A stretch of 64,000 nt of DNA, taken from Arthrobacter antibioticus. Its GTDB lineage: Bacteria > Actinomycetota > Actinomycetes > Actinomycetales > Micrococcaceae. Within the stretch, counting starts at the first letter, position 1. Every line of letters starts with the position of its first letter. Of the stretch, positions 1-64,000 are shown one piece after another. The notes beneath the pieces were generated by a model, which was given only the letters and a program-made list of their open reading frames with translations, had not been told where the DNA came from and ran no database searches. The DNA lies in the NCBI RefSeq assembly GCF_030063205.1, contig NZ_JASISQ010000001.1:547152-611151 (forward strand). Reading direction: 5' to 3'. The translations under genes and the position numbers were made by a program.

Positions 1-1161
1 CACTTTACTGAACCCAACGATGACTCCGTCGTTGCCTATCTGGACGGCAACTCCCTGGGCCGGCCTTTACGTGTCACAGCTACAAACCTTACTGCTTTTG
101 TCCAAGGAGACTGGGGTACCGGTCTGATCAGATCGTGGGATAAAAAGTGGATGCAGGAACCCACCCGTGTTGGCGACCGGCTCGGTGAAGTTGTACTGGG
201 CGCCGCTCCAGGGCAAACCTTGATCGGGGATTCAACTTCCGTACTGCTTTACAAGTTATTGCGTGCCGGCTTGGACGCTCAGCAGGGTCGTAACCAGATC
301 GTCATCGACAGAGACAACTTTCCTACCGACCGGTTCATAGTGGAGGGCATCGCCGCTGAACGCGACGCGGAGATCGTATGGATAGATCCTGACCCCGCCA
401 CCGGTGTCACACCTGAAGATGTCAGTGCCGTAGTTGGGTCGGGAACCGCCGTGGTGCTACTGAGCCATGTTGCCTACCGTTCCGGTTTTCTAGCAGACGC
501 TCAAGCCATCACTGGAATTGTCAAGGACGCCGGCGGGCTGATGATGTGGGATCTTAGCCATTCCGTGGGCTCCGTCCCACTAGAACTTGATGCTTGGGGT
601 GTGGACCTTGCTGTGGGTTGCACCTACAAATACCTCAACGGCGGCCCCGGGGCACCCGCGCTGGCTTACATCAATAGCTCCATAATCTCCCAGCTACAAC
701 AGCCGATCTGGGGATGGATGGGTGCAGCCGATCCTTTCGGCATGACTGCCACCTTTGAGCCCGCAGCCAACGTGCGGCGATTCATTACGGGCACTCCCCC
801 GATCCTCGCCATGCAACCTCTCAAGGATATGACCGAGCTGATCGCCGAAGTCGGAATGGTCGCCATCAGAGAAAAATCGATCGCTCTCACCGAGCATGCC
901 ATTGCAGTGGCGGATGAACTACTTGCACCGCTCGGCGTTGAACTAGCCAGCCCTCGAGACGCGTCGCAACGTGGATCCCATGTGAGCGTGAACCACCCAC
1001 GTTTTGCAGATCTCACAGCTCGGCTTTGGGAGCAGGGAGTAATTCCAGACTTCCGTCCACCTCAGGGACTGCGCATTGGTCTCTCGCCGCTAAGTACTAG
1101 CTTTGCCGAAGTGCAGCTGGGCATCGAGGCAATCCGCGATGCGTTGGTATCTCTGGCGTGA
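1..1161 (+). CDS. kynU: Kynureninase, 5'-truncated by the window edge
   Basis: PLP-dependent hydrolase that cleaves kynurenine (or 3-hydroxykynurenine) to anthranilate (or 3-hydroxyanthranilate) and alanine in tryptophan catabolism. The reading frame is open from base 1, so the start lies outside the window; 386 residues are visible and roughly 25-30 N-terminal residues are missing compared with the family. The kynureninase signature YLDGNSLGRP is at the beginning (bases 37-66), and the PLP-lysine motif YKYLNGGPG lies at bases 628-654. The first ATG at 151 is internal and should not be used as the start. The next gene, a PaaX regulator, overlaps it by four bases (GTGA), and a kynurenine formamidase lies just beyond, which supports the assignment. 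Confidence 0.9.
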   Translation, partial: HFTEPNDDSVVAYLDGNSLGRPLRVTATNLTAFVQGDWGTGLIRSWDKKWMQEPTRVGDRLGEVVLGAAPGQTLIGDSTSVLLYKLLRAGLDAQQGRNQIVIDRDNFPTDRFIVEGIAAERDAEIVWIDPDPATGVTPEDVSAVVGSGTAVVLLSHVAYRSGFLADAQAITGIVKDAGGLMMWDLSHSVGSVPLELDAWGVDLAVGCTYKYLNGGPGAPALAYINSSIISQLQQPIWGWMGAADPFGMTATFEPAANVRRFITGTPPILAMQPLKDMTELIAEVGMVAIREKSIALTEHAIAVADELLAPLGVELASPRDASQRGSHVSVNHPRFADLTARLWEQGVIPDFRPPQGLRIGLSPLSTSFAEVQLGIEAIRDALVSLA

Positions 1162-2006
1162 CGGCGGTTCTGGATGACATGGTTTCAAGACCCGGAAGCA
1201 CCACTTCCCTCTTGCGAACCATTATAGGTTTGTATTTAAGGGATGAGGGCGGATGGATGTCATCCGCTTCTCTAGTGGAACTAATGCAGGCTATGGCGAT
1301 CCCGGCCTCCCTAACACGTACTGCCCTAACGCGACTACGTAAAAAAGACGTGGTGGTTGCGGCGGTCCGTGATGGGGTGGCTGGGTATGAGGTGGATTCA
1401 CGTGCGGCACGCATGCTGGAGCGTGGAGACCGGCGCATCCAAACTCCCAGGTCCATGGAAGCTGCGGATCCGTGGTGTCTGGTCTCTTTTTCGCTACCCG
1501 AGACCGAACGCGAGCGCCGTCATCAGTTACGCCGGCAATTGCATTGGATCGGGTGTGGAATGGTCTCCCCTGGCCTATGGGTAGCTCCGGATTATCTCCG
1601 TGAAGAAGTACAGGAAATTCTTGACTCTTTGGGGCTAGGCGACCGGAGCGTGCTGTTCACTACCTCGCGGCCACACGTTACAAGGGACCTGCGCGAGGTT
1701 GTTTCTAGCTGGTGGGACTTTGACGCGATTGGAACCTTGTACGTGGACTTCATAAAGTTCCATGAAGAAGTCCCCACAGAACCAGTCGGTGTAAGCCCGC
1801 AGACATTTGCCACCTATGTTAACTTGATTGACCGTTGGCGCATGATCCCTTATCTCGACCCAGGGTTGCCGGTAGACTGTCTTCCTGCCGATTGGCCTGG
1901 CAAACAGGGCGTTGCCATATTCCGCAAGATCAGCACCTCCCATGCCTTGGCCAGCAAATCATTCGTTGGATCAGTAGTCAGTTCACACTCAAGCCGAACG
2001 CTCTAA
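1158..2006 (+). CDS. PaaX-family transcriptional regulator
   Basis: A 282-residue repressor-like protein of the PaaX family, named for the phenylacetate-degradation repressor. An N-terminal winged-helix domain (residues about 15-85, with LTRTALTRLRKK as the recognition region) is followed by the PaaX central domain (WCLVSFSLPETERERRHQLR) and a C-terminal domain ending in LPADWPG. It starts with GTG inside the stop of the kynureninase gene, so the two are cotranscribed and translationally coupled. PaaX-family members sense aromatic acids or their CoA thioesters. Here the likely role is control of the kynurenine/anthranilate genes; the ligand is inferred only. It converges on the formamidase gene. 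Confidence 0.85.
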   Translation: MTAVLDDMVSRPGSTTSLLRTIIGLYLRDEGGWMSSASLVELMQAMAIPASLTRTALTRLRKKDVVVAAVRDGVAGYEVDSRAARMLERGDRRIQTPRSMEAADPWCLVSFSLPETERERRHQLRRQLHWIGCGMVSPGLWVAPDYLREEVQEILDSLGLGDRSVLFTTSRPHVTRDLREVVSSWWDFDAIGTLYVDFIKFHEEVPTEPVGVSPQTFATYVNLIDRWRMIPYLDPGLPVDCLPADWPGKQGVAIFRKISTSHALASKSFVGSVVSSHSSRTL

Positions 2007-2034
2007 AACCAGCAAGATGGCGGCCCAGGCAGGG

Positions 2035-2772
2035 TCATCGCTGCTGCATCCACTGCACCGTGTGCCGCCAATGTGCAGCCGCCGGATCTATTGCAGCCAT
2101 ATGGTCTAGCCCCGGAATCTTCTGGAAATCAACAAGGTCTCCGGCGGCTAATGCAGCTTTAACAAAGTCCTCCGAGTGTTCTACCGGGACCCACACATCA
2201 ACATCACCATGGACTACAAGAATAGGGCGCTTGAGGGGTATCTGGCGGATCGGTGAAGCTAGATCGTAGGCATCAGACAGGTCAGCATAGTGTCCACCCA
2301 TGAAGCCGGAGGCAGCGTTATCATCGAGCTCCTCGGCGTCTACGCGCCGCACATCAGTCACCGGGGCTAGACCCACCACGGCGTCGGCGAGATCGGCGAC
2401 AAGGAGCGCCAGCTGACCTCCCACGGAATGGCCCACATTGACCACGGGACAGTTAGCACACCACTGCGGGCGAGCGTCCTTGGCACATTGGATTGCACTG
2501 CGAACGTCGTCGAGGGTGAGCGGCCATCCTCCCCCGTTACCTACACTTCGGTATTCGATATTTGCTACTGCCCAGCCGCGGGCCAGCAGATCGCGTACAA
2601 GGGGATGCATGAGCGTGGCATCCCACATTGCTCGCCAGTACCCACCATGGATCAGGATGGCGTAACCTTTCGGGGTTTCGATTTCTGGCGCCCACAGCTC
2701 AATATACTGCGGATCCATTTTCCCGTACCGCACTATCTCCGGCTCGAGGACTGCTGCGAAGTGATTCGCCAT
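2035..2772 (-). CDS. Kynurenine formamidase (alpha/beta-hydrolase, AFMID type)
   Basis: Hydrolyses N-formylkynurenine to kynurenine and formate, the step before kynureninase. The fold is alpha/beta hydrolase rather than the bacterial KynB cyclase type. The oxyanion motif HGGYW is near residue 42 and the nucleophile motif GHSVGG near 114. The acid is in VHGDVD and the His in GLDHMAAID near the C terminus. About 245 residues is a normal length. Two starts are possible: ATG at 2772 or TTG at 2778, with GGAAAG upstream better spaced for the TTG; the difference is two residues. The convergent neighbour pair kynureninase-PaaX makes a compact tryptophan-to-anthranilate module. Confidence 0.8.
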   Translation of the reverse strand: MANHFAAVLEPEIVRYGKMDPQYIELWAPEIETPKGYAILIHGGYWRAMWDATLMHPLVRDLLARGWAVANIEYRSVGNGGGWPLTLDDVRSAIQCAKDARPQWCANCPVVNVGHSVGGQLALLVADLADAVVGLAPVTDVRRVDAEELDDNAASGFMGGHYADLSDAYDLASPIRQIPLKRPILVVHGDVDVWVPVEHSEDFVKAALAAGDLVDFQKIPGLDHMAAIDPAAAHWRHTVQWMQQR

Positions 2773-2969
2773 GGTCAATTCGTCTTTCCATTAATTGGCT
2801 GCGGCACGGAGCGTTCATGCAAGTCGTTCATTCAAGTGCAGGTCTGCTCTTTCCCTGATGGTGTGAGCCCTAGAGTACTGAGCATACTGGGTGGCCCTCA
2901 CAGCTACCAACGAAAAAATGGCGCCGCTATATAGCCTTGAAAGTCCACCATTGAACTAAGATTGCCTTA

Positions 2970-3058
2970 ACGGCGATGGATCCCGCCGGGACCGTTTTCG
3001 GTCCGAACCGCCGTTGTGGCTGATGGTTTCCTGCCCCGATTCACGGGTGGGAGAAACC
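2970..3058 (+). promoter_or_regulatory. Fluoride riboswitch (crcB motif) controlling the MFS gene
   Basis: The aptamer core GGCGATGGATCCCGCC (2972-2987) is followed by a variable stem (GGGACC/GGTCC), then AACCGCCG and GGCTGATGGTTTCCTGCC (3018-3035). This order matches the crcB fluoride motif, and the core is identical to the copy at 8072-8160 on the other strand. The 3' end of the aptamer (GGTTTC, 3025-3030) can pair with GAAACC (3053-3058), and CCCG with CGGG at 3043-3046. The resulting hairpin would hide the ribosome site (GGGTGGGAGA) just before the ATG at 3059. That predicts a translational ON switch: fluoride binding holds the aptamer and frees the start. Pairing was judged by eye. Confidence 0.87.
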
Positions 3059-4387
3059 ATGTGCCAAACACCTGCAGATCACAACGGTGCGGAGGATTCG
3101 CCCGTCACGGGCGCCGAACCCTCTCCGAATCCCGTCAAGGACGCTCCAGCGCCAGCTGACCCATTCGAAGTAGCGGCACCGTCTACACAATGGCTGAATA
3201 CAGGCATTCTTGGGATTGGTGCAGCATCCTTTTTTAGCGATTCGGGTCACGAGCTCGTCACATCCTTGTTACCGTCCTTCCTAAGTTCAACCCTGCACAG
3301 CGGACCGGCGGCGCTGGGAGCTATAGAAGGTGTCGCCGATGCCTTAGTAGGCCTGAGCAAATTGGCTGGCGGTCCTCTGTCCAACGATCCAGCCCAACGC
3401 AGCAAAGTAGCAGCGAGTGGATATTTACTGACAGCCGTTGCGACGGCGCTTATCGGCGTGTGCACGGCCGTGTGGCAAGTTGCCGGTTTCCGAGCGTTGG
3501 CGTGGGCGGCACGCGGGCTGCGCTCGCCATCCCGGGACACTTTGTTGGTTTCAATTACACCCCGCAATGCCTATGGACGAGCAGCCGGGATTGAACGTGC
3601 AGGGGATAACGCTGGAGCAGTTGTGGGCCCGCTGCTTGCGGCTGCTTTGGTGGGCGCGCTTGGCATTAGAACGGCGATTCTCTTCTCATTTATCCCCAGC
3701 ATGTTTGCCGCCGGAGCAATAGTCGTGGCTGCGCGGCAGGCACGACTATTTGTGGCCAGACCAGAAGTGAAGCGATCACTGAGTTTTAACTTGGCTGGAT
3801 TGCGACTCTCAGGGTTGTTTACGGTACTCGTTCCGGTGTCATTTTTTGAATTGGGCAATCTTGCAGCGACGCTGCTAATTCTTCGCGCCACGACGGTTTT
3901 AGAAGCCGGTGGTGTGGCAGCCGGAGCGGCTGTGACGAGTGCTATTCTCATGTACTCATGCCACAACGCATCGGCCTCTGTTGCGGCTCTTGTTGGTGGC
4001 CGACTGATAGATCGGCTGAGTCCTCGCCTTGTTTTCACGCTCGGCACGGCCATGTATGTGGCCGCCTATCTACTCTTTGCCATTGACAGTGGGGGTCCAG
4101 TGATCTTGGTAGCGGGTTTTTTCTTGGCAGGTTTCGGTATCGGTTTCGCGGAGACCTCCGAGCAAACAGCCGTGGCATTATTACTTCCGGACCGGCTGCG
4201 AGGCAACGGATACGGTCTCTTGGGGCTGGTGCAGTCTTTTGGTGACTTAGGCGCCACCGTGGTGGCCGGAATCCTGTGGGCAGTGTTCTCACCAACCGAA
4301 GCTTTTCTCTATGCAGCTTTCTGGATGGTTGGCGCGCTTGTCTCATCCCCGTCATTATCGCTGCAAAGGGTAGCCAAGAAACGTTGA
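3059..4387 (+). CDS. MFS transporter under fluoride riboswitch control
   Basis: A 442-residue major-facilitator-superfamily membrane protein with about 10-12 hydrophobic segments and a hydrophilic N-terminal tail of about 45 residues. The conserved loop region RGLRSPSRDTLLVSI and a duplicated six-helix layout support MFS. The ORF is open from a TTG at 3014, but that codon lies inside the riboswitch aptamer. The ATG at 3059, preceded by GGGTGGGAGA, is therefore the likely start. The gene converges on the crcB-containing operon and carries its own fluoride riboswitch, so it should be made when fluoride rises. Its substrate cannot be read from sequence; fluoride, a metal-fluoride complex or a stress metabolite are all possible. 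Confidence 0.85.
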   Translation: MCQTPADHNGAEDSPVTGAEPSPNPVKDAPAPADPFEVAAPSTQWLNTGILGIGAASFFSDSGHELVTSLLPSFLSSTLHSGPAALGAIEGVADALVGLSKLAGGPLSNDPAQRSKVAASGYLLTAVATALIGVCTAVWQVAGFRALAWAARGLRSPSRDTLLVSITPRNAYGRAAGIERAGDNAGAVVGPLLAAALVGALGIRTAILFSFIPSMFAAGAIVVAARQARLFVARPEVKRSLSFNLAGLRLSGLFTVLVPVSFFELGNLAATLLILRATTVLEAGGVAAGAAVTSAILMYSCHNASASVAALVGGRLIDRLSPRLVFTLGTAMYVAAYLLFAIDSGGPVILVAGFFLAGFGIGFAETSEQTAVALLLPDRLRGNGYGLLGLVQSFGDLGATVVAGILWAVFSPTEAFLYAAFWMVGALVSSPSLSLQRVAKKR

Positions 4388-4533
4388 TTTTCCAGCCTCG
4401 GTGGGGTTTGAGCCGTGTGCATGGTGGCCAGTGACAAAGAACCTTACGAATCATGGCGAGTGGACCTTTTCCATACCCGCAGCACGTCTAGGTCCGCTGC
4501 TGCACGACGGATTCGAGGCCTGTCCAGCCGTGG

Positions 4534-4902
4534 TCAGAGGCTGCCTGCCAAGATCAAACCGGAAATTGCCGCCCCAACACTCAAAACGAGTGTGCCAAGA
4601 CCACTGATTAAGGCGAAGCCGACCCTGCCAGTCTGGAAAAGTCTGACCGTTTCGAAACTGGCTGTGCTGAACGTGGTGTAACCACCCAAAAACCCGACGC
4701 CCAAAACTTTTACTAGTTCCGGGCTAGCCTGGTGAACCATAACCAGCCCCGTCAAAAACCCTAAGACGAGTGAGCCGGTGATATTGATGAGCATTGTCCC
4801 TATGGGTAAAGCTGTCCGGAGGCGGGAGCGCAGCAATCCGTCCAGGATGAATCGGGTGCCGGCACCCAGTCCGCCGGCAACCGCAAGTAGCACAATGGTC
4901 AT
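4534..4902 (-). CDS. crcB: FluC/CrcB fluoride channel subunit 2
   Basis: A 122-residue integral membrane protein with four transmembrane segments, the usual length for Fluc-type fluoride channels. The family motif GGYTTFSTASFE (near residues 73-84) and the conserved Asn in LINITGSLVLGF are present. The reading frame is open much further upstream, but the proper start is ATG at 4902. That codon overlaps the stop of the preceding crcB by four bases (ATGA) and follows the strong site GGAGGGGGA. Fluc channels are dimers with inverted topology; adjacent paired genes are usually obligate heterodimers, as expected here. Last gene of the fluoride operon. Confidence 0.92.
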   Translation of the reverse strand: MTIVLLAVAGGLGAGTRFILDGLLRSRLRTALPIGTMLINITGSLVLGFLTGLVMVHQASPELVKVLGVGFLGGYTTFSTASFETVRLFQTGRVGFALISGLGTLVLSVGAAISGLILAGSL

Positions 4903-5450
4903 GGTAGATCCCCCTCCATCTGCGGCCCTAACCGCGTGTTCTTGGCTCGAGTCACTGCAATGCGGTGGTGACGGCCGGCGGCCCAGATGCCAAGCGCTGT
5001 GGCGAGTACCCCACCGATGATGGTGAGGGACAAATACAACAGCATGGTGGGGATCCTGTTGGTTTCGATAAACAGTCCGGCCTCCAAAGCGAGAGTGCTG
5101 TAAGTGGTGAAAGCACCCATAAAACCAGTGCCAGCCACCAAACGGATAATCCGCCGTCGTCCAGCGTCTTGGCCACGCCGCCCTAAACCCTCTAACAGTG
5201 CCCCCAACGCAAAGGCTCCCACAAGATTCACGCACAACGTTGGTAGTGGCCAGCCACTCACTGAAGGCACTGCTTCTTCAATTCCATAGCGGGCGAGTGT
5301 ACCCAGCATCCCGCCCACAACCACTAGAGCCACATATCCGGGATGCAGGTGGATAGATCGGTGAGCCGAAGAGGACCCCAAAGTATCCACGTCACTGTCT
5401 ACCGGTAATGTCCCTGCCTTACGGAAAATTTTCGCAGTCAGCCCGTTCAT
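4899..5450 (-). CDS. crcB: FluC/CrcB fluoride channel subunit 1
   Basis: A 183-residue fluoride channel subunit. The N-terminal 40 residues are a hydrophilic extension not usual in the family; the four-helix CrcB core follows. Family signatures GAFTTYSTLALE and CVNLVGAFALGALLEG are present. It is the partner of the next gene, with which it overlaps by four bases, and its start overlaps the universal stress gene by four bases. Two adjacent crcB genes with this organisation encode a heterodimeric channel that lets fluoride leak out of the cytoplasm. Expression should follow the riboswitch upstream of the operon. Confidence 0.92.
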   Translation of the reverse strand: MNGLTAKIFRKAGTLPVDSDVDTLGSSSAHRSIHLHPGYVALVVVGGMLGTLARYGIEEAVPSVSGWPLPTLCVNLVGAFALGALLEGLGRRGQDAGRRRIIRLVAGTGFMGAFTTYSTLALEAGLFIETNRIPTMLLYLSLTIIGGVLATALGIWAAGRHHRIAVTRAKNTRLGPQMEGDLP

Positions 5451-5968
5451 TCCTCGCCTGCCAACGGACGCGGGTTCAAGGGCACCACCAGTACCGGCTT
5501 GTGCTGCCGGTGGGCCAAGTGCACAGCAACTGAACCGCTCAATAATTCTTCCAGCCTGTGAGATATTCCGCGTTCACGAGTACCAACAACAATCATGGAC
5601 GCATCCACTGTCTTGGCTAGACGTCCCAGCGCCCGCGCAGGATCCCCCGCTAGGCATCGGTAGCTCCAGCTGATCCCGTACGGGGTAAGGACCGATGCCA
5701 GCCGCTCTTTTATTGCGGCCGAAATACGCTCAATGTCATCATCGAACCTGTCAGGATCAATGGGCTGGGTTGCAACATGGCCGTTGGGGTCTTCCTCCAC
5801 CACGTAAGTGGTGATGTCCACATAGGCGCAGAGGAGCTCGACCCCCAAACTGTAAGCCAGTTCCGCGGCTTGTTTCGCGACGCTCAGCGGCTGCCCTGGG
5901 ATAACCCCCATCACCACGGGGCGGGTAATCCGGTAGTTCATCTGGAGGGACTCTTTTGGCTCACTCAT
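5447..5968 (-). CDS. Universal stress protein (UspA family)
   Basis: A single-domain Usp of 173 residues. The ATP-binding signature G-2x-G-9x-G-S appears as VGTRERGISHRLEELLSGS near residues 132-150, so it belongs to the nucleotide-binding type. The start ATG at 5968 overlaps the enolase stop by four bases. ATG at 5941 (MNYRITRP), nearer the usual family start, is a less favoured alternative. The uspA family is among the gene families reported downstream of crcB-motif riboswitches, which fits its place in this operon. The molecular role in fluoride stress is unknown. Confidence 0.85.
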   Translation of the reverse strand: MSEPKESLQMNYRITRPVVMGVIPGQPLSVAKQAAELAYSLGVELLCAYVDITTYVVEEDPNGHVATQPIDPDRFDDDIERISAAIKERLASVLTPYGISWSYRCLAGDPARALGRLAKTVDASMIVVGTRERGISHRLEELLSGSVAVHLAHRQHKPVLVVPLNPRPLAGEE

Positions 5969-7260
5969 GATGTGCCCCTATCTTTTGAGAACTTCTCCAC
6001 CAGGCCGTAGGGCAAAGCGGGAAATGCATCCGCGATTTCAAGCAGTCGATTATATTTTGCCACCCTCTCACCACGGGCTGGTGCACCGGACTTGAGCTGT
6101 CCGCAGCCGGAGCCAACTGCCAGATCCGCTACAAAAGTATCTTCTGTCTCCCCAGAACGATGTGAGACCATGGCGGTAAACCCACCCTGCTCGGCGATAG
6201 TCAGGGTGTCTAAGGTTTCTGTGACCGTACCTATCTGGTTGGGTTTGATCAGCACAGAATTAGCAGCCGCCTCCTGGATACCTTTCCGGACCCGGTCAGG
6301 GTTGGTGACGAACAGGTCATCTCCAACGACCTGAACGCGGCTGCCCAACAACGCCGTAAGTTCAGGCCAGCCGTAGGGGTCATCCTCGGCCAGAGGGTCT
6401 TCAAGGCTGCGGATCGGATAATCCGAAATGAGCCCCTCATAGTACTTAGTCAGCTGTGAGGGGTTATACGAGCGCCCGTTCAGGTCGTAGCTGCCCTCAT
6501 GATAGAAGTAGTTCGCGGCCGGATCCAAGGCGATAGTCACTCCGCTGGGGCCCGTGACGTACCCTGCATCTGTGATGGCGGCAGTGATCAATTCCAGTGC
6601 CTCCTCCGGCCGGGAGATTTCCGGGGCGTAGCCTCCCTCATCCCCGAGCCCGGTGGAGAGGCCCTTCTGCCGCAGTGTCAGGCCCAGTGCATGGTAAATT
6701 TCTGAACCCCACCGGATGGCCTCGGGCAGGGTAGGGGCGCCGGTGGGGGCGATCATGAATTCTTGGAAAGCTAGTGGGTTCGGCGCATGGGCGCCACCAT
6801 TGAGAACGTTAAAGTGCGGGACTGGTAACCTTTCCGGCTGACCAAGAGAGTTTCCGATCCAAGCATGCAGTTCTTGACCTGAGAAGGTAGCGAAGGCACG
6901 CGCAGAGGACATGGATACAGCCACGACGGCGTTGGCGCCCAGCCGGGACTTATCCGCCGTCCCATCCAACTCACACAATGCCGTGTCCACACTTCGTTGG
7001 CTGGGCCAGGTCCGAGAAAGCAAAAGTTCCCGTATAGATGTGTTAATTCCAGCAACAGCGGTTTCCACGCCTCGACCTGAATACAGGCTGCCGCTGTCAC
7101 GCAATTCAACTGCTTCGTGAGCTCCGGTGGATGCTCCCGATGGTGCAGACGCCGTTTCCCATGTTCCATTACTAGAGGTCAGCCTCACGCGCAGGGTTGG
7201 GTATCCGCGCGAATCTAGGATCTGAAAAGCATGGATGTCGGTGAAGGTCAATTCATTCAC
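5965..7260 (-). CDS. eno: Enolase, divergent paralogue in fluoride operon
   Basis: A 431-residue enolase (2-phosphoglycerate to phosphoenolpyruvate). The catalytic set is intact: QEFMI, GDEGG, IKPNQ, SHRSGETED and the second lysine in QLKSGA, plus Mg ligands in ALDPAAN, LEDP and VGDDLFVTN. It departs from the housekeeping consensus in places: LDSRGYPT instead of LDSRGNPT, and KSGAPARGER instead of the usual KTGSxxRSER. Enolase is the classic fluoride-inhibited enzyme (Mg-fluoride-phosphate complex). A second enolase inside a fluoride-induced operon suggests a replacement or supplementary isoform. I infer a housekeeping eno elsewhere in the genome. Downstream overlap with usp; 55 bases from the upstream mutase gene. 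Confidence 0.9.
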   Translation of the reverse strand: MNELTFTDIHAFQILDSRGYPTLRVRLTSSNGTWETASAPSGASTGAHEAVELRDSGSLYSGRGVETAVAGINTSIRELLLSRTWPSQRSVDTALCELDGTADKSRLGANAVVAVSMSSARAFATFSGQELHAWIGNSLGQPERLPVPHFNVLNGGAHAPNPLAFQEFMIAPTGAPTLPEAIRWGSEIYHALGLTLRQKGLSTGLGDEGGYAPEISRPEEALELITAAITDAGYVTGPSGVTIALDPAANYFYHEGSYDLNGRSYNPSQLTKYYEGLISDYPIRSLEDPLAEDDPYGWPELTALLGSRVQVVGDDLFVTNPDRVRKGIQEAAANSVLIKPNQIGTVTETLDTLTIAEQGGFTAMVSHRSGETEDTFVADLAVGSGCGQLKSGAPARGERVAKYNRLLEIADAFPALPYGLVEKFSKDRGTS

Positions 7261-7315
7261 GGTGGTAGCTCCAGTCAGTGGTGATGGGTAAGAAAAGTGG
7301 AAAAATTTGTGACGT

Positions 7316-8071
7316 TTATGTACCTCCGTTGGCGGTGAGCGCCGCTACGGCTTGAGCGGCTGCACCGGGGTCGAGGTAAGTCCCGGCCCGGGGAAAGGGA
7401 ATAAATCCAGGGCGGAAACGGTATGCCAGCGGATGGGCCGTGGGCAGGTTTAAGTCCTCGACCTCAGCTTCACTAAGAGAGTCAATGATCAGGCACAAAG
7501 CACGCAAGGAATTGCCATGACCCACTATCAGGACGTCGGTTCCCACATGCAGTAGGGGCTGGACGGTCTCATTCCAGAAGCTCTGCAGCCGTGTCACCAC
7601 GGCGTGGAGTGACTCGGTGGGGCGAGTTGTCCCTTGGGGCATGGCAGTAACTGCCCTGTTGCTGCCAATCGCGGCCAGCTGGCGAGGTGTCATCGGAGGC
7701 GGGGCACCGTAGAGGGACCGGCGCCACGAATGAAGTACCTGAGGCCCGTCGTGGGCTAAAAGCTCGCTTTTGCACAGCCCGGTCAATGCTCCGTAACTGC
7801 GTTCGTTGAGTTCCCAGACTTCCTGGATGGGAACGGTCCCTGCCGTCAAAATCTCGTTGACCAGCTGCGCTGTCTCCAGGGCACGTGACATTGCGGATGA
7901 AAATATGCACTCTGGAATGAGAGCGGCATCAGCGAGGGACTCGGCAGCACGCTGGCTTTCCCTGCGACCTTGAGAAGTCAGAGGCGGGTCGAGCAGTCCG
8001 GTGAACCGTCCCTGTGCGTTGAGGGTACTTTGGCCATGACGCAAAAGGATCAGGGTACCTAGCTCGGACAT
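7316..8071 (-). CDS. 2,3-BPG-dependent phosphoglycerate mutase (GpmA-like)
   Basis: A 251-residue histidine-phosphatase-superfamily protein of the dPGM subgroup. The catalytic motif reads LRHGQSTLN near residue 9 (canonical RHGESxWN). The dPGM-specific ELNERSYGALTG, the RRSLYGAPPP substrate loop and the second His in GHGNSLRAL are present, so it is more than a generic phosphatase. It makes the enolase substrate, and the enolase gene follows. It is the first gene after the riboswitch; its ATG at 8071 follows GGTAGGTGAG, which is sequestered in the switch hairpin. Divergent motif residues point to a specialised paralogue of the glycolytic enzyme. Confidence 0.88.
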   Translation of the reverse strand: MSELGTLILLRHGQSTLNAQGRFTGLLDPPLTSQGRRESQRAAESLADAALIPECIFSSAMSRALETAQLVNEILTAGTVPIQEVWELNERSYGALTGLCKSELLAHDGPQVLHSWRRSLYGAPPPMTPRQLAAIGSNRAVTAMPQGTTRPTESLHAVVTRLQSFWNETVQPLLHVGTDVLIVGHGNSLRALCLIIDSLSEAEVEDLNLPTAHPLAYRFRPGFIPFPRAGTYLDPGAAAQAVAALTANGGT

Positions 8072-8160
8072 AACTCACCTACCTTTGAAGAGCAAAGGTA
8101 GGAACCATCAGCCAAACGGCGGTTCGAACTGCTAAGCAATTCCGGCGGGATCCATCGCCA
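8072..8160 (-). promoter_or_regulatory. Fluoride riboswitch (crcB motif) controlling the gpm-eno-usp-crcB-crcB operon
   Basis: Read on the minus strand: GGCGATGGATCCCGCC starts at 8159. A variable stem follows, then AACCGCCG and GGCTGATGGTTCCTACC, matching the fluoride-riboswitch consensus better than any other class. The last aptamer bases CCTACCTTTG (8102-8093) form a perfect 10-bp stem with CAAAGGTAGG (8087-8078) across a five-base loop. The right arm includes the ribosome site immediately before the ATG at 8071. The alternative folds therefore give a translational ON switch. The downstream crcB pair makes the identification very secure. Confidence 0.95.
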
Positions 8161-8252
8161 TAACTAACCATAGCGTGACTCGTGCAACTAGCACCAGCTA
8201 TGCTCACTTATCGGCTCCAGAAGGAGCCGCCAAATTCGGTGTCCAGTGGACA

Positions 8253-8405
8253 TTAGAGTCTCATAAAATGCCTCAAGAGAAGAAAGGCGCCGATCCCCAC
8301 AGCGGCGCCAACTACCAGAATGGAACTTGTCAGTGGCTGCCCGGCTGCGGCCAGCATCGGCGCCAGCACGGTCAGTATCACGCCAAAAATGCCCATCACT
8401 AACAT
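8253..8405 (-). CDS. Small hydrophobic membrane protein, unknown
   Basis: A 50-codon frame that encodes two hydrophobic segments (about residues 3-20 and 28-44) separated by GQPLTSS, ending RHFMRL. A second ATG at 8396, nine bases after GGAAG, may be the true start (47 residues). It lies 93 bases upstream of the fluoride riboswitch on the same strand. No family recognised. The two-helix hairpin shape and codon use favour a real gene, but the evidence is compositional only. Confidence 0.4.
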   Translation of the reverse strand: MLVMGIFGVILTVLAPMLAAAGQPLTSSILVVGAAVGIGAFLLLRHFMRL

Positions 8406-8840
8406 CTTCCGTCTGTATATTTCGTTTAATATCTCGTGAAAGTAACTTTATTTTTCATGCTGAATTGTGCACTCATAAGAGATTTCTCTACCAGAAAAAA
8501 CACATAGTTTGCGCCGCAAAAATAACAGAATAAACTTACAGCCGCAACATGCTATTTAAGGACAAAATCGAGTTCCAGAGGGTGGATATTTCATACCTAA
8601 CCCCACTGAACATGCACGCTTTGGTGATCAGAGCCGAAACCTACTGTTTCTTATTACAGGTATTGACCAAGTCTCCGCATGCAGAATGCTTGTTGAATAT
8701 GGCCAAAAGATAGTATCAGAAATCCATTTGCTGGCCGAAAGGTCAACTAAAACTTGGGCCGATCAGCGGGTCACGGTACTACGCTGAGGTACCTGATCAA
8801 GTTCTCTGATAGCCCTGTCATGACAAGATGGAGAAAACAC
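8406..8840. other. AT-rich intergenic region, no gene seen
   Basis: About 435 bases between the small minus-strand ORF and the membrane gene at 8841. It is visibly more AT-rich than its flanks, and open frames are short with no ribosome sites or recognisable protein features. It probably holds promoters for the two divergent units. No repeat or terminator hairpin stood out. Confidence 0.5.
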
Positions 8841-9248
8841 GTGAGTACTCGTAAAAATTTTTCTGCACCACGGATTATTCCGGCAGCTTTTGCGGTTTTG
8901 GCAATAGTCAGCGGCCTGGTATTTCCTCGCATTGACGTTCTCTACCTACTGGGGCATGTGTTAGCACTTATTTTCGCGGTGGCTGTGCCACTTAGCTATG
9001 CGTGGCTCTCACGAAACTTTCAACCTAAAGGGAACATGGTCCGCCGGTTCTTCCTGATCTGTTTCGGTAGTTTGGCCGTAGTCTCAGCATCTGCCAGCCT
9101 GGTTTTAATTTCCATGGGAAGCAGTGCTGGCGCTTCAGGCGATATTGGTGGCATATTCCTGTGGATACTTGCCACGGCCACACTGTTGATTCTTTCCGTG
9201 GCAACAGCGGTTGTTGAGCCACAGAAGTCTGCTCTCCCAGAGCAGTAA
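8841..9248 (+). CDS. Small integral membrane protein, unknown
   Basis: A 135-residue protein with about four hydrophobic segments (IIPAAFAVLAIVSGLVF, LLGHVLALIFAVAVPLSYAW, a third from FFLICFG onward, and a C-terminal one before VVEPQKS). The frame is open from 8754, but the GTG at 8841, seven bases after GGAGA, is the best supported start; an ATG at 8820 is an alternative. It lies 93 bases upstream of the HelR-like ATPase, in the same direction. No family recognised. A link to helR is possible only by position. Confidence 0.6.
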   Translation: MSTRKNFSAPRIIPAAFAVLAIVSGLVFPRIDVLYLLGHVLALIFAVAVPLSYAWLSRNFQPKGNMVRRFFLICFGSLAVVSASASLVLISMGSSAGASGDIGGIFLWILATATLLILSVATAVVEPQKSALPEQ

Positions 9249-9341
9249 ATAGTTTAGAAGGTTGAAAGGTTCCGCTAGGAGGAATATTTTTCCAGAACGT
9301 GGCGTTAACTCGGAGCGACGACAGTACTACGTATCGAAAGA

Positions 9342-11477
9342 GTGCCAGTGCCCCTGAATAACGTGACCACATATGTTATCGAAGACGCCGCTGCAGAGGT
9401 CAGCGGATCAGCAGAGGAGCAGCTCATCCTCAACGAAGCATTCAAGCGGCGCGACGGAATACTTCAGTACCTCAATACCGAACTTCAATTCCCGGCCCAG
9501 GACACAGTGGCGCAGGCACGGTTGCGCATGCTCGCACGTCGCCGCGCTGAACTACAACACGCAGGGCAAGGACTGATCTTTGGTCGACTCGACTCGTTAG
9601 ATCAAACAGTCCGTCATCTGGGACGCGTGGGTATACCGAGCTCCGACGATGACGATGATCCTCTAGTCATTGACTGGCGCGCACCTGCCGCACGCGCCTT
9701 CTACACTGCTACACCCGTGGACCCACAAGGCCAGGCGCGCCGTCGGCATATAAGAACCAACGGGCGTGAGGTGATCGGCGTAGACGACGAGCCACTTGAT
9801 GGCTCGAGAGCCAGTGAACTAGTTGGTGAGGGCGCGCTGCTGGCCGCGCTCGATGAGCGGCGGACAGGCCAGATGAGTACTGCCGCAGCAACCTTGCAGC
9901 GCGAACAGGACGATGTGATTCGTGCTGGCGCCCGTGGTCCGCTGGTTGTTCAAGGCGGCCCCGGGACTGGGAAAACAGTGGTGGCACTTCACCGAGTTGC
10001 CTATCTACTTTTCACTTATCCCAAACTTGCCGCACAGGGCGTGTTAGTCATTGGACCATCACACCGCTTCTTGGACTATATTGCCCAGGTTTTACCGGCA
10101 CTGGGGGAAACCGCAATGGCCTCAGCCACCTGCGACACCCTGGTACCTGGCATCGAGGTGGAGCGCGTTGAGCAGCGCGAAGTAGCAGAGATCAAGGGCC
10201 GGGCACTCTGGCAACAGGCACTCACGCGGTATTGTGGATCGTTTGTGCCAGAGCCTGCCGACCTGGAGCTACTGTGGGAAGGTGAGCGCTACACAATAGA
10301 TGAGGGACGAATCGCACGAGCGATCCGCTCAGCAACCTCGGGGCGTTCCTACCATGCGGCACGGGCAGTCTTCATAGCGCAGGTTCACGATTTACTCACC
10401 GACGCAATAATCGAACGCAACGAAGAAACGCTGAGACAGGTGGAAGCTGGCCTTGAAGACCTGCTCAGCGAATTCGATGCCGCATTCACTCACACCGATA
10501 ATCGCGCCGCCACTAGCGGCGCAACCGGGGCCGAAGTTGACGGGGTACTGACAGAAGCAGACATCGAACTACTGCGGGATAGGATCGCTGACGATGCCAG
10601 TCTGCGTGCTGTGCTGTACCGATGGTGGCCGAGCCGCGATACTGCCGTGGAGCTACACCGGTTCCTAGGAGAAACAACATTGCTCTCTCAGTGGGTGCCT
10701 GAGCTGACTGCTCGCCAACGAACGGCAATCGTCGGCGAACCGCAAACCTGGGCAAGTAGCGACATACCCCTCTACGATGCTTTGGCTGATTTACTGGGCG
10801 AGACACACCCAAAGAGCGAACAAGGCGAATTCTTATCCGATCGAGCACCCGCACAACGAGACTGGGTTTACGGACACGTGGTCATCGACGAAGCGCAAGA
10901 ACTTTCACAAATGCAGTGGTTCATGGTCATGCGCCGCTGCCCATCTCGTTCTATTACAGCTGTTGGCGACATCGACCAAGCGGAGGCCCCTCATCTGCAC
11001 ACAACATGGGCAGAAGCTGTCAGCGGAGCCTTCGGTGAACGATGGACCGAAGCGCAACTCACTATTTGTTACCGCACCCCGATGGAAGTCATGGCGCTCA
11101 CAGCATCAGTGCTGCGCAATGCCGGCAGCCATAACGACCCCCCTCGCGCGGTTCGAACTTCTGGCATTGAACCGTGGGAACGCACCGTGACCGAGGAGAG
11201 TCTAAACGCCGAAGCTGCACTCGCCGTGGAGCAACTATCCACCCGGTGGAAGGGCGGGATGGTCGGTGTCATCGCTCCCCTCGAACGCCTCTACACTTTG
11301 CGAACAGCTTTGCCGGGAACACCAGTTCTTTCCGCAACGGATGCCAAAGGTCTGGAATGGGATGCCACGTTACTTGTGGACGCCCCAAGCATTGCAGCCC
11401 AGCCTCGAGGATGGAACGGACTCTATGTAGCTCTCACCCGTTGCACCCAAGAGTTGGGGCAGCTCCTGGTGAAATAG
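9342..11477 (+). CDS. HelR/HelD-like RNA polymerase recycling ATPase
   Basis: A 711-residue UvrD/SF1-type protein of the actinobacterial HelD/HelR family. These proteins use ATP to pull apart stalled RNA polymerase and some confer rifampicin tolerance. The N-terminal region carries the family block VIDWRAPAARAFY (near residue 107). Walker A is QGGPGTGKT near 204, Walker B VIDEAQE near 515, and late helicase motifs LSATDAKGLEWD and YVALTR follow. Length agrees with the family. The start is GTG at 9342 or 9348, both with only a weak site (GAAAG). I do not see the rifamycin-associated inverted repeat upstream, so rifamycin induction is not supported by sequence. Confidence 0.85.
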   Translation: MPVPLNNVTTYVIEDAAAEVSGSAEEQLILNEAFKRRDGILQYLNTELQFPAQDTVAQARLRMLARRRAELQHAGQGLIFGRLDSLDQTVRHLGRVGIPSSDDDDDPLVIDWRAPAARAFYTATPVDPQGQARRRHIRTNGREVIGVDDEPLDGSRASELVGEGALLAALDERRTGQMSTAAATLQREQDDVIRAGARGPLVVQGGPGTGKTVVALHRVAYLLFTYPKLAAQGVLVIGPSHRFLDYIAQVLPALGETAMASATCDTLVPGIEVERVEQREVAEIKGRALWQQALTRYCGSFVPEPADLELLWEGERYTIDEGRIARAIRSATSGRSYHAARAVFIAQVHDLLTDAIIERNEETLRQVEAGLEDLLSEFDAAFTHTDNRAATSGATGAEVDGVLTEADIELLRDRIADDASLRAVLYRWWPSRDTAVELHRFLGETTLLSQWVPELTARQRTAIVGEPQTWASSDIPLYDALADLLGETHPKSEQGEFLSDRAPAQRDWVYGHVVIDEAQELSQMQWFMVMRRCPSRSITAVGDIDQAEAPHLHTTWAEAVSGAFGERWTEAQLTICYRTPMEVMALTASVLRNAGSHNDPPRAVRTSGIEPWERTVTEESLNAEAALAVEQLSTRWKGGMVGVIAPLERLYTLRTALPGTPVLSATDAKGLEWDATLLVDAPSIAAQPRGWNGLYVALTRCTQELGQLLVK

Positions 11478-11486
11478 GACACCAAG

Positions 11487-12110
11487 CTAAGACCACACCT
11501 TGATAGTTTGACCCGACTCCGCACCATAGACGCTTCGAACATAGGCACTAGCGGCATGTGCTCCGGGGATAGGCGCGAATCCGGGAAAGATTGTGGCGTA
11601 TGAGCTGGCAGATTCCTGCAACACTGTTGCGCTGACCGTGTTTAATCTGATTCTCCGTAATTCTTGGGCTGCATTGCTGACAAAGGCATCAAGGCCTTTG
11701 TTCGCAATGGAGCTAGGAGAACCGCCGCGGAAGGCGAAGCTGCCCACAATGCCACTTGTTAACGTGATCGATCCGCCGTCGATGACGTAGTCACGAGCAG
11801 TAAGGGCAATCCTTATCTGGCATAGGAGTTTCCCATCAAGCGTAGTCTTAAAATGCTCAAGGGTAGCTACCTCAGCCGATGCCCACTGGGCACCCCCAAT
11901 GGTGCTCACCACGGCGTCCACACGACCAATCTTCTTGAAAAGCCGCAACACGCTGGCATCATCATGACAATCAACAGGGAATTTCGCAGAAGATCTGGAC
12001 GCCTCCAAAATTTCAACTTCACCCTCGCCAAACTCCTTATGATGAGCGTAAAGAGCATGCACCACGTGTCCTCCCATAACGCCAGAGGCACCAATAACGA
12101 GGATCCGCAT
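11487..12110 (-). CDS. Short-chain dehydrogenase/reductase-like protein
   Basis: A 207-residue Rossmann-fold protein with the dinucleotide motif GASGVMGG at residues 8-15. It resembles short SDR proteins that lack the standard YxxxK (the region after SSIANKGLDAF has Lys but no Tyr four before it), so catalysis is uncertain. It sits 33 bases after the second ABC permease and is probably the last gene of the leftward amino-acid transport/OCD operon. Substrate unknown; position suggests a link to lysine or pipecolate metabolism, but that is inference. Confidence 0.7.
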   Translation of the reverse strand: MRILVIGASGVMGGHVVHALYAHHKEFGEGEVEILEASRSSAKFPVDCHDDASVLRLFKKIGRVDAVVSTIGGAQWASAEVATLEHFKTTLDGKLLCQIRIALTARDYVIDGGSITLTSGIVGSFAFRGGSPSSIANKGLDAFVSNAAQELRRIRLNTVSATVLQESASSYATIFPGFAPIPGAHAASAYVRSVYGAESGQTIKVWS

Positions 12111-12143
12111 CAGTTTAGTCCCTTCTCCATTTCACCGAAACTA

Positions 12144-12800
12144 TTAGAGGTGTTTACTAAGGATCCGTTCGGCCCAAACCGACAACCACGTTGCCGGCAC
12201 TGAGATAGCCGCATAAAGCAGTCCAGCAACAATAAAGATCGGCAGGTATTGGAAAGTTGATGAGCCAATGGAATAGGCCTGGCTCATTAGTTCGGGAACG
12301 GCCACCGAGTAGGCCAGCGAGGTCGCCTGAAACAAAAGGACAGCAAAACCCATCAGAGACGGGAGCGCTATCCTCAGTCCCTGCGGAATGATAATGAACC
12401 GCAAGCTATCTCGACGGCTCATCCCCAGCGCGTTCGATCCTTCGATTTCCCCGGCAGGAACCCCTTGCATGCCGCCGCGGATAAGTTCGGCACTGTAGGC
12501 GGCAGTTGTCCAAGTCAGAGCCAGGCAGGCAGACGCCATGGCGCTCAAGGTGATGCTGGCATTGGGCAGTCCGTAATACATCAGCTGCAACAGCACCAAT
12601 GCCGGCGCCCCGCGCCCAACTTCAACAAAGAACACGGAAATATACCTAAATACTTTGTTCCGTGCCACCACGCCGAAGGAAAAGACAAGGCCTATAGGTA
12701 GGCCAATAACTAGACTTAGAAGCGTGAGCGTGAGGCTGACTTTAAGACCACCAAGCAGGGTTGGTCCGTATTCGATCGCAATCTCAAACAGGTTATTCAT
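12144..12800 (-). CDS. Polar amino-acid ABC transporter permease
   Basis: A 218-residue HisM/GlnP-type permease with five or so transmembrane segments. The EAA loop appears as EIEGSNALGMSRRDSLRFIIIPQGLRIALPS, where it contacts the ATPase. It overlaps the upstream permease by four bases, giving a heterodimeric membrane core. The pair works with the GlnQ-type ATPase and the lipoprotein binding protein of the same operon. The catabolic genes across the divergent promoter suggest the substrate is lysine, pipecolate or a related amino acid. Confidence 0.9.
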   Translation of the reverse strand: MNNLFEIAIEYGPTLLGGLKVSLTLTLLSLVIGLPIGLVFSFGVVARNKVFRYISVFFVEVGRGAPALVLLQLMYYGLPNASITLSAMASACLALTWTTAAYSAELIRGGMQGVPAGEIEGSNALGMSRRDSLRFIIIPQGLRIALPSLMGFAVLLFQATSLAYSVAVPELMSQAYSIGSSTFQYLPIFIVAGLLYAAISVPATWLSVWAERILSKHL

Positions 12801-13435
12801 CGCGCCACCGCCTTTCGCATCTTAATGTCCAGACGCCTAGAGAGCAGTCCCAACGGAACGCTGAGCACTATATAAACTGCGGCGGCAACAAAGAAGACCA
12901 TAATGCCCTCACCTGACTGCCGAGCATACTGGTTGGACATAAAAACAATTTCCGAGACACCAATGGTTGAAGCAATTGAGGAGTCCTTCAGAAGCCCAAT
13001 AGCGAAGGTGGTGTACGCCGGAATAACTGAGCGTGCGGTCTGCGGTCCCACGATGCGAGTCCAGACGGTTGCTTGCCGAAAGCCGAGGGCTGAGCTGGCC
13101 TCCCACTGTCCTTTGGGTATGGATGAAATTGCGCCTCGAAAGATCTCCGCTAAGTAGGCAGCTGCAACCACTCCGAGCCCAATAATGCCGGCTTGCAATG
13201 CGCTTAGCTTTACGGCCCCGATGGTTATTCCGTAGTAGAGAATAAATAACCACACAACAGGGGGCACACCGCGCAGAATATCCACGAGACCACGCGAAAG
13301 CAACCAAATAAGCTTATTCTTGCTTCGAAGACCGGCCACGATGGGTAGTGCAATCACACTGCCTATCATCAGAGCGAGCACCGTGACAACAATCGTCATT
13401 GGCAGGCCCATCATGACTACTTTTAGCATGTCCAT
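12797..13435 (-). CDS. Polar amino-acid ABC transporter permease
   Basis: A 212-residue permease partner of the next gene. The EAA-type loop QWEASSALGFRQATVWTRIV is near residue 123, and the GVPPVVWLFILYYG segment is typical of this family. It begins three bases after the stop of the ATPase gene and overlaps the next permease by four bases, so the three are one transcription unit. It belongs to the amino-acid uptake system described for the neighbouring binding protein. Confidence 0.9.
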   Translation of the reverse strand: MDMLKVVMMGLPMTIVVTVLALMIGSVIALPIVAGLRSKNKLIWLLSRGLVDILRGVPPVVWLFILYYGITIGAVKLSALQAGIIGLGVVAAAYLAEIFRGAISSIPKGQWEASSALGFRQATVWTRIVGPQTARSVIPAYTTFAIGLLKDSSIASTIGVSEIVFMSNQYARQSGEGIMVFFVAAAVYIVLSVPLGLLSRRLDIKMRKAVAR

Positions 13436-13438
13436 GAT

Positions 13439-14212
13439 CTAACGCTCCAGTACTGCACGCAGAAAACGGCGGGTACGATCCTGCTGCGGGTCTTGAAGTA
13501 TCTGCAGCGGGTTGCCTCGCTCGATGATGCCACCGTCCGCCATGACCACCAGCTCATCGGAGACACTCTTGGCAAACGCCATTTCGTGGGTGACCACCAC
13601 CATGGTCATACCACTTGCGGCCAGCTCTTTCATGACCTCAAGTACTTCAACTCCCACTTCCGGATCAAGTGCGGAAGTTGGTTCGTCAAAGAGCATGACC
13701 CGAGGACCAAGAGCCAGAGCCCTGGCGATGGCGATTCGTTGCTGCTGACCACCGGAGCAACGAGACGGGTACTGGTCCGCCTTATCCCCCAGTCCCATGC
13801 GCTCAAGTAGTTCCATTGACTTCTCATTGGCCTCATCGCGGGTACGGCCCAGGATCCGCTCCTGAGGCAGGCTAATGTTTCTGAGTACTGTCATGTGCGG
13901 AAAAAGATTAAAGTGCTGAAAGACCATTCCTGCACTTCGCCGGAGAGCGGCCAAGTTTTTGGGGTTAATTTTTTCTCCCGCAACGATGCGGTGCCCATCA
14001 ATCTCGATTTCTCCGCTGTCCGGCTGCTCCAAGAGATTCATGCAGCGAAGTACGGTGCTTTTGCCAGCACCGCTGGGTCCAATCATGGCTGTCACCGACC
14101 CCTCTGCAACGCTCAATGAGACGTCACGAAGAACGACGTTCGTACCGTAGGCCTTGGCAAGGTTCCTGACCTGCACCACGGGCGTAGCGGATACGGAATT
14201 AAGCTGTGTCAT
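13439..14212 (-). CDS. Amino-acid ABC transporter ATP-binding protein (GlnQ type)
   Basis: A 257-residue ABC ATPase. Walker [10 protein letters not shown] is near residue 42, Q-loop MVFQHFN near 96, signature CSGGQQQR near 148 (Cys replaces the usual Leu/Val of LSGGQ), Walker [13 protein letters not shown] near 170 and the switch His in VVTHEM near 204. All ATPase residues are present, so it should power the two permeases that follow. It is separated by 95 bases from the OCD-family gene upstream, where a secondary promoter could sit. Confidence 0.92.
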
Positions 14213-14307
14213 CAGTTGTCCTAATTTCTTTTAGTCGTGCTTCCTCAATCAGGGCGTTTCCTTCGCGACCACGAACGAAACGCCCACAACCACACCGAAA
14301 GGAGGGC

Positions 14308-15279
14308 TTATCCGCCGTCGCACATGTGAGTCTCGTAAGCGGCAATAGCTACGGCCAAGTCCTGCCATGGCATACCCGTTGTTTTAAAAACCACCGGTTT
14401 GCCTGTTACAGGAGTGGCCCGTTCAAGAACCAGCTGACCCACCGTGATGAGATCTGAGCACGAGGCGATAGCGCCAGATTCCAATGCTTGGATCACATCT
14501 CCGGCTTCCCGAAGCGCTGAATCCAACGATTCAACACAGACGGTAGCCCGAGCCATGAGGGCATCATCAAGCTCACGATGATCGCTATCGTGAGAGCCCA
14601 TCGCCACCACAACAGCGTTTGGTTTCACTAGTGAACCGTCAAAGAGCGGCTGCTCTGATGCTGTACAACAGACAACAATGTCAGCGCTGGAAATGGAGTC
14701 ATCATCACCGATAGAAACGTTCGGTACCAGTTCAGCTGCCCGTGCAACAAGCTCCTTTGCTGCGCTTGGATTCCTGCCAAGGATCTCCACGGAAAGTAGA
14801 TCGAAGATCTCGCTAAATATCTTGATATGCTCCCAAGCCTGAACCCCCGTGCCGTAGATGAGCAGCCGCTTGGGACCGGGGGTGGCCACCAAGCCAACAC
14901 ATAGGGCTGATACACAAGACGTGCGCCAGTTCGTCAGTGCAATACCGTCGAGTATGGCCAAGGGGCGCTGGTCGGCACCACCGAAGAGTGCATACAAACC
15001 TTGAATAACAGGAGAGTCAGAAGCCGCATTCTTCGGAGTGATTGTCAGCAGCTTTGTCCCGACGTAGTGATCATTCGAAGCAGGCATCTGCATGAATGTT
15101 CCGGCCGAGGTTTCAATCCTGGTTCTAGGAACCCCTGCCTCGGGGTCGAATCCAGCGAGTAGAAAAGCTGTCATGGAATCAATTGCCGCCTGTGCCGTCA
15201 AGGCGCTCCCAACAGCCGCCTCGTCCATGAACTCAGGGACCTTCATGGGCATTTGAGTACGATTCGTCTCTGAGTTCAT
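14308..15279 (-). CDS. Ornithine cyclodeaminase/mu-crystallin family enzyme
   Basis: A 323-residue NAD(P)-dependent enzyme with the family motif YGTGVQAWEH and the C-terminal Rossmann fold (VEILGRNPSAAK, ADIVVCCTASEQP). Members include ornithine and lysine cyclodeaminases, and ketimine reductases that reduce piperideine-2-carboxylate to pipecolate. In a cluster with an FAD amine oxidase, an ALDH7-type dehydrogenase and HglS, the likely job is forming L-pipecolate, either from lysine or from piperideine-2-carboxylate. I cannot tell these apart by eye. ATG at 15279 is preceded by GAGGATTCCGGAG. It lies between the binding protein and the ATPase gene of one operon. Confidence 0.85.
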   Translation of the reverse strand: MNSETNRTQMPMKVPEFMDEAAVGSALTAQAAIDSMTAFLLAGFDPEAGVPRTRIETSAGTFMQMPASNDHYVGTKLLTITPKNAASDSPVIQGLYALFGGADQRPLAILDGIALTNWRTSCVSALCVGLVATPGPKRLLIYGTGVQAWEHIKIFSEIFDLLSVEILGRNPSAAKELVARAAELVPNVSIGDDDSISSADIVVCCTASEQPLFDGSLVKPNAVVVAMGSHDSDHRELDDALMARATVCVESLDSALREAGDVIQALESGAIASCSDLITVGQLVLERATPVTGKPVVFKTTGMPWQDLAVAIAAYETHMCDGG

Positions 15280-15340
15280 TACTCCGGAATCCTCCCTATC
15301 GGTGGGTACTTTCCTTACAGACGGGCATCATTCATTGCCC

Positions 15341-16186
15341 TTATTCCACCAAACGAGGTTCGCCAGTGTCTGCCGCGGTTGCCGGCAAACCATAGGACTC
15401 CAAAACTTGCACGATCTTTCCATCAGTTTTCATGGACGTGATTGAGGCGTTGATGGCCTTCGTCAGATCAGCCTTGTCCTTGGAAACCGGGAACCCAATT
15501 TGGGCTGGTTCTTTAGAGGCAATGACGCGAGGGTCCGGAGCCGCACCAACCACCTTGTACGTGGAATCTCCCTTGTACATTTCAACAGCTGATCCGTACC
15601 CGTCAATGCCAACCTCAATGCGGCCGGTCTTAAGATCTGCTTGCATCTCCACAGCGCTTGGATAGATGGTCAAATTTGATCCCATCACCTTTTTCATGTC
15701 AGCAACCCACAGATATCCATCTACAGTGCCAACTTTCATACTTTCCAGCTTTGGAATCTCGTTCACACCGGCCTCAGAAATGAATCCCATCTCATCGGTA
15801 TAGATCGGGTCCGTAAGATCAACGATCTTGGCTCGAATTGCTGTGCGGTAGTAGCAACCGATGGCCACATCGGCCCGGCCGCTTTGTACTGCAGGAATTG
15901 TGCCCGCGTACGAGGTGGATTCTACTTTGACTTCCAAACAGTTTTTGGCTGCAAATTCCTTGATGACATCAGCGTCGACTCCGGTGAGCTTGCCATCCTT
16001 GTTCGAAGAGAATGGCGGGAACTCAGGCGCCGCTACGGTCAGGAACCCTTCCGACATGGTCTTGAAACTCGACTCTGGTGTGCAGTCCTTCGCAACGCTG
16101 CTGACCTCGCTGCCGCCACACGCAGAAAGGGACAAAGCAAGCAACCCTAGCGATGCGGTACCTACCAAAAATTTACGAATGTTCAT
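15341..16186 (-). CDS. Amino-acid ABC transporter substrate-binding lipoprotein
   Basis: A 281-residue family-3 periplasmic-type binding protein. An N-terminal signal with lipobox LSAC (Cys near residue 23) anchors it outside the membrane. The mature part has the usual two-lobe features (GFLTVAAPEFPPFS, LTGVDADVIKEFA, DVAIGCYYRT). First gene of the leftward transport operon, divergent from the GntR regulator, so it is probably the main regulated target. Ligand is inferred to be lysine, pipecolate or a related basic or cyclic amino acid. Confidence 0.9.
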   Translation of the reverse strand: MNIRKFLVGTASLGLLALSLSACGGSEVSSVAKDCTPESSFKTMSEGFLTVAAPEFPPFSSNKDGKLTGVDADVIKEFAAKNCLEVKVESTSYAGTIPAVQSGRADVAIGCYYRTAIRAKIVDLTDPIYTDEMGFISEAGVNEIPKLESMKVGTVDGYLWVADMKKVMGSNLTIYPSAVEMQADLKTGRIEVGIDGYGSAVEMYKGDSTYKVVGAAPDPRVIASKEPAQIGFPVSKDKADLTKAINASITSMKTDGKIVQVLESYGLPATAADTGEPRLVE

Positions 16187-16438
16187 GGTGATCCTCTTTG
16201 ATCAGAACTGACCTCAGTCAGAATTTGCGGTAAACGAACAAAGCAATAATAGTGATGTATGACACACAATCGATTGTCGATAACCAATCTGCAGGGAAAT
16301 TAGTGATATGTCAAGCGTTCGTAAGCAAGAGTCGCATTGATCCAGACGGCTCGACCGCAACGACCGTCGCAGATCGGCACTGACGTGACCTAGTGTTATG
16401 GAAGTGTTATCGAGTGTGACCATCACCTGAGGAGCAAA
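16187..16438. promoter_or_regulatory. Divergent control region with palindrome between transport operon and GntR gene
   Basis: This 252-base gap separates the minus-strand transport operon from the plus-strand GntR gene. It contains the perfect 12-bp palindrome ACAATCGATTGT (16266-16277) and a shorter inverted repeat CTGAC/GTCAG at 16207-16220 close to the binding-protein start. Either could be the GntR operator. Promoter hexamers are not clear enough to call. Confidence 0.45.
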
Positions 16439-17104
16439 ATGCAGGAGCAGCCAATCGCAGTAACCGGATTACGCGCACTGGGTGAGGGCCGGGCGACTCT
16501 ACGAGATGAGGCTCTCTCCATTGTCCGCCGCGCGATGATGTCAGGTGCCATGCAACCGGGGCGCATTTATTCGGCCAATGCTTTAGCGATTCAGCTTGGC
16601 GTTTCCAATAGTCCGGTGCGAGAAGCCATGATGGCACTCAGCGAGAAGGGACTTCTGGAAGTTGTCAGAAATAGAGGATTCCGTGTTGTTGAAATGAGCG
16701 CGGCAGATCAGCAAGAAGTTTACGATCTAAGAATGCTGGTGGAAGTAACGGCCATTGGACGAGTAGCTGAACGCGGGGTGAACACTACTGACGCAGCACG
16801 GCTCACCAAGCTTGCCGAAGACACTGTCGCCACCTCGCAGGCCGATAATATGGTCGACTATCTCGAGGCCGACCAGAACTTCCATCTAGGCATAGTTGAG
16901 TTGCTTGGTAATTCCCGGATGACCAAAATTGTAGAAAACCTTCGCGACCAAAGCCGAATTAGCGGTTCGTACTATCTGGCGGAACGAGGGCTACTGGCAA
17001 TCAGTGCTGCCGAACACCTGCCCATTCTGGAAGCACTCCTGGCCGGCAACCGCGTTCGAGTCGAAGAACTGATGGCTGCGCACCTAAGCTACTCGCTGCC
17101 CTAG
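16439..17104 (+). CDS. GntR-family regulator, FadR/FCD subfamily
   Basis: A 221-residue regulator. The N-terminal winged helix (residues about 15-80, with LAIQLGVSNSPVREAMMALSEKG as the helix-turn-helix) is followed by an all-helical FCD ligand domain. Its metal-site His/Asp pattern is DQNFHLGIVELLGN, then AAEHLPI and AAHLS. FCD regulators usually bind small carboxylates or amino acids and repress catabolic operons. Here it sits between the transport operon and the pipecolate/2-oxoadipate genes and probably controls both. The ATG at 16439 follows GAGGAGC. Confidence 0.88.
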   Translation: MQEQPIAVTGLRALGEGRATLRDEALSIVRRAMMSGAMQPGRIYSANALAIQLGVSNSPVREAMMALSEKGLLEVVRNRGFRVVEMSAADQQEVYDLRMLVEVTAIGRVAERGVNTTDAARLTKLAEDTVATSQADNMVDYLEADQNFHLGIVELLGNSRMTKIVENLRDQSRISGSYYLAERGLLAISAAEHLPILEALLAGNRVRVEELMAAHLSYSLP

Positions 17105-17287
17105 TCACTGCCCGAGTCACTCCTGTGTGAAGTTGTTTTTGAGCCGTGAGCCGGTTAAGAAACAAAGCACCCACCCCAGAAGCCGTCAGCGCAGCGCTCT
17201 ACGCCCGCACAGCTGCACCCAGCAGTGCAAAAAAACTGTGGGGCACTACGTGCGATAACGACTGAAGCGAAAATCCATTTCACCAAA

Positions 17288-17391
17288 CACTTGACGTAGA
17301 TCACATCCGCACTCACTATGGTTATATATAACCCGTTACCGATAGTTGATACCTACAGCGTTGTGGGCGTCGGCACTTCTGAGTCAGGAGG
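17288..17391 (+). promoter_or_regulatory. Promoter/operator region of the rightward lysine/pipecolate operon
   Basis: Upstream of the FAD oxidase gene there is a TTGACG (17291-17296) followed by an AT-rich stretch. It contains the perfect 14-bp palindrome GGTTATATATAACC (17320-17333), then the ribosome site AGGAGG (17386-17391). The palindrome overlaps where the -10 region would be, which is a good place for a repressor. The GntR protein encoded immediately upstream is the natural candidate. The -10 hexamer itself is ambiguous. Confidence 0.5.
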
Positions 17392-17395
17392 ATCA

Positions 17396-18586
17396 ATGTC
17401 AAAGTTGGTCTCGCTCAATCTCCCAGTTGGTACCAGCCAGCCCACCCACGCTGATGTGGTCATTGTTGGGGGCGGCGTCATGGGAACCAGCATTGCTTTC
17501 CATCTCGCTGAAGCTGGAGTACGCAATATAGTCCTGATCGAAAGGGCTGAGTTGGGCCGCGGTTCCTCGGCCAAACCTCTTGGAGGCGTGCGGGCCACGT
17601 TCTCAGACCCAGCAAATATTATTTTGGGTCAACGAAGCCTTCGCTCGTTTGAGAACTTCAATGATCGCTTCAAGACTGATATTGGATTACGCAAAGTAGG
17701 CTACCTTTTCCTATGCAGAAGCGAGGCTGAACTGCTCGCCTGCGAACAAAGCACTCACATTCAGAATCGGTTAGGAAGCAACAGCCGGATGGTTTCGCCA
17801 ACCCAGGCGGTAGAAATCAATCCATTCCTGAGGCAAGAAGCGCTTGTCGGGGCTTCCTTTTCTCCAGAAGACGGATTTGCTGAACCCGAAAAAGTGGTGC
17901 ATGCCTATGCACAGGCGGCACGTAGTTTGGGCGTGCACATCCTTGAACACACAGAGGTCATGGACGTTTCCACCGCCGGCGGTAGTATCAGCGCTGTCAC
18001 CACCAACCGTGGAACGATCCAAACCAGCGCTGTCATTTGCTGCGCGGGCGCGTGGTCCCAGCGCGTAGGAGAAATGGTTGAGGTCAACCTTCCAGTGACA
18101 CCCGTTCGACGACAAATCGGTATGACACCGCAGCTAAGTACACCCATGCCGACAGTCCCCTTCACCTTGGACCTTTCCACCACCATGTACTTCCACAACT
18201 ACGCCAACGGTATGCTGCTTGGAATTTCCAACTCAGACCAGAAGCCAGGGTTCAACCGGGATTTCACTCACGAATGGCTCTCCGAGTTCAATGCAGCAGC
18301 ACGAATCTGTGCCCCAGCACTGGCAGAGCCAGAGCTTGCCCAAGGCTGGGCGGGCCTTTACGAAAATACACCTGATCACAACGCATTGATCGGCGTTTCG
18401 AAAACAGTCCAGGGCTTTTACTACGCCACCGGATTCTCCGGCCATGGATTCCTTCAGGGACCAGCCGTGGGCGAGCTCATCAGAGACCTGTTCTTGGGCC
18501 GGGAATCGTTCATTGATCACAGCTCGTTTTCCGCTGACCGTTTCACGGAGGCAGCCAAACTTTTCCAAGAAGTACACATTATCTAA
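17396..18586 (+). CDS. FAD-dependent amine oxidase, candidate L-pipecolate oxidase
   Basis: A 396-residue DAO-family flavoprotein (sarcosine oxidase beta/DadA type). The ADP-binding motif is VVIVGGGVMG near residue 21, a second FAD contact is GRGSSAKPLGGVR, and the C-terminal FAD loop is YYATGFSGHGFLQGP. The ORF is open from 17318, but the ATG at 17396 after AGGAGG is clearly the start. Members oxidise secondary amino acids. Next to HglS and ALDH7 it most likely oxidises pipecolate to piperideine-6-carboxylate, as AmaA does in Pseudomonas. Sarcosine, proline or D-amino-acid oxidation cannot be excluded from sequence. Confidence 0.82.
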   Translation: MSKLVSLNLPVGTSQPTHADVVIVGGGVMGTSIAFHLAEAGVRNIVLIERAELGRGSSAKPLGGVRATFSDPANIILGQRSLRSFENFNDRFKTDIGLRKVGYLFLCRSEAELLACEQSTHIQNRLGSNSRMVSPTQAVEINPFLRQEALVGASFSPEDGFAEPEKVVHAYAQAARSLGVHILEHTEVMDVSTAGGSISAVTTNRGTIQTSAVICCAGAWSQRVGEMVEVNLPVTPVRRQIGMTPQLSTPMPTVPFTLDLSTTMYFHNYANGMLLGISNSDQKPGFNRDFTHEWLSEFNAAARICAPALAEPELAQGWAGLYENTPDHNALIGVSKTVQGFYYATGFSGHGFLQGPAVGELIRDLFLGRESFIDHSSFSADRFTEAAKLFQEVHII

Positions 18587-18607
18587 TCCTTCGAAAGGAG
18601 CAATATT

Positions 18608-20008
18608 ATGAGATCACTGAAAACTTGGGAACTTCGTGCCGAGTTCGCTAAACGGCTTTCCACCATGTACGGCAATGAAGTTCCTGCCTACAACGACCTC
18701 GTAGAGGTATCCACGTCAGTCAACGAAGACTATGTCGCTAAGAATGGTGCAGAAGCAGAACGCCTCGGAAGCATCGCACGTGTCACGGCAGAGCGGCATG
18801 GAGCAATCCGTGTTGGGTCAGCCGAAGAAATGTCTCAGGTAGCTCGAGTTTTTGCTGCGTTTGGGATGTTTCCTGTGGGTTTCTATGACCTTCGGGACGC
18901 ATCTTCAAGTTCCGTGCCGGTGGTTGCTACAGCCTTTCGACCCATTGATGAGCAGGAGCTTGCAAAAAATCCTTTCCGCGTTTTCACCTCGATGTTGGCG
19001 GCCGAAGATCCGCGGTTCTTTGACGCGGAACTACAAGCTGAACTTGCTGCGTTCATTGGTGCCCGGGAACTCTTCTGTCCGGAGCTTCTGGAACTGGCAG
19101 ACTATGCGGTCAGCGTTGATGAGCTCCCTCAGGAGAGAGCGGATCGTCTTTTAGAACTAGCGACGGCGTCGCTGGAACTCTCCAGCGACCCTGTTGATTA
19201 CCAGTGGTACAAAAAACTTGAGGCAATTTCCGCAGTTGCTGCCGACATTGGTGGAGTGAGCAGTACACATATTAACCACCTCACGCCCAGGGTTCTTGAC
19301 ATTGACGATCTCTACGAGCGGATGCAGTCACGTGGAATTTCCATGATCGATGAAATACAGGGGCCACCGAGGTGGGATGGTCCAGATGTCCTGCTGCGGC
19401 AGACCTCCTTCCGGGCGTTGGGTGAAAATAGAGTCTTTCGCTATGCGGATGGGACAACCAATGAAGGCCAACTCCGTGTGCGTTTCGGGGAGGTCGAGGC
19501 CCGTGGAATCGCTTTGACCCCAGCAGGGCGTGACTTGTATGACCGAATGGTTGCGGAGGCCGAGCGACGGTTGGCCAACTCGGCTAACAGTGCAACACGC
19601 GCTGGTGTAGCTGCTGAGGTCTGGGCGGAAGAGCTCCCCCAGACGGAGCAGGAGCTGGCCGCGCGTGGTTTGGCATTCTTCACTTTCGGTTTGGATGAAA
19701 CTGCACTCGCCAGCGCATCTGTTCCCGAAACCATCTCTTTACGCGAGTTAATCACGGCTGGGATCGCTGTGCCCCAACCCATCGTCTACGAAGACTTTCT
19801 CCCACGCTCAGCAGCTGGCATTTTTCAATCGAACTTGACCGAGGAAGGCTCAAAAGATGAGAGCCAGACCGGCACAAGTTACGACATCTACCGCATGTCC
19901 TCGATCATCGGCGCAGAGGTTCATGATCCCAATACTCTCTACCAAAGACAGCAGGATCTTTCTGTTGCAGCCTTAGCCGAACTCCTCAAAATCAGCATCA
20001 CCCACTAG
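18608..20008 (+). CDS. hglS: 2-oxoadipate dioxygenase/decarboxylase (HglS, DUF1338)
   Basis: A 466-residue DUF1338/YdcJ protein. Characterised HglS is an Fe(II) enzyme with a VOC-like fold that turns 2-oxoadipate plus O2 into D-2-hydroxyglutarate and CO2. The hallmark ERHGAIRVG places the metal His at 64 and the substrate Arg at 68. THINHLTPR (His221/His224) and FGEVEARG (Glu near 295) supply the remaining metal-site positions. Length matches the family. The ATG follows GAAAGGAG. It is flanked by the other enzymes required to make and use its substrate and product. Confidence 0.88.
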   Translation: MRSLKTWELRAEFAKRLSTMYGNEVPAYNDLVEVSTSVNEDYVAKNGAEAERLGSIARVTAERHGAIRVGSAEEMSQVARVFAAFGMFPVGFYDLRDASSSSVPVVATAFRPIDEQELAKNPFRVFTSMLAAEDPRFFDAELQAELAAFIGARELFCPELLELADYAVSVDELPQERADRLLELATASLELSSDPVDYQWYKKLEAISAVAADIGGVSSTHINHLTPRVLDIDDLYERMQSRGISMIDEIQGPPRWDGPDVLLRQTSFRALGENRVFRYADGTTNEGQLRVRFGEVEARGIALTPAGRDLYDRMVAEAERRLANSANSATRAGVAAEVWAEELPQTEQELAARGLAFFTFGLDETALASASVPETISLRELITAGIAVPQPIVYEDFLPRSAAGIFQSNLTEEGSKDESQTGTSYDIYRMSSIIGAEVHDPNTLYQRQQDLSVAALAELLKISITH

Positions 20009-20053
20009 ACCACACGCATTCCTTTAGAAAAAGAAAATCACAAGGAGAATCCC

Positions 20054-21583
20054 ATGACTGAAACACTTACTCAAAACATCGAACTAACATCCAAAGTTCG
20101 GTCCTCGCTGGAGGCTTGTGGAGTCGATATTGACGCTTTGAGCGGCGCCCACGAAGCCCTCTCTCCGTTGACTGGCGAAATCCTCATGAACCTGCCGGTT
20201 AACACTGAAACCGAAATAGATACGATGATCGCTCAGGCCGCAGAAGCCTTCAAGACCTGGCGTGACGTCCCGGCCCCTGTCCGCGGCAACCTGGTTAAAC
20301 GGTGGGGTGAACTCCTAACACAGCACAAGGGCGATCTAGCAGTCATAGTCACCGCGGAGGCCGGAAAAATCACTTCAGAGGCACTGGGTGAAGTGCAGGA
20401 AATGATCGACATCTGTGACTTCGCCGTAGGCCAGTCCCGCCAGCTGTACGGGAAAACCATGCCATCGGAGCGTCCAGGCCACCGATTGATGGAGACCTGG
20501 CATCCACTTGGCGTGGTCGGGATCATCTCTGCGTTTAACTTCCCAGTCGCGGTCTATGCGTGGAACACAGCGCTTGCTTTGGTCTGCGGAGACACTGTTG
20601 TGTGGAAGCCCTCAGGCATGACGATGCTCAGTGCCATAGCAGCTGATGCGCTGCTGGCTCGCGCAGCCCAAGAAGTCGGAGCGCCCAAAAACCTGCACAA
20701 ATTGGCCCTTACCGATCGGGTAGGCGGACAACTAATAGTGGATGATCCCCGTATTGCACTGGTTTCAGCCACCGGCTCAGTCCGGATGGGGCAAGAAGTT
20801 GCCCCGCGTGTAGCTCAGCGGTTCGGCCGCGCACTCTTAGAACTCGGCGGCAACAATGCTGCCATCGTCACCCCTTCAGCAGACCTGGATCTTGCGTTGC
20901 GGGGTATTGTCTTTGCTGCCGTGGGAACAGCAGGTCAACGGTGCACCTCCATGCGGCGCCTAATTGTGCACGAGTCCATTGTTGATGATCTGACACAGAA
21001 ACTTGTTAGCGCCTACGGGACCTTGCGCATTGGCACCCCGTTAGATGAGGAGAATTTGATCGGTCCCCTAATCAATAAGTCCAGCTTCGAGGGGATGCAG
21101 AATGCCCTTACCGCGGCGAAGGAACAAGGCGGCACCGTACTGTGCGGTGGCGCAAGGGTTAAAGCAGACGAGCAGCCTGGCGCCTACTACGTGGAACCGG
21201 CAATTGTGCGCATGCCATCTCAAACACCCGTGGTCAAAGATGAGACGTTCGCGCCGCTGCTGTACGTGATGAGCTACACAGACTTTGATGACGCCGTCGC
21301 TTTGCAAAACGATGTTCCGCAGGGCCTCTCCTCAGCCGTTTTTACCAACAATCATGCCGAAGCTGAGCAGTTCCTGTCCGCGGCCGGCTCCGATTGCGGA
21401 ATTGCGAACGTGAACATCGGTACCTCTGGTGCTGAAATCGGTGGCGCCTTTGGGGGCGAGAAAGAAACTGGTGGTGGTCGCGAATCAGGCGCCGATTCCT
21501 GGAAGGTATACATGCGCCAAGCCACGAACACTGTTAATTACTCGGGCGAACTGCCTTTGGCACAGGGCGTGAAGTTCCTCTAA
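20054..21583 (+). CDS. ALDH7-type alpha-aminoadipic semialdehyde dehydrogenase
   Basis: A 509-residue NAD-dependent aldehyde dehydrogenase. The catalytic Glu lies in ELGGNNAAI (Glu263), the double-Asn signature of the ALDH7/antiquitin branch. The nucleophile is Cys297 in GTAGQRCTSMRRL. ALDH7 enzymes oxidise 2-aminoadipate 6-semialdehyde, the open form of piperideine-6-carboxylate, to 2-aminoadipate; AmaB does this in Pseudomonas. It is 46 bases from hglS, with AAGGAG before the ATG. A hairpin follows its stop. Well supported by both motif and context. Confidence 0.88.
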   Translation: MTETLTQNIELTSKVRSSLEACGVDIDALSGAHEALSPLTGEILMNLPVNTETEIDTMIAQAAEAFKTWRDVPAPVRGNLVKRWGELLTQHKGDLAVIVTAEAGKITSEALGEVQEMIDICDFAVGQSRQLYGKTMPSERPGHRLMETWHPLGVVGIISAFNFPVAVYAWNTALALVCGDTVVWKPSGMTMLSAIAADALLARAAQEVGAPKNLHKLALTDRVGGQLIVDDPRIALVSATGSVRMGQEVAPRVAQRFGRALLELGGNNAAIVTPSADLDLALRGIVFAAVGTAGQRCTSMRRLIVHESIVDDLTQKLVSAYGTLRIGTPLDEENLIGPLINKSSFEGMQNALTAAKEQGGTVLCGGARVKADEQPGAYYVEPAIVRMPSQTPVVKDETFAPLLYVMSYTDFDDAVALQNDVPQGLSSAVFTNNHAEAEQFLSAAGSDCGIANVNIGTSGAEIGGAFGGEKETGGGRESGADSWKVYMRQATNTVNYSGELPLAQGVKFL

Positions 21584-21590
21584 GAATCTC

Positions 21591-21629
21591 TGTTGGTGGC
21601 GTCGCTCTACCAGGACGACGCCACCAACA
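21591..21629 (+). terminator. Strong hairpin after the ALDH gene
   Basis: A perfect 14-bp inverted repeat, TGTTGGTGGCGTCG (21591-21604) and CGACGCCACCAACA (21616-21629), with an 11-base loop. It begins seven bases after the ALDH stop. No T-run follows, so it may be a partial terminator or a 3'-end stabiliser between the first and second half of the operon. Confidence 0.6.
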
Positions 21630-21694
21630 CGCTGTGCGTGGATTTCCTTGACAAGCACCACCGTTGACAACAATTTATTAGGGAGTAACTGGCA

Positions 21695-22834
21695 ATGACG
21701 AGTCTGTTCGACATGATGGATGAGTGGGGCCCTGAAAAGATCGTCACGGTCAGTGATAACAAAACAGGCATGAAGGGAGTCCTTGTTATTGACAACACCG
21801 CACGCGGCATGGGCAAGGGTGGCACCCGGATGCAACCCAACGTCAGTGTTGATGAGATTGCACGTCTAGCCCGTGTCATGACCTGGAAATGGGCTGGCGT
21901 TGATTTGTTTTTTGGTGGCGCCAAGGCAGGCATCCGAGCAGACCCCCACTCCCCCCACAAAGAAGCAATTTTGAGGTCTTTTGTCCGGGCGCTGAGCAAC
22001 GAGGTCCCCTCAGAGTATGTTTTTGGTCTAGACATGGGACTAACCGAAGACGACGCCGCCATCATTGTCGATGAACTCGGAGATCGCGGTGCCGCGGTAG
22101 GAACGCCTTACGATCTAGGCGGGGTGCCGTATGACCAGCTCGGCATCACAGGCTACGGAGTTGCGGAAGTGACAGATGAGGCTGCCCTGGCTGTTGGTTT
22201 ACAGGGACAGCGTGTAGCCATCCAAGGATTCGGTGCAGTGGGTCATGCTACTGCCGCGCGTTTGCACGAGCTCAATTACAGCATTGTATCCATCTCCACC
22301 GCGGAAGGAGCCTTGTACAATCCAGCAGGATTGGACGTTCCTGAAATGCTGGCTATGCGCGCACGTTCCGGGGATGGTTTTGTCAAGGAATTACCGCAAT
22401 TCGCCATTCCCATGGGCAGTGAACTCTTCGTGGACGCCGACATTGCGATTCCTGCCGCGTTACAGGACGTCATCAACGAAAATAACGTAGGAAAGATTTC
22501 GGCGAAAATGGTGGTGGAAGGTGCCAACCTTCCCACGAACGCCGCCGCTCAACAGGCTCTTCACTCCTCCGGCATCACAGTAGTCCCGGATTTCGTTGCC
22601 AATGCCGGCGGCGTTGTGAGCGCAGCGTTCGCCATGGAAGCGCGCTATTCCCCGTTCCGCCCCGAAACCGAGCAAATCTACAGTGCTGTTTCAACCAAGC
22701 TCCGGGCAAATACCAACACAGTGCTAGCAGAGGCAGAGAAACTGGACTCCACGACTCATCATGCAGCCCGCGCACTTTCTCAAGATCGGGTACTCCGCGC
22801 CATGAAGTACCGCGGTAAGCCGCTTCAGTACTGA
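21695..22834 (+). CDS. Glu/Leu/Phe/Val-type amino-acid dehydrogenase
   Basis: A 379-residue ELFV dehydrogenase (oxidative deamination of an amino acid). Substrate and catalytic lysines are in MTWKWAG (Lys65) and FFGGAKAG (Lys77), the catalytic Asp in FGLDMG (Asp113), and the NAD motif GFGAVG at 178-183. Lys77 is followed by Ala instead of the usual Gly. The length is between leucine dehydrogenases (about 365) and glutamate dehydrogenases (about 420). The pathway needs 2-aminoadipate to be deaminated to 2-oxoadipate; no aminotransferase is present, so this enzyme may do it. That substrate is inferred. Confidence 0.85.
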   Translation: MTSLFDMMDEWGPEKIVTVSDNKTGMKGVLVIDNTARGMGKGGTRMQPNVSVDEIARLARVMTWKWAGVDLFFGGAKAGIRADPHSPHKEAILRSFVRALSNEVPSEYVFGLDMGLTEDDAAIIVDELGDRGAAVGTPYDLGGVPYDQLGITGYGVAEVTDEAALAVGLQGQRVAIQGFGAVGHATAARLHELNYSIVSISTAEGALYNPAGLDVPEMLAMRARSGDGFVKELPQFAIPMGSELFVDADIAIPAALQDVINENNVGKISAKMVVEGANLPTNAAAQQALHSSGITVVPDFVANAGGVVSAAFAMEARYSPFRPETEQIYSAVSTKLRANTNTVLAEAEKLDSTTHHAARALSQDRVLRAMKYRGKPLQY

Positions 22835-22877
22835 CTGATCACATCTGCCACACTCTGGAGAGGGATTCCCACAGCAC

Positions 22878-25715
22878 ATGAACATTGACAAACTCGTCCA
22901 AGAATTGAGCTCCTCCGTTGCCGGGATTGTCGACGCCAGTTCACGTCGTCGCGCCGAGTATTCAACCGACGCCTCCAACTACCGGGTGGTCCCCCAGATA
23001 GTTCTCATGCCAAAAGATGAGAACGACGTCGTTGCTGCAGTAGCACTTGCAAGGCAGCATGGGATGCCGGTCACCGGTAGAGGCGCCGGTACCTCGTGTG
23101 CCGGTAATGCGGTTGGGGCCGGACTTGTGCTGGACTTTAGCCGCTTCATGAACAAGATCATCTCTATTGACCCCGTCAAACAAACCGCACTAGTTCAGCC
23201 AGGGGTTGTCCTCAGCGACCTGCAACGAGCCGCGGCCGTTTATGGTTTACGCTTCGGTCCGGACCCTTCAACGTCAACACGATGCACTATGGGCGGAATG
23301 ATCGGCAACAACGCCTGTGGACCGCATGGGCTGTCCTATGGCCGCACAGCTGATAACGTAAGCAGCCTTCGCTGGCTGACGGGTTCCGGGCGCATCTTGG
23401 AACTGGGAGCCGGGAAGGAATCGGTGGCCCAGGTCCCTGGCCTGGAAGACTTTGTCATGGCCAACTTGGAGGTCATCCGTCTGGAGTTCGGGAGATTCGG
23501 ACGTCAGATTTCCGGTTACAGTTTGGAGCACCTGCTGCCCGAGAACGGCAGGAACGTAGCTGCGGCTCTGACCGGCACGGAAGGTACTTGCGGAATCATT
23601 TTGCAGGCGGAAGTGAAGCTGGTCAAATCCGCACCGGCTCCGGCGTTGGCAGTTCTCGGTTATGCCGATATGCCCTCCGCAGCCGACGCTGTCCCGGGAC
23701 TCCTCCCGCATCATCCGTTGGCGCTTGAAGGGCTCGATGCCCAACTTGTGAACGTCATTCGAAATGCCAAGGGCGATCATGCGGTCCCGGAGATGCCGCG
23801 TGGTAACGGTTGGTTGATGGTTGAGATGGGCGGTGCCACGTCCGCTGAAGCTGTTGCAGCCGCCGAACGCATGGTGCAGGACGCTGGTGCGATCGATTCT
23901 GTTGTTATGCCTGCCGGCCCCGAAGCCCAACGCCTGTGGAAGATCCGAGCCGATGGCGCAGGGCTGGCTGGCCGAACGGCCAACGGGGCCCAAGCCTGGC
24001 CTGGCTGGGAAGACTCAGCTGTACCCCCGGAACATTTGGGAGCTTACCTGCGTGACCTGGAAAAGCTCATGGATGATGAAAATGTTTCAGGCATGGCTTA
24101 CGGACATTTTGGGGATGGCTGTGTACACGTAAGAATAGATTTCCCTTTGGCTGAACACGCACATGTCATGCGGCGTTTTTTGAGCGCTGCCGCAAATCTG
24201 GTCGCCAAGTACGGTGGGTCCCTTTCCGGAGAGCATGGCGATGGCAGGGCACGCAGTGAACTTTTACCCGCCATGTATTCGACCAAAGCCATCGCGGCCA
24301 TGGCCGCCTTCAAAGCACTCTTTGACTTGCAGGACACGTTTAATCCGGGTGTCATTGTCAGCCCCGAACCCTTCGACGCTCACCTTCGACGTCCACAAGC
24401 AAAGAGCCTTCTAGCCACTGACGGGTTTGCGTTCGCCCATGATGATGGCAACATCACCAACGCTATGCACCGCTGTGTTGGTGTGGGCAAATGCCGTGCT
24501 GACCTTCGTGATGACGGAGGATTCATGTGCCCGTCCTACCTTGCAACAAAGGATGAGAAGGATTCCACCCGAGGCCGGGCCCGGGTCTTGCAAGAAATGT
24601 TGAACGGCGGTGTGGTTTCCATGGATTGGAGTTCCCCCGAAGTTCATGACGCCCTAGATCTATGTCTTAGCTGCAAGGCTTGCGCCAATGATTGCCCAAC
24701 GGGCATTGACATGGCCATGTACAAATCAGAAGCCCTCCATCAAAGCTACAAGGGCAGGATCCGCCCCATCACTCACTACAGTTTGGGTAGGCTCCCCACC
24801 TGGCTAGCCCTTGTAGGTCCCTTCGGGCCGCTGCTAAATCAGCTCGCGTCTATCAGCTTTATCCGGAAGTCACTGCTGAGAATGGCTGGGGCCGATCCCC
24901 GACGGTCACTGCCGATTTTTCCCAAAAAGCCATTCCACTCCATGAAGCACCCCTCAGTCCCTATGTCCGAACGGGCCGCGCCTGTGCAGGTCGGCGGGAC
25001 GAGTGATCGTCAGGTGGTGCTCTGGGTAGATTCTTTTTCCGACACGCTTAGTCCGGAGGTACCCCAGGCTGCTCTAAAGGTCCTTGCGGCTGCAGGATGC
25101 ACTGTTGATATCACTGGTCCAGGGGCGTGTTGTGGACTCACTCTCATCTCCACCGGCCAGCTCACTGCCGCTAAAGTGAAACTGCGTAAAACCCTTGATG
25201 TACTCCACCCCTATGTTCTCAAAGGCCAAACGATCATAGGCCTAGAACCGTCCTGCACCGCTGTGCTTCGTTCGGACCTGCTCGAATTACTGCCAGATGA
25301 CCCGCGCGCCCAAGAGGTCTCGGCCAAGGTCAAAACGGTCTCCGAATACTTGGCCTCGATCAACTGGCAGCCGCCTCTCAGCGCAGAACGCATTCTGGCA
25401 CAGCCACACTGCCACCAATACGCCATCATGGGATACACAGCAGATCTGGCTCTCTTGGACTCGATGGGCTGTGATGTGGAAGTTTCCAGCGGATGCTGTG
25501 GCTTGGCAGGCAACTTCGGCATGGAGAAGGGCCACTACGACGTTTCCGTGACGATTGCCGAACAAGGCATTTTGACTAAAATCGAGGATGATCCGCAACG
25601 AAGCATCCTCGCTGACGGCTTCTCCTGCCGGACACAAGTATCCGACCTGGCACAGCGAGACTCCCGCCACCTGGTCCAGATCATTGCGACAGCACTGGAC
25701 GCTCCCAAACAATAG
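22878..25715 (+). CDS. D-2-hydroxyglutarate dehydrogenase-like FAD/Fe-S oxidoreductase (YdiJ type)
   Basis: A 945-residue multidomain flavoprotein. The FAD-binding domain (PVTGRGAGTSCAGNAVG near 70, GMIGNNACGPHG near 138) and the FAD-oxidase C domain (GEHGDGRARSELL near 451) are followed by two 4Fe-4S motifs (CVGVGKC, CLSCKACANDCP) and CCG-type cysteine-rich modules (ACCGL, SSGCCGLAGNFG). This architecture is that of membrane-associated D-2-hydroxyglutarate or D-lactate dehydrogenases. After HglS, oxidation of D-2-hydroxyglutarate to 2-oxoglutarate is the expected reaction. It is 43 bases from the ELFV gene and ends the operon. Confidence 0.87.
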   Translation: MNIDKLVQELSSSVAGIVDASSRRRAEYSTDASNYRVVPQIVLMPKDENDVVAAVALARQHGMPVTGRGAGTSCAGNAVGAGLVLDFSRFMNKIISIDPVKQTALVQPGVVLSDLQRAAAVYGLRFGPDPSTSTRCTMGGMIGNNACGPHGLSYGRTADNVSSLRWLTGSGRILELGAGKESVAQVPGLEDFVMANLEVIRLEFGRFGRQISGYSLEHLLPENGRNVAAALTGTEGTCGIILQAEVKLVKSAPAPALAVLGYADMPSAADAVPGLLPHHPLALEGLDAQLVNVIRNAKGDHAVPEMPRGNGWLMVEMGGATSAEAVAAAERMVQDAGAIDSVVMPAGPEAQRLWKIRADGAGLAGRTANGAQAWPGWEDSAVPPEHLGAYLRDLEKLMDDENVSGMAYGHFGDGCVHVRIDFPLAEHAHVMRRFLSAAANLVAKYGGSLSGEHGDGRARSELLPAMYSTKAIAAMAAFKALFDLQDTFNPGVIVSPEPFDAHLRRPQAKSLLATDGFAFAHDDGNITNAMHRCVGVGKCRADLRDDGGFMCPSYLATKDEKDSTRGRARVLQEMLNGGVVSMDWSSPEVHDALDLCLSCKACANDCPTGIDMAMYKSEALHQSYKGRIRPITHYSLGRLPTWLALVGPFGPLLNQLASISFIRKSLLRMAGADPRRSLPIFPKKPFHSMKHPSVPMSERAAPVQVGGTSDRQVVLWVDSFSDTLSPEVPQAALKVLAAAGCTVDITGPGACCGLTLISTGQLTAAKVKLRKTLDVLHPYVLKGQTIIGLEPSCTAVLRSDLLELLPDDPRAQEVSAKVKTVSEYLASINWQPPLSAERILAQPHCHQYAIMGYTADLALLDSMGCDVEVSSGCCGLAGNFGMEKGHYDVSVTIAEQGILTKIEDDPQRSILADGFSCRTQVSDLAQRDSRHLVQIIATALDAPKQ

Positions 25716-25785
25716 ATCCCACAGGCTAGATCCCAGGGACAACCCGGACTGATTCTTTTAGTGCAAAGGGACTTTAGCGCTCAGG

Positions 25786-26289
25786 TCAGTTTGTGGCCTT
25801 GCCGGTGGAAGTGGCGGGCTCGCTCAGAGGATTTTGGTCCAGGTTACGTTGACGGCGGCGTTGGTGCCGAAGCTGCAAGATGCGGACCGCTCCGGCTACA
25901 GCCACTACTATTCCGCCGGCAACAGCGGCTATGAAAAGTGCCATGCCCAAAGACAGCTCGCCCACAATACCGAAGTATTTCACGCTCACACGGTCCTGGT
26001 TTTGCAGGATAAAGATGATCAGCAACACCAGTACAACGAGTCCAGAACTAACGGCAACCCAGATCATCCCGGCCCTGGTGACATCCGTGTTTCCATCCTG
26101 GGAAACAATGCGCTTATTTGAGGACCGCCCCCGGGTGGATACCGGGGCAGGCCTTAGGGTTGCTTCCCCAGAAGGAAAATCTCCCTGTGTTGGATCCTTC
26201 AGGGTTGGATCCTCCTGTGTTGGATCCTTCAGGGCTGGATCCTTTAGGGTTGGATCCTCCTGCGGGTGCGGTGCTGGATCGGTTGCCAT
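25786..26289 (-). CDS. LapA-domain membrane protein with repetitive N terminus
   Basis: About 167 residues. The C-terminal half has two transmembrane segments around the LapA/DUF1049 core (FILQNQDRVSVKYFG, then SLGMALFIAAVAGGIVVAV) and a basic tail. The first 35 residues are acidic repeats (DPTLK, DPTQE) encoded by a 15-bp minisatellite. The frame is open to 26358; ATG at 26289 after GGGGAA is preferred because the MATDPAPH start sits just before the repeats. LapA-type proteins act in envelope assembly in some bacteria; the role here is unknown. Confidence 0.75.
   Translation of the reverse strand: MATDPAPHPQEDPTLKDPALKDPTQEDPTLKDPTQGDFPSGEATLRPAPVSTRGRSSNKRIVSQDGNTDVTRAGMIWVAVSSGLVVLVLLIIFILQNQDRVSVKYFGIVGELSLGMALFIAAVAGGIVVAVAGAVRILQLRHQRRRQRNLDQNPLSEPATSTGKATN
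26190..26264 (+). repeat. 15-bp minisatellite, five units
   Basis: Five head-to-tail 15-bp units, each containing GGATCC: TTGGATCCTTCAGGG at 26190 and 26220, TTGGATCCTCCTGTG at 26205, CTGGATCCTTTAGGG at 26235 and TTGGATCCTCCTGCG at 26250. They lie in frame inside the LapA-like gene and encode pentapeptide repeats on the minus strand, so copy-number change would lengthen or shorten the protein without a frameshift. Confidence 0.9.
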
Positions 26290-26440
26290 GGTTCCCCATT
26301 TCGTGGTTTTACTGTGGCTACTCGCCTCTGTCCTTGGCCTCATGTTACCCCGTAGCATCTGCGCAGTCTTGAACTGAGATTTTCCGAGGTGCCGCGGCGG
26401 TTACCCCACGGCTCCAGCAATCCTCAGATATCCTTAGCTC

Positions 26441-27850
26441 ATGCCCAGCTCGAAGACCTCATCAACTACACCGGCGCAACGACGCCGTCCAAAAACTTCA
26501 CCTGGCGGCTCCTCTGTGTTTGGGAGTGGACGCCTCGCCAGCCTTGTCGATTCGGTTCGTACGCAGCTATGGCCGGTACCTGTGGCCGCAATTATCGTAG
26601 CCGTTATTGCCGGCCAATTTTTGCCTTACCTGGATAAGGAAGTGCAAAATAACCTCCAACCGATGATCTCGGCTTGGATCTTTGGTGGCGGTCCGGACGC
26701 GGCAAGCAACCTCCTTCAGACAATCGCCGGTGCCATGGTCACGGTCACCGCCCTCACCTTTTCCCTCACCGTTGTGACATTGCAGCTAGCCAGCAGCCAG
26801 TTCTCCCCGCGCCTGCTGCGAACATTTACGCGTGACAGAGTTGTGCACTCTACCCTTGCTCTTTTTCTTGCCACCTTCGCATTCTCGCTGACCCTGCTGC
26901 GCAGTATCCGAACGTCTACGGATCTCAGCGAGGGGTTTGTCCCGAAAATCTCTGTCACGGTGGCTTTCCTGCTGGCCGTGGCAAGTGTCTTGGCGCTGGT
27001 TGGTTTCTTGTCACACCTTGCCCGGCAGATCCGGGTGGAGAGCATGCTGAAAACTGTTTACGATGAAACCGTCACCTCTCTTGGGCGGGTCTTTCCAGAG
27101 GACGAGGAACCTGACACTTTGGCGTCCAAGACGGCCCTTGAAAGTGGTGCGGGCTTCAGGCCCATCGAGAGCGGAGCTTCGGGCTTCCTCTTGACTGTCG
27201 ATGGTGCCGCCGTCTGTGCCGGCGCCGCAGAGGCAGGGGCCGTCGTCGTCTTTCAGAGCACCCCCGGTGACTCCTTGATTCAGGGCGTTCCATGCGCTCG
27301 AGCACGCTCCGCTGGCGGTGGCAGATTGGATGAGGAAGCATTCGTTGCGCTTTCCGACGCTGTACAGGCAAGTATGGGGATCGGGTTTGAACGCACCTCC
27401 GTCCAAGACGCCACTCTTGGACTGCAACAACTCTTGGATATTGCATCCCGAGCACTCTCCCCCGGTATCAATGACGCCACCACCGCCGTTCACGCCATTG
27501 GGCATGTCTCCGCGCTACTGTGCGGACTGGCGGATTGCAGCACAGGTCCGTACCTGGTGAGGGACGACGACGAGAACCCTCGCGTGCTCATGAAGCGGCC
27601 AACACTTTCTCACATGCTTGATATCGCCATGCGCCAGCTGTTGCAGTACGCAATGGATGACCCCCGTTCCGCTGAGCGCACAATCATCATGCTCCGTGAG
27701 CTGGCATGGGTGGACACAGCGGAAGAGCTTGATGAGACGCTGAAAATACAAAGCAGGCTGGCGGCGCAAGCTCTTAGAAACAGCGATCTTAGCGAGGCTG
27801 AAACTGAACGCATTTTAGCTATCATGAACGCTGACTACCCGGGCGTATAG
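26441..27850 (+). CDS. DUF2254 integral membrane protein
   Basis: A 469-residue protein with four N-terminal membrane segments (from VPVAAIIVAVIAGQFLP, through AGAMVTVTALTFSLTVVTLQLASSQFSPRLLR, to a fourth near residue 170) and a large cytoplasmic C-terminal half. The block QLASSQFSPRLLRTF is the DUF2254 signature, and GINDATTAVHAIGHVSALL is the conserved C-terminal motif. Function of the family is unknown; channel or mechanosensing roles have been guessed. No clear ribosome site precedes ATG 26441; a GTG at 26516 is possible. Confidence 0.85.
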   Translation: MPSSKTSSTTPAQRRRPKTSPGGSSVFGSGRLASLVDSVRTQLWPVPVAAIIVAVIAGQFLPYLDKEVQNNLQPMISAWIFGGGPDAASNLLQTIAGAMVTVTALTFSLTVVTLQLASSQFSPRLLRTFTRDRVVHSTLALFLATFAFSLTLLRSIRTSTDLSEGFVPKISVTVAFLLAVASVLALVGFLSHLARQIRVESMLKTVYDETVTSLGRVFPEDEEPDTLASKTALESGAGFRPIESGASGFLLTVDGAAVCAGAAEAGAVVVFQSTPGDSLIQGVPCARARSAGGGRLDEEAFVALSDAVQASMGIGFERTSVQDATLGLQQLLDIASRALSPGINDATTAVHAIGHVSALLCGLADCSTGPYLVRDDDENPRVLMKRPTLSHMLDIAMRQLLQYAMDDPRSAERTIIMLRELAWVDTAEELDETLKIQSRLAAQALRNSDLSEAETERILAIMNADYPGV

Positions 27851-27893
27851 ACAGTACACGCGGGCGGCTTCCGTTACTACTTCGGCCCAGTGC

Positions 27894-28103
27894 TCAAATC
27901 TTCTTTAGTGCCCCGCCTTTATGCATGGCAACGTGTTCTGTTTTATCACTCTTAATCTCATACTGGGGGTCATCCTCGCTGCACCGGCGCATATGACCTT
28001 TGTACTGAACATCTTGGTTATGCACCTTGACGATTTTTCCTTCCACATATCCTGCCTCGGAGTTCCACCGCACGTGGTCTCCTACGGAGAATTCTTGTGA
28101 CAT
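27894..28103 (-). CDS. DUF2945 small protein (HVA1/tudor-like)
   Basis: A 69-residue protein built on the DUF2945 pattern: FSVGDHVRWNSEAGYVEGKIVKVH, then a basic segment, then SDKTEHVAMHKGGALKKI. Such proteins are small beta-barrel domains of unknown function, often near stress genes. The ATG at 28103 follows AAGGAGC with seven bases of spacing and overlaps the stop of the upstream gene, so both belong to one unit. Confidence 0.8.
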   Translation of the reverse strand: MSQEFSVGDHVRWNSEAGYVEGKIVKVHNQDVQYKGHMRRCSEDDPQYEIKSDKTEHVAMHKGGALKKI

Positions 28104-28621
28104 CAACTTGCTCCTTTTTGCTCATCTGGTCCCGGCGGTAGCGAATAATGCTCCAACGGCACAGCCTCATGGTTGACGCGCCCATGCGTACGGCGTTGCT
28201 CTTTCATCTCCGCCTCAAACAGGTGGCGTTTTCCCTCAACGAGGTGGTGACGAGCATGTTTCTCCGCGGCCTTGAAATCCTTGTAATAGCCAGCGTCATA
28301 CTCCTCAACTATTTGAAAAGTCCAACGCCCACCGAGGACGTTGCGGCCAACGATGTCCCGCTCGATGCTATTTGCCATGTCCACGTGGCCGGCGTCCCGA
28401 AGCAATGAAAGCGCCTCTCCCAAAGCAAGATCGGCTTTTCCCGTTAACCGGTGGAAGCCGTACAACAGTCCTCGGGCATGTTCCACCACTTCGAGGGCTT
28501 CGGAGAGCTTCCCTAGAGCCTGCACTGTCTCATCGCTGATGCCCGCTCCCCGTCGGTGGCGGGCATCCGGTCCGTCCTGCGCTGGCGAAGGTTTCATAAC
28601 CCACAGCATAGATCCATCCAC
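28103..28621 (-). CDS. Conserved hypothetical protein, function unknown
   Basis: About 164-172 residues, soluble and mostly helical, with ALGKLSEALEVVEHARGLLYGFHRLTGKADLALGEALSLLRDAGH as its central part (positions about 36-80) and a basic/acidic C-terminal half. No known family recognised. Three in-frame ATGs lie in the first nine codons (28621, 28609, 28597) and none has a convincing ribosome site. Coupled to the DUF2945 gene downstream by a TGATG overlap. Confidence 0.7.
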   Translation of the reverse strand: MDGSMLWVMKPSPAQDGPDARHRRGAGISDETVQALGKLSEALEVVEHARGLLYGFHRLTGKADLALGEALSLLRDAGHVDMANSIERDIVGRNVLGGRWTFQIVEEYDAGYYKDFKAAEKHARHHLVEGKRHLFEAEMKEQRRTHGRVNHEAVPLEHYSLPPGPDEQKGAS

Positions 28622-28655
28622 AGCTTAGATCCAGAACAACAGAATGAGGCTTGTT

Positions 28656-30065
28656 TTACAGCTCTATTTGCTCAATATCATCGGCCAACCATTTTTCCCC
28701 ATCCCACATAACATTGGCTGCCAGAGGTAGTTGATGGGAGGCGCTCTCTACAATATGCATAAGGTATCCGGCCGTATTGGGGAAGGCGACCAGGTCTCCC
28801 GGTGCAACACCTGCAGGGAATTCCAGGCGCCGGCGCAGGAGCAGCTCCTCCTCTATGCAGTAGGCACCCACTAAGAACGCACTACCTACTTTTCTCGTCC
28901 TGCCCGGTTGTTCGGCATGGATCAGGATCGGATCAACAAGGAAGTCAGCGGAGGTAGATCTGCATTGTGTTCGGTTCATATGCAAGCCCACGAGCGGTAC
29001 ACCATCGCTGCGGGTCTTGGTGAATGCGACCTCGGCCAGGGTGAGCCCGCAGCCGTCTAGCAATGACCGTCCCGGTTCACAGCGCAGCTGAATCTGCGCA
29101 CTGGACAATGCTGAGCCGATCGAAGAAGACTCGGATTCGGGCACATACCTCAGGACCTGTTCCAGCCACGGACCACGAATAAGTTCTTGATGATACGGAT
29201 ATACGGCGGAACCGGGAGTGCTTGCCGAGGCACCCAGTCTGTCTGATTTCCATGTCAGCGTTTCGTCACCGGTAGGCAAGTGCGCCAACGTGGACCAAAA
29301 ATCTCTCCACTGCTCCGCGCTGTCCACGTAGGACATAGGTATCCCACCACCCATGTCCACAAAAGTTGGTTCGTGGCCTATTGCTTGGAGCTCTTTGATG
29401 ACAGCCAGCGCCTGGTTGATTCCAAGCGATCGTGCGTGCGCGCTGTAACCGTTGAGGTGAAAGTGGATGCCGGTCACCTTGACACTGTTTCCTAGTTCGA
29501 CCTCGGTCAGTAGTTCCAGCCACTGTCCGGCCAGGAGCCCGAAACGGGTGGGCGGGACTGAGGGGTGGTCAATAACAAGCCGTAGCGCCACGGTGACGGC
29601 CTCGCTACCGCGGCTCGCGAGGTCAAGCACATCGCGGAACTCATCTTCGTTGTCCAGGCTGATGGTCACTGCGGACTTGATGGCCAGCTCAAGCAAATCC
29701 TTGGACTTCACCGCGGCGCTCACAATGATCCTATCGGCGCGAACCCCACGCTGAAGGCACTGACGTAGCTCGTTCAGACTTGCGACATCGACTCCGCATT
29801 CCTCACGGACGGCTTGGTCAATAGCCCCCAGCGTCTTGTTCGCCTTACGCGCGTAAAAGATTTGGAAGTCGATTTCGTGGGTGGCTGCGGCTGCTCGCAA
29901 CTCTTTGACGTTGCGCCCCATAGCGCTGAATTCGTGAATGTTTACTGGGGAACCGTGAGTCTTCACTAGTTTCTTGCAGAGCACAGGGTTGGCCAGCAGT
30001 TCCTCCATCCAAGGCTCGAGCCGGGCTGTTAAGGGTGCTGTACCGTACATTTTTGTTTGCATCAT
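28656..30065 (-). CDS. Y4yA-type PLP-dependent enzyme (fold-type III decarboxylase-like)
   Basis: A 469-residue alanine-racemase-fold enzyme related to diaminopimelate and ornithine decarboxylases. The PLP lysine is Lys74 in FYARKANKT (canonical YAxKAN). A phosphate-binding GGGIPMSY is near residue 240, and the RCEPGRSLLDGCG region is near 333. Length and context match the Y4yA family rather than LysA. It is the last gene of a three-gene unit with an FAD/NAD(P)-binding protein and a cysteine-synthase-like protein. The likely theme is synthesis of an unusual amino-acid-derived metabolite; the product is unknown. Confidence 0.78.
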   Translation of the reverse strand: MMQTKMYGTAPLTARLEPWMEELLANPVLCKKLVKTHGSPVNIHEFSAMGRNVKELRAAAATHEIDFQIFYARKANKTLGAIDQAVREECGVDVASLNELRQCLQRGVRADRIIVSAAVKSKDLLELAIKSAVTISLDNEDEFRDVLDLASRGSEAVTVALRLVIDHPSVPPTRFGLLAGQWLELLTEVELGNSVKVTGIHFHLNGYSAHARSLGINQALAVIKELQAIGHEPTFVDMGGGIPMSYVDSAEQWRDFWSTLAHLPTGDETLTWKSDRLGASASTPGSAVYPYHQELIRGPWLEQVLRYVPESESSSIGSALSSAQIQLRCEPGRSLLDGCGLTLAEVAFTKTRSDGVPLVGLHMNRTQCRSTSADFLVDPILIHAEQPGRTRKVGSAFLVGAYCIEEELLLRRRLEFPAGVAPGDLVAFPNTAGYLMHIVESASHQLPLAANVMWDGEKWLADDIEQIEL

Positions 30066-30071
30066 TACGTC

Positions 30072-31718
30072 CTAAGCGTCGAGTTGATGTGTCACGAGGG
30101 CGGTGAGGCGGTGAGCCCACCCACCGTATTCTCGATGGAGAGAGCGGTTCAGGGTGTCATGGCCCAGCGTTGGATCTTCGGTAGGACGGCCCAGTGCCGC
30201 CAATGATTCACTTCTGGAGCCGTCCTGTGCCAAGCAGGTGCCGTCCAGATCTGTGCGCAGACCACGGTCACCAGCTCGAACTGATACTGCCCCGTTTTGC
30301 AGCAGCGTCTCCACCAATTCGTTGTGAGGGCGGCCCTCCGGTGCCGGTGATTGGAGCGCACCGGGTCCTGGCGTTACGGCGTCAATGAGCACCGTACCTT
30401 GCGGCAGCGGCTCTTGCGGCAGGGATTCATGCGGTGCAGCAACGTGAAGGATCCCGGCGTCGAACAATGCCACCATTTTGCGTGCGGTGAGCTCCGGAGG
30501 ACCGAACGTGAACTTTTCGAGGTTGTGGGCAACCCGTCTGAAACGTTTCCACTCTCTGGTGCTCCGTGGCACCCTGTCTAACGCCGCAACCAGCTCTGCA
30601 TAAAGTCCAGACCACACTCTTGCCCAAAGCCACCCGGTAGTGACTGGTGCTTCGAGGTGGTTTACAGCCAGAGAATTTCGCAAGGATTCAGCAGCAGTGA
30701 AAGTCTTCGCCGGAATCGGAGGATCTAAGGTGGCCTCCACCGACAAACCCATGAAAGCCGTTCGCCACAGCGTCAGCGCGCTCACCGATGAGTCCATGAG
30801 TTGGGCACATTCTTGGGCACAGTGGAGTAAAAGCACCCACATTTTATTTAAGGGCACCACTTCACATCCCGGATCGTGAGCATCGCGGCCCCATTGTCGC
30901 AGCAGTCCTTGGTACTGCTGTATGCAGGCAAGAACTCCGGCTGGCACAATCTCAGTCTTCGGGTCCATGAGCCTGCCACTTGGCGAGTAGAATATAATTT
31001 TCCGTGGCTCTCCCCCACTGGCCACGTACTGTATTTGCTTAGGGTCCCCGGCATTTTCCTCGGAGCGTTGCCACGTGCCGCCTCGGCCTTCTGTCAGGAG
31101 CAGAGCGACGTCGTAGGCCGTCAATGCAGCCCCGCGAACCCAGACCGTACTTTCGGCGTCAATGGCTACTTCCGACACTGATGAATAGTCCCCGATCAGA
31201 GGACTGGAGTTCAATGCAGCCGCGAGAGGTTTCGGGACGGTTGTGTGAGCTAAACCGTGTCCCGTGGCGAGGAGCACCTCGTCATAGTGACGGACTCCAA
31301 ATGATCCGTTTATACGCCATTTCTGACCTTCACGTTCAATTGTGGTGACCACGAAGGGCAGGTGTGCCAAGGACATGTTCCCGAACTGACACATAAGCTG
31401 GAATTGTTCTTGCAAGTAACGACCCACAAGCGCACGAGGCGGATATTTTTCTCCGGACAGATGAGGTGACACTCTGTTCACCCACAGGTCGAAGCTCTCG
31501 GCACTCAGCGTAGACGAGGCGTCCACGATGTGCGCACTGACGTTCAGTCGCAAGACTTCAGGCTGGTTCTCCCGCCATACACTTCCAGAGCCGGGAGGCA
31601 GGGGATCATAAACATCTACCGCGAGTTCTCTGGCAGCGGTGGCTGGCAGTGCATCGTGGAGCGCAAGCAGAGCAAAAAGACTTTTAGGTCCGCCCCCTAT
31701 GACGGCTAGGCGTATCAA
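30072..31718 (-). CDS. FAD/NAD(P)-binding protein (NAD_binding_9 type)
   Basis: A 548-residue flavoprotein-like protein starting with the dinucleotide motif LAVIGGGPKSLFALLAL. It then has RLNVSAHIVDASS and LATGHGLAHT, typical of the FAD/NAD(P)-binding group that resembles ornithine/lysine N-hydroxylases but is mostly uncharacterised. It overlaps the upstream cysteine-synthase-like gene by four bases and ends six bases before the Y4yA-type gene, so the three are translated from one message. It may hydroxylate or oxidise the amino-acid product of its neighbours; this is inference. Confidence 0.75.
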   Translation of the reverse strand: MIRLAVIGGGPKSLFALLALHDALPATAARELAVDVYDPLPPGSGSVWRENQPEVLRLNVSAHIVDASSTLSAESFDLWVNRVSPHLSGEKYPPRALVGRYLQEQFQLMCQFGNMSLAHLPFVVTTIEREGQKWRINGSFGVRHYDEVLLATGHGLAHTTVPKPLAAALNSSPLIGDYSSVSEVAIDAESTVWVRGAALTAYDVALLLTEGRGGTWQRSEENAGDPKQIQYVASGGEPRKIIFYSPSGRLMDPKTEIVPAGVLACIQQYQGLLRQWGRDAHDPGCEVVPLNKMWVLLLHCAQECAQLMDSSVSALTLWRTAFMGLSVEATLDPPIPAKTFTAAESLRNSLAVNHLEAPVTTGWLWARVWSGLYAELVAALDRVPRSTREWKRFRRVAHNLEKFTFGPPELTARKMVALFDAGILHVAAPHESLPQEPLPQGTVLIDAVTPGPGALQSPAPEGRPHNELVETLLQNGAVSVRAGDRGLRTDLDGTCLAQDGSRSESLAALGRPTEDPTLGHDTLNRSLHREYGGWAHRLTALVTHQLDA

Positions 31719-32710
31719 TTCTCTGAAAAATCGTCAAAGTAAGCTTCATCTGTAGTTGGTTCTGCTTGGAATGTTCTGCGCACCCATTCATCGTTGTACA
31801 CAGTCTGCAGATAGGGTACCCCTGTGTCGTGAACAATGAATGCGACACGAGTACCGGTCTCGAGGCTGGGTATCAAGCTTCTCATAGCGGCCACGATGGC
31901 ACCCGTGGAAGCTCCGGCCAGGATGCCTTCACGGCGTGCCAGAAACCTACAGCCGCGCACCATTGCAATTTCTTCGATCTGGCAGACAATATCCGGTTTA
32001 GCCGATGCAGATAATTCTGGCAGCACCCCGGCGCCAAGCCCCGGGAGTCTGCGCGTACCGGCTTGCCCGCCAAAGAGCACTGAGCCAACCGAATCAACAG
32101 CCACAACTTTGGTGTCCAGACCATGCGCGCGAATGTATTGCTGGCAGCCAAGAAGGGTCCCGGTAGTACTCGTGGCAACAAAAAGATAATCCAGTTTCCC
32201 TTCACAGGCGGCCATAATCTCAGGCATCGTGGACTCGAAATGGGCACGTGGATTGGCCAGAGAACCATACTGGTTTGTGGTGACGGAACCCGCGTGCTTT
32301 GCTAAGAGGTCCTCAACCCGACGACGGCGGGCGGCGAGCTTGTTCCCGTCTGCGGGGTTTAGAACACGATCCACAGTTGCCCCGTACACTTCCATCAGTT
32401 GCAGGGCAAGAGGATTGGCGTTCTCATCGACAACTGCAACGAACGTGATGCCACGCACCACGCACTGGCGTGCCAACGCTATACCTAAATTTCCAGACGT
32501 AGACTCTATGATCATGCCGCCTACCTGCAGCGCCCCCGTGCGCAGGAGCTCTTCGATCAACCCGTGAGCCGTCCGCTCCTTAGTACTGCCAGCCAGTTGG
32601 AGCAGATCAAGTTTGGCGTAAACCTCCACCTCGGAGGATTCAAAGAGGCGCCGCAGATTCACCGTCGGAGTTGCGAATGGTTTTAGCGTTCCCGAATTGT
32701 TCAAAAACAT
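31715..32710 (-). CDS. Cysteine-synthase-like PLP enzyme (SbnA/Y4xP type)
   Basis: A 331-residue fold-type II PLP enzyme. The PLP lysine is Lys44 in LAGSTKERTA (canonical PGGSVKDR), the substrate loop is ESTSGNLGIALA near residue 70, and the phosphate-binding GTLLG is near 183. Divergence from CysK and the operon with a type III PLP enzyme recall SbnA, which makes a diaminopropionate precursor from O-phosphoserine. Spacing is odd: GTGAGGA abuts the ATG at 32710, so the TTG at 32704 may be the true start. Confidence 0.8.
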   Translation of the reverse strand: MFLNNSGTLKPFATPTVNLRRLFESSEVEVYAKLDLLQLAGSTKERTAHGLIEELLRTGALQVGGMIIESTSGNLGIALARQCVVRGITFVAVVDENANPLALQLMEVYGATVDRVLNPADGNKLAARRRRVEDLLAKHAGSVTTNQYGSLANPRAHFESTMPEIMAACEGKLDYLFVATSTTGTLLGCQQYIRAHGLDTKVVAVDSVGSVLFGGQAGTRRLPGLGAGVLPELSASAKPDIVCQIEEIAMVRGCRFLARREGILAGASTGAIVAAMRSLIPSLETGTRVAFIVHDTGVPYLQTVYNDEWVRRTFQAEPTTDEAYFDDFSEN

Positions 32711-32848
32711 TCCTCACATTTCACTATGGCTCACGATCAGGTCCTGTGAAAAACAATCATAGACCAACGCTGGTGAAGCAAAGTCTGACCGCAATACACG
32801 ATACAACCGATGCCACCGATTCCGGAATAGTTCCCGCTTCGGTTATAG

Positions 32849-32886
32849 TTGTCATCTTCTCTTATATCCATAATGAGAAGTGACAA
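32849..32886. promoter_or_regulatory. Long imperfect inverted repeat, candidate operator
   Basis: GTCATCTTCTC (32851-32861) and GAGAAGTGAC (32875-32884) form an inverted repeat with one bulged base around an AT-rich centre. It lies between the minus-strand PLP cassette and the plus-strand 27-residue ORF, where promoters for both must be. It does not resemble a DtxR iron box. A regulator binding here could control both directions. Confidence 0.5.
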
Positions 32887-32909
32887 TCAAGAGGACGGGA
32901 TTAACTCAC

Positions 32910-32993
32910 ATGCGCGGAAATAGCCTTATTTGGACAATCGTCGGAGTTTTGGTGGCCATTGCGTTGGTCATCTGGATCGTTTCAGCGATCTAG
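32910..32993 (+). CDS. 27-residue single-helix membrane peptide
   Basis: A very short frame encoding MRGNSL followed by one hydrophobic helix (IWTIVGVLVAIALVIWIVSAI) to the stop. GGGA lies nine bases before the ATG. An inverted repeat is upstream and two hairpins downstream, so it looks like an independent small transcription unit. Function unknown; small stress-induced membrane peptides have this form. Confidence 0.5.
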   Translation: MRGNSLIWTIVGVLVAIALVIWIVSAI

Positions 32994-33020
32994 GACTAAA
33001 TCTCTTAGTAGCTACAGGGA

Positions 33021-33096
33021 TGCCTCCGGTTCCAACTATGGAGGCTTCTTGAAAAAGGGCTTGGGATACAAGAATTCCTTGTATCCCAAGCCTTTT
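33021..33096. terminator. Two hairpins, bidirectional terminator
   Basis: GCCTCC (33021-33026) pairs with GGAGGC (33039-33044). A long stem of about 19 bp follows, with left arm 33053-33072 (AAAAGGGCTTGGGATACAAG) and right arm 33078-33096 (CTTGTATCCCAAGCCTTTT), one bulged G and a small loop. A-run and T-run flanks on either side fit termination of the 27-residue ORF from the left and of the csbD-like gene from the right. Confidence 0.85.
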
Positions 33097-33118
33097 CAGC
33101 TGAACTACGGCTAGCTTC

Positions 33119-33349
33119 TTAGACTCCGTGTGCGGCTGCTCCGCCTTCAGTGTCATCCGTGTTCAGATCAGCATCGTCTTGTTCAAGGTGCGCCTTGGCA
33201 TCTGCCAGCTTATCCTTGGCAACACCTCTTGCCTGATCGAGTTTGCCGTCCATGATCTGGGAATGATCATCCGTAGCTCTACCCACAGTCTCTTTGATTT
33301 TGCCACCAATTTTATCTTTGGCCGCATCAAATTTTTCACCGATTCCCAT
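33119..33349 (-). CDS. CsbD-family stress protein
   Basis: A 76-residue hydrophilic protein with the CsbD pattern MGIGEKFDAAKDKIGGKIKE, then VGRATDD, then GKLDQARGVAKDKLADAK. CsbD-like proteins are abundant, intrinsically flexible general-stress proteins of unknown action. GGAGGA lies just upstream of the ATG. It ends beside a bidirectional terminator and begins a run of stress-type genes that continues to the trehalose operon. Confidence 0.88.
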   Translation of the reverse strand: MGIGEKFDAAKDKIGGKIKETVGRATDDHSQIMDGKLDQARGVAKDKLADAKAHLEQDDADLNTDDTEGGAAAHGV

Positions 33350-33445
33350 TGAATTCCTCCTGCTGTCGATACCGATTATGTGACCCTCACGGGAGCTATC
33401 AGAACCACTTTAGAAACAACTTTAGAAACTTCACTGACTGCTGAA

Positions 33446-33919
33446 TTACGCCTTCGCATCCCCTGCATCTTCAACATAGCTCTTACCCTCTTCAGTGGTA
33501 AAGACTACGAATTCAGCGGGCGGCTGGTCCTTTTTAGCTTGTTCCGACCGCGGTGTGGCAGGTTCGTCAATTGCGGACCGTTCAGCGTCGCCGAGCACGG
33601 CACCCAAACCTTTAGAGTCTTGGGTTACCTCACCAGCAGGAATGTGCTCTCCATCACCACGGGCATTCTGCGCCTCCTGAGTTTCTGTTCGCCCCGTATC
33701 GGAAAACGTCTGAACACCATTTCGAAGCCAACCAACATGAACATCAACTGCCCCGTTGTCAAGCTGCTGCACTGATGTCTCGATCTCATTGCGCGGCGCA
33801 CCCATTTCGATCAGCTTTTCCTCATAGGCGCCAACTAACTGACTTAACGATTCCTCAGTCCATTCGCCCTCCTGCATCCTGGTCGAAATTTCCACTGGTT
33901 CGTTAGTGCTTTCGTTCAT
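33446..33919 (-). CDS. Hypothetical acidic protein
   Basis: A 157-residue acidic protein without membrane segments. Residues about 5-65 (WTEESLSQLVGAYEEKLIEMG and VDVHVGWLRNG) look folded, whereas the remainder is low-complexity. The ATG at 33919 with GGAG six bases upstream is preferred to ATG 33931. No family recognised. It lies among stress genes (CsbD, YciF-like) on the same strand. Confidence 0.65.
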   Translation of the reverse strand: MNESTNEPVEISTRMQEGEWTEESLSQLVGAYEEKLIEMGAPRNEIETSVQQLDNGAVDVHVGWLRNGVQTFSDTGRTETQEAQNARGDGEHIPAGEVTQDSKGLGAVLGDAERSAIDEPATPRSEQAKKDQPPAEFVVFTTEEGKSYVEDAGDAKA

Positions 33920-34022
33920 CTCATTCTCCATTTTTTCTTACTAGATGCTTGCTGCTCCAGACAGACCGAAACTGGAATGCCGCTGATTGTTGGAACCGTC
34001 CTGTCTAGAAAGCTTACTGGTG

Positions 34023-34595
34023 TTAGATGCTGGATGGCGGCAGAAACGGCGGTACTTGAACGCTCGCATCCTGCACAGCACCGGCATCACCCTGATCCGC
34101 AGCATTCGTGGCATCAGCTCTCACAACAGCATCCGCGGCGGCTCTGATTCTCATGATGGCAGATTCTTCTTGGGCCAAATTTGAGCTCAATAGATGCACA
34201 ATTTCGGATACGCCACTGGCCTTGGCATGAGTGATGAGCGTTTCATAGACCGCGGTCTCGTAATGTTCGCTCTCCAATGCCCCTGCAAGTGCAACGGCGT
34301 CCACCAATGAATTATCCGTTTTGGCAGTGAACAACTTTGTCTCCTTGGCCAGACCTTTGGTGGTTGGCGAAGGCGACTGTTTGGCCTCCACGCCCAAAAG
34401 GGCGAAGCAGCGCAGTAGGTTTTCAATCTGCTGACGTGTTTCATGGGCATGCTCATGGAAGAGGCCCTTGAGATCGCTGCGCATGACGGTTTTTTCTAGC
34501 TCACCCAGCATCTCCAAGGAATCGTATTCCATGGTCAAGGCTGAACCGAGCTTGTAATTGAAGATCTCTTCGACAGTGGTGAAATGTTCGAACAT
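34023..34595 (-). CDS. YciE/YciF-type ferritin-like protein (DUF892)
   Basis: A 190-residue helical-bundle protein. The start FEHFTTVEEIFNYKLGSALTME and the pattern of Glu/His (EYDSLEMLGELE, HEHAHETRQQIENL, ESEHYETAVYETL, AQEESAI) match the DUF892/ferritin-like family, whose members bind di-metal centres and appear in stress responses. The frame is open to 34700, but ATG 34595 with GGAAGGA six bases upstream is the clear start. The last 35 residues are a disordered Ala/Asp/Pro tail. Confidence 0.82.
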   Translation of the reverse strand: MFEHFTTVEEIFNYKLGSALTMEYDSLEMLGELEKTVMRSDLKGLFHEHAHETRQQIENLLRCFALLGVEAKQSPSPTTKGLAKETKLFTAKTDNSLVDAVALAGALESEHYETAVYETLITHAKASGVSEIVHLLSSNLAQEESAIMRIRAAADAVVRADATNAADQGDAGAVQDASVQVPPFLPPSSI

Positions 34596-34918
34596 AGCTA
34601 GTCCTTCCGCATTCATGTAGGGCAAAACATGAACATTCTCTTCCGGTCCCATCATGGAAAAACCGCTGCCGACAGGGCCATGGAAACTCCCAAGTTTCAA
34701 AGGTTCGCTGTTCTGATGCCGCTGGCAGTTTCCAACTTTTACTCTAGCGAGGACGGCCTGAAATATCCATGATCCAAACGGCTTACAAACGCACCAGCCA
34801 GCGATGTCAGGGGTGGTTCTGAGCCAGTGCCCCGCTAGGTAGAACTGTAGACGCGGTGGCGGTGACTGGCTAGCATAAGCATCAATCGCACAAAGCCCCC
34901 CACGAAAGGCAACCGCAG

Positions 34919-35089
34919 ATGAATGATCGCCAGCCCATTGAGCCCGAACCTCTGGTACCGGATCCGTTTCCTAGCAATCCGAATCCGGCCTCACCTGTTG
35001 ACCCCACGGAACCGGTCCCTCCTGTTTCGGATCCAAACTCCCCAACTCACCCAGATCCGTTCCTCCCTCCAGTCCCTCCAGTAATTTAA
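34919..35089 (+). CDS. Short proline-rich protein, unknown
   Basis: A 56-residue frame dominated by Pro, Asp, Glu and Val (PEPLVPDPFPSNPNP, PFLPPVPPVI). AAAGG lies nine bases before the ATG. It is followed in the same direction by another disordered small protein. No family recognised; composition suggests an unstructured stress or surface-associated peptide. The frame could also be chance in Pro-coding sequence. Confidence 0.45.
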   Translation: MNDRQPIEPEPLVPDPFPSNPNPASPVDPTEPVPPVSDPNSPTHPDPFLPPVPPVI

Positions 35090-35153
35090 TTTTTCCAGAT
35101 CATCAGGCACGGCATCAACACCTAAGGACAGCATCACGACTAAGGAGAACACG

Positions 35154-35402
35154 ATGAGCACGAGCAAATCCGAAAACCCCAGCAGCCCCAGCAACCCCAG
35201 CAACAAGGAACCGGCCGAAGGTGGATACGGCTCGCCAACTCCGGAGGATGAGGTGCCGGGGAACAAAACTCAACAGGACAACGAATCTGCTGTGGACCTT
35301 CCATCAACGGAGGCCCCCTTGGATGAGGGTAACGCTGGGCCAACCAGTGCCGACCGCGAGTCATTCTCCTCCGAACCTGATGGCGAAGCCTCCGGTCAGT
35401 AA
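35154..35402 (+). CDS. Small disordered hydrophilic protein
   Basis: An 82-residue Ser/Pro/Glu/Gly-rich protein starting MSTSKSENPSSPSNPS. AAGGAG is well placed before the ATG at 35154. No hydrophobic core is visible, so it is probably intrinsically disordered. Unknown function. Lies 65 bases after the Pro-rich ORF and about 250 bases upstream of the trehalose operon. Confidence 0.6.
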   Translation: MSTSKSENPSSPSNPSNKEPAEGGYGSPTPEDEVPGNKTQQDNESAVDLPSTEAPLDEGNAGPTSADRESFSSEPDGEASGQ

Positions 35403-35651
35403 ACGCGGATCTGGCCCAAACCAAGGCGTCCCGACTAAAGGCAAAATAGGTCAGTTGAGAGTGGCAACAACACGTGCCCCACGGCTGCGAAGGGCCCGCG
35501 AAGCATCCTGGGAGCACAACTGTTTATTACGCACATTGTCTTGGGCACACGGGGGCATCAGTCCGGCGCGCGTTGAATCAGGTACTGTGTCGTGCATAAC
35601 CAGAAATGGTGAATTGCATATCTTATCGATGAACTCTCCATAGGAGGACCC

Positions 35652-37898
35652 TTGGAAGTCTGGCCCGGAACCGCATACCCCTTGGGCGCCACCTTTGATG
35701 GAACCGGCACCAATTTCTCCTTATTTAGTGAGCACGCAGACAAGGTGGTGCTTTGTCTGTTGGCAGAGGATCGCAGCGAGACGCGGATTGAGCTGGAGGA
35801 AGTGGACGGGCATGTATGGCATTGCTACGTCCCAGAGGTCCAGCCCGGCCAACAATACGGGTACCGTGTGCACGGACCCTATGAGCCCAAGAACGGGCTG
35901 CGGTTCGACGCCAACAAGCTCCTGTTGGATCCATATGCGAAGTCCATCCAAGGCCAAATCGACTGGGATCCAGCTCTGTTTTCCTACCAATTTCAGGATC
36001 AGGACGCCCGGAATGAGGACGACTCAGCAGCACATGCAATGTACAGCGTGGTAATCAATCCGTTCTTCGAATGGAACGGCGATCGCCAGCTACGCATCCC
36101 GTACCACGAGTCAGTTATTTACGAAGCCCATGTCAAAGGCCTGACGGAACTTCACCAAGATATTCCGGAAGATCAACGCGGTACGTATTCCGGCGTGTCG
36201 CACCCGGTGATGATTGAACATTTTCACAAACTCGGCGTCACCGCCGTCGAACTAATGCCCGTTCATCAGTTCGTCAATGACGGCACGTTGGTGGAGAAGG
36301 GTCTGAGTAACTATTGGGGTTATAACAGCATTGGTTTTTTTGCCCCGCAGAATACCTACAGTTCCACAGGTGAGCAGGGAAACCAGGTTCAAGAGTTCAA
36401 GGCCATGGTTCGTGACCTGCATAGGGCAGATATCGAAGTCATCCTTGATGTGGTGTACAACCACACGGCTGAAGGCAACCACCTTGGCCCCACGCTCTCC
36501 TTTAAAGGGATCGACAACGCTGCCTATTACCGCTTGGTGGACGATGATCCGCAGTACTACATGGACTACACGGGTACGGGCAACTCATTGAATGTTCGCC
36601 ACCCACACTCCCTCCAACTGCTCATGGACTCGTTGCGCTACTGGGTGACGGAGATGCATGTTGATGGTTTTCGCTTCGATCTGGCCTCCACTTTGGCGCG
36701 GGAATTTTATGCCGTTGACAAACTCTCCACGTTCTTCGAACTCATCCAACAGGACCCAATCATCTCCCAGGTCAAGCTCATTGCCGAGCCCTGGGATGTT
36801 GGTCCGGGCGGCTATCAGGTGGGCAACTTCCCGCCACAGTGGACCGAATGGAACGGTAAGTACAGGGACACCGTTCGCGATTTCTGGCGTGGTGAACCGG
36901 CAACTCTTGGCGAGTTCGCTTCTCGGCTCACAGGATCGGCGGATCTGTACGAAAGTTCAGGACGCCGTCCAGTCGCCTCTATTAATTTTGTCACCGCCCA
37001 TGACGGTTTTACACTGCGGGATCTGGTCTCATATAACGAGAAACGAAACGAAGCCAATGGTGAAGACAACAACGACGGTGAGGCGCACAACCGCTCTTGG
37101 AACTGTGGAGCGGAGGGTCCCACGGATAACGACGATGTGTTGACTTTGCGGGCACGGCAGCAACGCAACATGATCGTCACGCTCCTGCTTTCCCAAGGCG
37201 TACCGATGATCCTGCATGGAGATGAGCTTGGCCGTACCCAGCAAGGAAACAACAACACCTATTGCCAAGACTCCGAGCTCAGTTGGGTGCACTGGGATTC
37301 AGTGGATCAACCGCTAGTGGAGTTTACGGCGATGGTGAATAAGATTCGTCGCGACCATCCCATTTTTCGCCGGAGCCGGTTCTTCGACGGCAGACCAGTC
37401 CTGCGTGGTGAGGGTGAGGCGCTTCCTGACATCGTCTGGCTCAGACCTGACGGAGCAGACATGTTGCCGCAGGACTGGGATAGTGGATTCGGCCGCTGCG
37501 TAGGTGTCTTTTATAACGGGGACGGCATCCGCGAAAAAGACAGACGTGGTCGGCGTATTACTGACAAGAGCTTTCTGCTGCTTTTCAATGCAGCCAATGA
37601 GGCCGTGAGCTTTCAGCTCCCCTCAAAGGAGCACTCCCCGTTCTGGGAAATTTTGGTTGACACAGCTAGCGGTGGGAAAATCGAGCCGGTTCCGGCTGGA
37701 AGCACCCTTGATTTGGCAGCAAAATCCACCGTAATCCTGCGAGCCTACTCTGGACCCGAAGAGGTTGTGGACTACTCTGCCGCAGCATCGTTGGCCGCCA
37801 TGGCCGAGGACCCCGCACCGCCTGAGGTTGAGGAACCCGCACCGGGCACGGAGTCAGGGGAAGTGGTGGAGACCGAGCCGGAGGAAACCTCACCATGA
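35652..37898 (+). CDS. glgX: Glycogen debranching enzyme GlgX/TreX
   Basis: A 748-residue GH13 isoamylase-type enzyme that removes alpha-1,6 branches from glycogen. The N-terminal CBM48 domain starts at [20 protein letters not shown]. Catalytic regions are [18 protein letters not shown] (nucleophile Asp), [14 protein letters not shown] (acid/base Glu) and [12 protein letters not shown]. The start is TTG at 35652 after AGGAGG. The last 40 residues form an acidic Pro/Glu tail not needed by the family. It overlaps treY by four bases; in this gene order it supplies debranched maltodextrin for trehalose synthesis. Confidence 0.95.
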
Positions 37899-40243
37899 GA
37901 ACACCGGTGTCCACTTACAGGCTGCAACTCAATGCGGATTTCACTCTCTACGACGCGGCCCAAACCGTTGAATATTTGAAGTTGCTGGGAGTGGATTGGG
38001 TGTACCTTTCCCCGGTTCTAACAGCTGAGAAGGGTTCAACCCACGGTTACGATGTCACCGATCCTGGCAGTGTGGATGCAGAACGTGGAGGCCCCGAAGG
38101 TTTTCTTGCGTTCTCCACCGCGGCCCGGAAAGCAGGTCTTGGCGTGCTGGTGGACATTGTGCCCAACCATATGGGCGTGGCTACCCCGAAACAAAACGCT
38201 TGGTGGTTCTCACTTTTGCGCGATGGGGCGGATTCGCCGTGGGCCAAGGCGTTCGACGTCGATTGGGCAGCTGGGGCGGGCCGCATCAGAATCCCCGTCC
38301 TATCCAATGATCAAGACCGCCAAGCGCTGGCCATCGAGGATGGCGAACTCTGCTATTACGAACACCGTTTTCCGCTGGCACCAGGTACTTACTCTCCCGG
38401 GGACGATCCAGAAGAAGTCCATGCTAGGCAACACTATGAGTTAATTGATTGGCGCAGGGCAAATTATGACCTGAACTATCGCCGGTTTTTTGCGGTAAAT
38501 TCTCTTGCCGGTGTGCGGGTGGAAGACGCTGAGGTTTTCACTGAAACACATACGGAGATTCAGCGCTGGTTTCTTCAGGATCTGGTTGATGGCCTGCGGA
38601 TCGACCACCCTGACGGCCTGGCCGATCCGTCAGGGTACTTGCAACAGCTGGGTGCCCTCATCAATGGAAAATATGTGCTTGTGGAAAAAATTCTTGAACC
38701 AGGCGAGTCGTTGCCTACCGATTTCACGTGTGCTGGAACTACAGGTTATGACGCTCTTGCTGACATAGACCGAGTATTCATTGATGCAGCTGGCCAGCCC
38801 GGGCTCGATGCCCTGGACGCCAGTATCCGAGGCGGGCACGCACCCGACTATGAACAAATTATTTACAGGACAAAACGCAGCGTCACGGACGGGATTCTGC
38901 ATTCGGAGATGCTGCGTTTGGCTCGCTTGGTGCCCGCCAATGCCGCGCTCAGCGTTGAGCTGGCCGCCGATGCAATCTCAGAAATCATTGCGGCGTTCCC
39001 TATCTACCGCACTTACCTTCCCGAAGGGGAAACTACCCTGCGCTCGGCGTGCTTTCTTGCCACCCAGAGACGTCCAGACCTGCAAGGCGCAGTGGGTCTA
39101 CTCTTGCCCCTCTTGCTCGAAGCGGGCCCGGAGGACGGCGCTGAGCTTGGCCGGCGTTTCCAGCAAACTTCCGGCATGGTGATGGCCAAGGGGGTCGAAG
39201 ACTGCGCCTTCTTCCGCCACACGCGTCTGGGCACGCTCACTGAAGTGGGTGGTGACCCAACGGAGTTCGCTATTGCTCCGGACGAATTTCACCAGCGCAT
39301 GCAACATCGGCGCCAACACCTGCCCCTGTCCATGACCACTTTGAGCACTCATGACACCAAACGCAGCGAGGACACGCGGGCACGTATTTCAACTCTCGCC
39401 GAGGTCACCGGCGAATGGGAGAAGTTCCTCCTCCGCGCGCAGCAACTAGCTCCACTCCCGGATGGGCCACTGGCTAACCTGCTCTGGCAATCCATTGCCG
39501 GTGTCTGGCCTGCAAGGCGAGAAAGACTCCACAGTTATGCGCAGAAGGCTGCCAGGGAAGCAGGTAACTCAACTAACTGGGCCACACCTGAACTGAACTT
39601 TGAACAGCAGTTAGCCACCACAGTCGATGCCGCCTTCGACAACTCTGAGCTGCGCGGCCTGCTGGATTCTCTAGTAGCCATGGTGGAACCATATGGTGCT
39701 TCTAATTCGCTCGGCGCCAAACTTGTGCAGCTGACCTGCCCTGGTGTGCCCGACGTGTATCAGGGCACGGAATTCTGGGACCGTTCCCTGACGGATCCAG
39801 ATAACCGGCGGCCCGTCGATTTTAACGCACGCAGGCACGCACTAAAGGATTTGGATAGTGGTGAGCTCCCGCCGTCGTTCCTTTTGGAAACAACAAAACT
39901 GTTGGTGACTTCGCGTGCCTTGCGTCTGCGCCGGGACCAGCCGCAGCTGTTCAGCGGATACACCCCGGTGACCGCCACAGGTCCCGCTGCCGAGCATTTG
40001 CTTGCCTTCAGTAGAGCCAGCGGTACCAACGGCATTACCGATGGGGCCTTGACACTCGTCACACGGCTACCACGTGGGCTGGAACGTGGAGGCGGTTGGA
40101 ATCAAACGTCAGTTCACCTCGACGTTGATATGCGTGACGCACTCACCGAACGTGACTACTGTCAAGGACAGGTGGCCATCGCCGACATTCTGCGCAACTA
40201 TCCTGTTGCCCTCCTGACTCCAAGAACAGCACAACGCTCATGA
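37895..40243 (+). CDS. treY: Maltooligosyl trehalose synthase
   Basis: A 782-residue GH13 enzyme that converts the reducing-end alpha-1,4 bond of maltodextrin to an alpha,alpha-1,1 bond. TreY hallmarks are the N-terminal [50 protein letters not shown] (nucleophile Asp), VEKILEPGE (acid/base Glu) and [12 protein letters not shown]. Length is typical. It overlaps glgX (start) and treZ (end) by four bases each, so the three are translationally coupled. Confidence 0.96.
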
Positions 40244-42027
40244 CCTCACCAACACCGGGCAGCCGACGCTTTGATGTGTGGGCACCAAAAGCAACTACGC
40301 TCACCCTGCTGGCCGGGGAGAACAAGTTTCCCATGACCAGGTGCACCGAGGAAGTCCCTGGCAGCGAGGGGTGGTGGACGTGCACCAACGCTCCCGCCCA
40401 CGGGGAGTTTGAGTACGGCTACCTCTTGGATCAGGACACACACGCTCTGCCAGATCCGAGGTCCCGGCGTCAGCCCCATGGTGTGCACTCTCTCTCACAC
40501 ACCTTTGACCCATCCGCGCACGAATGGAGGGATGGAGCATGGCAGGGGCGTGAACTGACGGGGGCGGTTATTTATGAGTTGCATGTGGGCACGTTCACCA
40601 GTGCTGGCACCTTAGCCGGCGCAGCGCAGAAGCTGGATTATCTTGCGGAGCTGGGTGTCGATTTTATTGAGCTATTACCTGTCAATGATTTCAATGGCAC
40701 GCATAATTGGGGTTACGACGGCGTCCTTTGGTACGCCGTGCACGAGGGCTATGGCGGTCCAGCGGAATACCAGTGCTTTGTTGACGCCGCCCACAGGGTG
40801 GGAATTGGTGTTATCCAAGACGTGGTTTACAACCATCTTGGACCCAGCGGAAATTATCTGCCGCGTTTTGGCCCCTACCTCAACGAGGATGCGGGGAACA
40901 CGTGGGGTGACAGCGTGAATCTGGATGGTGGCGGCTCAGATACCGTCCGCCGCTATATTTTGGACAATGCAGCCATGTGGCTGCGAGATTACCATGTTGA
41001 TGGTCTCCGGCTAGACGCCGTCCACGCGTTCAAGGATGAAAGGGCGCTACCTCTGCTTGAAGAGTTGGCCGAACTAGCCGACTGCGTGTCGGTAGAGTCA
41101 GGGCGGCCAGTGACGATGATCGCCGAGTCCGATCTTAACGATCCCCGGTTACTTTATTCCAGGACCCGGAACGGGCATGGACTACGAGCACAATGGAGTG
41201 ATGACTTTCACCACGCTTTACATGTCAATCTCAGTGGAGAAGCTGACGGCTACTATGCTGATTTTGACAGTATTGGGGCGCTAGCGAAAGTATTGGAGTA
41301 TGGATTTTTCCACGACGGCAGCTATTCCAGTTTCCGCGGCCGCCACCATGGCCGGCAAATCGATCGCACAACTGTCCACCCCTCAGCTCTGGTGGTGTGC
41401 AGCCAAAACCATGACCAGATCGGCAACCGCGCCGCTGGTGACAGACTCTCGAAGAATCTTAGTTATGGACAGTTGGCCGTAGCCGCAGTTGCCACCTTAA
41501 CTTCCCCGTTCACCCCCATGCTGTTCATGGGCGAGGAATACGGTGCCAGTACCCCATGGCAGTTTTTCACATCCCACCCTGAACCGGAACTGGCTCAAGC
41601 AACCGCAGCCGGGCGAATTAAAGAATTTGAGCACATGGGGTGGGACCCAAAAATGGTGCCCGACCCGCAGGAACCGGCTACGTTCCGACGATCCGTGCTT
41701 GACTGGTCCGAGGCCGCCAGTGGCGATCACGCACGGTTGCTGGATTTGTACAAACGTCTAACCTCGTTGCGCCGAACTACCGCTGAACTTAGCCAGCCGG
41801 GCTTTGCCAACATCAGTGTTGAATTCGCTGAAGCGGACAAATGGTTGCTGCTGCGCAGAGACGGCATTGAGGTGGCGCTTAATTTTTCTCCGCGCAGGCG
41901 AAAAGTCCCTGTCCAAGGAACGCATCTGCTCCTGGCCACCGAGGACGGTGTGCATCTCATCCCTGACGGATCCCCAACACTCCTTCAAATGCCGGGCCAC
42001 TGCGCCGCAATTATCGCGAAGCGGTAA
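40240..42027 (+). CDS. treZ: Maltooligosyl trehalose trehalohydrolase
   Basis: A 595-residue GH13 enzyme that releases trehalose from maltooligosyl trehalose. N-terminal CBM48-like domain [14 protein letters not shown], then [43 protein letters not shown] (nucleophile Asp), [11 protein letters not shown] (acid/base Glu) and [16 protein letters not shown]. Final step of the OtsAB-independent route to trehalose, a protectant against desiccation, cold and osmotic stress. No clear terminator in the short gap before the convergent FUSC gene. Confidence 0.96.
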
Positions 42028-42051
42028 ATCTTAGACTCGAATCAACAGCTC

Positions 42052-43170
42052 TCACGCACCTTTTTCACTTCGCTCCGGAGGCAGAAGTCGGCTACTCAGG
42101 GCAGCAAGTATGCGTTGCAGATCAAGTGCTACCGCTACTCCTGGAGACATGGAAAGCTGATCGTACTTTTCTTCGGCACTTACGGCGTCGGTGAGGACAG
42201 CCACGCTTTGCCGTGCACTCTCTATAGCGTGCGCGCAGTCTCTTTCCTCATCCCATGCGCGGAGCACCTCTGCTGTGGACTGTAAACAGTCACTTAAGGG
42301 TTGGCGCAATTCATCCTTCAGGGCTAGGTCCAATGACCCCTCCCAAATGGCTGCCACCAGGACTTCGGAAAGATCCCGGATATGAAAAGTGATGACCTCT
42401 AGAACGGTCAGATCTTCGAACCCTTCACTGACTATGTGATGGCGAGACTTCAGAAAGCCGCGGGGGTTGGCCCGGTGACTCTCCTTGGCTTCATGAACCG
42501 CTCCCCGGATCTGGGCAACCGAGTCGTCTAAAACGTGGCGACGGGCTGCCCACGCCTCATGTTCCGGCGGCCAGGCCTCCACCAGTGCTTTCGCCACATC
42601 CTCAAGCTGTTCGATAAGTACAAAGCGTCCACGGGAAATCCGTGCCCGGGCGGCGTCCAATGACAACGGCGGGAAAAGTGTCACGTTGACAGTCAAGCCG
42701 ACCGCTACGCCCATCGCCATCTGGACGGCGTACCCGATGGAGAACGCATCAACACCCTTGGGCCCGTCTATAAGCAACACAAGAAGTGTTGCCACCGGAA
42801 CATAGTCGCGCCCAGCACCCAGACGTGGCACGCCCGCCAGTAACACCCCCAGCCCAACGGCAACAGAAATGGTAATGATGTTGGGATCGCCCAACAGCAG
42901 CACTATCGCCGCCAATGAGATCCCCAACACCAAACCGGTCAGTGTTTGAAAGCCAGTGCGCACTGACCCCATGAAGGTGGGGTACATGCTTACCAAAGCT
43001 CCTAGAGGGGCGTAGTAAGGAAACTCTTGCGTGACACCGGGCATGTGGGGCGCCAAGAACCAGGCGATGCCAACGGCAAGGGCGGTTTTGGCGGCCAGCA
43101 ACACGCGCCGACCGCTCACTGTGGCTGCGGCCCATACTTTCAGGGTTTGCAATGAGATCTTTCCACTCAT
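42052..43170 (-). CDS. FUSC/ArAE-family membrane protein
   Basis: A 372-residue membrane protein. Six or so hydrophobic segments occupy residues about 20-165 (from VLLAAKTALAVGIAWFLAP to AMGVAVGLTVNVTLFPP), followed by a long cytoplasmic helical domain. The layout agrees with FUSC/aromatic acid exporter proteins such as YdhK/AaeB relatives. Substrate unknown; family members export aromatic or organic acids. Monocistronic by position. Confidence 0.82.
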   Translation of the reverse strand: MSGKISLQTLKVWAAATVSGRRVLLAAKTALAVGIAWFLAPHMPGVTQEFPYYAPLGALVSMYPTFMGSVRTGFQTLTGLVLGISLAAIVLLLGDPNIITISVAVGLGVLLAGVPRLGAGRDYVPVATLLVLLIDGPKGVDAFSIGYAVQMAMGVAVGLTVNVTLFPPLSLDAARARISRGRFVLIEQLEDVAKALVEAWPPEHEAWAARRHVLDDSVAQIRGAVHEAKESHRANPRGFLKSRHHIVSEGFEDLTVLEVITFHIRDLSEVLVAAIWEGSLDLALKDELRQPLSDCLQSTAEVLRAWDEERDCAHAIESARQSVAVLTDAVSAEEKYDQLSMSPGVAVALDLQRILAALSSRLLPPERSEKGA

Positions 43171-43228
43171 GGTGTAGTTCAGAGCAAGCTAATAACGTAT
43201 TGCTCGCACTTTTTTAGTGCAGTCAGAG

Positions 43229-43486
43229 CTACAGATCGGTGTCGCGAGTGTTCTCTGTGCGTTCCACGAGAGCTTGACCGTCTGGTTGGCCCACCACTGT
43301 GCGGCGGGTTGAGGTTGACTGACGCCGACGGAACATAAAGACCAAGCCCAGCACAAAAACAACCGCACCGGCGATCATCATGATGTTGCCAACCAACATC
43401 AGGTCAATCCAAGCCACCTCGATGTTCAAGGCAAATCGTAAAATAGCACCAACAACGAACAGGAAGATTCCAGAACCAATACTCAT
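43229..43486 (-). CDS. DUF6458 small membrane protein
   Basis: An 85-residue two-helix membrane protein. MSIGSGIFLFVVGAILRFA followed by a short loop (NIEVAWIDLMLVGNIMMIAGAVVF at residues about 21-44) and a basic RRR stop-transfer segment is the DUF6458 pattern, common in actinobacteria and of unknown function. Its start lies between the FUSC gene and the divergent DUF488 gene. Confidence 0.85.
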   Translation of the reverse strand: MSIGSGIFLFVVGAILRFALNIEVAWIDLMLVGNIMMIAGAVVFVLGLVFMFRRRQSTSTRRTVVGQPDGQALVERTENTRDTDL

Positions 43487-43645
43487 GAGAATTACCTTTT
43501 CTTTCAGTAGATTGTCACAACGATCAGTGCGGGGACATAAAAATGCGCAACCGCGGCGCTTCAGTACTCCAATAATGCTACAACCAGCTCAATGCATCTG
43601 GTGTGACTTGGGGTACTTCCAGCGTGTTTTAGATAGTGTGAAGCT

Positions 43646-44179
43646 ATGGAGAGTATCAAAATATACACGATCGGGCATTCCACCCACCCCATCGATGAAT
43701 TTATTGCCATGCTGCATGCTCACGGCGTCAAAAAGTTGGTGGATGTCAGAACAATTCCCAAATCTGGACACAATCCACAGTTCATGGCGGATGCTTTGGC
43801 CACGAGTCTGCGGGCTGAGGGCATTACCTACAGGAGAGCGAAAGCTCTCGGAGGTTTACGTCACGTTCGCAAGGACAGCCCCAACAGTGGGTGGCGTAAC
43901 AAATCATTTCAGGGTTACGCCGATTACATGCAAACTCCTGATTTCACTGAAGCGTTGGAGGACTTACTGGATCGTTCGCAGCACAGTGATGTGGTTATCA
44001 TGTGTGCTGAGGCAGTGCCATGGCGGTGTCACCGATCCATGATCGGTGATGCGCTGGTGGTCCGCGGTGTCACCGTTCTTGACATCATGACTGAGAAGAA
44101 AGCCACAGAGCATGTTCTCCATTCCTTCGCTCGCGTTGATGGCACCAGCATCACGTATCCACCTGAGACTGCCGGCTGA
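43646..44179 (+). CDS. DUF488 domain protein
   Basis: A 177-residue cytosolic protein. N-terminal YTIGHSTHPIDEFIAML and VDVRTIPKSG are the DUF488 signature, with the C-terminal CAEAVPWRCHRSMI (paired Cys and His) also conserved in the family. Members have been suggested to bind nucleic acid or act in DNA repair-related contexts, but function is unknown. ATG 43646 has no strong ribosome site. Confidence 0.88.
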   Translation: MESIKIYTIGHSTHPIDEFIAMLHAHGVKKLVDVRTIPKSGHNPQFMADALATSLRAEGITYRRAKALGGLRHVRKDSPNSGWRNKSFQGYADYMQTPDFTEALEDLLDRSQHSDVVIMCAEAVPWRCHRSMIGDALVVRGVTVLDIMTEKKATEHVLHSFARVDGTSITYPPETAG

Positions 44180-44249
44180 TTCTCAACGCTTTTGCTCATA
44201 TGCCCGCGTACTGGCAGTTGCAAGCCCACTCGTGTGGAACAGTAGTGTC

Positions 44250-45326
44250 ATGGCTCCCAGACCTTCACAGCACCAGCTAAGCAGCGAGGATCGCATGCAT
44301 CACCTTCCTGCCGCAAAACCCCCGGCCAGTGCTTTGCTTGGTCCTGTCATGCACGTTGTCGACATGGTCCATGGTGTGCGCTCGCGTCTGGCCCAGGTTA
44401 AAGGCTTCACTCCCACCATTCTGGCCTATCCAGGCTACGGCTCCACTTCATGGGTGCGCGTGCTGGGCAGGGTCATGCTGATAGGCAAACCTGCCAAGAC
44501 TCTCGGTAAAGTGCGCGGATGGCGGGCCTTCACCAGCGTGCCCATCCGTTACAGCGAAATTGAAGTGGAGATCAATGGCGTCAGCCATACTGTTCAAGCA
44601 GATTCCGGCGGAATCATCGACGTGGTGTTGGAAGCGTCCTTAACTCCGGGCTGGCATTCAGTATTACTGCGAAGCCAAACTGCGGCTCCCACGGAAGCCC
44701 GAATCCTCGTCGTCGCATCGGATGTCAGCTTTGGGGTCATCTCTGATATCGATGACACCGTCATGGTCACTGCTTTGCCCCGACCATTGTTGGCCCTGTG
44801 GAACACCCTGGTCCTGAGCGAGAGGGCCCGGACACCTACCCCGGGTATGGCCGTGTTGCTCGAGCGAATTGTTGCCCGGCACCCTGAGGCCCCTGTCCTT
44901 TACCTCTCTACCGGCGCATGGAACGTGGCACCGGCTTTAGAAAGATTTCTTGGCCGAAATTTATATCCTGCAGGGGTTCTGCTCTTGACAGACTGGGGCC
45001 CATCAAGGCAGCACTGGTTCCGTAGCGGGCGCGAACATAAACTTAAAAATTTGGCGCGATTAGCGCAGGAATTTCCCAGTATCAAATGGCTTTTGGTAGG
45101 TGACGATGGGCAGCACGATCCACAGATATACGCGGAATTTGCCAGGATTCATGCCACGCAGACAGCCGCGGTCGCCATTCGCGAGTTATCGGCCGGGGAA
45201 GCCCTGTTGGCAGGTGGCCGCTCACACGAGGACGCTCTTGCCACCGAGCATGGAGCCGTACCGTGGGTGAGTGCTCCTGACGGCGCAGGATTGGCGGAGA
45301 AACTCAAGGAGCACGGTTTGCTCTAA
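44250..45326 (+). CDS. App1-family phosphatase-like protein (DUF2183)
   Basis: About 358 residues. The HAD-type motif ISDIDDTVM (near residue 172) and the later LYLSTGAWNVAP and VGDDGQHDPQIY are the APP1/DUF2183 catalytic core, as in the yeast phosphatidate phosphatase App1. The N-terminal half has a beta-rich region (AYPGYGSTSWVRVLGRVM) common in bacterial members. ATG 44250 is a cautious start; ATG 44295, with GAGG five bases upstream, is better served. The following gene is a lipid phosphatase/kinase, so both may act on membrane lipids. Confidence 0.82.
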   Translation: MAPRPSQHQLSSEDRMHHLPAAKPPASALLGPVMHVVDMVHGVRSRLAQVKGFTPTILAYPGYGSTSWVRVLGRVMLIGKPAKTLGKVRGWRAFTSVPIRYSEIEVEINGVSHTVQADSGGIIDVVLEASLTPGWHSVLLRSQTAAPTEARILVVASDVSFGVISDIDDTVMVTALPRPLLALWNTLVLSERARTPTPGMAVLLERIVARHPEAPVLYLSTGAWNVAPALERFLGRNLYPAGVLLLTDWGPSRQHWFRSGREHKLKNLARLAQEFPSIKWLLVGDDGQHDPQIYAEFARIHATQTAAVAIRELSAGEALLAGGRSHEDALATEHGAVPWVSAPDGAGLAEKLKEHGLL

Positions 45327-45399
45327 GTTGGCAGCTGGCAGGCTAGGCCGCTCAAACGTCCAACACCATCTGATTCTGGCGAAAAATTAGGACATCGGC

Positions 45400-47253
45400 A
45401 TGACTGAACAACACCCTCAAGACTCAACGGAACCAAATGATCCCGCGGATCCATCCGGTCCAACGACAGGGCGGGAGGGTGAACTCCGCGAAGACCGTTT
45501 TCTGGGGCGTAAAGACCTTACTCGGTGGCATGCACCCTTGGGTGCATTGCTCGCCGATGCTGTGCGCTGGCTCAGTAAAAGGCTGGGCCCAAACGCAGCG
45601 TTGATCCTCACCCTCGCAATCGGCGCTTCAATCGCTGCTTTGCTGACGTACGCTTCCACGGAAGTCTATGAGAGCGTCACTGAAGCCGATGGGGTTGCCG
45701 CCCTGGATCACCCGCTGTTGGAAGCAGCCAAGAGTGTCCGCTCGCCCGGACTGAACGCCGCAATGACGGGTTTCACCGACATTGCCGGGACCATTGGGAT
45801 GCCTATTTTGGCGGCAACGATCATGGTGATTCTTGCGCTCAAACGGCGGTCCTGGACTCCCGTCATCCTCATTCTCACTGCAGCTACGGGATCTCTTTTA
45901 ATGACAGTTGCGGGTAAGCAGCTTTTTGGCCGGTCCCGCCCATCGCTGATCGACGCCGTGCCTCCCTACGAATACTCTCCTTCATTTCCCAGCGGCCACA
46001 CGCTTAACGCATTCGTGATAGCAGGCGTGGTGGCCTACCTGATTCTCCTTCGTCGGCGCACCGTCCGGGGGCGGGTATGGACAGTTATAGTAGCCGGGGT
46101 CTTTGCGTTTGCTGTTGGATTAAGTCGTGTTTATTTGGGGCATCATTGGTTCACCGACGTCCTGGCAGCCTGGACCTTGGGCGCCGTTTGGCTCTCACTG
46201 GTCATTACAGCGCACCGGTTATATCTGACCGTCAATAGAGACGTTGCAGCCGCAGCAAACCGAACTTCCACCAGCACAAGTAGCTTACAAAATACAACAA
46301 AGGACGCCATGACCCTGACCCACGTTCATAAGCCCAAGAGTGCCGCCATGGTCATCAATCCGCTAAAATCCCCCGGAGATGACTTTAAAGCCGCATTTGT
46401 GCAGCTGTGCGCGGATGCTGGCTGGTCCGATCCATTGTGGTTGGAAACTTCAGCGCAAGATCCCGGACGGGGCCAGGCCCGAGAAGCCATAGCAGCTGGA
46501 GTCGATGTCGTCATTGCTGCTGGCGGCGACGGTACGGTGCGCTATGTTGCTGACGTTCTCGCTGGATCAAAAACTCCGATGGGCGTGGTACCGCTGGGGA
46601 CCGGTAATCTCCTTGCTCGTAATCTGGGAATTAATATTAAGGACCCACTGGCGGCAGCCCAAGACGTGCTGCACGGTACGGTAACTTCGATAGATATTGT
46701 CAGGGCCGTGCTTGATCATGGAAGGGAAGAACACCTATTCCTCGTTGCGGCCGGGCTGGGTTATGACGCCTCGATTATGGCGAATACCCATGACGGGCTA
46801 AAGGATCGGGTCGGTTGGCTCGCGTATGTGGAGGCCGGCATTCGACATTTACCCGGCAAGGCTGTCACTGCCAGAATTTCCGTCGATGGTGCAGACCCTG
46901 TTCGCCATAAGGTCCGTGGCGTTATGGCTGGAAATTGCGGAAAGCTCATGGGTGGGTTGGAGATCTTCCCTGCAGCTGTCGTTGATGACGGCATTCTGGA
47001 TCTCCTCACTCTTTCCCCACGAGGCAAGTTGGGCTGGCTGGGCGTTCTGTGGCGTGTTTTTGGGAAGAAGGGCAAAGGTGCCGCGTCAGTGCAGAGCTTT
47101 TCTGGTAAATCTGCACAGATCGCACTTGATCAGCCGCAAGAATTCCAGCTCGACGGCGATCACTTTGGTCCTGTGCAACATCTTCTTCTCACAGTAGAAC
47201 CGCTGGCGCTAGGTATCAGAATGAGAACGGCGGACTTGGCCGAAGCGTACTGA
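45400..47253 (+). CDS. PAP2 phosphatase / diacylglycerol kinase fusion
   Basis: A 617-residue two-domain protein. The N-terminal half is a PAP2 lipid phosphatase with about six membrane segments and the three motifs KQLFGRSRP, PSGHT and SRVYLGHHWFTD (residues about 170-255). A soluble diacylglycerol/sphingosine-kinase domain begins near residue 312 with GGDGTVRYVAD and PLGTGNLLARNLGI, and conserved LDGD near the end. An internal ATG at 46309 (residue 304), preceded by AAAGGA, could start a separate kinase. Such fusions are found in actinobacteria and should interconvert phosphatidate and diacylglycerol-like lipids. AGGA sits seven bases before the ATG at 45400. Confidence 0.9.
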   Translation: MTEQHPQDSTEPNDPADPSGPTTGREGELREDRFLGRKDLTRWHAPLGALLADAVRWLSKRLGPNAALILTLAIGASIAALLTYASTEVYESVTEADGVAALDHPLLEAAKSVRSPGLNAAMTGFTDIAGTIGMPILAATIMVILALKRRSWTPVILILTAATGSLLMTVAGKQLFGRSRPSLIDAVPPYEYSPSFPSGHTLNAFVIAGVVAYLILLRRRTVRGRVWTVIVAGVFAFAVGLSRVYLGHHWFTDVLAAWTLGAVWLSLVITAHRLYLTVNRDVAAAANRTSTSTSSLQNTTKDAMTLTHVHKPKSAAMVINPLKSPGDDFKAAFVQLCADAGWSDPLWLETSAQDPGRGQAREAIAAGVDVVIAAGGDGTVRYVADVLAGSKTPMGVVPLGTGNLLARNLGINIKDPLAAAQDVLHGTVTSIDIVRAVLDHGREEHLFLVAAGLGYDASIMANTHDGLKDRVGWLAYVEAGIRHLPGKAVTARISVDGADPVRHKVRGVMAGNCGKLMGGLEIFPAAVVDDGILDLLTLSPRGKLGWLGVLWRVFGKKGKGAASVQSFSGKSAQIALDQPQEFQLDGDHFGPVQHLLLTVEPLALGIRMRTADLAEAY

Positions 47254-47331
47254 TTTGACGGGGCAGCAGAAGCCGAGCACGGCACCTCCCAAAGATTTTA
47301 TACTCCGCATCGGAGCTAGCGACTTCTTAGA

Positions 47332-47499
47332 TTAGCGGTTGAACAAGCTGGCAAAAAAACCCTTTCGTGTGGGCTTCTTGCCCTCGTGCCCTCGGCAACG
47401 GTCTGCAGCAGGAACCGCTCGCATCACTTGCTCAACGTGCTGGCCACAACCCGCCCACGTGGTTTTTCCACAATTCTTACATGTCACTGCACGGCACAT
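47332..47499 (-). CDS. 55-residue Cys-rich (zinc-ribbon-like) protein
   Basis: A short protein with MCRAVTCKNCGKTTWAGCGQH followed by DRCRGHEGKK (positions about 1-21 and 33-42) and a basic tail. Cysteines at 2, 7, 10, 18 and 34 and histidines at 21 and 38 could hold one metal. AAAGGAGC is well placed before ATG 47499. I recognise the pattern as a conserved actinobacterial hypothetical. It is divergent from a CstR-like repressor whose operator lies between the two starts, so sulfane-sulfur or metal stress probably induces it. Confidence 0.78.
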   Translation of the reverse strand: MCRAVTCKNCGKTTWAGCGQHVEQVMRAVPAADRCRGHEGKKPTRKGFFASLFNR

Positions 47500-47536
47500 C
47501 TGATTGCTCCTTTGTCTGTGTGTATTACTTGAACAG

Positions 47537-47554
47537 TATACCCCATAGGGTATA
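47537..47554. promoter_or_regulatory. CsoR/CstR-type operator palindrome
   Basis: TATACCCCATAGGGTATA: 7-bp arms TATACCC and GGGTATA around a CATA centre. This closely matches the G/C-tract-centred operators of the CsoR/CstR family (ATACCC...GGGTAT). It lies between the divergent Cys-rich gene and the repressor gene, 38 bases from each start, suitable for autoregulation and control of both. Confidence 0.85.
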
Positions 47555-47555
47555 A

Positions 47556-47849
<294 letters not shown>

Positions 47850-47880
47850 TCTTTTATCCCAAGAACTTGTGATTAAACGG

Positions 47881-47910
47881 AACAGCCCGTGCTAGTCAGC
47901 ACGGGCTGTT
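47881..47910. terminator. Rho-independent-type terminator hairpin
   Basis: A perfect 13-bp stem, AACAGCCCGTGCT (47881-47893) and AGCACGGGCTGTT (47898-47910), with loop AGTC. It is 31 bases after the stop of the CstR-like gene. The stem end TGTT gives a short T-rich tail. Confidence 0.85.
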
Positions 47911-48998
47911 CACGGAATACGACAAGGACACCATGCGTCTTGCCGGCAGTAGAGATGAGGTGCTTGAGACGTGTAATGGCCATCTCGCTCCTCCCTTCAG
48001 CGGTGTACAGTCGCCTCCACACCATCAGTGGTGCGGACGGTTAGCGGATGTTGAACAGGTCCACCCGTACGATTTCGCGATACTGACGCTCGCGGAGCTC
48101 GATGAACTTACGCTGGTCAACCGGGGAGAAGAAGAGTCTGTGAAGAACTGACCTTGTGGGTTTGGGATTCAATGTGTCACCCCCTTTCATGAATATTGCG
48201 TGAACTGTGGACGTATGTTGGCGCGACAAATAAAGCCCTTTTGTATTTGTTTCATTTGGAAGCAAAAACAGAAAGGAATTATAAGAACACAAAAAAGCGC
48301 GAGTTATTTTGCGTGTATTATTTCCGCTGAAACAACGTTTAAAACATGCTCAGGTAAATCAAGATGCCAAAAATAGCAATGCTACTCGGGGCTCCATGAA
48401 AATAGCTGCGGGGTGTTTGAGAAACGTTGTTCAGTGGGGAAGTGGCCGCATAAGTTGCGGCCAAGTCGGGGCAGCCTGATATTGGCAGCCCTACGCGGTG
48501 ACAGTGTTAGCTGTGACGGCAATTAACAGGCGTGCAGGGCCAGGCATGATGGGATCCGATAACTCCGGAGCTGAAAATTGTAAACATCATTGCCTCCCTT
48601 CAGTTGCACGCGAAAATCCAAGGCAGTTCACCATGGACTGGTAATAAATATACACGAACATATGGGCATCTATCCAGTTCATAACAGCACATATACGAAT
48701 ATTTCTTGAAATTCGGTGACATTACAAAAAATGGGCGTCACTGAAATTTTTGGCTTCTTCAGGATCAAGGGTGCTGGCATAGCAGCGGCACCAAATGATG
48801 TGCTGGTCGATTTCGAGCGAGGCGGCACATCCAATGGCTGCGCTGGGCTGGAGATGTCCGGTCACAGCACTTTGGACACTAAACAACCATTAAATCCATC
48901 AGATAGACTTTCCCCGGTTTCGTTTCCAGTAAGGAAAGCCAATCACCAGGCTCTGGGACCATCATCCTCACTAGCCGCTCCATGGAGGCATTACGAAT
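47911..48998. other. Gene-poor, AT-rich kilobase
   Basis: Apart from the doubtful small ORF at 48041-48172, no coding region is convincing. Frames are short, base composition shifts toward AT between about 48190 and 48720, and a perfect hairpin TGGCCGCA/TGCGGCCA sits at 48443-48463 without a T-run. The plus ORF at 48716-49006 has no ribosome site or family features. Candidates are gene remnants, a small RNA or a long promoter region for the lipoprotein gene. Confidence 0.45.
48041..48172 (-). CDS. Possible 43-residue basic protein
   Basis: A short frame with AGGGGGT six bases before a TTG start at 48172. It encodes a basic, helical peptide (SVLHRLFFSPVDQRKFIELR, then REIVRVDLFNIR). No family recognised. 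It may be a genuine small protein or the tail of a lost gene; the frame upstream (to 48292) is AT-rich and unconvincing. Confidence 0.3.
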   Translation of the reverse strand: MNPKPTRSVLHRLFFSPVDQRKFIELRERQYREIVRVDLFNIR

Positions 48999-49754
48999 AT
49001 GAATAATCTCAAGCACAAAGCTTTGGTCCTGCCCATTACAGGCGCGCTTTTGCTAGCACTTGCTGGATGTGGAAGCACCAAAGAAGCTTCAGCACCTGCC
49101 CCAAATGCGGAAACGTCTGCTCCCGAGCTCACTCAAGCCCCGGTCCTAACCGTCCCAGATGCGGACGTAATTTTTCCCAAAGTCACCGACACCGTGAAGA
49201 AAGCCACCTCTGTTGCTTTGGAGGGTACCTCCACAAGCGGCCCCAAAAAGCTTAAGATCAAGGTCTCGGGTTCCCGTGATGGTACTAATTCACTCTCCGA
49301 AGTCACTCAAGACGGAGCAACCGTCACCTTGCTCAACGCTGATGGCGGAGCGTATATAAAGGCCGACAATGAATTTTTCGTCCAGAAAAGTGGACAGCAA
49401 ACAGCCGATCTAGTCAAGGAAATGGCCGGCAACAAGTGGATCTCCGTCAAGGACACCAGCGTCTTTGGAGACCGGAATATTGGCTCCTTTCTCGGGATCT
49501 ATAACGAGAAACCCGTGAATGATGGTTTGGGCAAACTTGCCTCTTCATCAGTGGCCGATCTCAACGGTGCTCAAGCATTTAAGTACGTCTACGAGGAAGC
49601 GACCGTCTGGATTGCAGCAGAGGGTGAGCCGTACCTGCTCCAGTTTGGGACAACCGGTAAGGACGCAGGGACTATAACCATGAGCGAATGGAACGCAGTG
49701 GCTCCACATGCCGCCCCGGCAAAAAATGATACTGTCACAATTCCGGGACTTTAG
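48999..49754 (+). CDS. Secreted lipoprotein (LppX/LprG-like by form)
   Basis: A 251-residue lipoprotein. The signal peptide ends in the lipobox LAGC (Cys24), followed by an Ala/Pro-rich linker. The mature domain has features of the LolA-like/LppX-LprG fold (VKKATSVALEGTSTSG near residue 66, then alternating beta segments), a family that carries lipids. The similarity is by form only. ATG 48999 has no strong ribosome site nearby. A short DUF1905-like gene follows. Confidence 0.78.
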   Translation: MNNLKHKALVLPITGALLLALAGCGSTKEASAPAPNAETSAPELTQAPVLTVPDADVIFPKVTDTVKKATSVALEGTSTSGPKKLKIKVSGSRDGTNSLSEVTQDGATVTLLNADGGAYIKADNEFFVQKSGQQTADLVKEMAGNKWISVKDTSVFGDRNIGSFLGIYNEKPVNDGLGKLASSSVADLNGAQAFKYVYEEATVWIAAEGEPYLLQFGTTGKDAGTITMSEWNAVAPHAAPAKNDTVTIPGL

Positions 49755-49795
49755 GAGCTCTTGCGAGCTAGAAAACCGTATCCAAAGGACTGATC

Positions 49796-49975
49796 ATGGC
49801 AGCAGCCAAGGAGCCACAGCCGCTCGACTTCACTTTTACTGCTCCTATCTGTAAGGACGGAGCCTTCGGCACGGGACCACACTGGCTGCCACTGCGCGCT
49901 GCTCTGTGCAAGGCAATAGGAAAGTCCGACGCCGGTGAGCAGGTCAGCGTGCATCTTCAGCAACGCTTGAGCTAA
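49796..49975 (+). CDS. Short DUF1905-like protein, probably internally shortened
   Basis: A 59-residue frame with AAAGGA eight bases before the ATG. The start LDFTFTAPI and the end WLPLRAALCKAIGKSDAGEQ followed by VSVHL resemble the first and last strands of the DUF1905 domain (usually about 90 residues). The middle third of the domain is missing. It may be a reduced functional protein or a deletion remnant. The last four bases overlap the 3' end of convergent bioD. Confidence 0.5.
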   Translation: MAAAKEPQPLDFTFTAPICKDGAFGTGPHWLPLRAALCKAIGKSDAGEQVSVHLQQRLS

Positions 49976-50682
49976 CGCTTGGCTATGCGTGCCAGTACGG
50001 ACAGCCAAGTTGCGGCCCCCGCGCTAAATAATTCTTTGGTGAGCAAGGATGCCTGGGCCGGCAGGCGTCCGAGCACAGGAACCGGCAGCGTCAAGAAGTA
50101 GTCCACGTTATCTAGTTCCACCATGGTTGGTTCGTTTGGCCAGGATCCCACCACCAACCCGGCAGCAGTGACCCCTCGGACTGCGAGCGCTTCCAGGGTT
50201 AGCAACGTGTGGTTCAGCGTGCCCAAGCCGCTGCGGCACACAACAACCACTGCGCAGTCCTGGCATGCTGCGGCGAGTTCGGCCATGGTGTTGCCCTGCT
50301 CATCCAGGGAAACCAACAGCCCCCCGGAGCCTTCCACTAGCACGTGGTCGTGCTGGTCAGCCAGTGAGCGGATAGTGCGTAGATGGCCAGCAAGTGTAGG
50401 CAACGTGCGGTTTTCACGAACGGCAGCCGCCGTTGGGGCCATGGGCAATTCCAATCTAATCCCTTCCACACAGGTGAGCGTTCCGGCCAGCCGCCGTACC
50501 TCACCGGCGTCACCGGCCTCCTGGGCACGCACTCCTGTTTGAACTGGTTTATACACAGCCACTGTGGCCCCCTGCCCCTGCAGCGTTGCGGCCAAGGCCG
50601 CAGTGGTGAGTGTTTTTCCTATCTCTGTGTCCGTCCCTGTAATAAGGACGACGGCGGGCAGCTCCACCTGTGTGCGGCTCAT
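49972..50682 (-). CDS. bioD: Dethiobiotin synthetase
   Basis: A 236-residue P-loop enzyme that closes the ureido ring of dethiobiotin from DAPA, CO2 and ATP. The P-loop GTDTEIGKT is near residue 16, followed by YKPVQTG near 45 and LVEGSGGLLVSLDE near 114. It overlaps the upstream P450 gene by four bases and ends the biotin operon. Confidence 0.93.
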   Translation of the reverse strand: MSRTQVELPAVVLITGTDTEIGKTLTTAALAATLQGQGATVAVYKPVQTGVRAQEAGDAGEVRRLAGTLTCVEGIRLELPMAPTAAAVRENRTLPTLAGHLRTIRSLADQHDHVLVEGSGGLLVSLDEQGNTMAELAAACQDCAVVVVCRSGLGTLNHTLLTLEALAVRGVTAAGLVVGSWPNEPTMVELDNVDYFLTLPVPVLGRLPAQASLLTKELFSAGAATWLSVLARIAKR

Positions 50683-51746
50683 CCTAGAATCCTTGTCGCC
50701 GTGACGGTTGTTGGAGTTTGAAAGGAAAGCAGGCGCAGCCAGCCGGGTTCCGGACCCGCCAGCTCCAGTTCAGGTAACGCCGCAGCGCTCTCCTGTATCA
50801 CGAGCATGGTTTCAAGCTCTGCCAACTTGGCACCAAGACAACGGTGCAAGCCGTAGCCAAACGCCAGGGAATACGCGGTGGGAGGTGAATCGGGGGTATG
50901 CCGGCCGGAGAGCTCTAACAGGATTTCGGCACCGGCAGGTAAGGCGGCACCGCCAAGCTCTGTGTCATGAAGTGCGCGGCGTCGCCACGTGTGGACAGAT
51001 GACTCGCTCGCCAATACCCCCTGCACATGGTGCGAAGCGTTCTCGGCGATTGCCAGTTTGGCCCATTCCTGTCTTCCTAGCCCGATCCCTCTGTACAGGG
51101 CGGTGTTAATCAACTGCGAGGTAGTCTCTTGGCCAGCTATCACCAAAAAATAGCCCAGCGAGCACACTTCGGCAGTGCTTAATCCTGTATCCAGCAACAC
51201 GCCAAAGAGAGATTCCTTCCCTTGGCTAGCAACCACCTCACTGCGTAGCCAACGGTAGAAGTCCGCTGCGCTGTGAGCGAGCTCGATCTGACGCTCAGCA
51301 TGGGGCCAGCCCCAGAACAGCTCCAAGGAGTCACGGCTCCATTTCTTGAGTTCCTCAAGCGGTGGATTCGCCTGTCCCGTCAGCTCGGCCATGATCACTG
51401 GCGGGATATGGCGGGCAAGACAGAGCGCTAGATCCACGGGCCCTGCAGTCAATGCAGTAGCGGTCTCACTTAGGTGGTGACGAGTCAGTTCCCTTACCCG
51501 TGGTGTAACGGCAGCAACTTTGGCGGGCGTGAAGAACCCGGCAACAGCTTTCCTGACGGTACGGTGGCGCTCCCCCGTGGCCGAGGCCAGGACAGGTGGC
51601 AGCGCAAATCCGGCTTTGCTGAGAATGCGCAGCGTGGCAGGGGTCAGCGGCACTACTGATGTCAGTGCATTCGTCGGTGCAAAATCATCGCTTCTACGCA
51701 TAACCTCCTTGACCGCAGAGGGTTCGCTGACAACGTGGTAAGTCAT
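50679..51746 (-). CDS. Cytochrome P450 in the biotin operon, lacking ExxR
   Basis: A 355-residue P450, shorter than usual because about 40 N-terminal residues are absent. The heme loop FGYGLHRCLG holds Cys303, the I-helix has AGQETTS (204-210) and the C-helix GERHRTVR. The K-helix position that should read ExxR reads QGVLA (242-246), so both nearly invariant residues are missing. It lies between bioF and bioD with one- and four-base overlaps. By analogy with Bacillus BioI, it may make the pimeloyl group for BioF, but loss of ExxR makes activity uncertain. Confidence 0.82.
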   Translation of the reverse strand: MTYHVVSEPSAVKEVMRRSDDFAPTNALTSVVPLTPATLRILSKAGFALPPVLASATGERHRTVRKAVAGFFTPAKVAAVTPRVRELTRHHLSETATALTAGPVDLALCLARHIPPVIMAELTGQANPPLEELKKWSRDSLELFWGWPHAERQIELAHSAADFYRWLRSEVVASQGKESLFGVLLDTGLSTAEVCSLGYFLVIAGQETTSQLINTALYRGIGLGRQEWAKLAIAENASHHVQGVLASESSVHTWRRRALHDTELGGAALPAGAEILLELSGRHTPDSPPTAYSLAFGYGLHRCLGAKLAELETMLVIQESAAALPELELAGPEPGWLRLLSFQTPTTVTATRILG

Positions 51747-53002
51747 TACTTTTCCTTATCTAGCTCAGCCACAGCTGAGCCAAGAGAACTATCCGGCAGT
51801 GCGGGCATAACCCGGCCAAGTAGCACGGCGGCATGTTCTAGTTCATAAGCCATGAGGTCAGCGCGCGCTGTCAGGCGTAGGCGGGATACGCCGTCGGGCA
51901 CGCTAGGAGGTCGGAAACAACCAACTAACAATCCGGCAGTGCGCAGTGTCTGGGCAGCCTGGAGGGCATCTTCTGCCGACCGCATGGGAACGGACTGCAC
52001 GGCTCCTGGAGAGCGTGCAAAGCCACACAGTCTCGCCAACGTAGTTGCATTGCTATGTAATTGTTGTGCAAGCGCCGGCTCGGCCAGGATGATCTGGGCG
52101 GCCTTTGCGGCAGCACCAGCGGCGGCCGGAGCCAGTGCTGTGTCGAAAATGAAGGTCCTTGACGTATTTACCAGGTGTTCTCGTAAAGTAGCGGAGCCCA
52201 GTACGGCACCACCTTGGGAACCAAGTGCTTTGGATAACGTCACGGTTCTCACAACATGACTGGCATGGCCCAGACCAGCTTCATACACGGCACCCCGCCC
52301 AGCTCCAGCCACACCTATCCCATGCGCCTCGTCTACCAGCAACCATGCGTCATGACGTGCACACAGCACGGCCAACTCGTTAAGGTCCGCGGCGTCCCCC
52401 AGCACCGAATACAGCGATTCAACGACCACAACTGCCCGTGGCTGTGTGCGGGCTGCCAACACAGCACCCACTTCGGCCGTATCGCCATGGGCAACCATGA
52501 CCACAGGAGAGCGGGCCAGCCGTGCGGCGTCTAATAGCGAGGCATGAACATGGGAATCCAAAATCAACAGTGTTCCTGGCCCACCCAGTGATGTCAGTAC
52601 ACCGAGATTGGCCAGGTAGCCCGAAGAAAACACCAGCGCTGACTGCGCTGCTGTCAGCAGGCACAGCTGCTCTTCGAGGTAATTATGTACCGCCAAGGTG
52701 CCATTGACCACCCGCGATGCTCGCGCACCGCAGCCATGGTGTGCCACGGCGTCAATGGCAGCCGCCGTCACCCGAGGATCCCTGGACAGGCCAAGGTAAT
52801 CGTTGGCTGCCAGATCCAGCGGTGGGCCGGAACTTACCTCGTGCCGGCCGCTCTCAAGGGTAGTTCCGGCAGGCGCATCAGCCGTCCGCACCAGGCCGCG
52901 GCGCTCGCGGACAAAAGCTCGGCTATGCAACCACTGCTCCATGGCCCCGGGCCCGGTTCCTTCGCCGCTTACGTCTTTGGTTCCCCTATCAGCCGTGGAC
53001 AC
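51746..53002 (-). CDS. bioF: 8-amino-7-oxononanoate (KAPA) synthase
   Basis: A 418-residue fold-type I PLP enzyme that joins pimeloyl thioester and alanine. LAANDYLGLSRDP near residue 64, the LVDEAHGIGVAG Asp-His pair near 223 and the PLP lysine in VTLSKALGSQGG near 254 are the family landmarks. ATG 53002 overlaps bioA by 14 bases. A later Met (MEQWLHSRAF) is nearer the typical start, so the first 20 residues may not be translated or may be an extension. Confidence 0.93.
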   Translation of the reverse strand: MSTADRGTKDVSGEGTGPGAMEQWLHSRAFVRERRGLVRTADAPAGTTLESGRHEVSSGPPLDLAANDYLGLSRDPRVTAAAIDAVAHHGCGARASRVVNGTLAVHNYLEEQLCLLTAAQSALVFSSGYLANLGVLTSLGGPGTLLILDSHVHASLLDAARLARSPVVMVAHGDTAEVGAVLAARTQPRAVVVVESLYSVLGDAADLNELAVLCARHDAWLLVDEAHGIGVAGAGRGAVYEAGLGHASHVVRTVTLSKALGSQGGAVLGSATLREHLVNTSRTFIFDTALAPAAAGAAAKAAQIILAEPALAQQLHSNATTLARLCGFARSPGAVQSVPMRSAEDALQAAQTLRTAGLLVGCFRPPSVPDGVSRLRLTARADLMAYELEHAAVLLGRVMPALPDSSLGSAVAELDKEK

Positions 53003-54362
53003 TGGCCACTGCCGATACCAAGCCTGCCCCGATCGTGGCCACGTCCTCGGGGGTACTTATATAGGCCGGCATGGTGTAAACAAGATTGCGAAAAGGCCGC
53101 ACCCAAACTCCTCTCAGGACAGCCGCACGGGTAAGCGCCTGAACATCTACGGGTGCATTCAAGGCAATAACCCCCACTGCACCCAGCACCCTGACCTCGC
53201 GAACCGGCCCCAGCGCCAACGCAGGGGCCAGAGCGGAGGCTAATCCTGTTTCTATGGCTGCCACCTGTTTTTTCCAAGGCACGGTTTCCAATAGTTTCAG
53301 TGAGGCCACAGCAACGGCGCAGGCCAAAGGGTTAGCCATAAACGTTGGCCCGTGCAAGAGCGCCCGGAGCGGCGAGGCGGTTATGACGGCCGCAACTTCA
53401 CGCGAACACAGCATTGCAGCCAGTGTCAGGTACCCCCCGGTGAGCGCCTTACCCACGCACATGATGTCCGGCACCACATCCGCCCACTCGGCGGCGAACA
53501 GTTTTCCGGTGCGGCCAAAACCGGTGGCAATCTCATCAACTATCAACAACAATCCAAACTCGTTGGCCACACGTCGCGCTGCGTGCAGGCATTCGGGTGC
53601 ATAAACATACATGCCACCGGCACCCTGAAGTACCGGCTCCAGCACAATTGCGGCTAGTTCGTCCCCGTATCTACGGACAGTTTCCTCCAATACCGCCACC
53701 CAGTTCGCTACCTCCACCGGGTCGCACACAAGCTCGTCACCCATCAGATGAGCCTGCGGCGGTCGAGGCAGGAACAACTGCTTCGCCACGAGGCTGGAAA
53801 ACTCCGCGTGCATGCCATCCACCGGGTCACAGACGCTCATGGCAGCGAAAGTATCTCCGTGATATCCACCGGCAAGCGCCAAAAACCGGCTTCTTTGGGG
53901 AAAACCGCGAGCGCGTTGGTACTGGAGCGCCAACTTCAAGGCCACCTCCACCGAGACAGAACCCGAGTCAGCAAAAAAGACGTGGGCCAACTCCGCAGGT
54001 GCCATGGCCGCCAGCCGCTCGGCTAGTTCCACGGCCGGGGCATGCGTCAGTCCACCAAACATGACATGTGAAAAAGTGCCGGCCTGCTCAGCCAGCGCAG
54101 CGTCGAGTGCCGGGTTGCGGTAACCATGGACGGCCGACCACCACGAGCTCATAGCATCAACCACCTCAAATTCCTCCCCTTTCCCGTCCTGCAGGTGCAG
54201 TTTGGTCCCGGCCGCACCAAGAACGGCGTAAGGATCCGGACCGTCCAGCGGAGCATAGGGGTGCCAAAGCAGCCCACGGTCTCGCTCTACCAGTGAGCGT
54301 GAGTGGGTTCCCTTTGATAATGACGTATCAGTTAAGGGATCCGCGGCGGTGCGCTCAGGCAT
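52989..54362 (-). CDS. bioA: Adenosylmethionine-8-amino-7-oxononanoate aminotransferase
   Basis: A class III aminotransferase of about 457 residues that makes [58 protein letters not shown] and the PLP lysine in [14 protein letters not shown] are diagnostic of BioA. The frame is open to 54509, but upstream residues overlap bioB. ATG 54362, overlapping the bioB stop by eight bases, is the likely start. Confidence 0.93.
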
Positions 54363-55455
54363 TCGGGGCAAGTTCCGTTCCAGCACCACGGCGGCGAATG
54401 GCGGGCTGGGCACCTGCTCCGGAATCGCCGCTATGCCCGGGCACAACGTGTTCAGGCACAGCACCTTCAGCTGACTTAGCGCCCAAGACGATGAATCCGG
54501 CGTCGGCAATCATTTCAAGATCGGCTTGACCAGGTTGACCCTCACTGGTGAGGTAATCGCCAAGGAATAGCGAGTTGGCAATGTTCAGAGCCAGCGGTTG
54601 GAGACTGCGCAGGTGCATTTCACGCCCGGCTGCCATGCGAAGTTCCGCCTCTGGGCACGCGAAGCGAATCAAGGCCAAAATGCGCACACAGTGAGTAGGG
54701 CTCAGCAACCAGGTGTCCGCCAAGGGAGTGCCCTCGAAAGGCATGAGGAAGTTCACGGGGATGGAGTCTGAGCCAAGATCGCGTAACGCGAACACAGCAT
54801 CGATGAGGTCCTCATTATTCTCCCCCATCCCAACAATCAGGCCCGAGCATGGTGAGAGGCCTGCGCTCTTGGCATGCTCCACCGTGCGCACCCGATCGGA
54901 GAATTCGTGGGTTGAACAGATTTCCTTATACATCTCCTCGCTGGTGTTCAGGTTGTGGTTGTACGCGTCCACCCCACACGCCTTGAGCCGTTCCGCCTGG
55001 CCATCCTTCAAAATTCCTAAACACGCGCAAACTTCCACGTCAGGGTGTTCGCTTTTTAGCCCTGCAACCATGTCCGCGACCCGATCTACATCTCGATCAC
55101 TGGGTCCCTTCCCGCTGGCCACCAGACAAACACGTGAAGCGCCTGCCGCAACACCAGTCGATGCCTGCTTCAAGGTTTCTTCAGGCTTGAGCCACGTGTA
55201 CTTTAGAATCTGTGCGGCGGAACCCAAACGCTGCGAACAGTAGGTGCAGTCCTCTGGACAAAGCCCGGACTTGAGGTTTACCAGGTAGTTCACCTTTACC
55301 GTGTTGGCGAAGTAGGCACGGCGCAAGGTGGCCGCGGCGGCCACGACTTCCAACAGTTGCTCATCGGAAGAAGTCAGGATTGCAAGAGCATCCTCACGAG
55401 TCAGGGTGGCACCGGTCAACTGCCGGTCGGCTAGGGCTTGAAAGTTATTGAACAC
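54355..55455 (-). CDS. bioB: Biotin synthase
   Basis: A 366-residue radical-SAM enzyme that inserts sulfur into dethiobiotin. The SAM-cluster motif CPEDCTYC is near residue 65 and [12 protein letters not shown] near 239 is typical of BioB. The C terminus is extended beyond the TIM barrel (GDYLTSEGQ, then an Ala/Gly-rich tail overlapping bioA). It starts with GTG at 55455, with no ribosome site; the promoter lies just upstream, implying a leaderless or near-leaderless message. First gene of bioB-bioA-bioF-P450-bioD. Confidence 0.95.
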
Positions 55456-55490
55456 CGTTCAAGTATCGAAAAACGTGTGACTGCTGTCAA
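55449..55490 (-). promoter_or_regulatory. bioB promoter with BioQ operator
   Basis: On the minus strand: TTGACA (55490-55485), a 17-base spacer, then GATACT (55467-55462), a near-ideal sigma-70 type promoter. The palindrome TTGAACGGTGTTCAA (55463-55449) follows at once. It contains TGAAC-N3-GTTCA, the form of the actinobacterial BioQ site, and overlaps the GTG start of bioB. Repressor binding would cover the transcription start. Confidence 0.88.
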
Positions 55491-55632
55491 ATGGGCCCCT
55501 GCGTGCCCGTTCAGCTCCGAACCCCGGGCATAAGGCAGGATAGAGGGGAAACACGCAGCCTCCCGCCCACCGCAGTGGATCCTTTTGGTCCCGAATCAAG
55601 TCATCTACAAACCCTCAGGAAGGGACCCCGCC

Positions 55633-56220
55633 ATGTCTTTGACTCGTGAAAAGGTGATTGAAACCGCTTTTGGGATCCTGCGCGACTACGGTTTGGCAGA
55701 TCTATCCATGCGCCGTTTAGCTCGAGATTTGGGCGTGCAACCTGGCGCACTGTACTGGCATGTGAAGAACAAACAAGATCTCCTGGGCATCCTCTCGGTC
55801 ATGATCCTAGCTCCGGCTGGAGAGAGCATTACGGTTGCGGATGCTTACGTTTCCACGGAGCCAACCACCGGGCTCTCGATCCTGAGACGTTGGGCTCAGA
55901 ACATCCGAGACGTACTTATACAGGTCCGTGACGGGGCCGAGATGGTTGCCTTCACGCACGCACTAGCCCCGGACTCCCTCCCTAGCCTGCAGGAACCCTT
56001 AGGGCACTTTGTCTTAGCGGGCGTGCCAGCCGAGCAGGCCCAGTGGGCTGGCCTGACGCTGGTGCACTACATTTTGGGCACAGTGACCCAAGAACAAACA
56101 CGTAGCGGCCTGGTGAAGGCCGGGGTTCTCCCCGGCCCGCTTGACCCCGAGAGTGAGAGCGCTGCTTTCAATTTTGGTCTGGATCTGTTCTTGGCCGGGG
56201 TTACAAAATTGATGCGCTGA
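55633..56220 (+). CDS. bioQ: TetR-family biotin regulator, BioQ-like
   Basis: A 195-residue TetR-family regulator. The N-terminal helix-turn-helix MSLTREKVIETAFGILRDYG with LARDLGVQPGALYWHVKNK, and a TetR C-terminal domain, resemble BioQ. It is divergent from bioB, and a BioQ-type operator lies between them. The frame is open from 55585; ATG 55633 with GGAAGGG upstream is the start. Predicted to repress the biotin operon when biotin supply is sufficient, with BirA/biotinyl-5'-AMP sensing elsewhere. Confidence 0.82.
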   Translation: MSLTREKVIETAFGILRDYGLADLSMRRLARDLGVQPGALYWHVKNKQDLLGILSVMILAPAGESITVADAYVSTEPTTGLSILRRWAQNIRDVLIQVRDGAEMVAFTHALAPDSLPSLQEPLGHFVLAGVPAEQAQWAGLTLVHYILGTVTQEQTRSGLVKAGVLPGPLDPESESAAFNFGLDLFLAGVTKLMR

Positions 56221-56389
56221 CAGGGGATACAACCCCTACCACCGAGCCGCGCAAGAGGCCTGGGACGCCTTCTGGTGCCCTGGCCAAAATGAATCTTTTC
56301 TTTTCTCCAATCCGAAACTCCTTGTGCTCCGAAGCACATAGTGGACGCGCCCAAAGATGGGGCGTCCGGCACTTATGAGGAGAATTCAC

Positions 56390-57187
56390 ATGAATAAGAA
56401 ATCTGCTTTTCTCGTAGCACCCGTGCTTGCACTGGCTGCGCTGTCCCTCTCCGGTGGGGCCGCTATGGCCGCTGACGGCGATGCAACCACCTACGAAGCC
56501 AACTTGGGCGCCATCAACGGCAGCAATGCCAGCGGCTCCCTCTGGCTCTCCATCACAGGCGATCAAGCCACCGTGACACAGGACGTCAAGGGCTTGGCAG
56601 CAACCTTCGATGGCGCTGACTACCCCCACGTTCAGCACATTCACATCGAAGGTGCCGGAACTTGCCCGGCTCCCGGCGCTGATACCGACGGCGACGGCGT
56701 TATCAGCACCACAGAAGGCGGCCCGTCCTACGGAAAGATCGGCACCACGCTTTCCACCACCGGTGACACCAGTGACAAGGCCGCTTTGGACCTTGCCGTT
56801 GGCGGCATGGGCGCCAACTACAAGTATGAGCGCACGTTCACCATGAACGCTGCCACCATTGACGCTATCAAGGCCGGCACCGGCGTTGTTGTAGTCCATG
56901 GACTGGATCCGGCCACCTTGTCAGCTGCAGGCCAGGAAGCTAAGAGCGATCTGGTTCCCTCACTGCCGTTGGCAGCAACGTCACCAGCATTGTGCGGCAC
57001 GCTAGTTGCTTCACAGATGGCGGCCATGCCCGGCGGTGCACCCGGAACGGGTGTTACAACTCAGGTAGCAGCAGCTAACGCTTCCACTTCTCCTGATGTT
57101 GCATGGTTTGCTGGCGGAGGTGCCCTGGTACTTGCAGCCGGTGCAGCTCTTGCCATGAACCGCAAAAAGACCGCTTCGGTTAAGTAG
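56390..57187 (+). CDS. Secreted CHRD-domain protein with C-terminal membrane anchor
   Basis: A 265-residue exported protein. A signal peptide (KKSAFLVAPVLALAALSLSG...AMA) is followed by a CHRD-like beta domain (YEANLGAINGSNASGSLWLS, VQHIHIEGAGTCP) and a TGT-rich linker. The C terminus is a hydrophobic helix (VAWFAGGGALVLAAGAALAM) with a basic tail NRKK. This tail has the shape of a sorting signal but no LPxTG motif. ATG 56390 follows GAGGAG. The next gene is a class F sortase. Confidence 0.82.
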   Translation: MNKKSAFLVAPVLALAALSLSGGAAMAADGDATTYEANLGAINGSNASGSLWLSITGDQATVTQDVKGLAATFDGADYPHVQHIHIEGAGTCPAPGADTDGDGVISTTEGGPSYGKIGTTLSTTGDTSDKAALDLAVGGMGANYKYERTFTMNAATIDAIKAGTGVVVVHGLDPATLSAAGQEAKSDLVPSLPLAATSPALCGTLVASQMAAMPGGAPGTGVTTQVAAANASTSPDVAWFAGGGALVLAAGAALAMNRKKTASVK

Positions 57188-57201
57188 CGGCTGATTTCAC
57201 C

Positions 57202-57915
57202 ATGGTAAAAAACTGCAGTCGTCGCGGAGGCCCTCTGGGCCCCGCGGCGGCGGCGGTCCTCCTGGCAACCCTCACCTTTGGTGTTGCCGCATGTGGGCCC
57301 GCCACTACATCCGCAAGCACTACACAGACACAACAGAGCACCTCAAGTTCACCAGCAGCACCTACCACCGCTGCGCCACCACCCACTGTTGAACCCTCGA
57401 GTCCCGCACCAGCACCACCGGCTAAACCGGCCATCCAAGGCGAGGTACTCCCGGCTTCAGCACCTGTTTCATTGACGATCCCTGACATTGGTTTAACCAC
57501 AAACTTAATGACCCTGGCGCGCGAGGCCAATGGCGAGGCAGAAGTACCCCCGGAAGCTGTAGGCTCCCCCGCTGGATGGTACAAACACTCCCCCACCCCC
57601 GGAGAGCTCGGCCCCTCCGTCATCCTCGGTCACGTCAACGCAACCAACAACCCCGAAGGTGTCTTCTTTCGGTTGCATGAACTCACCGAAGGCGAAGAGT
57701 TTTCCGTCACCCGCGCCGACGGTAGCGTTGCCGTTTTTGCTGTAGACAGAAGTGAAATATTCAAAAAGAACGCCTTCCCCACCCTGGCCGTATATGGCAA
57801 CACCGATCGCGCCGAGATCCGGTTGATCACCTGCGACGGCTATGAAGCCAGCTCGGGAGAATTCACCGAGAACTTCGTAGTCTACGCACACCTTGTCTCC
57901 AGCAACGCCGGATAG
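57202..57915 (+). CDS. Class F sortase, lipoprotein form
   Basis: A 237-residue sortase. The N-terminal signal ends in a lipobox (GVAAC, Cys31), then a Ser/Thr/Pro/Ala-rich linker to residue about 75. The catalytic His is His144 in ILGHVN and Cys211 is in LITCDG. The position that usually holds the catalytic Arg (YRDN in class F) reads FTEN, so this Arg seems to be lost. It is 14 bases after the CHRD gene. Class F sortases are common beside CHRD or DUF4397 proteins in actinobacteria. Confidence 0.87.
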   Translation: MVKNCSRRGGPLGPAAAAVLLATLTFGVAACGPATTSASTTQTQQSTSSSPAAPTTAAPPPTVEPSSPAPAPPAKPAIQGEVLPASAPVSLTIPDIGLTTNLMTLAREANGEAEVPPEAVGSPAGWYKHSPTPGELGPSVILGHVNATNNPEGVFFRLHELTEGEEFSVTRADGSVAVFAVDRSEIFKKNAFPTLAVYGNTDRAEIRLITCDGYEASSGEFTENFVVYAHLVSSNAG

Positions 57916-57999
57916 TAGTAATCAGCCAGCAGCCTCACATCCCGCATCACAGAATCGCCCCGCGTCCCAGCGCCCCTAAGAGTTTTGGATTGGAAGAAC

Positions 58000-58848
58000 G
58001 TGTATAAAAAACCCAGACTTGCCGCGGTATTGGCTCTGGCCGGTGCGCTCACCCTGACAGGATGCGGTATGAACGCAACAACAGTGGCACAGGCCCCGTC
58101 TGTTCCAAGTGCTTCTGCCACTGCCAGTGGAGCCCCCGAAATGGGTGCCATGGATTCCATGGGATCAATGGAGTCCATGATTCACATTCAGGACGGCATG
58201 TTCCATAACCCCAAGCCGCTTCCACCGGGCGCCACCGTGACCGTCATGAATATGGAAGCCTCCACGGTAGAAATCGTGGCTGATGATTCAAGCAGTTTTA
58301 AACTCACTGTCGCAGCTGGCGGGGTGGCAAATTTCCAGGCGCCAAAGAAGGCTGGGCTCTACCCTTTCCATAGCACCACCGGAGGTATGAAGGGTGTTTT
58401 GACTGTCCAGTCCCAGGGACCGTCCGAGGCCGCTAAAATGGTGTGCGCTGATGTGGCAAAAGAGGGAGTTCGCGACATCCTCTCTCTGAGCGAACTGCCT
58501 AAAACATCAGAAAACTGGGACGGTAAAATATTTTCCTGTACCTACCCGCTCGCTGAAGGAACGTTCGTGATGGAAGTAACCGAATCGGCCAGTGACGCCG
58601 AAGCGGGCGCATTGGCAGAAAAAATGGCCGGTTCAGCCAAGGCGGCACCTATCAAGGGGCTAGCCAATTTGGGATTGCCCGGGTACCAGTCTGATTCCGG
58701 AACTGTCATCTTTGCAAAAGACAATATGACGCTCCACGTTGACGCAACAGCACTGAGTTCAGCTGTGGGTCCAGATCGTGTCACCCCCAGCAAATTCGCC
58801 TACGAAATGGCCACCACCATTCTGGGCTGCTGGACGGCACACCACTGA
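58000..58848 (+). CDS. Cupredoxin-like lipoprotein, Met-rich
   Basis: A 282-residue lipoprotein with lipobox LTGC (Cys near 22). A Met-rich patch (MGAMDSMGSMESM) is followed by a short cupredoxin-like domain (MFHNPKPLPPGATVTVMNME, AGLYPFHSTTGGMKGVL) and a second domain of unknown type ending CWTAHH. GTG 58000 after GGAAGA is preferred over the TTG at 57985. Last gene of the CHRD-sortase unit. The Met-rich, His-containing region suggests copper or another soft metal, but the full blue-copper Cys-His-Met set is not evident. Confidence 0.75.
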   Translation: MYKKPRLAAVLALAGALTLTGCGMNATTVAQAPSVPSASATASGAPEMGAMDSMGSMESMIHIQDGMFHNPKPLPPGATVTVMNMEASTVEIVADDSSSFKLTVAAGGVANFQAPKKAGLYPFHSTTGGMKGVLTVQSQGPSEAAKMVCADVAKEGVRDILSLSELPKTSENWDGKIFSCTYPLAEGTFVMEVTESASDAEAGALAEKMAGSAKAAPIKGLANLGLPGYQSDSGTVIFAKDNMTLHVDATALSSAVGPDRVTPSKFAYEMATTILGCWTAHH

Positions 58849-58895
58849 TCGAGCAGGTCCCCCGGAGCCGTGCTTGGGCAGAGTCCACTGACTGT

Positions 58896-59357
58896 CTAAG
58901 CACGCCCCCCGGGCGGGCCAATGAACAACATCGTGGACATGATGCCGCCAACAAAAACCACAAAGATGACCCCCAGCAACACTGGACGGTTAAGCATCCA
59001 GCGCAGAAGGACTTGAACCCAATGTCCGTCATGTGGGTGATCAGTGACGCTGGTGCGCCAGTTCCCCTCAAGCATATTCTTTCGCTCAAGCCACCTATCA
59101 AACGGGATGGTCAAGTACGGGACAAAGGCTGTGGCACCCGCTCCCACAATGAGGCGTTTGGGCCAGCGCTGGTTCAGGCCTACCAACACGGCGGCGGTCA
59201 CATAGCCAATGAACACCAAGCCGTGCGCAAAACCACCCACTTTGACAGGCCAGTCACCAACACCCACCGCATATTTCAAAATCATTCCTGCGATCAACAG
59301 TGTCCAGGTGACCGCTTCGGCGATGGCCAATGTGCGGTAGAAAATACGTGGTGTCAT
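58896..59357 (-). CDS. DUF3817 integral membrane protein
   Basis: A 153-residue membrane protein with four hydrophobic segments. RTLAIAEAVTWTLLIAGMILKY and GFAHGLVFIGYVTAAVLVG are the DUF3817 core, with PYLTIPFDRWL in the loop. Actinobacterial family of unknown function. ATG 59357 is the likely start; the frame is open to 59396. Followed on the same strand by the MpaB-like gene upstream. Confidence 0.85.
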   Translation of the reverse strand: MTPRIFYRTLAIAEAVTWTLLIAGMILKYAVGVGDWPVKVGGFAHGLVFIGYVTAAVLVGLNQRWPKRLIVGAGATAFVPYLTIPFDRWLERKNMLEGNWRTSVTDHPHDGHWVQVLLRWMLNRPVLLGVIFVVFVGGIMSTMLFIGPPGGRA

Positions 59358-59417
59358 GTGCTGGTTGCGGTCCTTGAGTAGGTGGGGCAGGTGCAAGGCG
59401 ATAAAGCCATAAACAGC

Positions 59418-60341
59418 TTAGCGAGGTAATTTGGGAATTTCCCCCATGCCCAATCGGCTCCTGCGCCTCCTGGCCGCAGACTCACTTGGTGATATGGGGC
59501 CCAAACTCCAGCCCACTACCCCAAGCACTGCCTTGGTAGGCACAGTCATTGGCAGGGCCAGCTGGCCCAGGCGGGGTGGGTTTAATCGCAGCAGTTCACG
59601 GTATTCTTCCGGAAGTGACGCCACGGCTGCGGCAAAGAGAATCTTGTAGCCGCCCTGCTGCGAACGCGGCAACGGCGGGTTCTTGATGAAGGTAACAATT
59701 TCTTTCACCCGATGGTCGTAACGAAGCTCCGGGGTGAATCCAGCCAATTGTGACTGTAACTCTTGGACGGTAACAGGAGGCTGGAGAACCCGCATGAGGG
59801 CTCCTGCCACGGCCCAGTCGCCCACGTACGCATCAGCGCCGTCCGGTATTGGTTCCCCATACGCTTGGTGTGTACCCAAAAATGCCTGTGTAAAAGCCAA
59901 ATGCACCCAGCGCAGCAATTCCGGGTTGTTGGCAGTATAGGGGCGCTCGTCTCCGTTGTTGGTGGTGTATGTGCCATGGATGTGCTCGTGGATGCGCAAG
60001 ACCTTTGCCGAAGCCTTCTGCGCCGTAGCAGTATCACCGTAGCTGACGGTGAAGATCCAGCGGATAGTTCCGGCCAACCTGCCCAACGGGTCTGTGCGGT
60101 AATTTGAGTGATCGTGCACTCCCGCAAGCGCGCCAGGGTGCAACGCCTGGATCAAAAGTGCTTGGATCCCTGCCACAGTAGTCGTCATGGAGCCGTGCAC
60201 CGCCCAGACTGCCGATCCGGGCCCAAAGTAGCCTCCGTCGTCGCCCTTTTCCAGGTCCACCTGCCATTGCGGGATGGTGAGCGAATTATTGGCGAAGGTT
60301 CCACGCAGCTCACGTTGCCACCGGGATACTATGTTCTCCAT
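59418..60341 (-). CDS. MpaB-family oxygenase-like protein (DUF2236)
   Basis: A 307-residue protein of the DUF2236/MpaB family, heme-dependent oxygenase or latex-clearing relatives. ALLIQALHPGALAGVHDHSNY, then RIHEHIHGTY and QAYGEP supply the conserved His pattern for heme. Substrate unknown. ATG 60341 is a plain start; GTG 60368 is possible. Ends 22 bases before the DUF3817 gene region and probably shares its transcript. Confidence 0.82.
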   Translation of the reverse strand: MENIVSRWQRELRGTFANNSLTIPQWQVDLEKGDDGGYFGPGSAVWAVHGSMTTTVAGIQALLIQALHPGALAGVHDHSNYRTDPLGRLAGTIRWIFTVSYGDTATAQKASAKVLRIHEHIHGTYTTNNGDERPYTANNPELLRWVHLAFTQAFLGTHQAYGEPIPDGADAYVGDWAVAGALMRVLQPPVTVQELQSQLAGFTPELRYDHRVKEIVTFIKNPPLPRSQQGGYKILFAAAVASLPEEYRELLRLNPPRLGQLALPMTVPTKAVLGVVGWSLGPISPSESAARRRRSRLGMGEIPKLPR

Positions 60342-60368
60342 GATTCTATTCTGAGCCCTTGCAAGCAC

Positions 60369-60639
60369 AAATGCACAGCTGCCTCAACTTGGAACTTCCC
60401 CCATCACGCTCAGAGTCCGCGCTAAGAGCTATCAAAAGTTGAGCTTGGCCGTATCTTGTTCGGCGGTTTCCGTACGTGCTCGCCAACGCCATTTCAACGC
60501 CATTGAGGCCAGCATGGCAGCCTCCGGTTCCCCAGTGACGGCGCGCCCAACACCGAATCAAAGGTGTTGTCCACGTGTTTTTTCCTTACGGTTGGTGCGT
60601 GTTTAGGCAAACGCTTACGCGGCTTCCCGGGTGAGTGGT
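60369..60639. other. Intergenic, no gene seen
   Basis: About 270 bases between the MpaB-like and the MptB-like genes, both read leftward. Short frames here lack ribosome sites or protein features. A T-run (TTTTTTCC near 60580) could be part of a terminator but its hairpin is weak. Confidence 0.4.
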
Positions 60640-62256
60640 TTACGGTGCCGTGGTTGGAAACGATGCGAGCTGGCGTGGGCGCAGAAACTGTCCGCGTGTT
60701 TTTTTATCAAAGAACATCACGTACAGGATGCAGATAAGACCCAATGCGATGGCTATGGTTCTGATCAACACCACGGGAATCCAGGGAAAAACACTTAGTT
60801 GGTCAGTGAGGGCAATCAAGGTAAAGAATGCGCTCAGGTACAGCGTTAAACGGGTCTGCCAGCCTTCGGGAATGCCGGTGACAGCGAAGAAGGCCAACAG
60901 CCACAGCATGTACCAGGGTTGGATCATTGGCGCCAGCAGGACCACGGCTGCGAACGCCCAGGCCATGCGCCGGAGCACCGCCTGGCTGTAGCGCTGGGAT
61001 TGATCAAGAAATATGGCACCATTTTTCGTCGGTGACTGCGGCGACTGCGGTGACTGCGGTGGCAGTGTGAGCTTCAAAAACGCCAGCGCCATCACAATCA
61101 GGATGGAGGTGAGCTGACCAATGGTTTGAATAACATCAGTCACTGCAGCACCCGCACCGCCGAGAACCATGACCACAAAACCAATTGCGTTGGAGAACAA
61201 GCCCACAGGTGCATACCAAATCCACACGGTGCCCGGAGTTTGCAAGGCGGCAAGCCAGCCGAAACCAAACCCATTGATTGCACCCATAGCCGCCATAATG
61301 GCTGTTGAAATGCCCAGCGTTGCAGCCCAAATACCAAACTTGCGCACCCAACCGGCCTGATAGCCTGCCCACAGCAGCCCCACGAATGGGAGGGCAATCA
61401 AGGTGATGGGTTTGATGGCAATAGAAGCCGTGACAAACAAGATACCCACTATGGGCCGTTTGGCCGAGGCGTAGTAAATGCCGGCAACCACAAGCCCCAG
61501 CATCAGTGAATCGTTGTGCACACTAGCCACAAAATTGATCAAAACCACCGGGTTCAACACAGTCAGCCACAGTGCGCGGTGGGGGTTGAAACCATGGCGT
61601 GCAGCCAGTTTGGGCACATAGACTGCCAGTAAGATAACGCCCGCCAAACTGGCCAGACGGAATGGAATCAACGCTATCTCAGGGCTACTGGCCGGCAATA
61701 TCACCGCCAGGTGCTCAAGCCAGAGCCAGAGCGGCCCATAGGGGGTGGGTGCCTCCGTCCACAGCGTGTCGGGACCAAGTGAAAAATAGTTGTTCAGCGC
61801 TGAAATACCGTTTGTATAAGGGTCAAGGCCCTGCTGCATGAGCCGGCCCTGACCAATATAGGCGTATGAGTCACGGCTGAATAAAGGCAGGGCAAGCATC
61901 ATTGGTGCCACCCACAAGCTCAACGCCTTTTTCAGGACAGGGCCGCAGTCATCGTCCCAGCCGGCCAAGTGCTGGCGCAGCCTCACCCACGCCCGCAGCA
62001 TCAATGCCGCCCCCACGCACAACATCACGGTGGTGGTGATAACGGCCACAGGTGTTGTTCGGGCCAGGATGAACAACGGGTTGCGAATCAGTACCGAACT
62101 GCTGGCCAACCAGCCAACTCCAAAGGATCCCAAGAGCAACAGCAGTGAACCGGCAAATCCCTGCCACATGGCTGATGCAGCCGTGCCAGTACGGAAAGGC
62201 AGTTTACTGAACAACTTGTGCTTCACCTCCGGCAGGGCCGCGCGCGTACTGGTCAA
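60640..62256 (-). CDS. MptB-like polyprenol-phosphomannose-dependent mannosyltransferase
   Basis: A 538-residue GT-C-fold membrane protein with 12 or more helices. The extracytoplasmic catalytic loop SRDSYAYIGQGRLMQQGLDPYTNG (Asp near residue 129) is that of the MptB/alpha-1,6-mannosyltransferase family that builds lipoarabinomannan or lipomannan-type glycans. A Pro/Gln/Ser linker near residue 404 comes from a 9-bp tandem repeat (61033-61059). TTG 62256 or 62259 starts after AGGAG. Divergent from the GT87-like gene. Confidence 0.87.
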   Translation of the reverse strand: MTSTRAALPEVKHKLFSKLPFRTGTAASAMWQGFAGSLLLLLGSFGVGWLASSSVLIRNPLFILARTTPVAVITTTVMLCVGAALMLRAWVRLRQHLAGWDDDCGPVLKKALSLWVAPMMLALPLFSRDSYAYIGQGRLMQQGLDPYTNGISALNNYFSLGPDTLWTEAPTPYGPLWLWLEHLAVILPASSPEIALIPFRLASLAGVILLAVYVPKLAARHGFNPHRALWLTVLNPVVLINFVASVHNDSLMLGLVVAGIYYASAKRPIVGILFVTASIAIKPITLIALPFVGLLWAGYQAGWVRKFGIWAATLGISTAIMAAMGAINGFGFGWLAALQTPGTVWIWYAPVGLFSNAIGFVVMVLGGAGAAVTDVIQTIGQLTSILIVMALAFLKLTLPPQSPQSPQSPTKNGAIFLDQSQRYSQAVLRRMAWAFAAVVLLAPMIQPWYMLWLLAFFAVTGIPEGWQTRLTLYLSAFFTLIALTDQLSVFPWIPVVLIRTIAIALGLICILYVMFFDKKTRGQFLRPRQLASFPTTAP

Positions 62257-62356
62257 CAACTAACTCCTGAACTTTTGCCGCCCTGAACGCAGGGCAGATT
62301 GGCGTGTACATGGCCGGGCAGATCCGGGGCGCAGCAAACTGCTGCGCTAATATGTA

Positions 62357-62385
62357 GAATGCCAAGGACTCCGTCCTTGGCATTC
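62357..62385. promoter_or_regulatory. Perfect hairpin between divergent glycosyltransferase genes
   Basis: GAATGCCAAGGAC (62357-62369) and GTCCTTGGCATTC (62373-62385), 13-bp arms with a three-base centre. Being between two divergently read genes it cannot be an ordinary terminator of either. It could be an operator for a dimeric regulator, an RNA hairpin in a long 5' leader, or a relic terminator. It is about 100 bases upstream of the MptB-like start. Confidence 0.6.
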
Positions 62386-62534
62386 TACCCACTTCAGCCA
62401 GAGCGTTCATTGGATCACCTAGAACCCACTGTGTCGTATCGAGGCTTGGCCTGGCCCAAGCTGGAACAATACCTGAGAAGGACAGCATCATCTCCACGGA
62501 TACTTTTTTTGCCGCCCTCGCCCGATTCCGGGAC

Positions 62535-63887
62535 GTGCTGCTTCCCGCCCGCATCCAAAACTGGGTAAAAACACCTCGCGGCATGTGGAGTGTCTTTGCT
62601 GGCGTTCACATACTTTTCTTGCTGTTGGCGGGCCTGCTCTCGCTTCGGGGCGAGGCGTTCAGTGACACTTTCATTTACCGCATCTGGGCATCGGTGGACT
62701 TCAACGAAAACCTTGTAACCGGCCCCAGCCCGTGGGTTTACCCAATCCTTGCCCTCCTGCCCATGGCGGTTGCGTACCTTTTTGGCGGGGGCCCGTTCCT
62801 GTTCATCTGGGTCCTGCTGATCACCGCCCTGAACACCTTGGCCATTGGCAAACTCACCCGCTGGGGTAAAAACTCTCAGGCTATTCCGGCAGCCCTATGG
62901 TGGATTGGTTTCACTGCTTTGTTAGCGTGGCTTGGCTTTGCCCGCGTTGACGGGTTAACAGCCCCCGTGGTCCTGATCGCCCTGTCAATCGGTGTGGCAA
63001 GCCCGTTCCTGACCTCGCTGATCCTGAGTATCGCGACGTGGACAAAAGTCTGGCCGGCCGCCGTCGTACTTGCCCTTTTCACTGTAGTGAAGCAACGCGT
63101 CCAGGTGGTCCTGGCCGGGGTACTCGTCACAGCAGTTGTTGTTGCCTTAGCGCTGGGCATGGACGCGCTGCCCAAGTTGCTGAACTTTCTGCTCGAACAA
63201 GGCGATCGTGGCATGCAGCTCGAGGCAACGTTCACCATGCCCTGGCTCTGGATGAGTGTGCTTGGGCTTGGTGGTGCGCGCATGTACATGAATCAGGACA
63301 TTAACTCGATGCAGGTCGATGGCCCGGGATCTGGGCTCATGAGCTTTTTGATGCAGCCGCTGCTTATCGCCGCCGCACTACTGGTTGCGGCCCTGATTTT
63401 CTGGGCCCTGCATACAGGTAAGCGCAATGGTGGGGCCGATCGCACGGCGCTCCTGCTCTTTGGCTCCCTGGCACTTGTCACAGCCTTTGTGGTGTTCAAC
63501 AAGGTGGGCTCGCCGCAGTTCATGGTGTGGCTGGCACCTGCGGTGGCTGTTGGTCTGTCCTATCAGTGGAAGGCCTGGCGCGTCCCCGCCACCATGCTCA
63601 TCGGCGTCGCGGTGCTGACATTCCTTGTCTACCCACTCTTTTACGACGCACTCTCCCACAACAACCCCGCCATGGCCGCCGTTCTGACCTTACGTAACCT
63701 CCTGCTGGTGGTCTTGTTTGTGTGGAGTGTGCGCCAACTCTTCCTCATGGGCAAGAACCCTTCACTGATTCCTCGGCACGACGCCGTTGCCTCCTTAGCG
63801 GCCAGCTCGGCCCCCGCCGGGGCTACTTCTGCTGCGGCCGCTAGTCCCGCCGGGGCTACCGAGTCCCCGCTGACCAAGGAGCCCTGA
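62535..63887 (+). CDS. GT87-like membrane glycosyltransferase
   Basis: A 450-residue multi-span protein (about 10 helices). SDTFIYRIWASVDFNENLVTG near residue 45 has the GT-C catalytic acid environment, and ATWTKVWPAAVVL and VFNKVGSPQFMVWL are features of the GT87/mannosyltransferase group. The called start is GTG 62535, but the same frame remains open upstream and no ATG is present; a non-ATG start near 62490 is possible. The last 35 residues are Ala/Ser/Pro/Gly repeats. It works with polyprenol-phosphate sugars in envelope glycan synthesis by inference. Confidence 0.8.
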   Translation: MLLPARIQNWVKTPRGMWSVFAGVHILFLLLAGLLSLRGEAFSDTFIYRIWASVDFNENLVTGPSPWVYPILALLPMAVAYLFGGGPFLFIWVLLITALNTLAIGKLTRWGKNSQAIPAALWWIGFTALLAWLGFARVDGLTAPVVLIALSIGVASPFLTSLILSIATWTKVWPAAVVLALFTVVKQRVQVVLAGVLVTAVVVALALGMDALPKLLNFLLEQGDRGMQLEATFTMPWLWMSVLGLGGARMYMNQDINSMQVDGPGSGLMSFLMQPLLIAAALLVAALIFWALHTGKRNGGADRTALLLFGSLALVTAFVVFNKVGSPQFMVWLAPAVAVGLSYQWKAWRVPATMLIGVAVLTFLVYPLFYDALSHNNPAMAAVLTLRNLLLVVLFVWSVRQLFLMGKNPSLIPRHDAVASLAASSAPAGATSAAAASPAGATESPLTKEP

Positions 63888-63888
63888 C

Positions 63889-64000
63889 ATTTCAGCTCCT
63901 TTCTCCGACCGGGTCTTGGAACGGGCCATCACTATCCGCACAAGATTCATCTCCCCGCAGGTACTGGCATGGTTCCGCACACTCGCTAGCGTGTGGTGGG
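63889..64000 (+). CDS. Start of a further gene, cut by the window end
   Basis: A coding-like frame without stop to the window end (ISAPFSDRVLERAITIR, then FISPQVLAWFRTLASVWW). AAGGAG lies seven to eight bases before an ATT at 63889, one base after the previous stop. The first conventional start in frame is TTG 63916. Product not identified from 37 residues. Confidence 0.4.
   Translation, partial: MSAPFSDRVLERAITIRTRFISPQVLAWFRTLASVWW

Follow-up and report, generated by a model that had tools for sequence, protein, structure and literature searches.

Introduction

Proteins with which cells counter fluoride have come to light through fluoride riboswitches, and the membrane transport proteins controlled by these riboswitches include the CLC-F antiporters and the Fluc/CrcB channels. 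According to a passage of PMC7266159, the EriC/CLC-F exporters were recognised through these riboswitches. Among the described systems closest to the locus reported here is the fluoride operon tabulated for Enterobacter cloacae FRM, ppaC-uspA-eno-gpmA-crcB-orf5249, the last gene (orf05249) being annotated as a divalent cation transporting ATPase (PMC5533749). Targets listed for the crcB motif in the main text of Weinberg 2010 include mutS, K+ or Cl- transport and formate hydrogen lyase genes, and the words “major facilitator” are absent from that text (PMC2864571). Passages of a 2024 review name exporters, Na+/H+ antiporters, pyrophosphatase, enolase and others, describe enolase and pyrophosphatase as fluoride-sensitive enzymes, and make no mention of the major facilitator superfamily (MFS; PMC11139923).

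The window analysed here is a 64-kb stretch of the Arthrobacter antibioticus genome that carries, beside a riboswitch-led crcB operon, an MFS gene preceded by a fluoride riboswitch aptamer of its own. A reading of the sequence made before any database search had called such a target uncommon or undescribed. In the literature searched, no paper connects an MFS gene with a fluoride riboswitch: in the part of PMC11477304 concerned, the MFS gene is under an FMN riboswitch; PMC12595759 has “major facilitator” in its reference list only; and no MFS target is named in passages of PMC5533749, PMC11139923, PMC5971314, PMC9495176, PMC7266159 or PMC13104614. BenE-I of Pseudomonas putida was considered as a precedent and rejected, its effect on tolerance being indirect and the relevant passages containing neither “MFS” nor “major facilitator” (PMC13104614). 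Since the gene list of Baker 2012 (Science) lies outside the searched literature, it is likely rather than proven that the MFS gene is a new target of a known riboswitch class. The riboswitch is ordinary as a switch and unusual in its target.

Organization of the locus

The transporter gene and the operon that it faces are arranged in the window as follows.

3059-4387 (+): MFS transporter gene, 442 amino acids, Pfam MFS_1 95.8 bits (cut-off 33.4)
4534-4905 (-): crcB, second gene of the pair, PF02537 80 bits
4899-5450 (-): crcB, first gene of the pair, PF02537 78.8 bits
5447-5968 (-): universal stress protein (usp) gene, PF00582 51.7 bits
5965-7260 (-): enolase (eno) gene, TIGR01060 503.3 bits (cut-off 300)
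7316-8071 (-): phosphoglycerate mutase (gpm) gene, TIGR01258 195.1 bits (cut-off 81.7)
8092-8168 (-): fluoride riboswitch of the gpm-eno-usp-crcB-crcB operon, RF01734 45.7 bits, E 1.9e-9 in 64 kb

The MFS gene is convergent with the crcB pair, as had been noted from the sequence, and the pair proves to be the distal part of a longer operon, gpm-eno-usp-crcB-crcB (8071-4534, minus strand), headed by the riboswitch at 8168-8092. Like the operon of E. cloacae FRM, this one places enolase, phosphoglycerate mutase, Usp and CrcB behind a riboswitch; the E. cloacae table differs in having no MFS gene, and one riboswitch is reported there, not two (PMC5533749). As a side observation, the genome that contains the window has a second crcB pair elsewhere (C18:180569-181443), near which no RF01734 match is listed at E <= 10.

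The transporter also differs from the CLC-F and Fluc/CrcB proteins in belonging to another superfamily. A Pfam search (E <= 0.001, 3059-4384) found only MFS_1 in it and no CRCB (PF02537) or CLC domain, NCBIfam models gave generic MFS signals far below their cut-offs, and no PDB chain was related to it by sequence at E <= 0.01.

A second fluoride riboswitch aptamer

The leader of the MFS gene contains the following elements.

2957-2962 (+): TAAGAT, a possible -10 element directly upstream of the aptamer, weak and picked by eye
2963-3040 (+): fluoride (crcB) riboswitch aptamer of the MFS gene, RF01734 32.2 bits
2972-2987 (+): P1 helix (2972-2975/2984-2987) with its loop, paired in 18 of 18 chosen leaders
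2989-3004 (+): extra helix (2989-2994/2999-3004) between P1 and P3, without counterpart in the Rfam consensus
3010-3020 (+): P3 helix (3010-3012/3018-3020), all cells paired in the 18 leaders
3025-3031 (+): GGTTTCC, putative switching strand, proposed from complementarity and fold
3023-3060 (+): expression-platform hairpin, extending over part of the Shine-Dalgarno sequence to the second base of the start codon

That a second fluoride riboswitch precedes the MFS gene was the central claim of the sequence-only reading, and computation bears it out through the covariance score, covarying helices, a hairpin at the ribosome site, the gene order and recurrence in relatives. The aptamer itself is confirmed. 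A permissive Rfam cmscan of 2800-3200 places RF01734 at 2963-3040 on the plus strand with an E-value of 3e-7 in 401 nt, aligning all 64 of the 64 model positions as a two-helix aptamer with the conserved core. Its score lies below the curated gathering cut-off of 34 bits, and at curated cut-offs a scan of the whole window lists only the operon riboswitch. In the whole genome (3.79 Mb, 21 contigs) it is the second of 17 matches (E 6.8e-7) at a limit of E <= 10, which is loose and gives RF01734 matches in 14 of 14 control genomes as well; the best match is the operon copy and the third reaches 18 bits (E 0.03). In our view the sub-threshold score reflects an extra U in the tail and the length of the insert that separates P1 from P3. 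Counterparts before MFS genes of relatives score 29.9 bits (G019, the same species), 28.2 bits (G238) and 34.2 bits (A. cryoconiti). The two aptamers of the window have 18 identical consecutive bases, GGCGATGGATCCCGCCGG, which fits the common core of 16 bases counted earlier. The TAAGAT hexamer was not reported by a consensus promoter scan.

Both the identical bases and the low score would be expected if the MFS-side aptamer were a decayed duplicate of the operon riboswitch, lying by chance before an unrelated MFS gene. We regard this as most improbable: the A. cryoconiti copy exceeds the cut-off, the leader is kept in four genomes of three species whose MFS proteins form a subgroup with 100/100 support, helices and hairpin are retained in leaders of the MFS type, and elsewhere in the wider group MFS genes are linked with riboswitches through different gene orders.

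The helices were assessed in an alignment of 18 leaders, a chosen set of loci brought in by riboswitch searches or by a motif scan, of which four precede MFS genes, five gpm, five MutS, two a gene for an unknown protein and one a pyrophosphatase gene, the remaining one being without assigned gene. Across the alignment 97.0% of cells pair. The alignment scores 0.302 for covariation; shuffles average 0.176 (sd 0.020), 0 of 500 scoring as high, and slid controls score at most 0.158. Two-sided changes occur at 6 of 13 pairs (matched by 10 of 500 shuffles), and further pair types number 13 (matched by 42 of 500). Most of this covariation is supplied by the extra helix, which has two-sided changes at five of six pairs with 93.3% of cells paired. 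P1 contributes little (one of four pairs changes on both sides, 100% of cells paired) and P3 none, being almost invariant and so leaving little room for covariation (one-sided change only, two-sided changes at 0 of 3 pairs).

With the RF01734 class the aptamer has in common P1 and P3, the conserved GAUGG loop, the GGCUGAUG tail, the position in the 5´ leader, and a tail that could serve both pseudoknot and expression platform. The loop of P1, GGATCC (2978-2983), would be the 5´ side of the pseudoknot, and GGUUUCC at 3025-3031 can pair with it (GGAUCC in RNA), a candidate pairing read from the letters and left unscored, in which GGA/UCC and CC/GG would flank a U-U mismatch, with one U more than in the Rfam form. 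This mismatch with its added U, the extra covarying helix between P1 and P3, and a translational hairpin as platform with no terminator found set the MFS-side element apart from the family.

Expression platform and proposed switch

The Shine-Dalgarno sequence GGGAG lies at 3049-3053 and the ATG of the MFS gene at 3059, so that 18 nt separate the end of the aptamer from the start codon. The minimum-energy fold of 3023-3060 engages G3050, G3051 and G3053, and also the first two bases of the ATG, in pairs, in keeping with the earlier claim that a hairpin covers the ribosome site, here part of the Shine-Dalgarno sequence and of the start codon. The hairpin folds at -19.5 kcal/mol with a modest z of -2.11, and 5 of 200 shuffles fold as low; the whole leader (2966-3075) has a z of -3.61, with 0 of 200 shuffles as low. 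For each of the 18 chosen leaders the start was set at the first ATG or GTG no closer than 25 nt downstream, which differs from the true start in several of them, e.g. those of Arthrobacter sp. ISL-72 (L012) before MutS and pyrophosphatase; in every one the minimum-energy fold has the tail paired with the stretch ahead of this start. The evidence here is the folds themselves, computed without shuffles and with no reliance on pairing probabilities.

A transcriptional platform was considered and rejected, no terminator-like site being found downstream of the MFS-side aptamer. With no terminator and a hairpin over the start, we infer a translational ON switch. The strand at 3025-3031 can alternatively pair with 3051-3058, as it does in the minimum-energy fold, and the expression platform probably competes with the pseudoknot for this shared tail. 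Without fluoride, the aptamer tail (3025-3032) would mask the Shine-Dalgarno sequence and start of the MFS mRNA by base pairing. Fluoride and Mg2+ would stabilise the pseudoknot, which draws on the same tail, and its formation would free the ribosome site for synthesis of the MFS protein. The convergent operon would supply phosphoglycerate mutase, enolase, Usp and the CrcB channel at the same time. Fluoride binding, switching and induction at the MFS leader are predictions from its sequence. We nevertheless hold it to be very probable that the element is a working translational ON fluoride riboswitch and that the fluoride regulon includes the MFS protein as an accessory member.

Recurrence in relatives

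Homologues of the MFS protein (E <= 1e-40) were sought in genomes within the class of the window, in plasmid records and in one scan of genome contigs. They occur in 8 of 23 genus genomes, 8 of 245 sampled family genomes (7 of these 8 belong to the genus) and 22 of 394 class genomes; three further loci came from the genome contigs and eight records from plasmids, six of these from Rhodococcus. A search of plasmids for DNA-level relatives gave no match. In a tree of 35 rows the window falls in a group of 17 with support of 94/89, below the starred level of the tool. Of these 17, 12 are tied to a fluoride riboswitch: four directly after it, three further down, four divergent and one on a plasmid island, with five showing none.

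The direct arrangement is found in the window, G019, A. cryoconiti and G238, which amount to three species, as the window and G019 belong to one; the A. cryoconiti DNA (L011) lies unchanged inside G005. Further down from the riboswitch, the MFS gene follows a pyrophosphatase with a weak CrcB-like C-terminal part in ISL-72, a pyrophosphatase-like frame about 600 bp from the riboswitch in G259, and two MutS-like genes in G363. In G008 and G018 (found with Rfam) and in G016 and G020 (found by motif scan only) a riboswitch on the opposite strand heads a MutS-like pair divergent from the MFS gene. On the Rhodococcus plasmids, eno-MFS and a riboswitch-led crcB-crcB-usp set point away from each other and a MutS-like pair lies close by, as seen in two of the six records, one of which was scanned with Rfam for the riboswitch. 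Among members without a tie, G004 and G263 have no riboswitch match genome-wide; the fetched MFS locus of G286 has none (a weak match of 22.1 bits lies beside crcB on another contig), nor has the 3.5-kb MFS contig of G304 (32.5 bits beside crcB on another contig), nor the fetched locus of a metagenome-assembled genome (L013), where enolase adjoins the MFS gene.

Within the family, RF01734 matches at E <= 1e-4 are present in 20 of 245 genomes, namely in 6 of 8 that bear the MFS gene compared with 14 of 237 others (Fisher p 3.5e-6, ancestry ignored; the search missed G016, found by motif scan). Within the genus the figures are 5 of 8 and 0 of 15 (E <= 0.001, p 0.0017, ancestry again ignored; G016 and G020 missed). 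Since 14 of 237 genomes have the riboswitch without the MFS gene, that gene is dispensable to the regulon. The first genes after the 28 riboswitches of these 20 genomes, assigned by best match to reference proteins within 1.5 kb, are usp in ten cases (nine then followed by crcB), gpm-eno in six, MutS-like in four and MFS in four; one riboswitch precedes an unknown protein and pyrophosphatase, one an enolase fragment with usp and crcB, and two have no assignment. An MFS gene is thus an uncommon first target, as had been supposed, with two of its four cases coming from one species.

The convergent position had suggested a joint response of the MFS gene and the crcB operon. The shared sensors favour this; the position is not general among relatives. 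Convergence is common to the window, G019 and ISL-72, whereas a MutS-like pair lies downstream of the MFS gene in G005 and a histidine-phosphatase gene in G238, and G008 has its two riboswitches on separate large contigs. A joint response therefore rests on the sensors more than on position.

Possible function of the transporter

Several gene orders place members of the MFS group under or beside the switch, which makes the group a candidate contributor to fluoride tolerance that has so far gone unrecognised. The transporter is probably an undescribed component of the fluoride response. Its neighbours across loci are enolase, pyrophosphatase, phosphatases, Usp, MutS-like ATPases, an antiporter and CrcB. 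We weigh highest that it is a carrier relieving a consequence of fluoride, in anion, phosphate ester or proton balance; an anion or proton-coupled carrier easing fluoride stress is our working guess.

A possible though tentative reading is transport of a phosphate-type or other small organic anion (e.g. phosphate, phosphoglycerate or an organic acid), the level of which would be upset by the inhibition of enolase and pyrophosphatase by fluoride. The recurrence of enolase, phosphoglycerate mutase, inorganic pyrophosphatase, PAP2 and histidine phosphatases is consistent with it, as is the adjacency of enolase to the MFS gene in L013, L068, L069, L071 and the Rhodococcus plasmids, and passages of PMC11139923 link phosphate handling to fluoride resistance. 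Against it, the phosphoglycerate transporter model TIGR00881 gives 43 bits where its cut-off is 407.75, a generic MFS signal. Nor does structure point to a substrate site: the AlphaFold model (four sequences) is weak, with a mean pLDDT of 62.3 and a pTM of 0.63, and among the 50 Foldseek matches listed for it MFS carriers with diverse substrates predominate, at TM about 0.4-0.55. Structure was rejected as a route to the substrate on account of this low confidence.

Alternatively, the protein may itself export F- or HF, probably coupled to protons, and would then add a third class to the bacterial fluoride exporters Fluc/CrcB and CLC-F. An own riboswitch heading a single transporter gene speaks for this, as does the repeated presence of such genes in actinomycetotal fluoride loci and on a plasmid of one alphaproteobacterium. 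This plasmid, from Caulobacter sp. S6, has a riboswitch (52.7 bits) followed in one direction by genes for a Na+/H+ exchanger, Usp and the MFS protein, and there is no crcB among the 18 genes listed for that stretch in an incomplete gene table. We consider direct export doubtful, as the loci of the window, G019 and ISL-72 already have a crcB pair, and rows outside the group of 17 look different. Of 16 such rows, 14 have no other fluoride-reference gene in the fetched locus, some of these loci being short contigs, and in four scanned with Pfam the neighbours of the MFS gene are P450, MFS, FMO-like, GntR regulator or unknown genes. One of the 14, G431, has a crcB pair about 13 kb from the MFS gene on the same contig. 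The two rows that differ from the 14 are the Caulobacter plasmid and G601, where crcB genes lie about 7 kb from the MFS gene, as does a weak riboswitch (20.5 bits). The outside rows argue against every MFS member being a fluoride protein, and the Caulobacter plasmid points to fluoride use of such proteins in at least two lineages. That the MFS group, possibly with a separately recruited Caulobacter relative, constitutes a third family of fluoride exporters, riboswitch-induced and spread on plasmid and chromosomal islands, seems unlikely to us. To our knowledge, no residue signature for fluoride has been described in MFS proteins.

A further explanation is that the transporter exports fluorinated or other toxic organics and that the riboswitch reports fluoride released from them. 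In agreement with this, the protein shows generic similarity to the drug/H+ antiporter models TIGR00880 and TIGR00900, and the many MFS folds that match its model weakly include NorC and other drug exporters. It is improbable in view of the neighbours: no dehalogenase is annotated among them (Pfam on chosen frames; listed plasmid genes), and those that recur are fluoride-target enzymes and stress genes.

The genes found around the MFS gene, for enolase, pyrophosphatase, a MutS-like pair and a protein without known family, also sketch the fluoride regulon of these bacteria. The riboswitch-led MutS_V pairs that adjoin MFS genes in relatives recall the mutS targets listed in the main text of Weinberg 2010.

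Other features of the surveyed loci

Tandem proteins with MutS_V as their single clear Pfam domain recur near MFS genes (L012:2639-5787, L069:6144-9175, L076:6178-9254, L097:17395-20522), and in several of these loci the pair follows a fluoride riboswitch. The protein without family, of about 299 amino acids, is encoded after a fluoride riboswitch at L012:13090-13989 and L095:9553-10425; the two copies are 57% alike and have no Pfam or NCBIfam match, and in L095 a pyrophosphatase gene overlaps the end of the gene. The pyrophosphatase of ISL-72 is one frame (L012:6945-7913) that joins a PF00719 N-terminus to a weak CrcB part (PF02537 21.5 bits, under the cut-off).

Six Rhodococcus plasmid records have the MFS-eno pair in their annotation, and in both L097 and L100 the fluoride island lies beside TnsA/TniB/TniQ transposition genes. 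Another Rhodococcus MFS gene, inside the crcB operon (L097:10597-11823), was rejected as an orthologue at 29% over 162 residues. The enolase gene convergent with the MFS gene in G008 (L070:10883-11969) matches in separate pieces and looks broken. In G008, G016, G018 and G020 (L068-L071) the sequence around ATCATGGCAAGTAGT, ahead of the MFS start, looks alike by eye; it sits between the MutS-like pair and the MFS gene and may be a leader element or a short frame.
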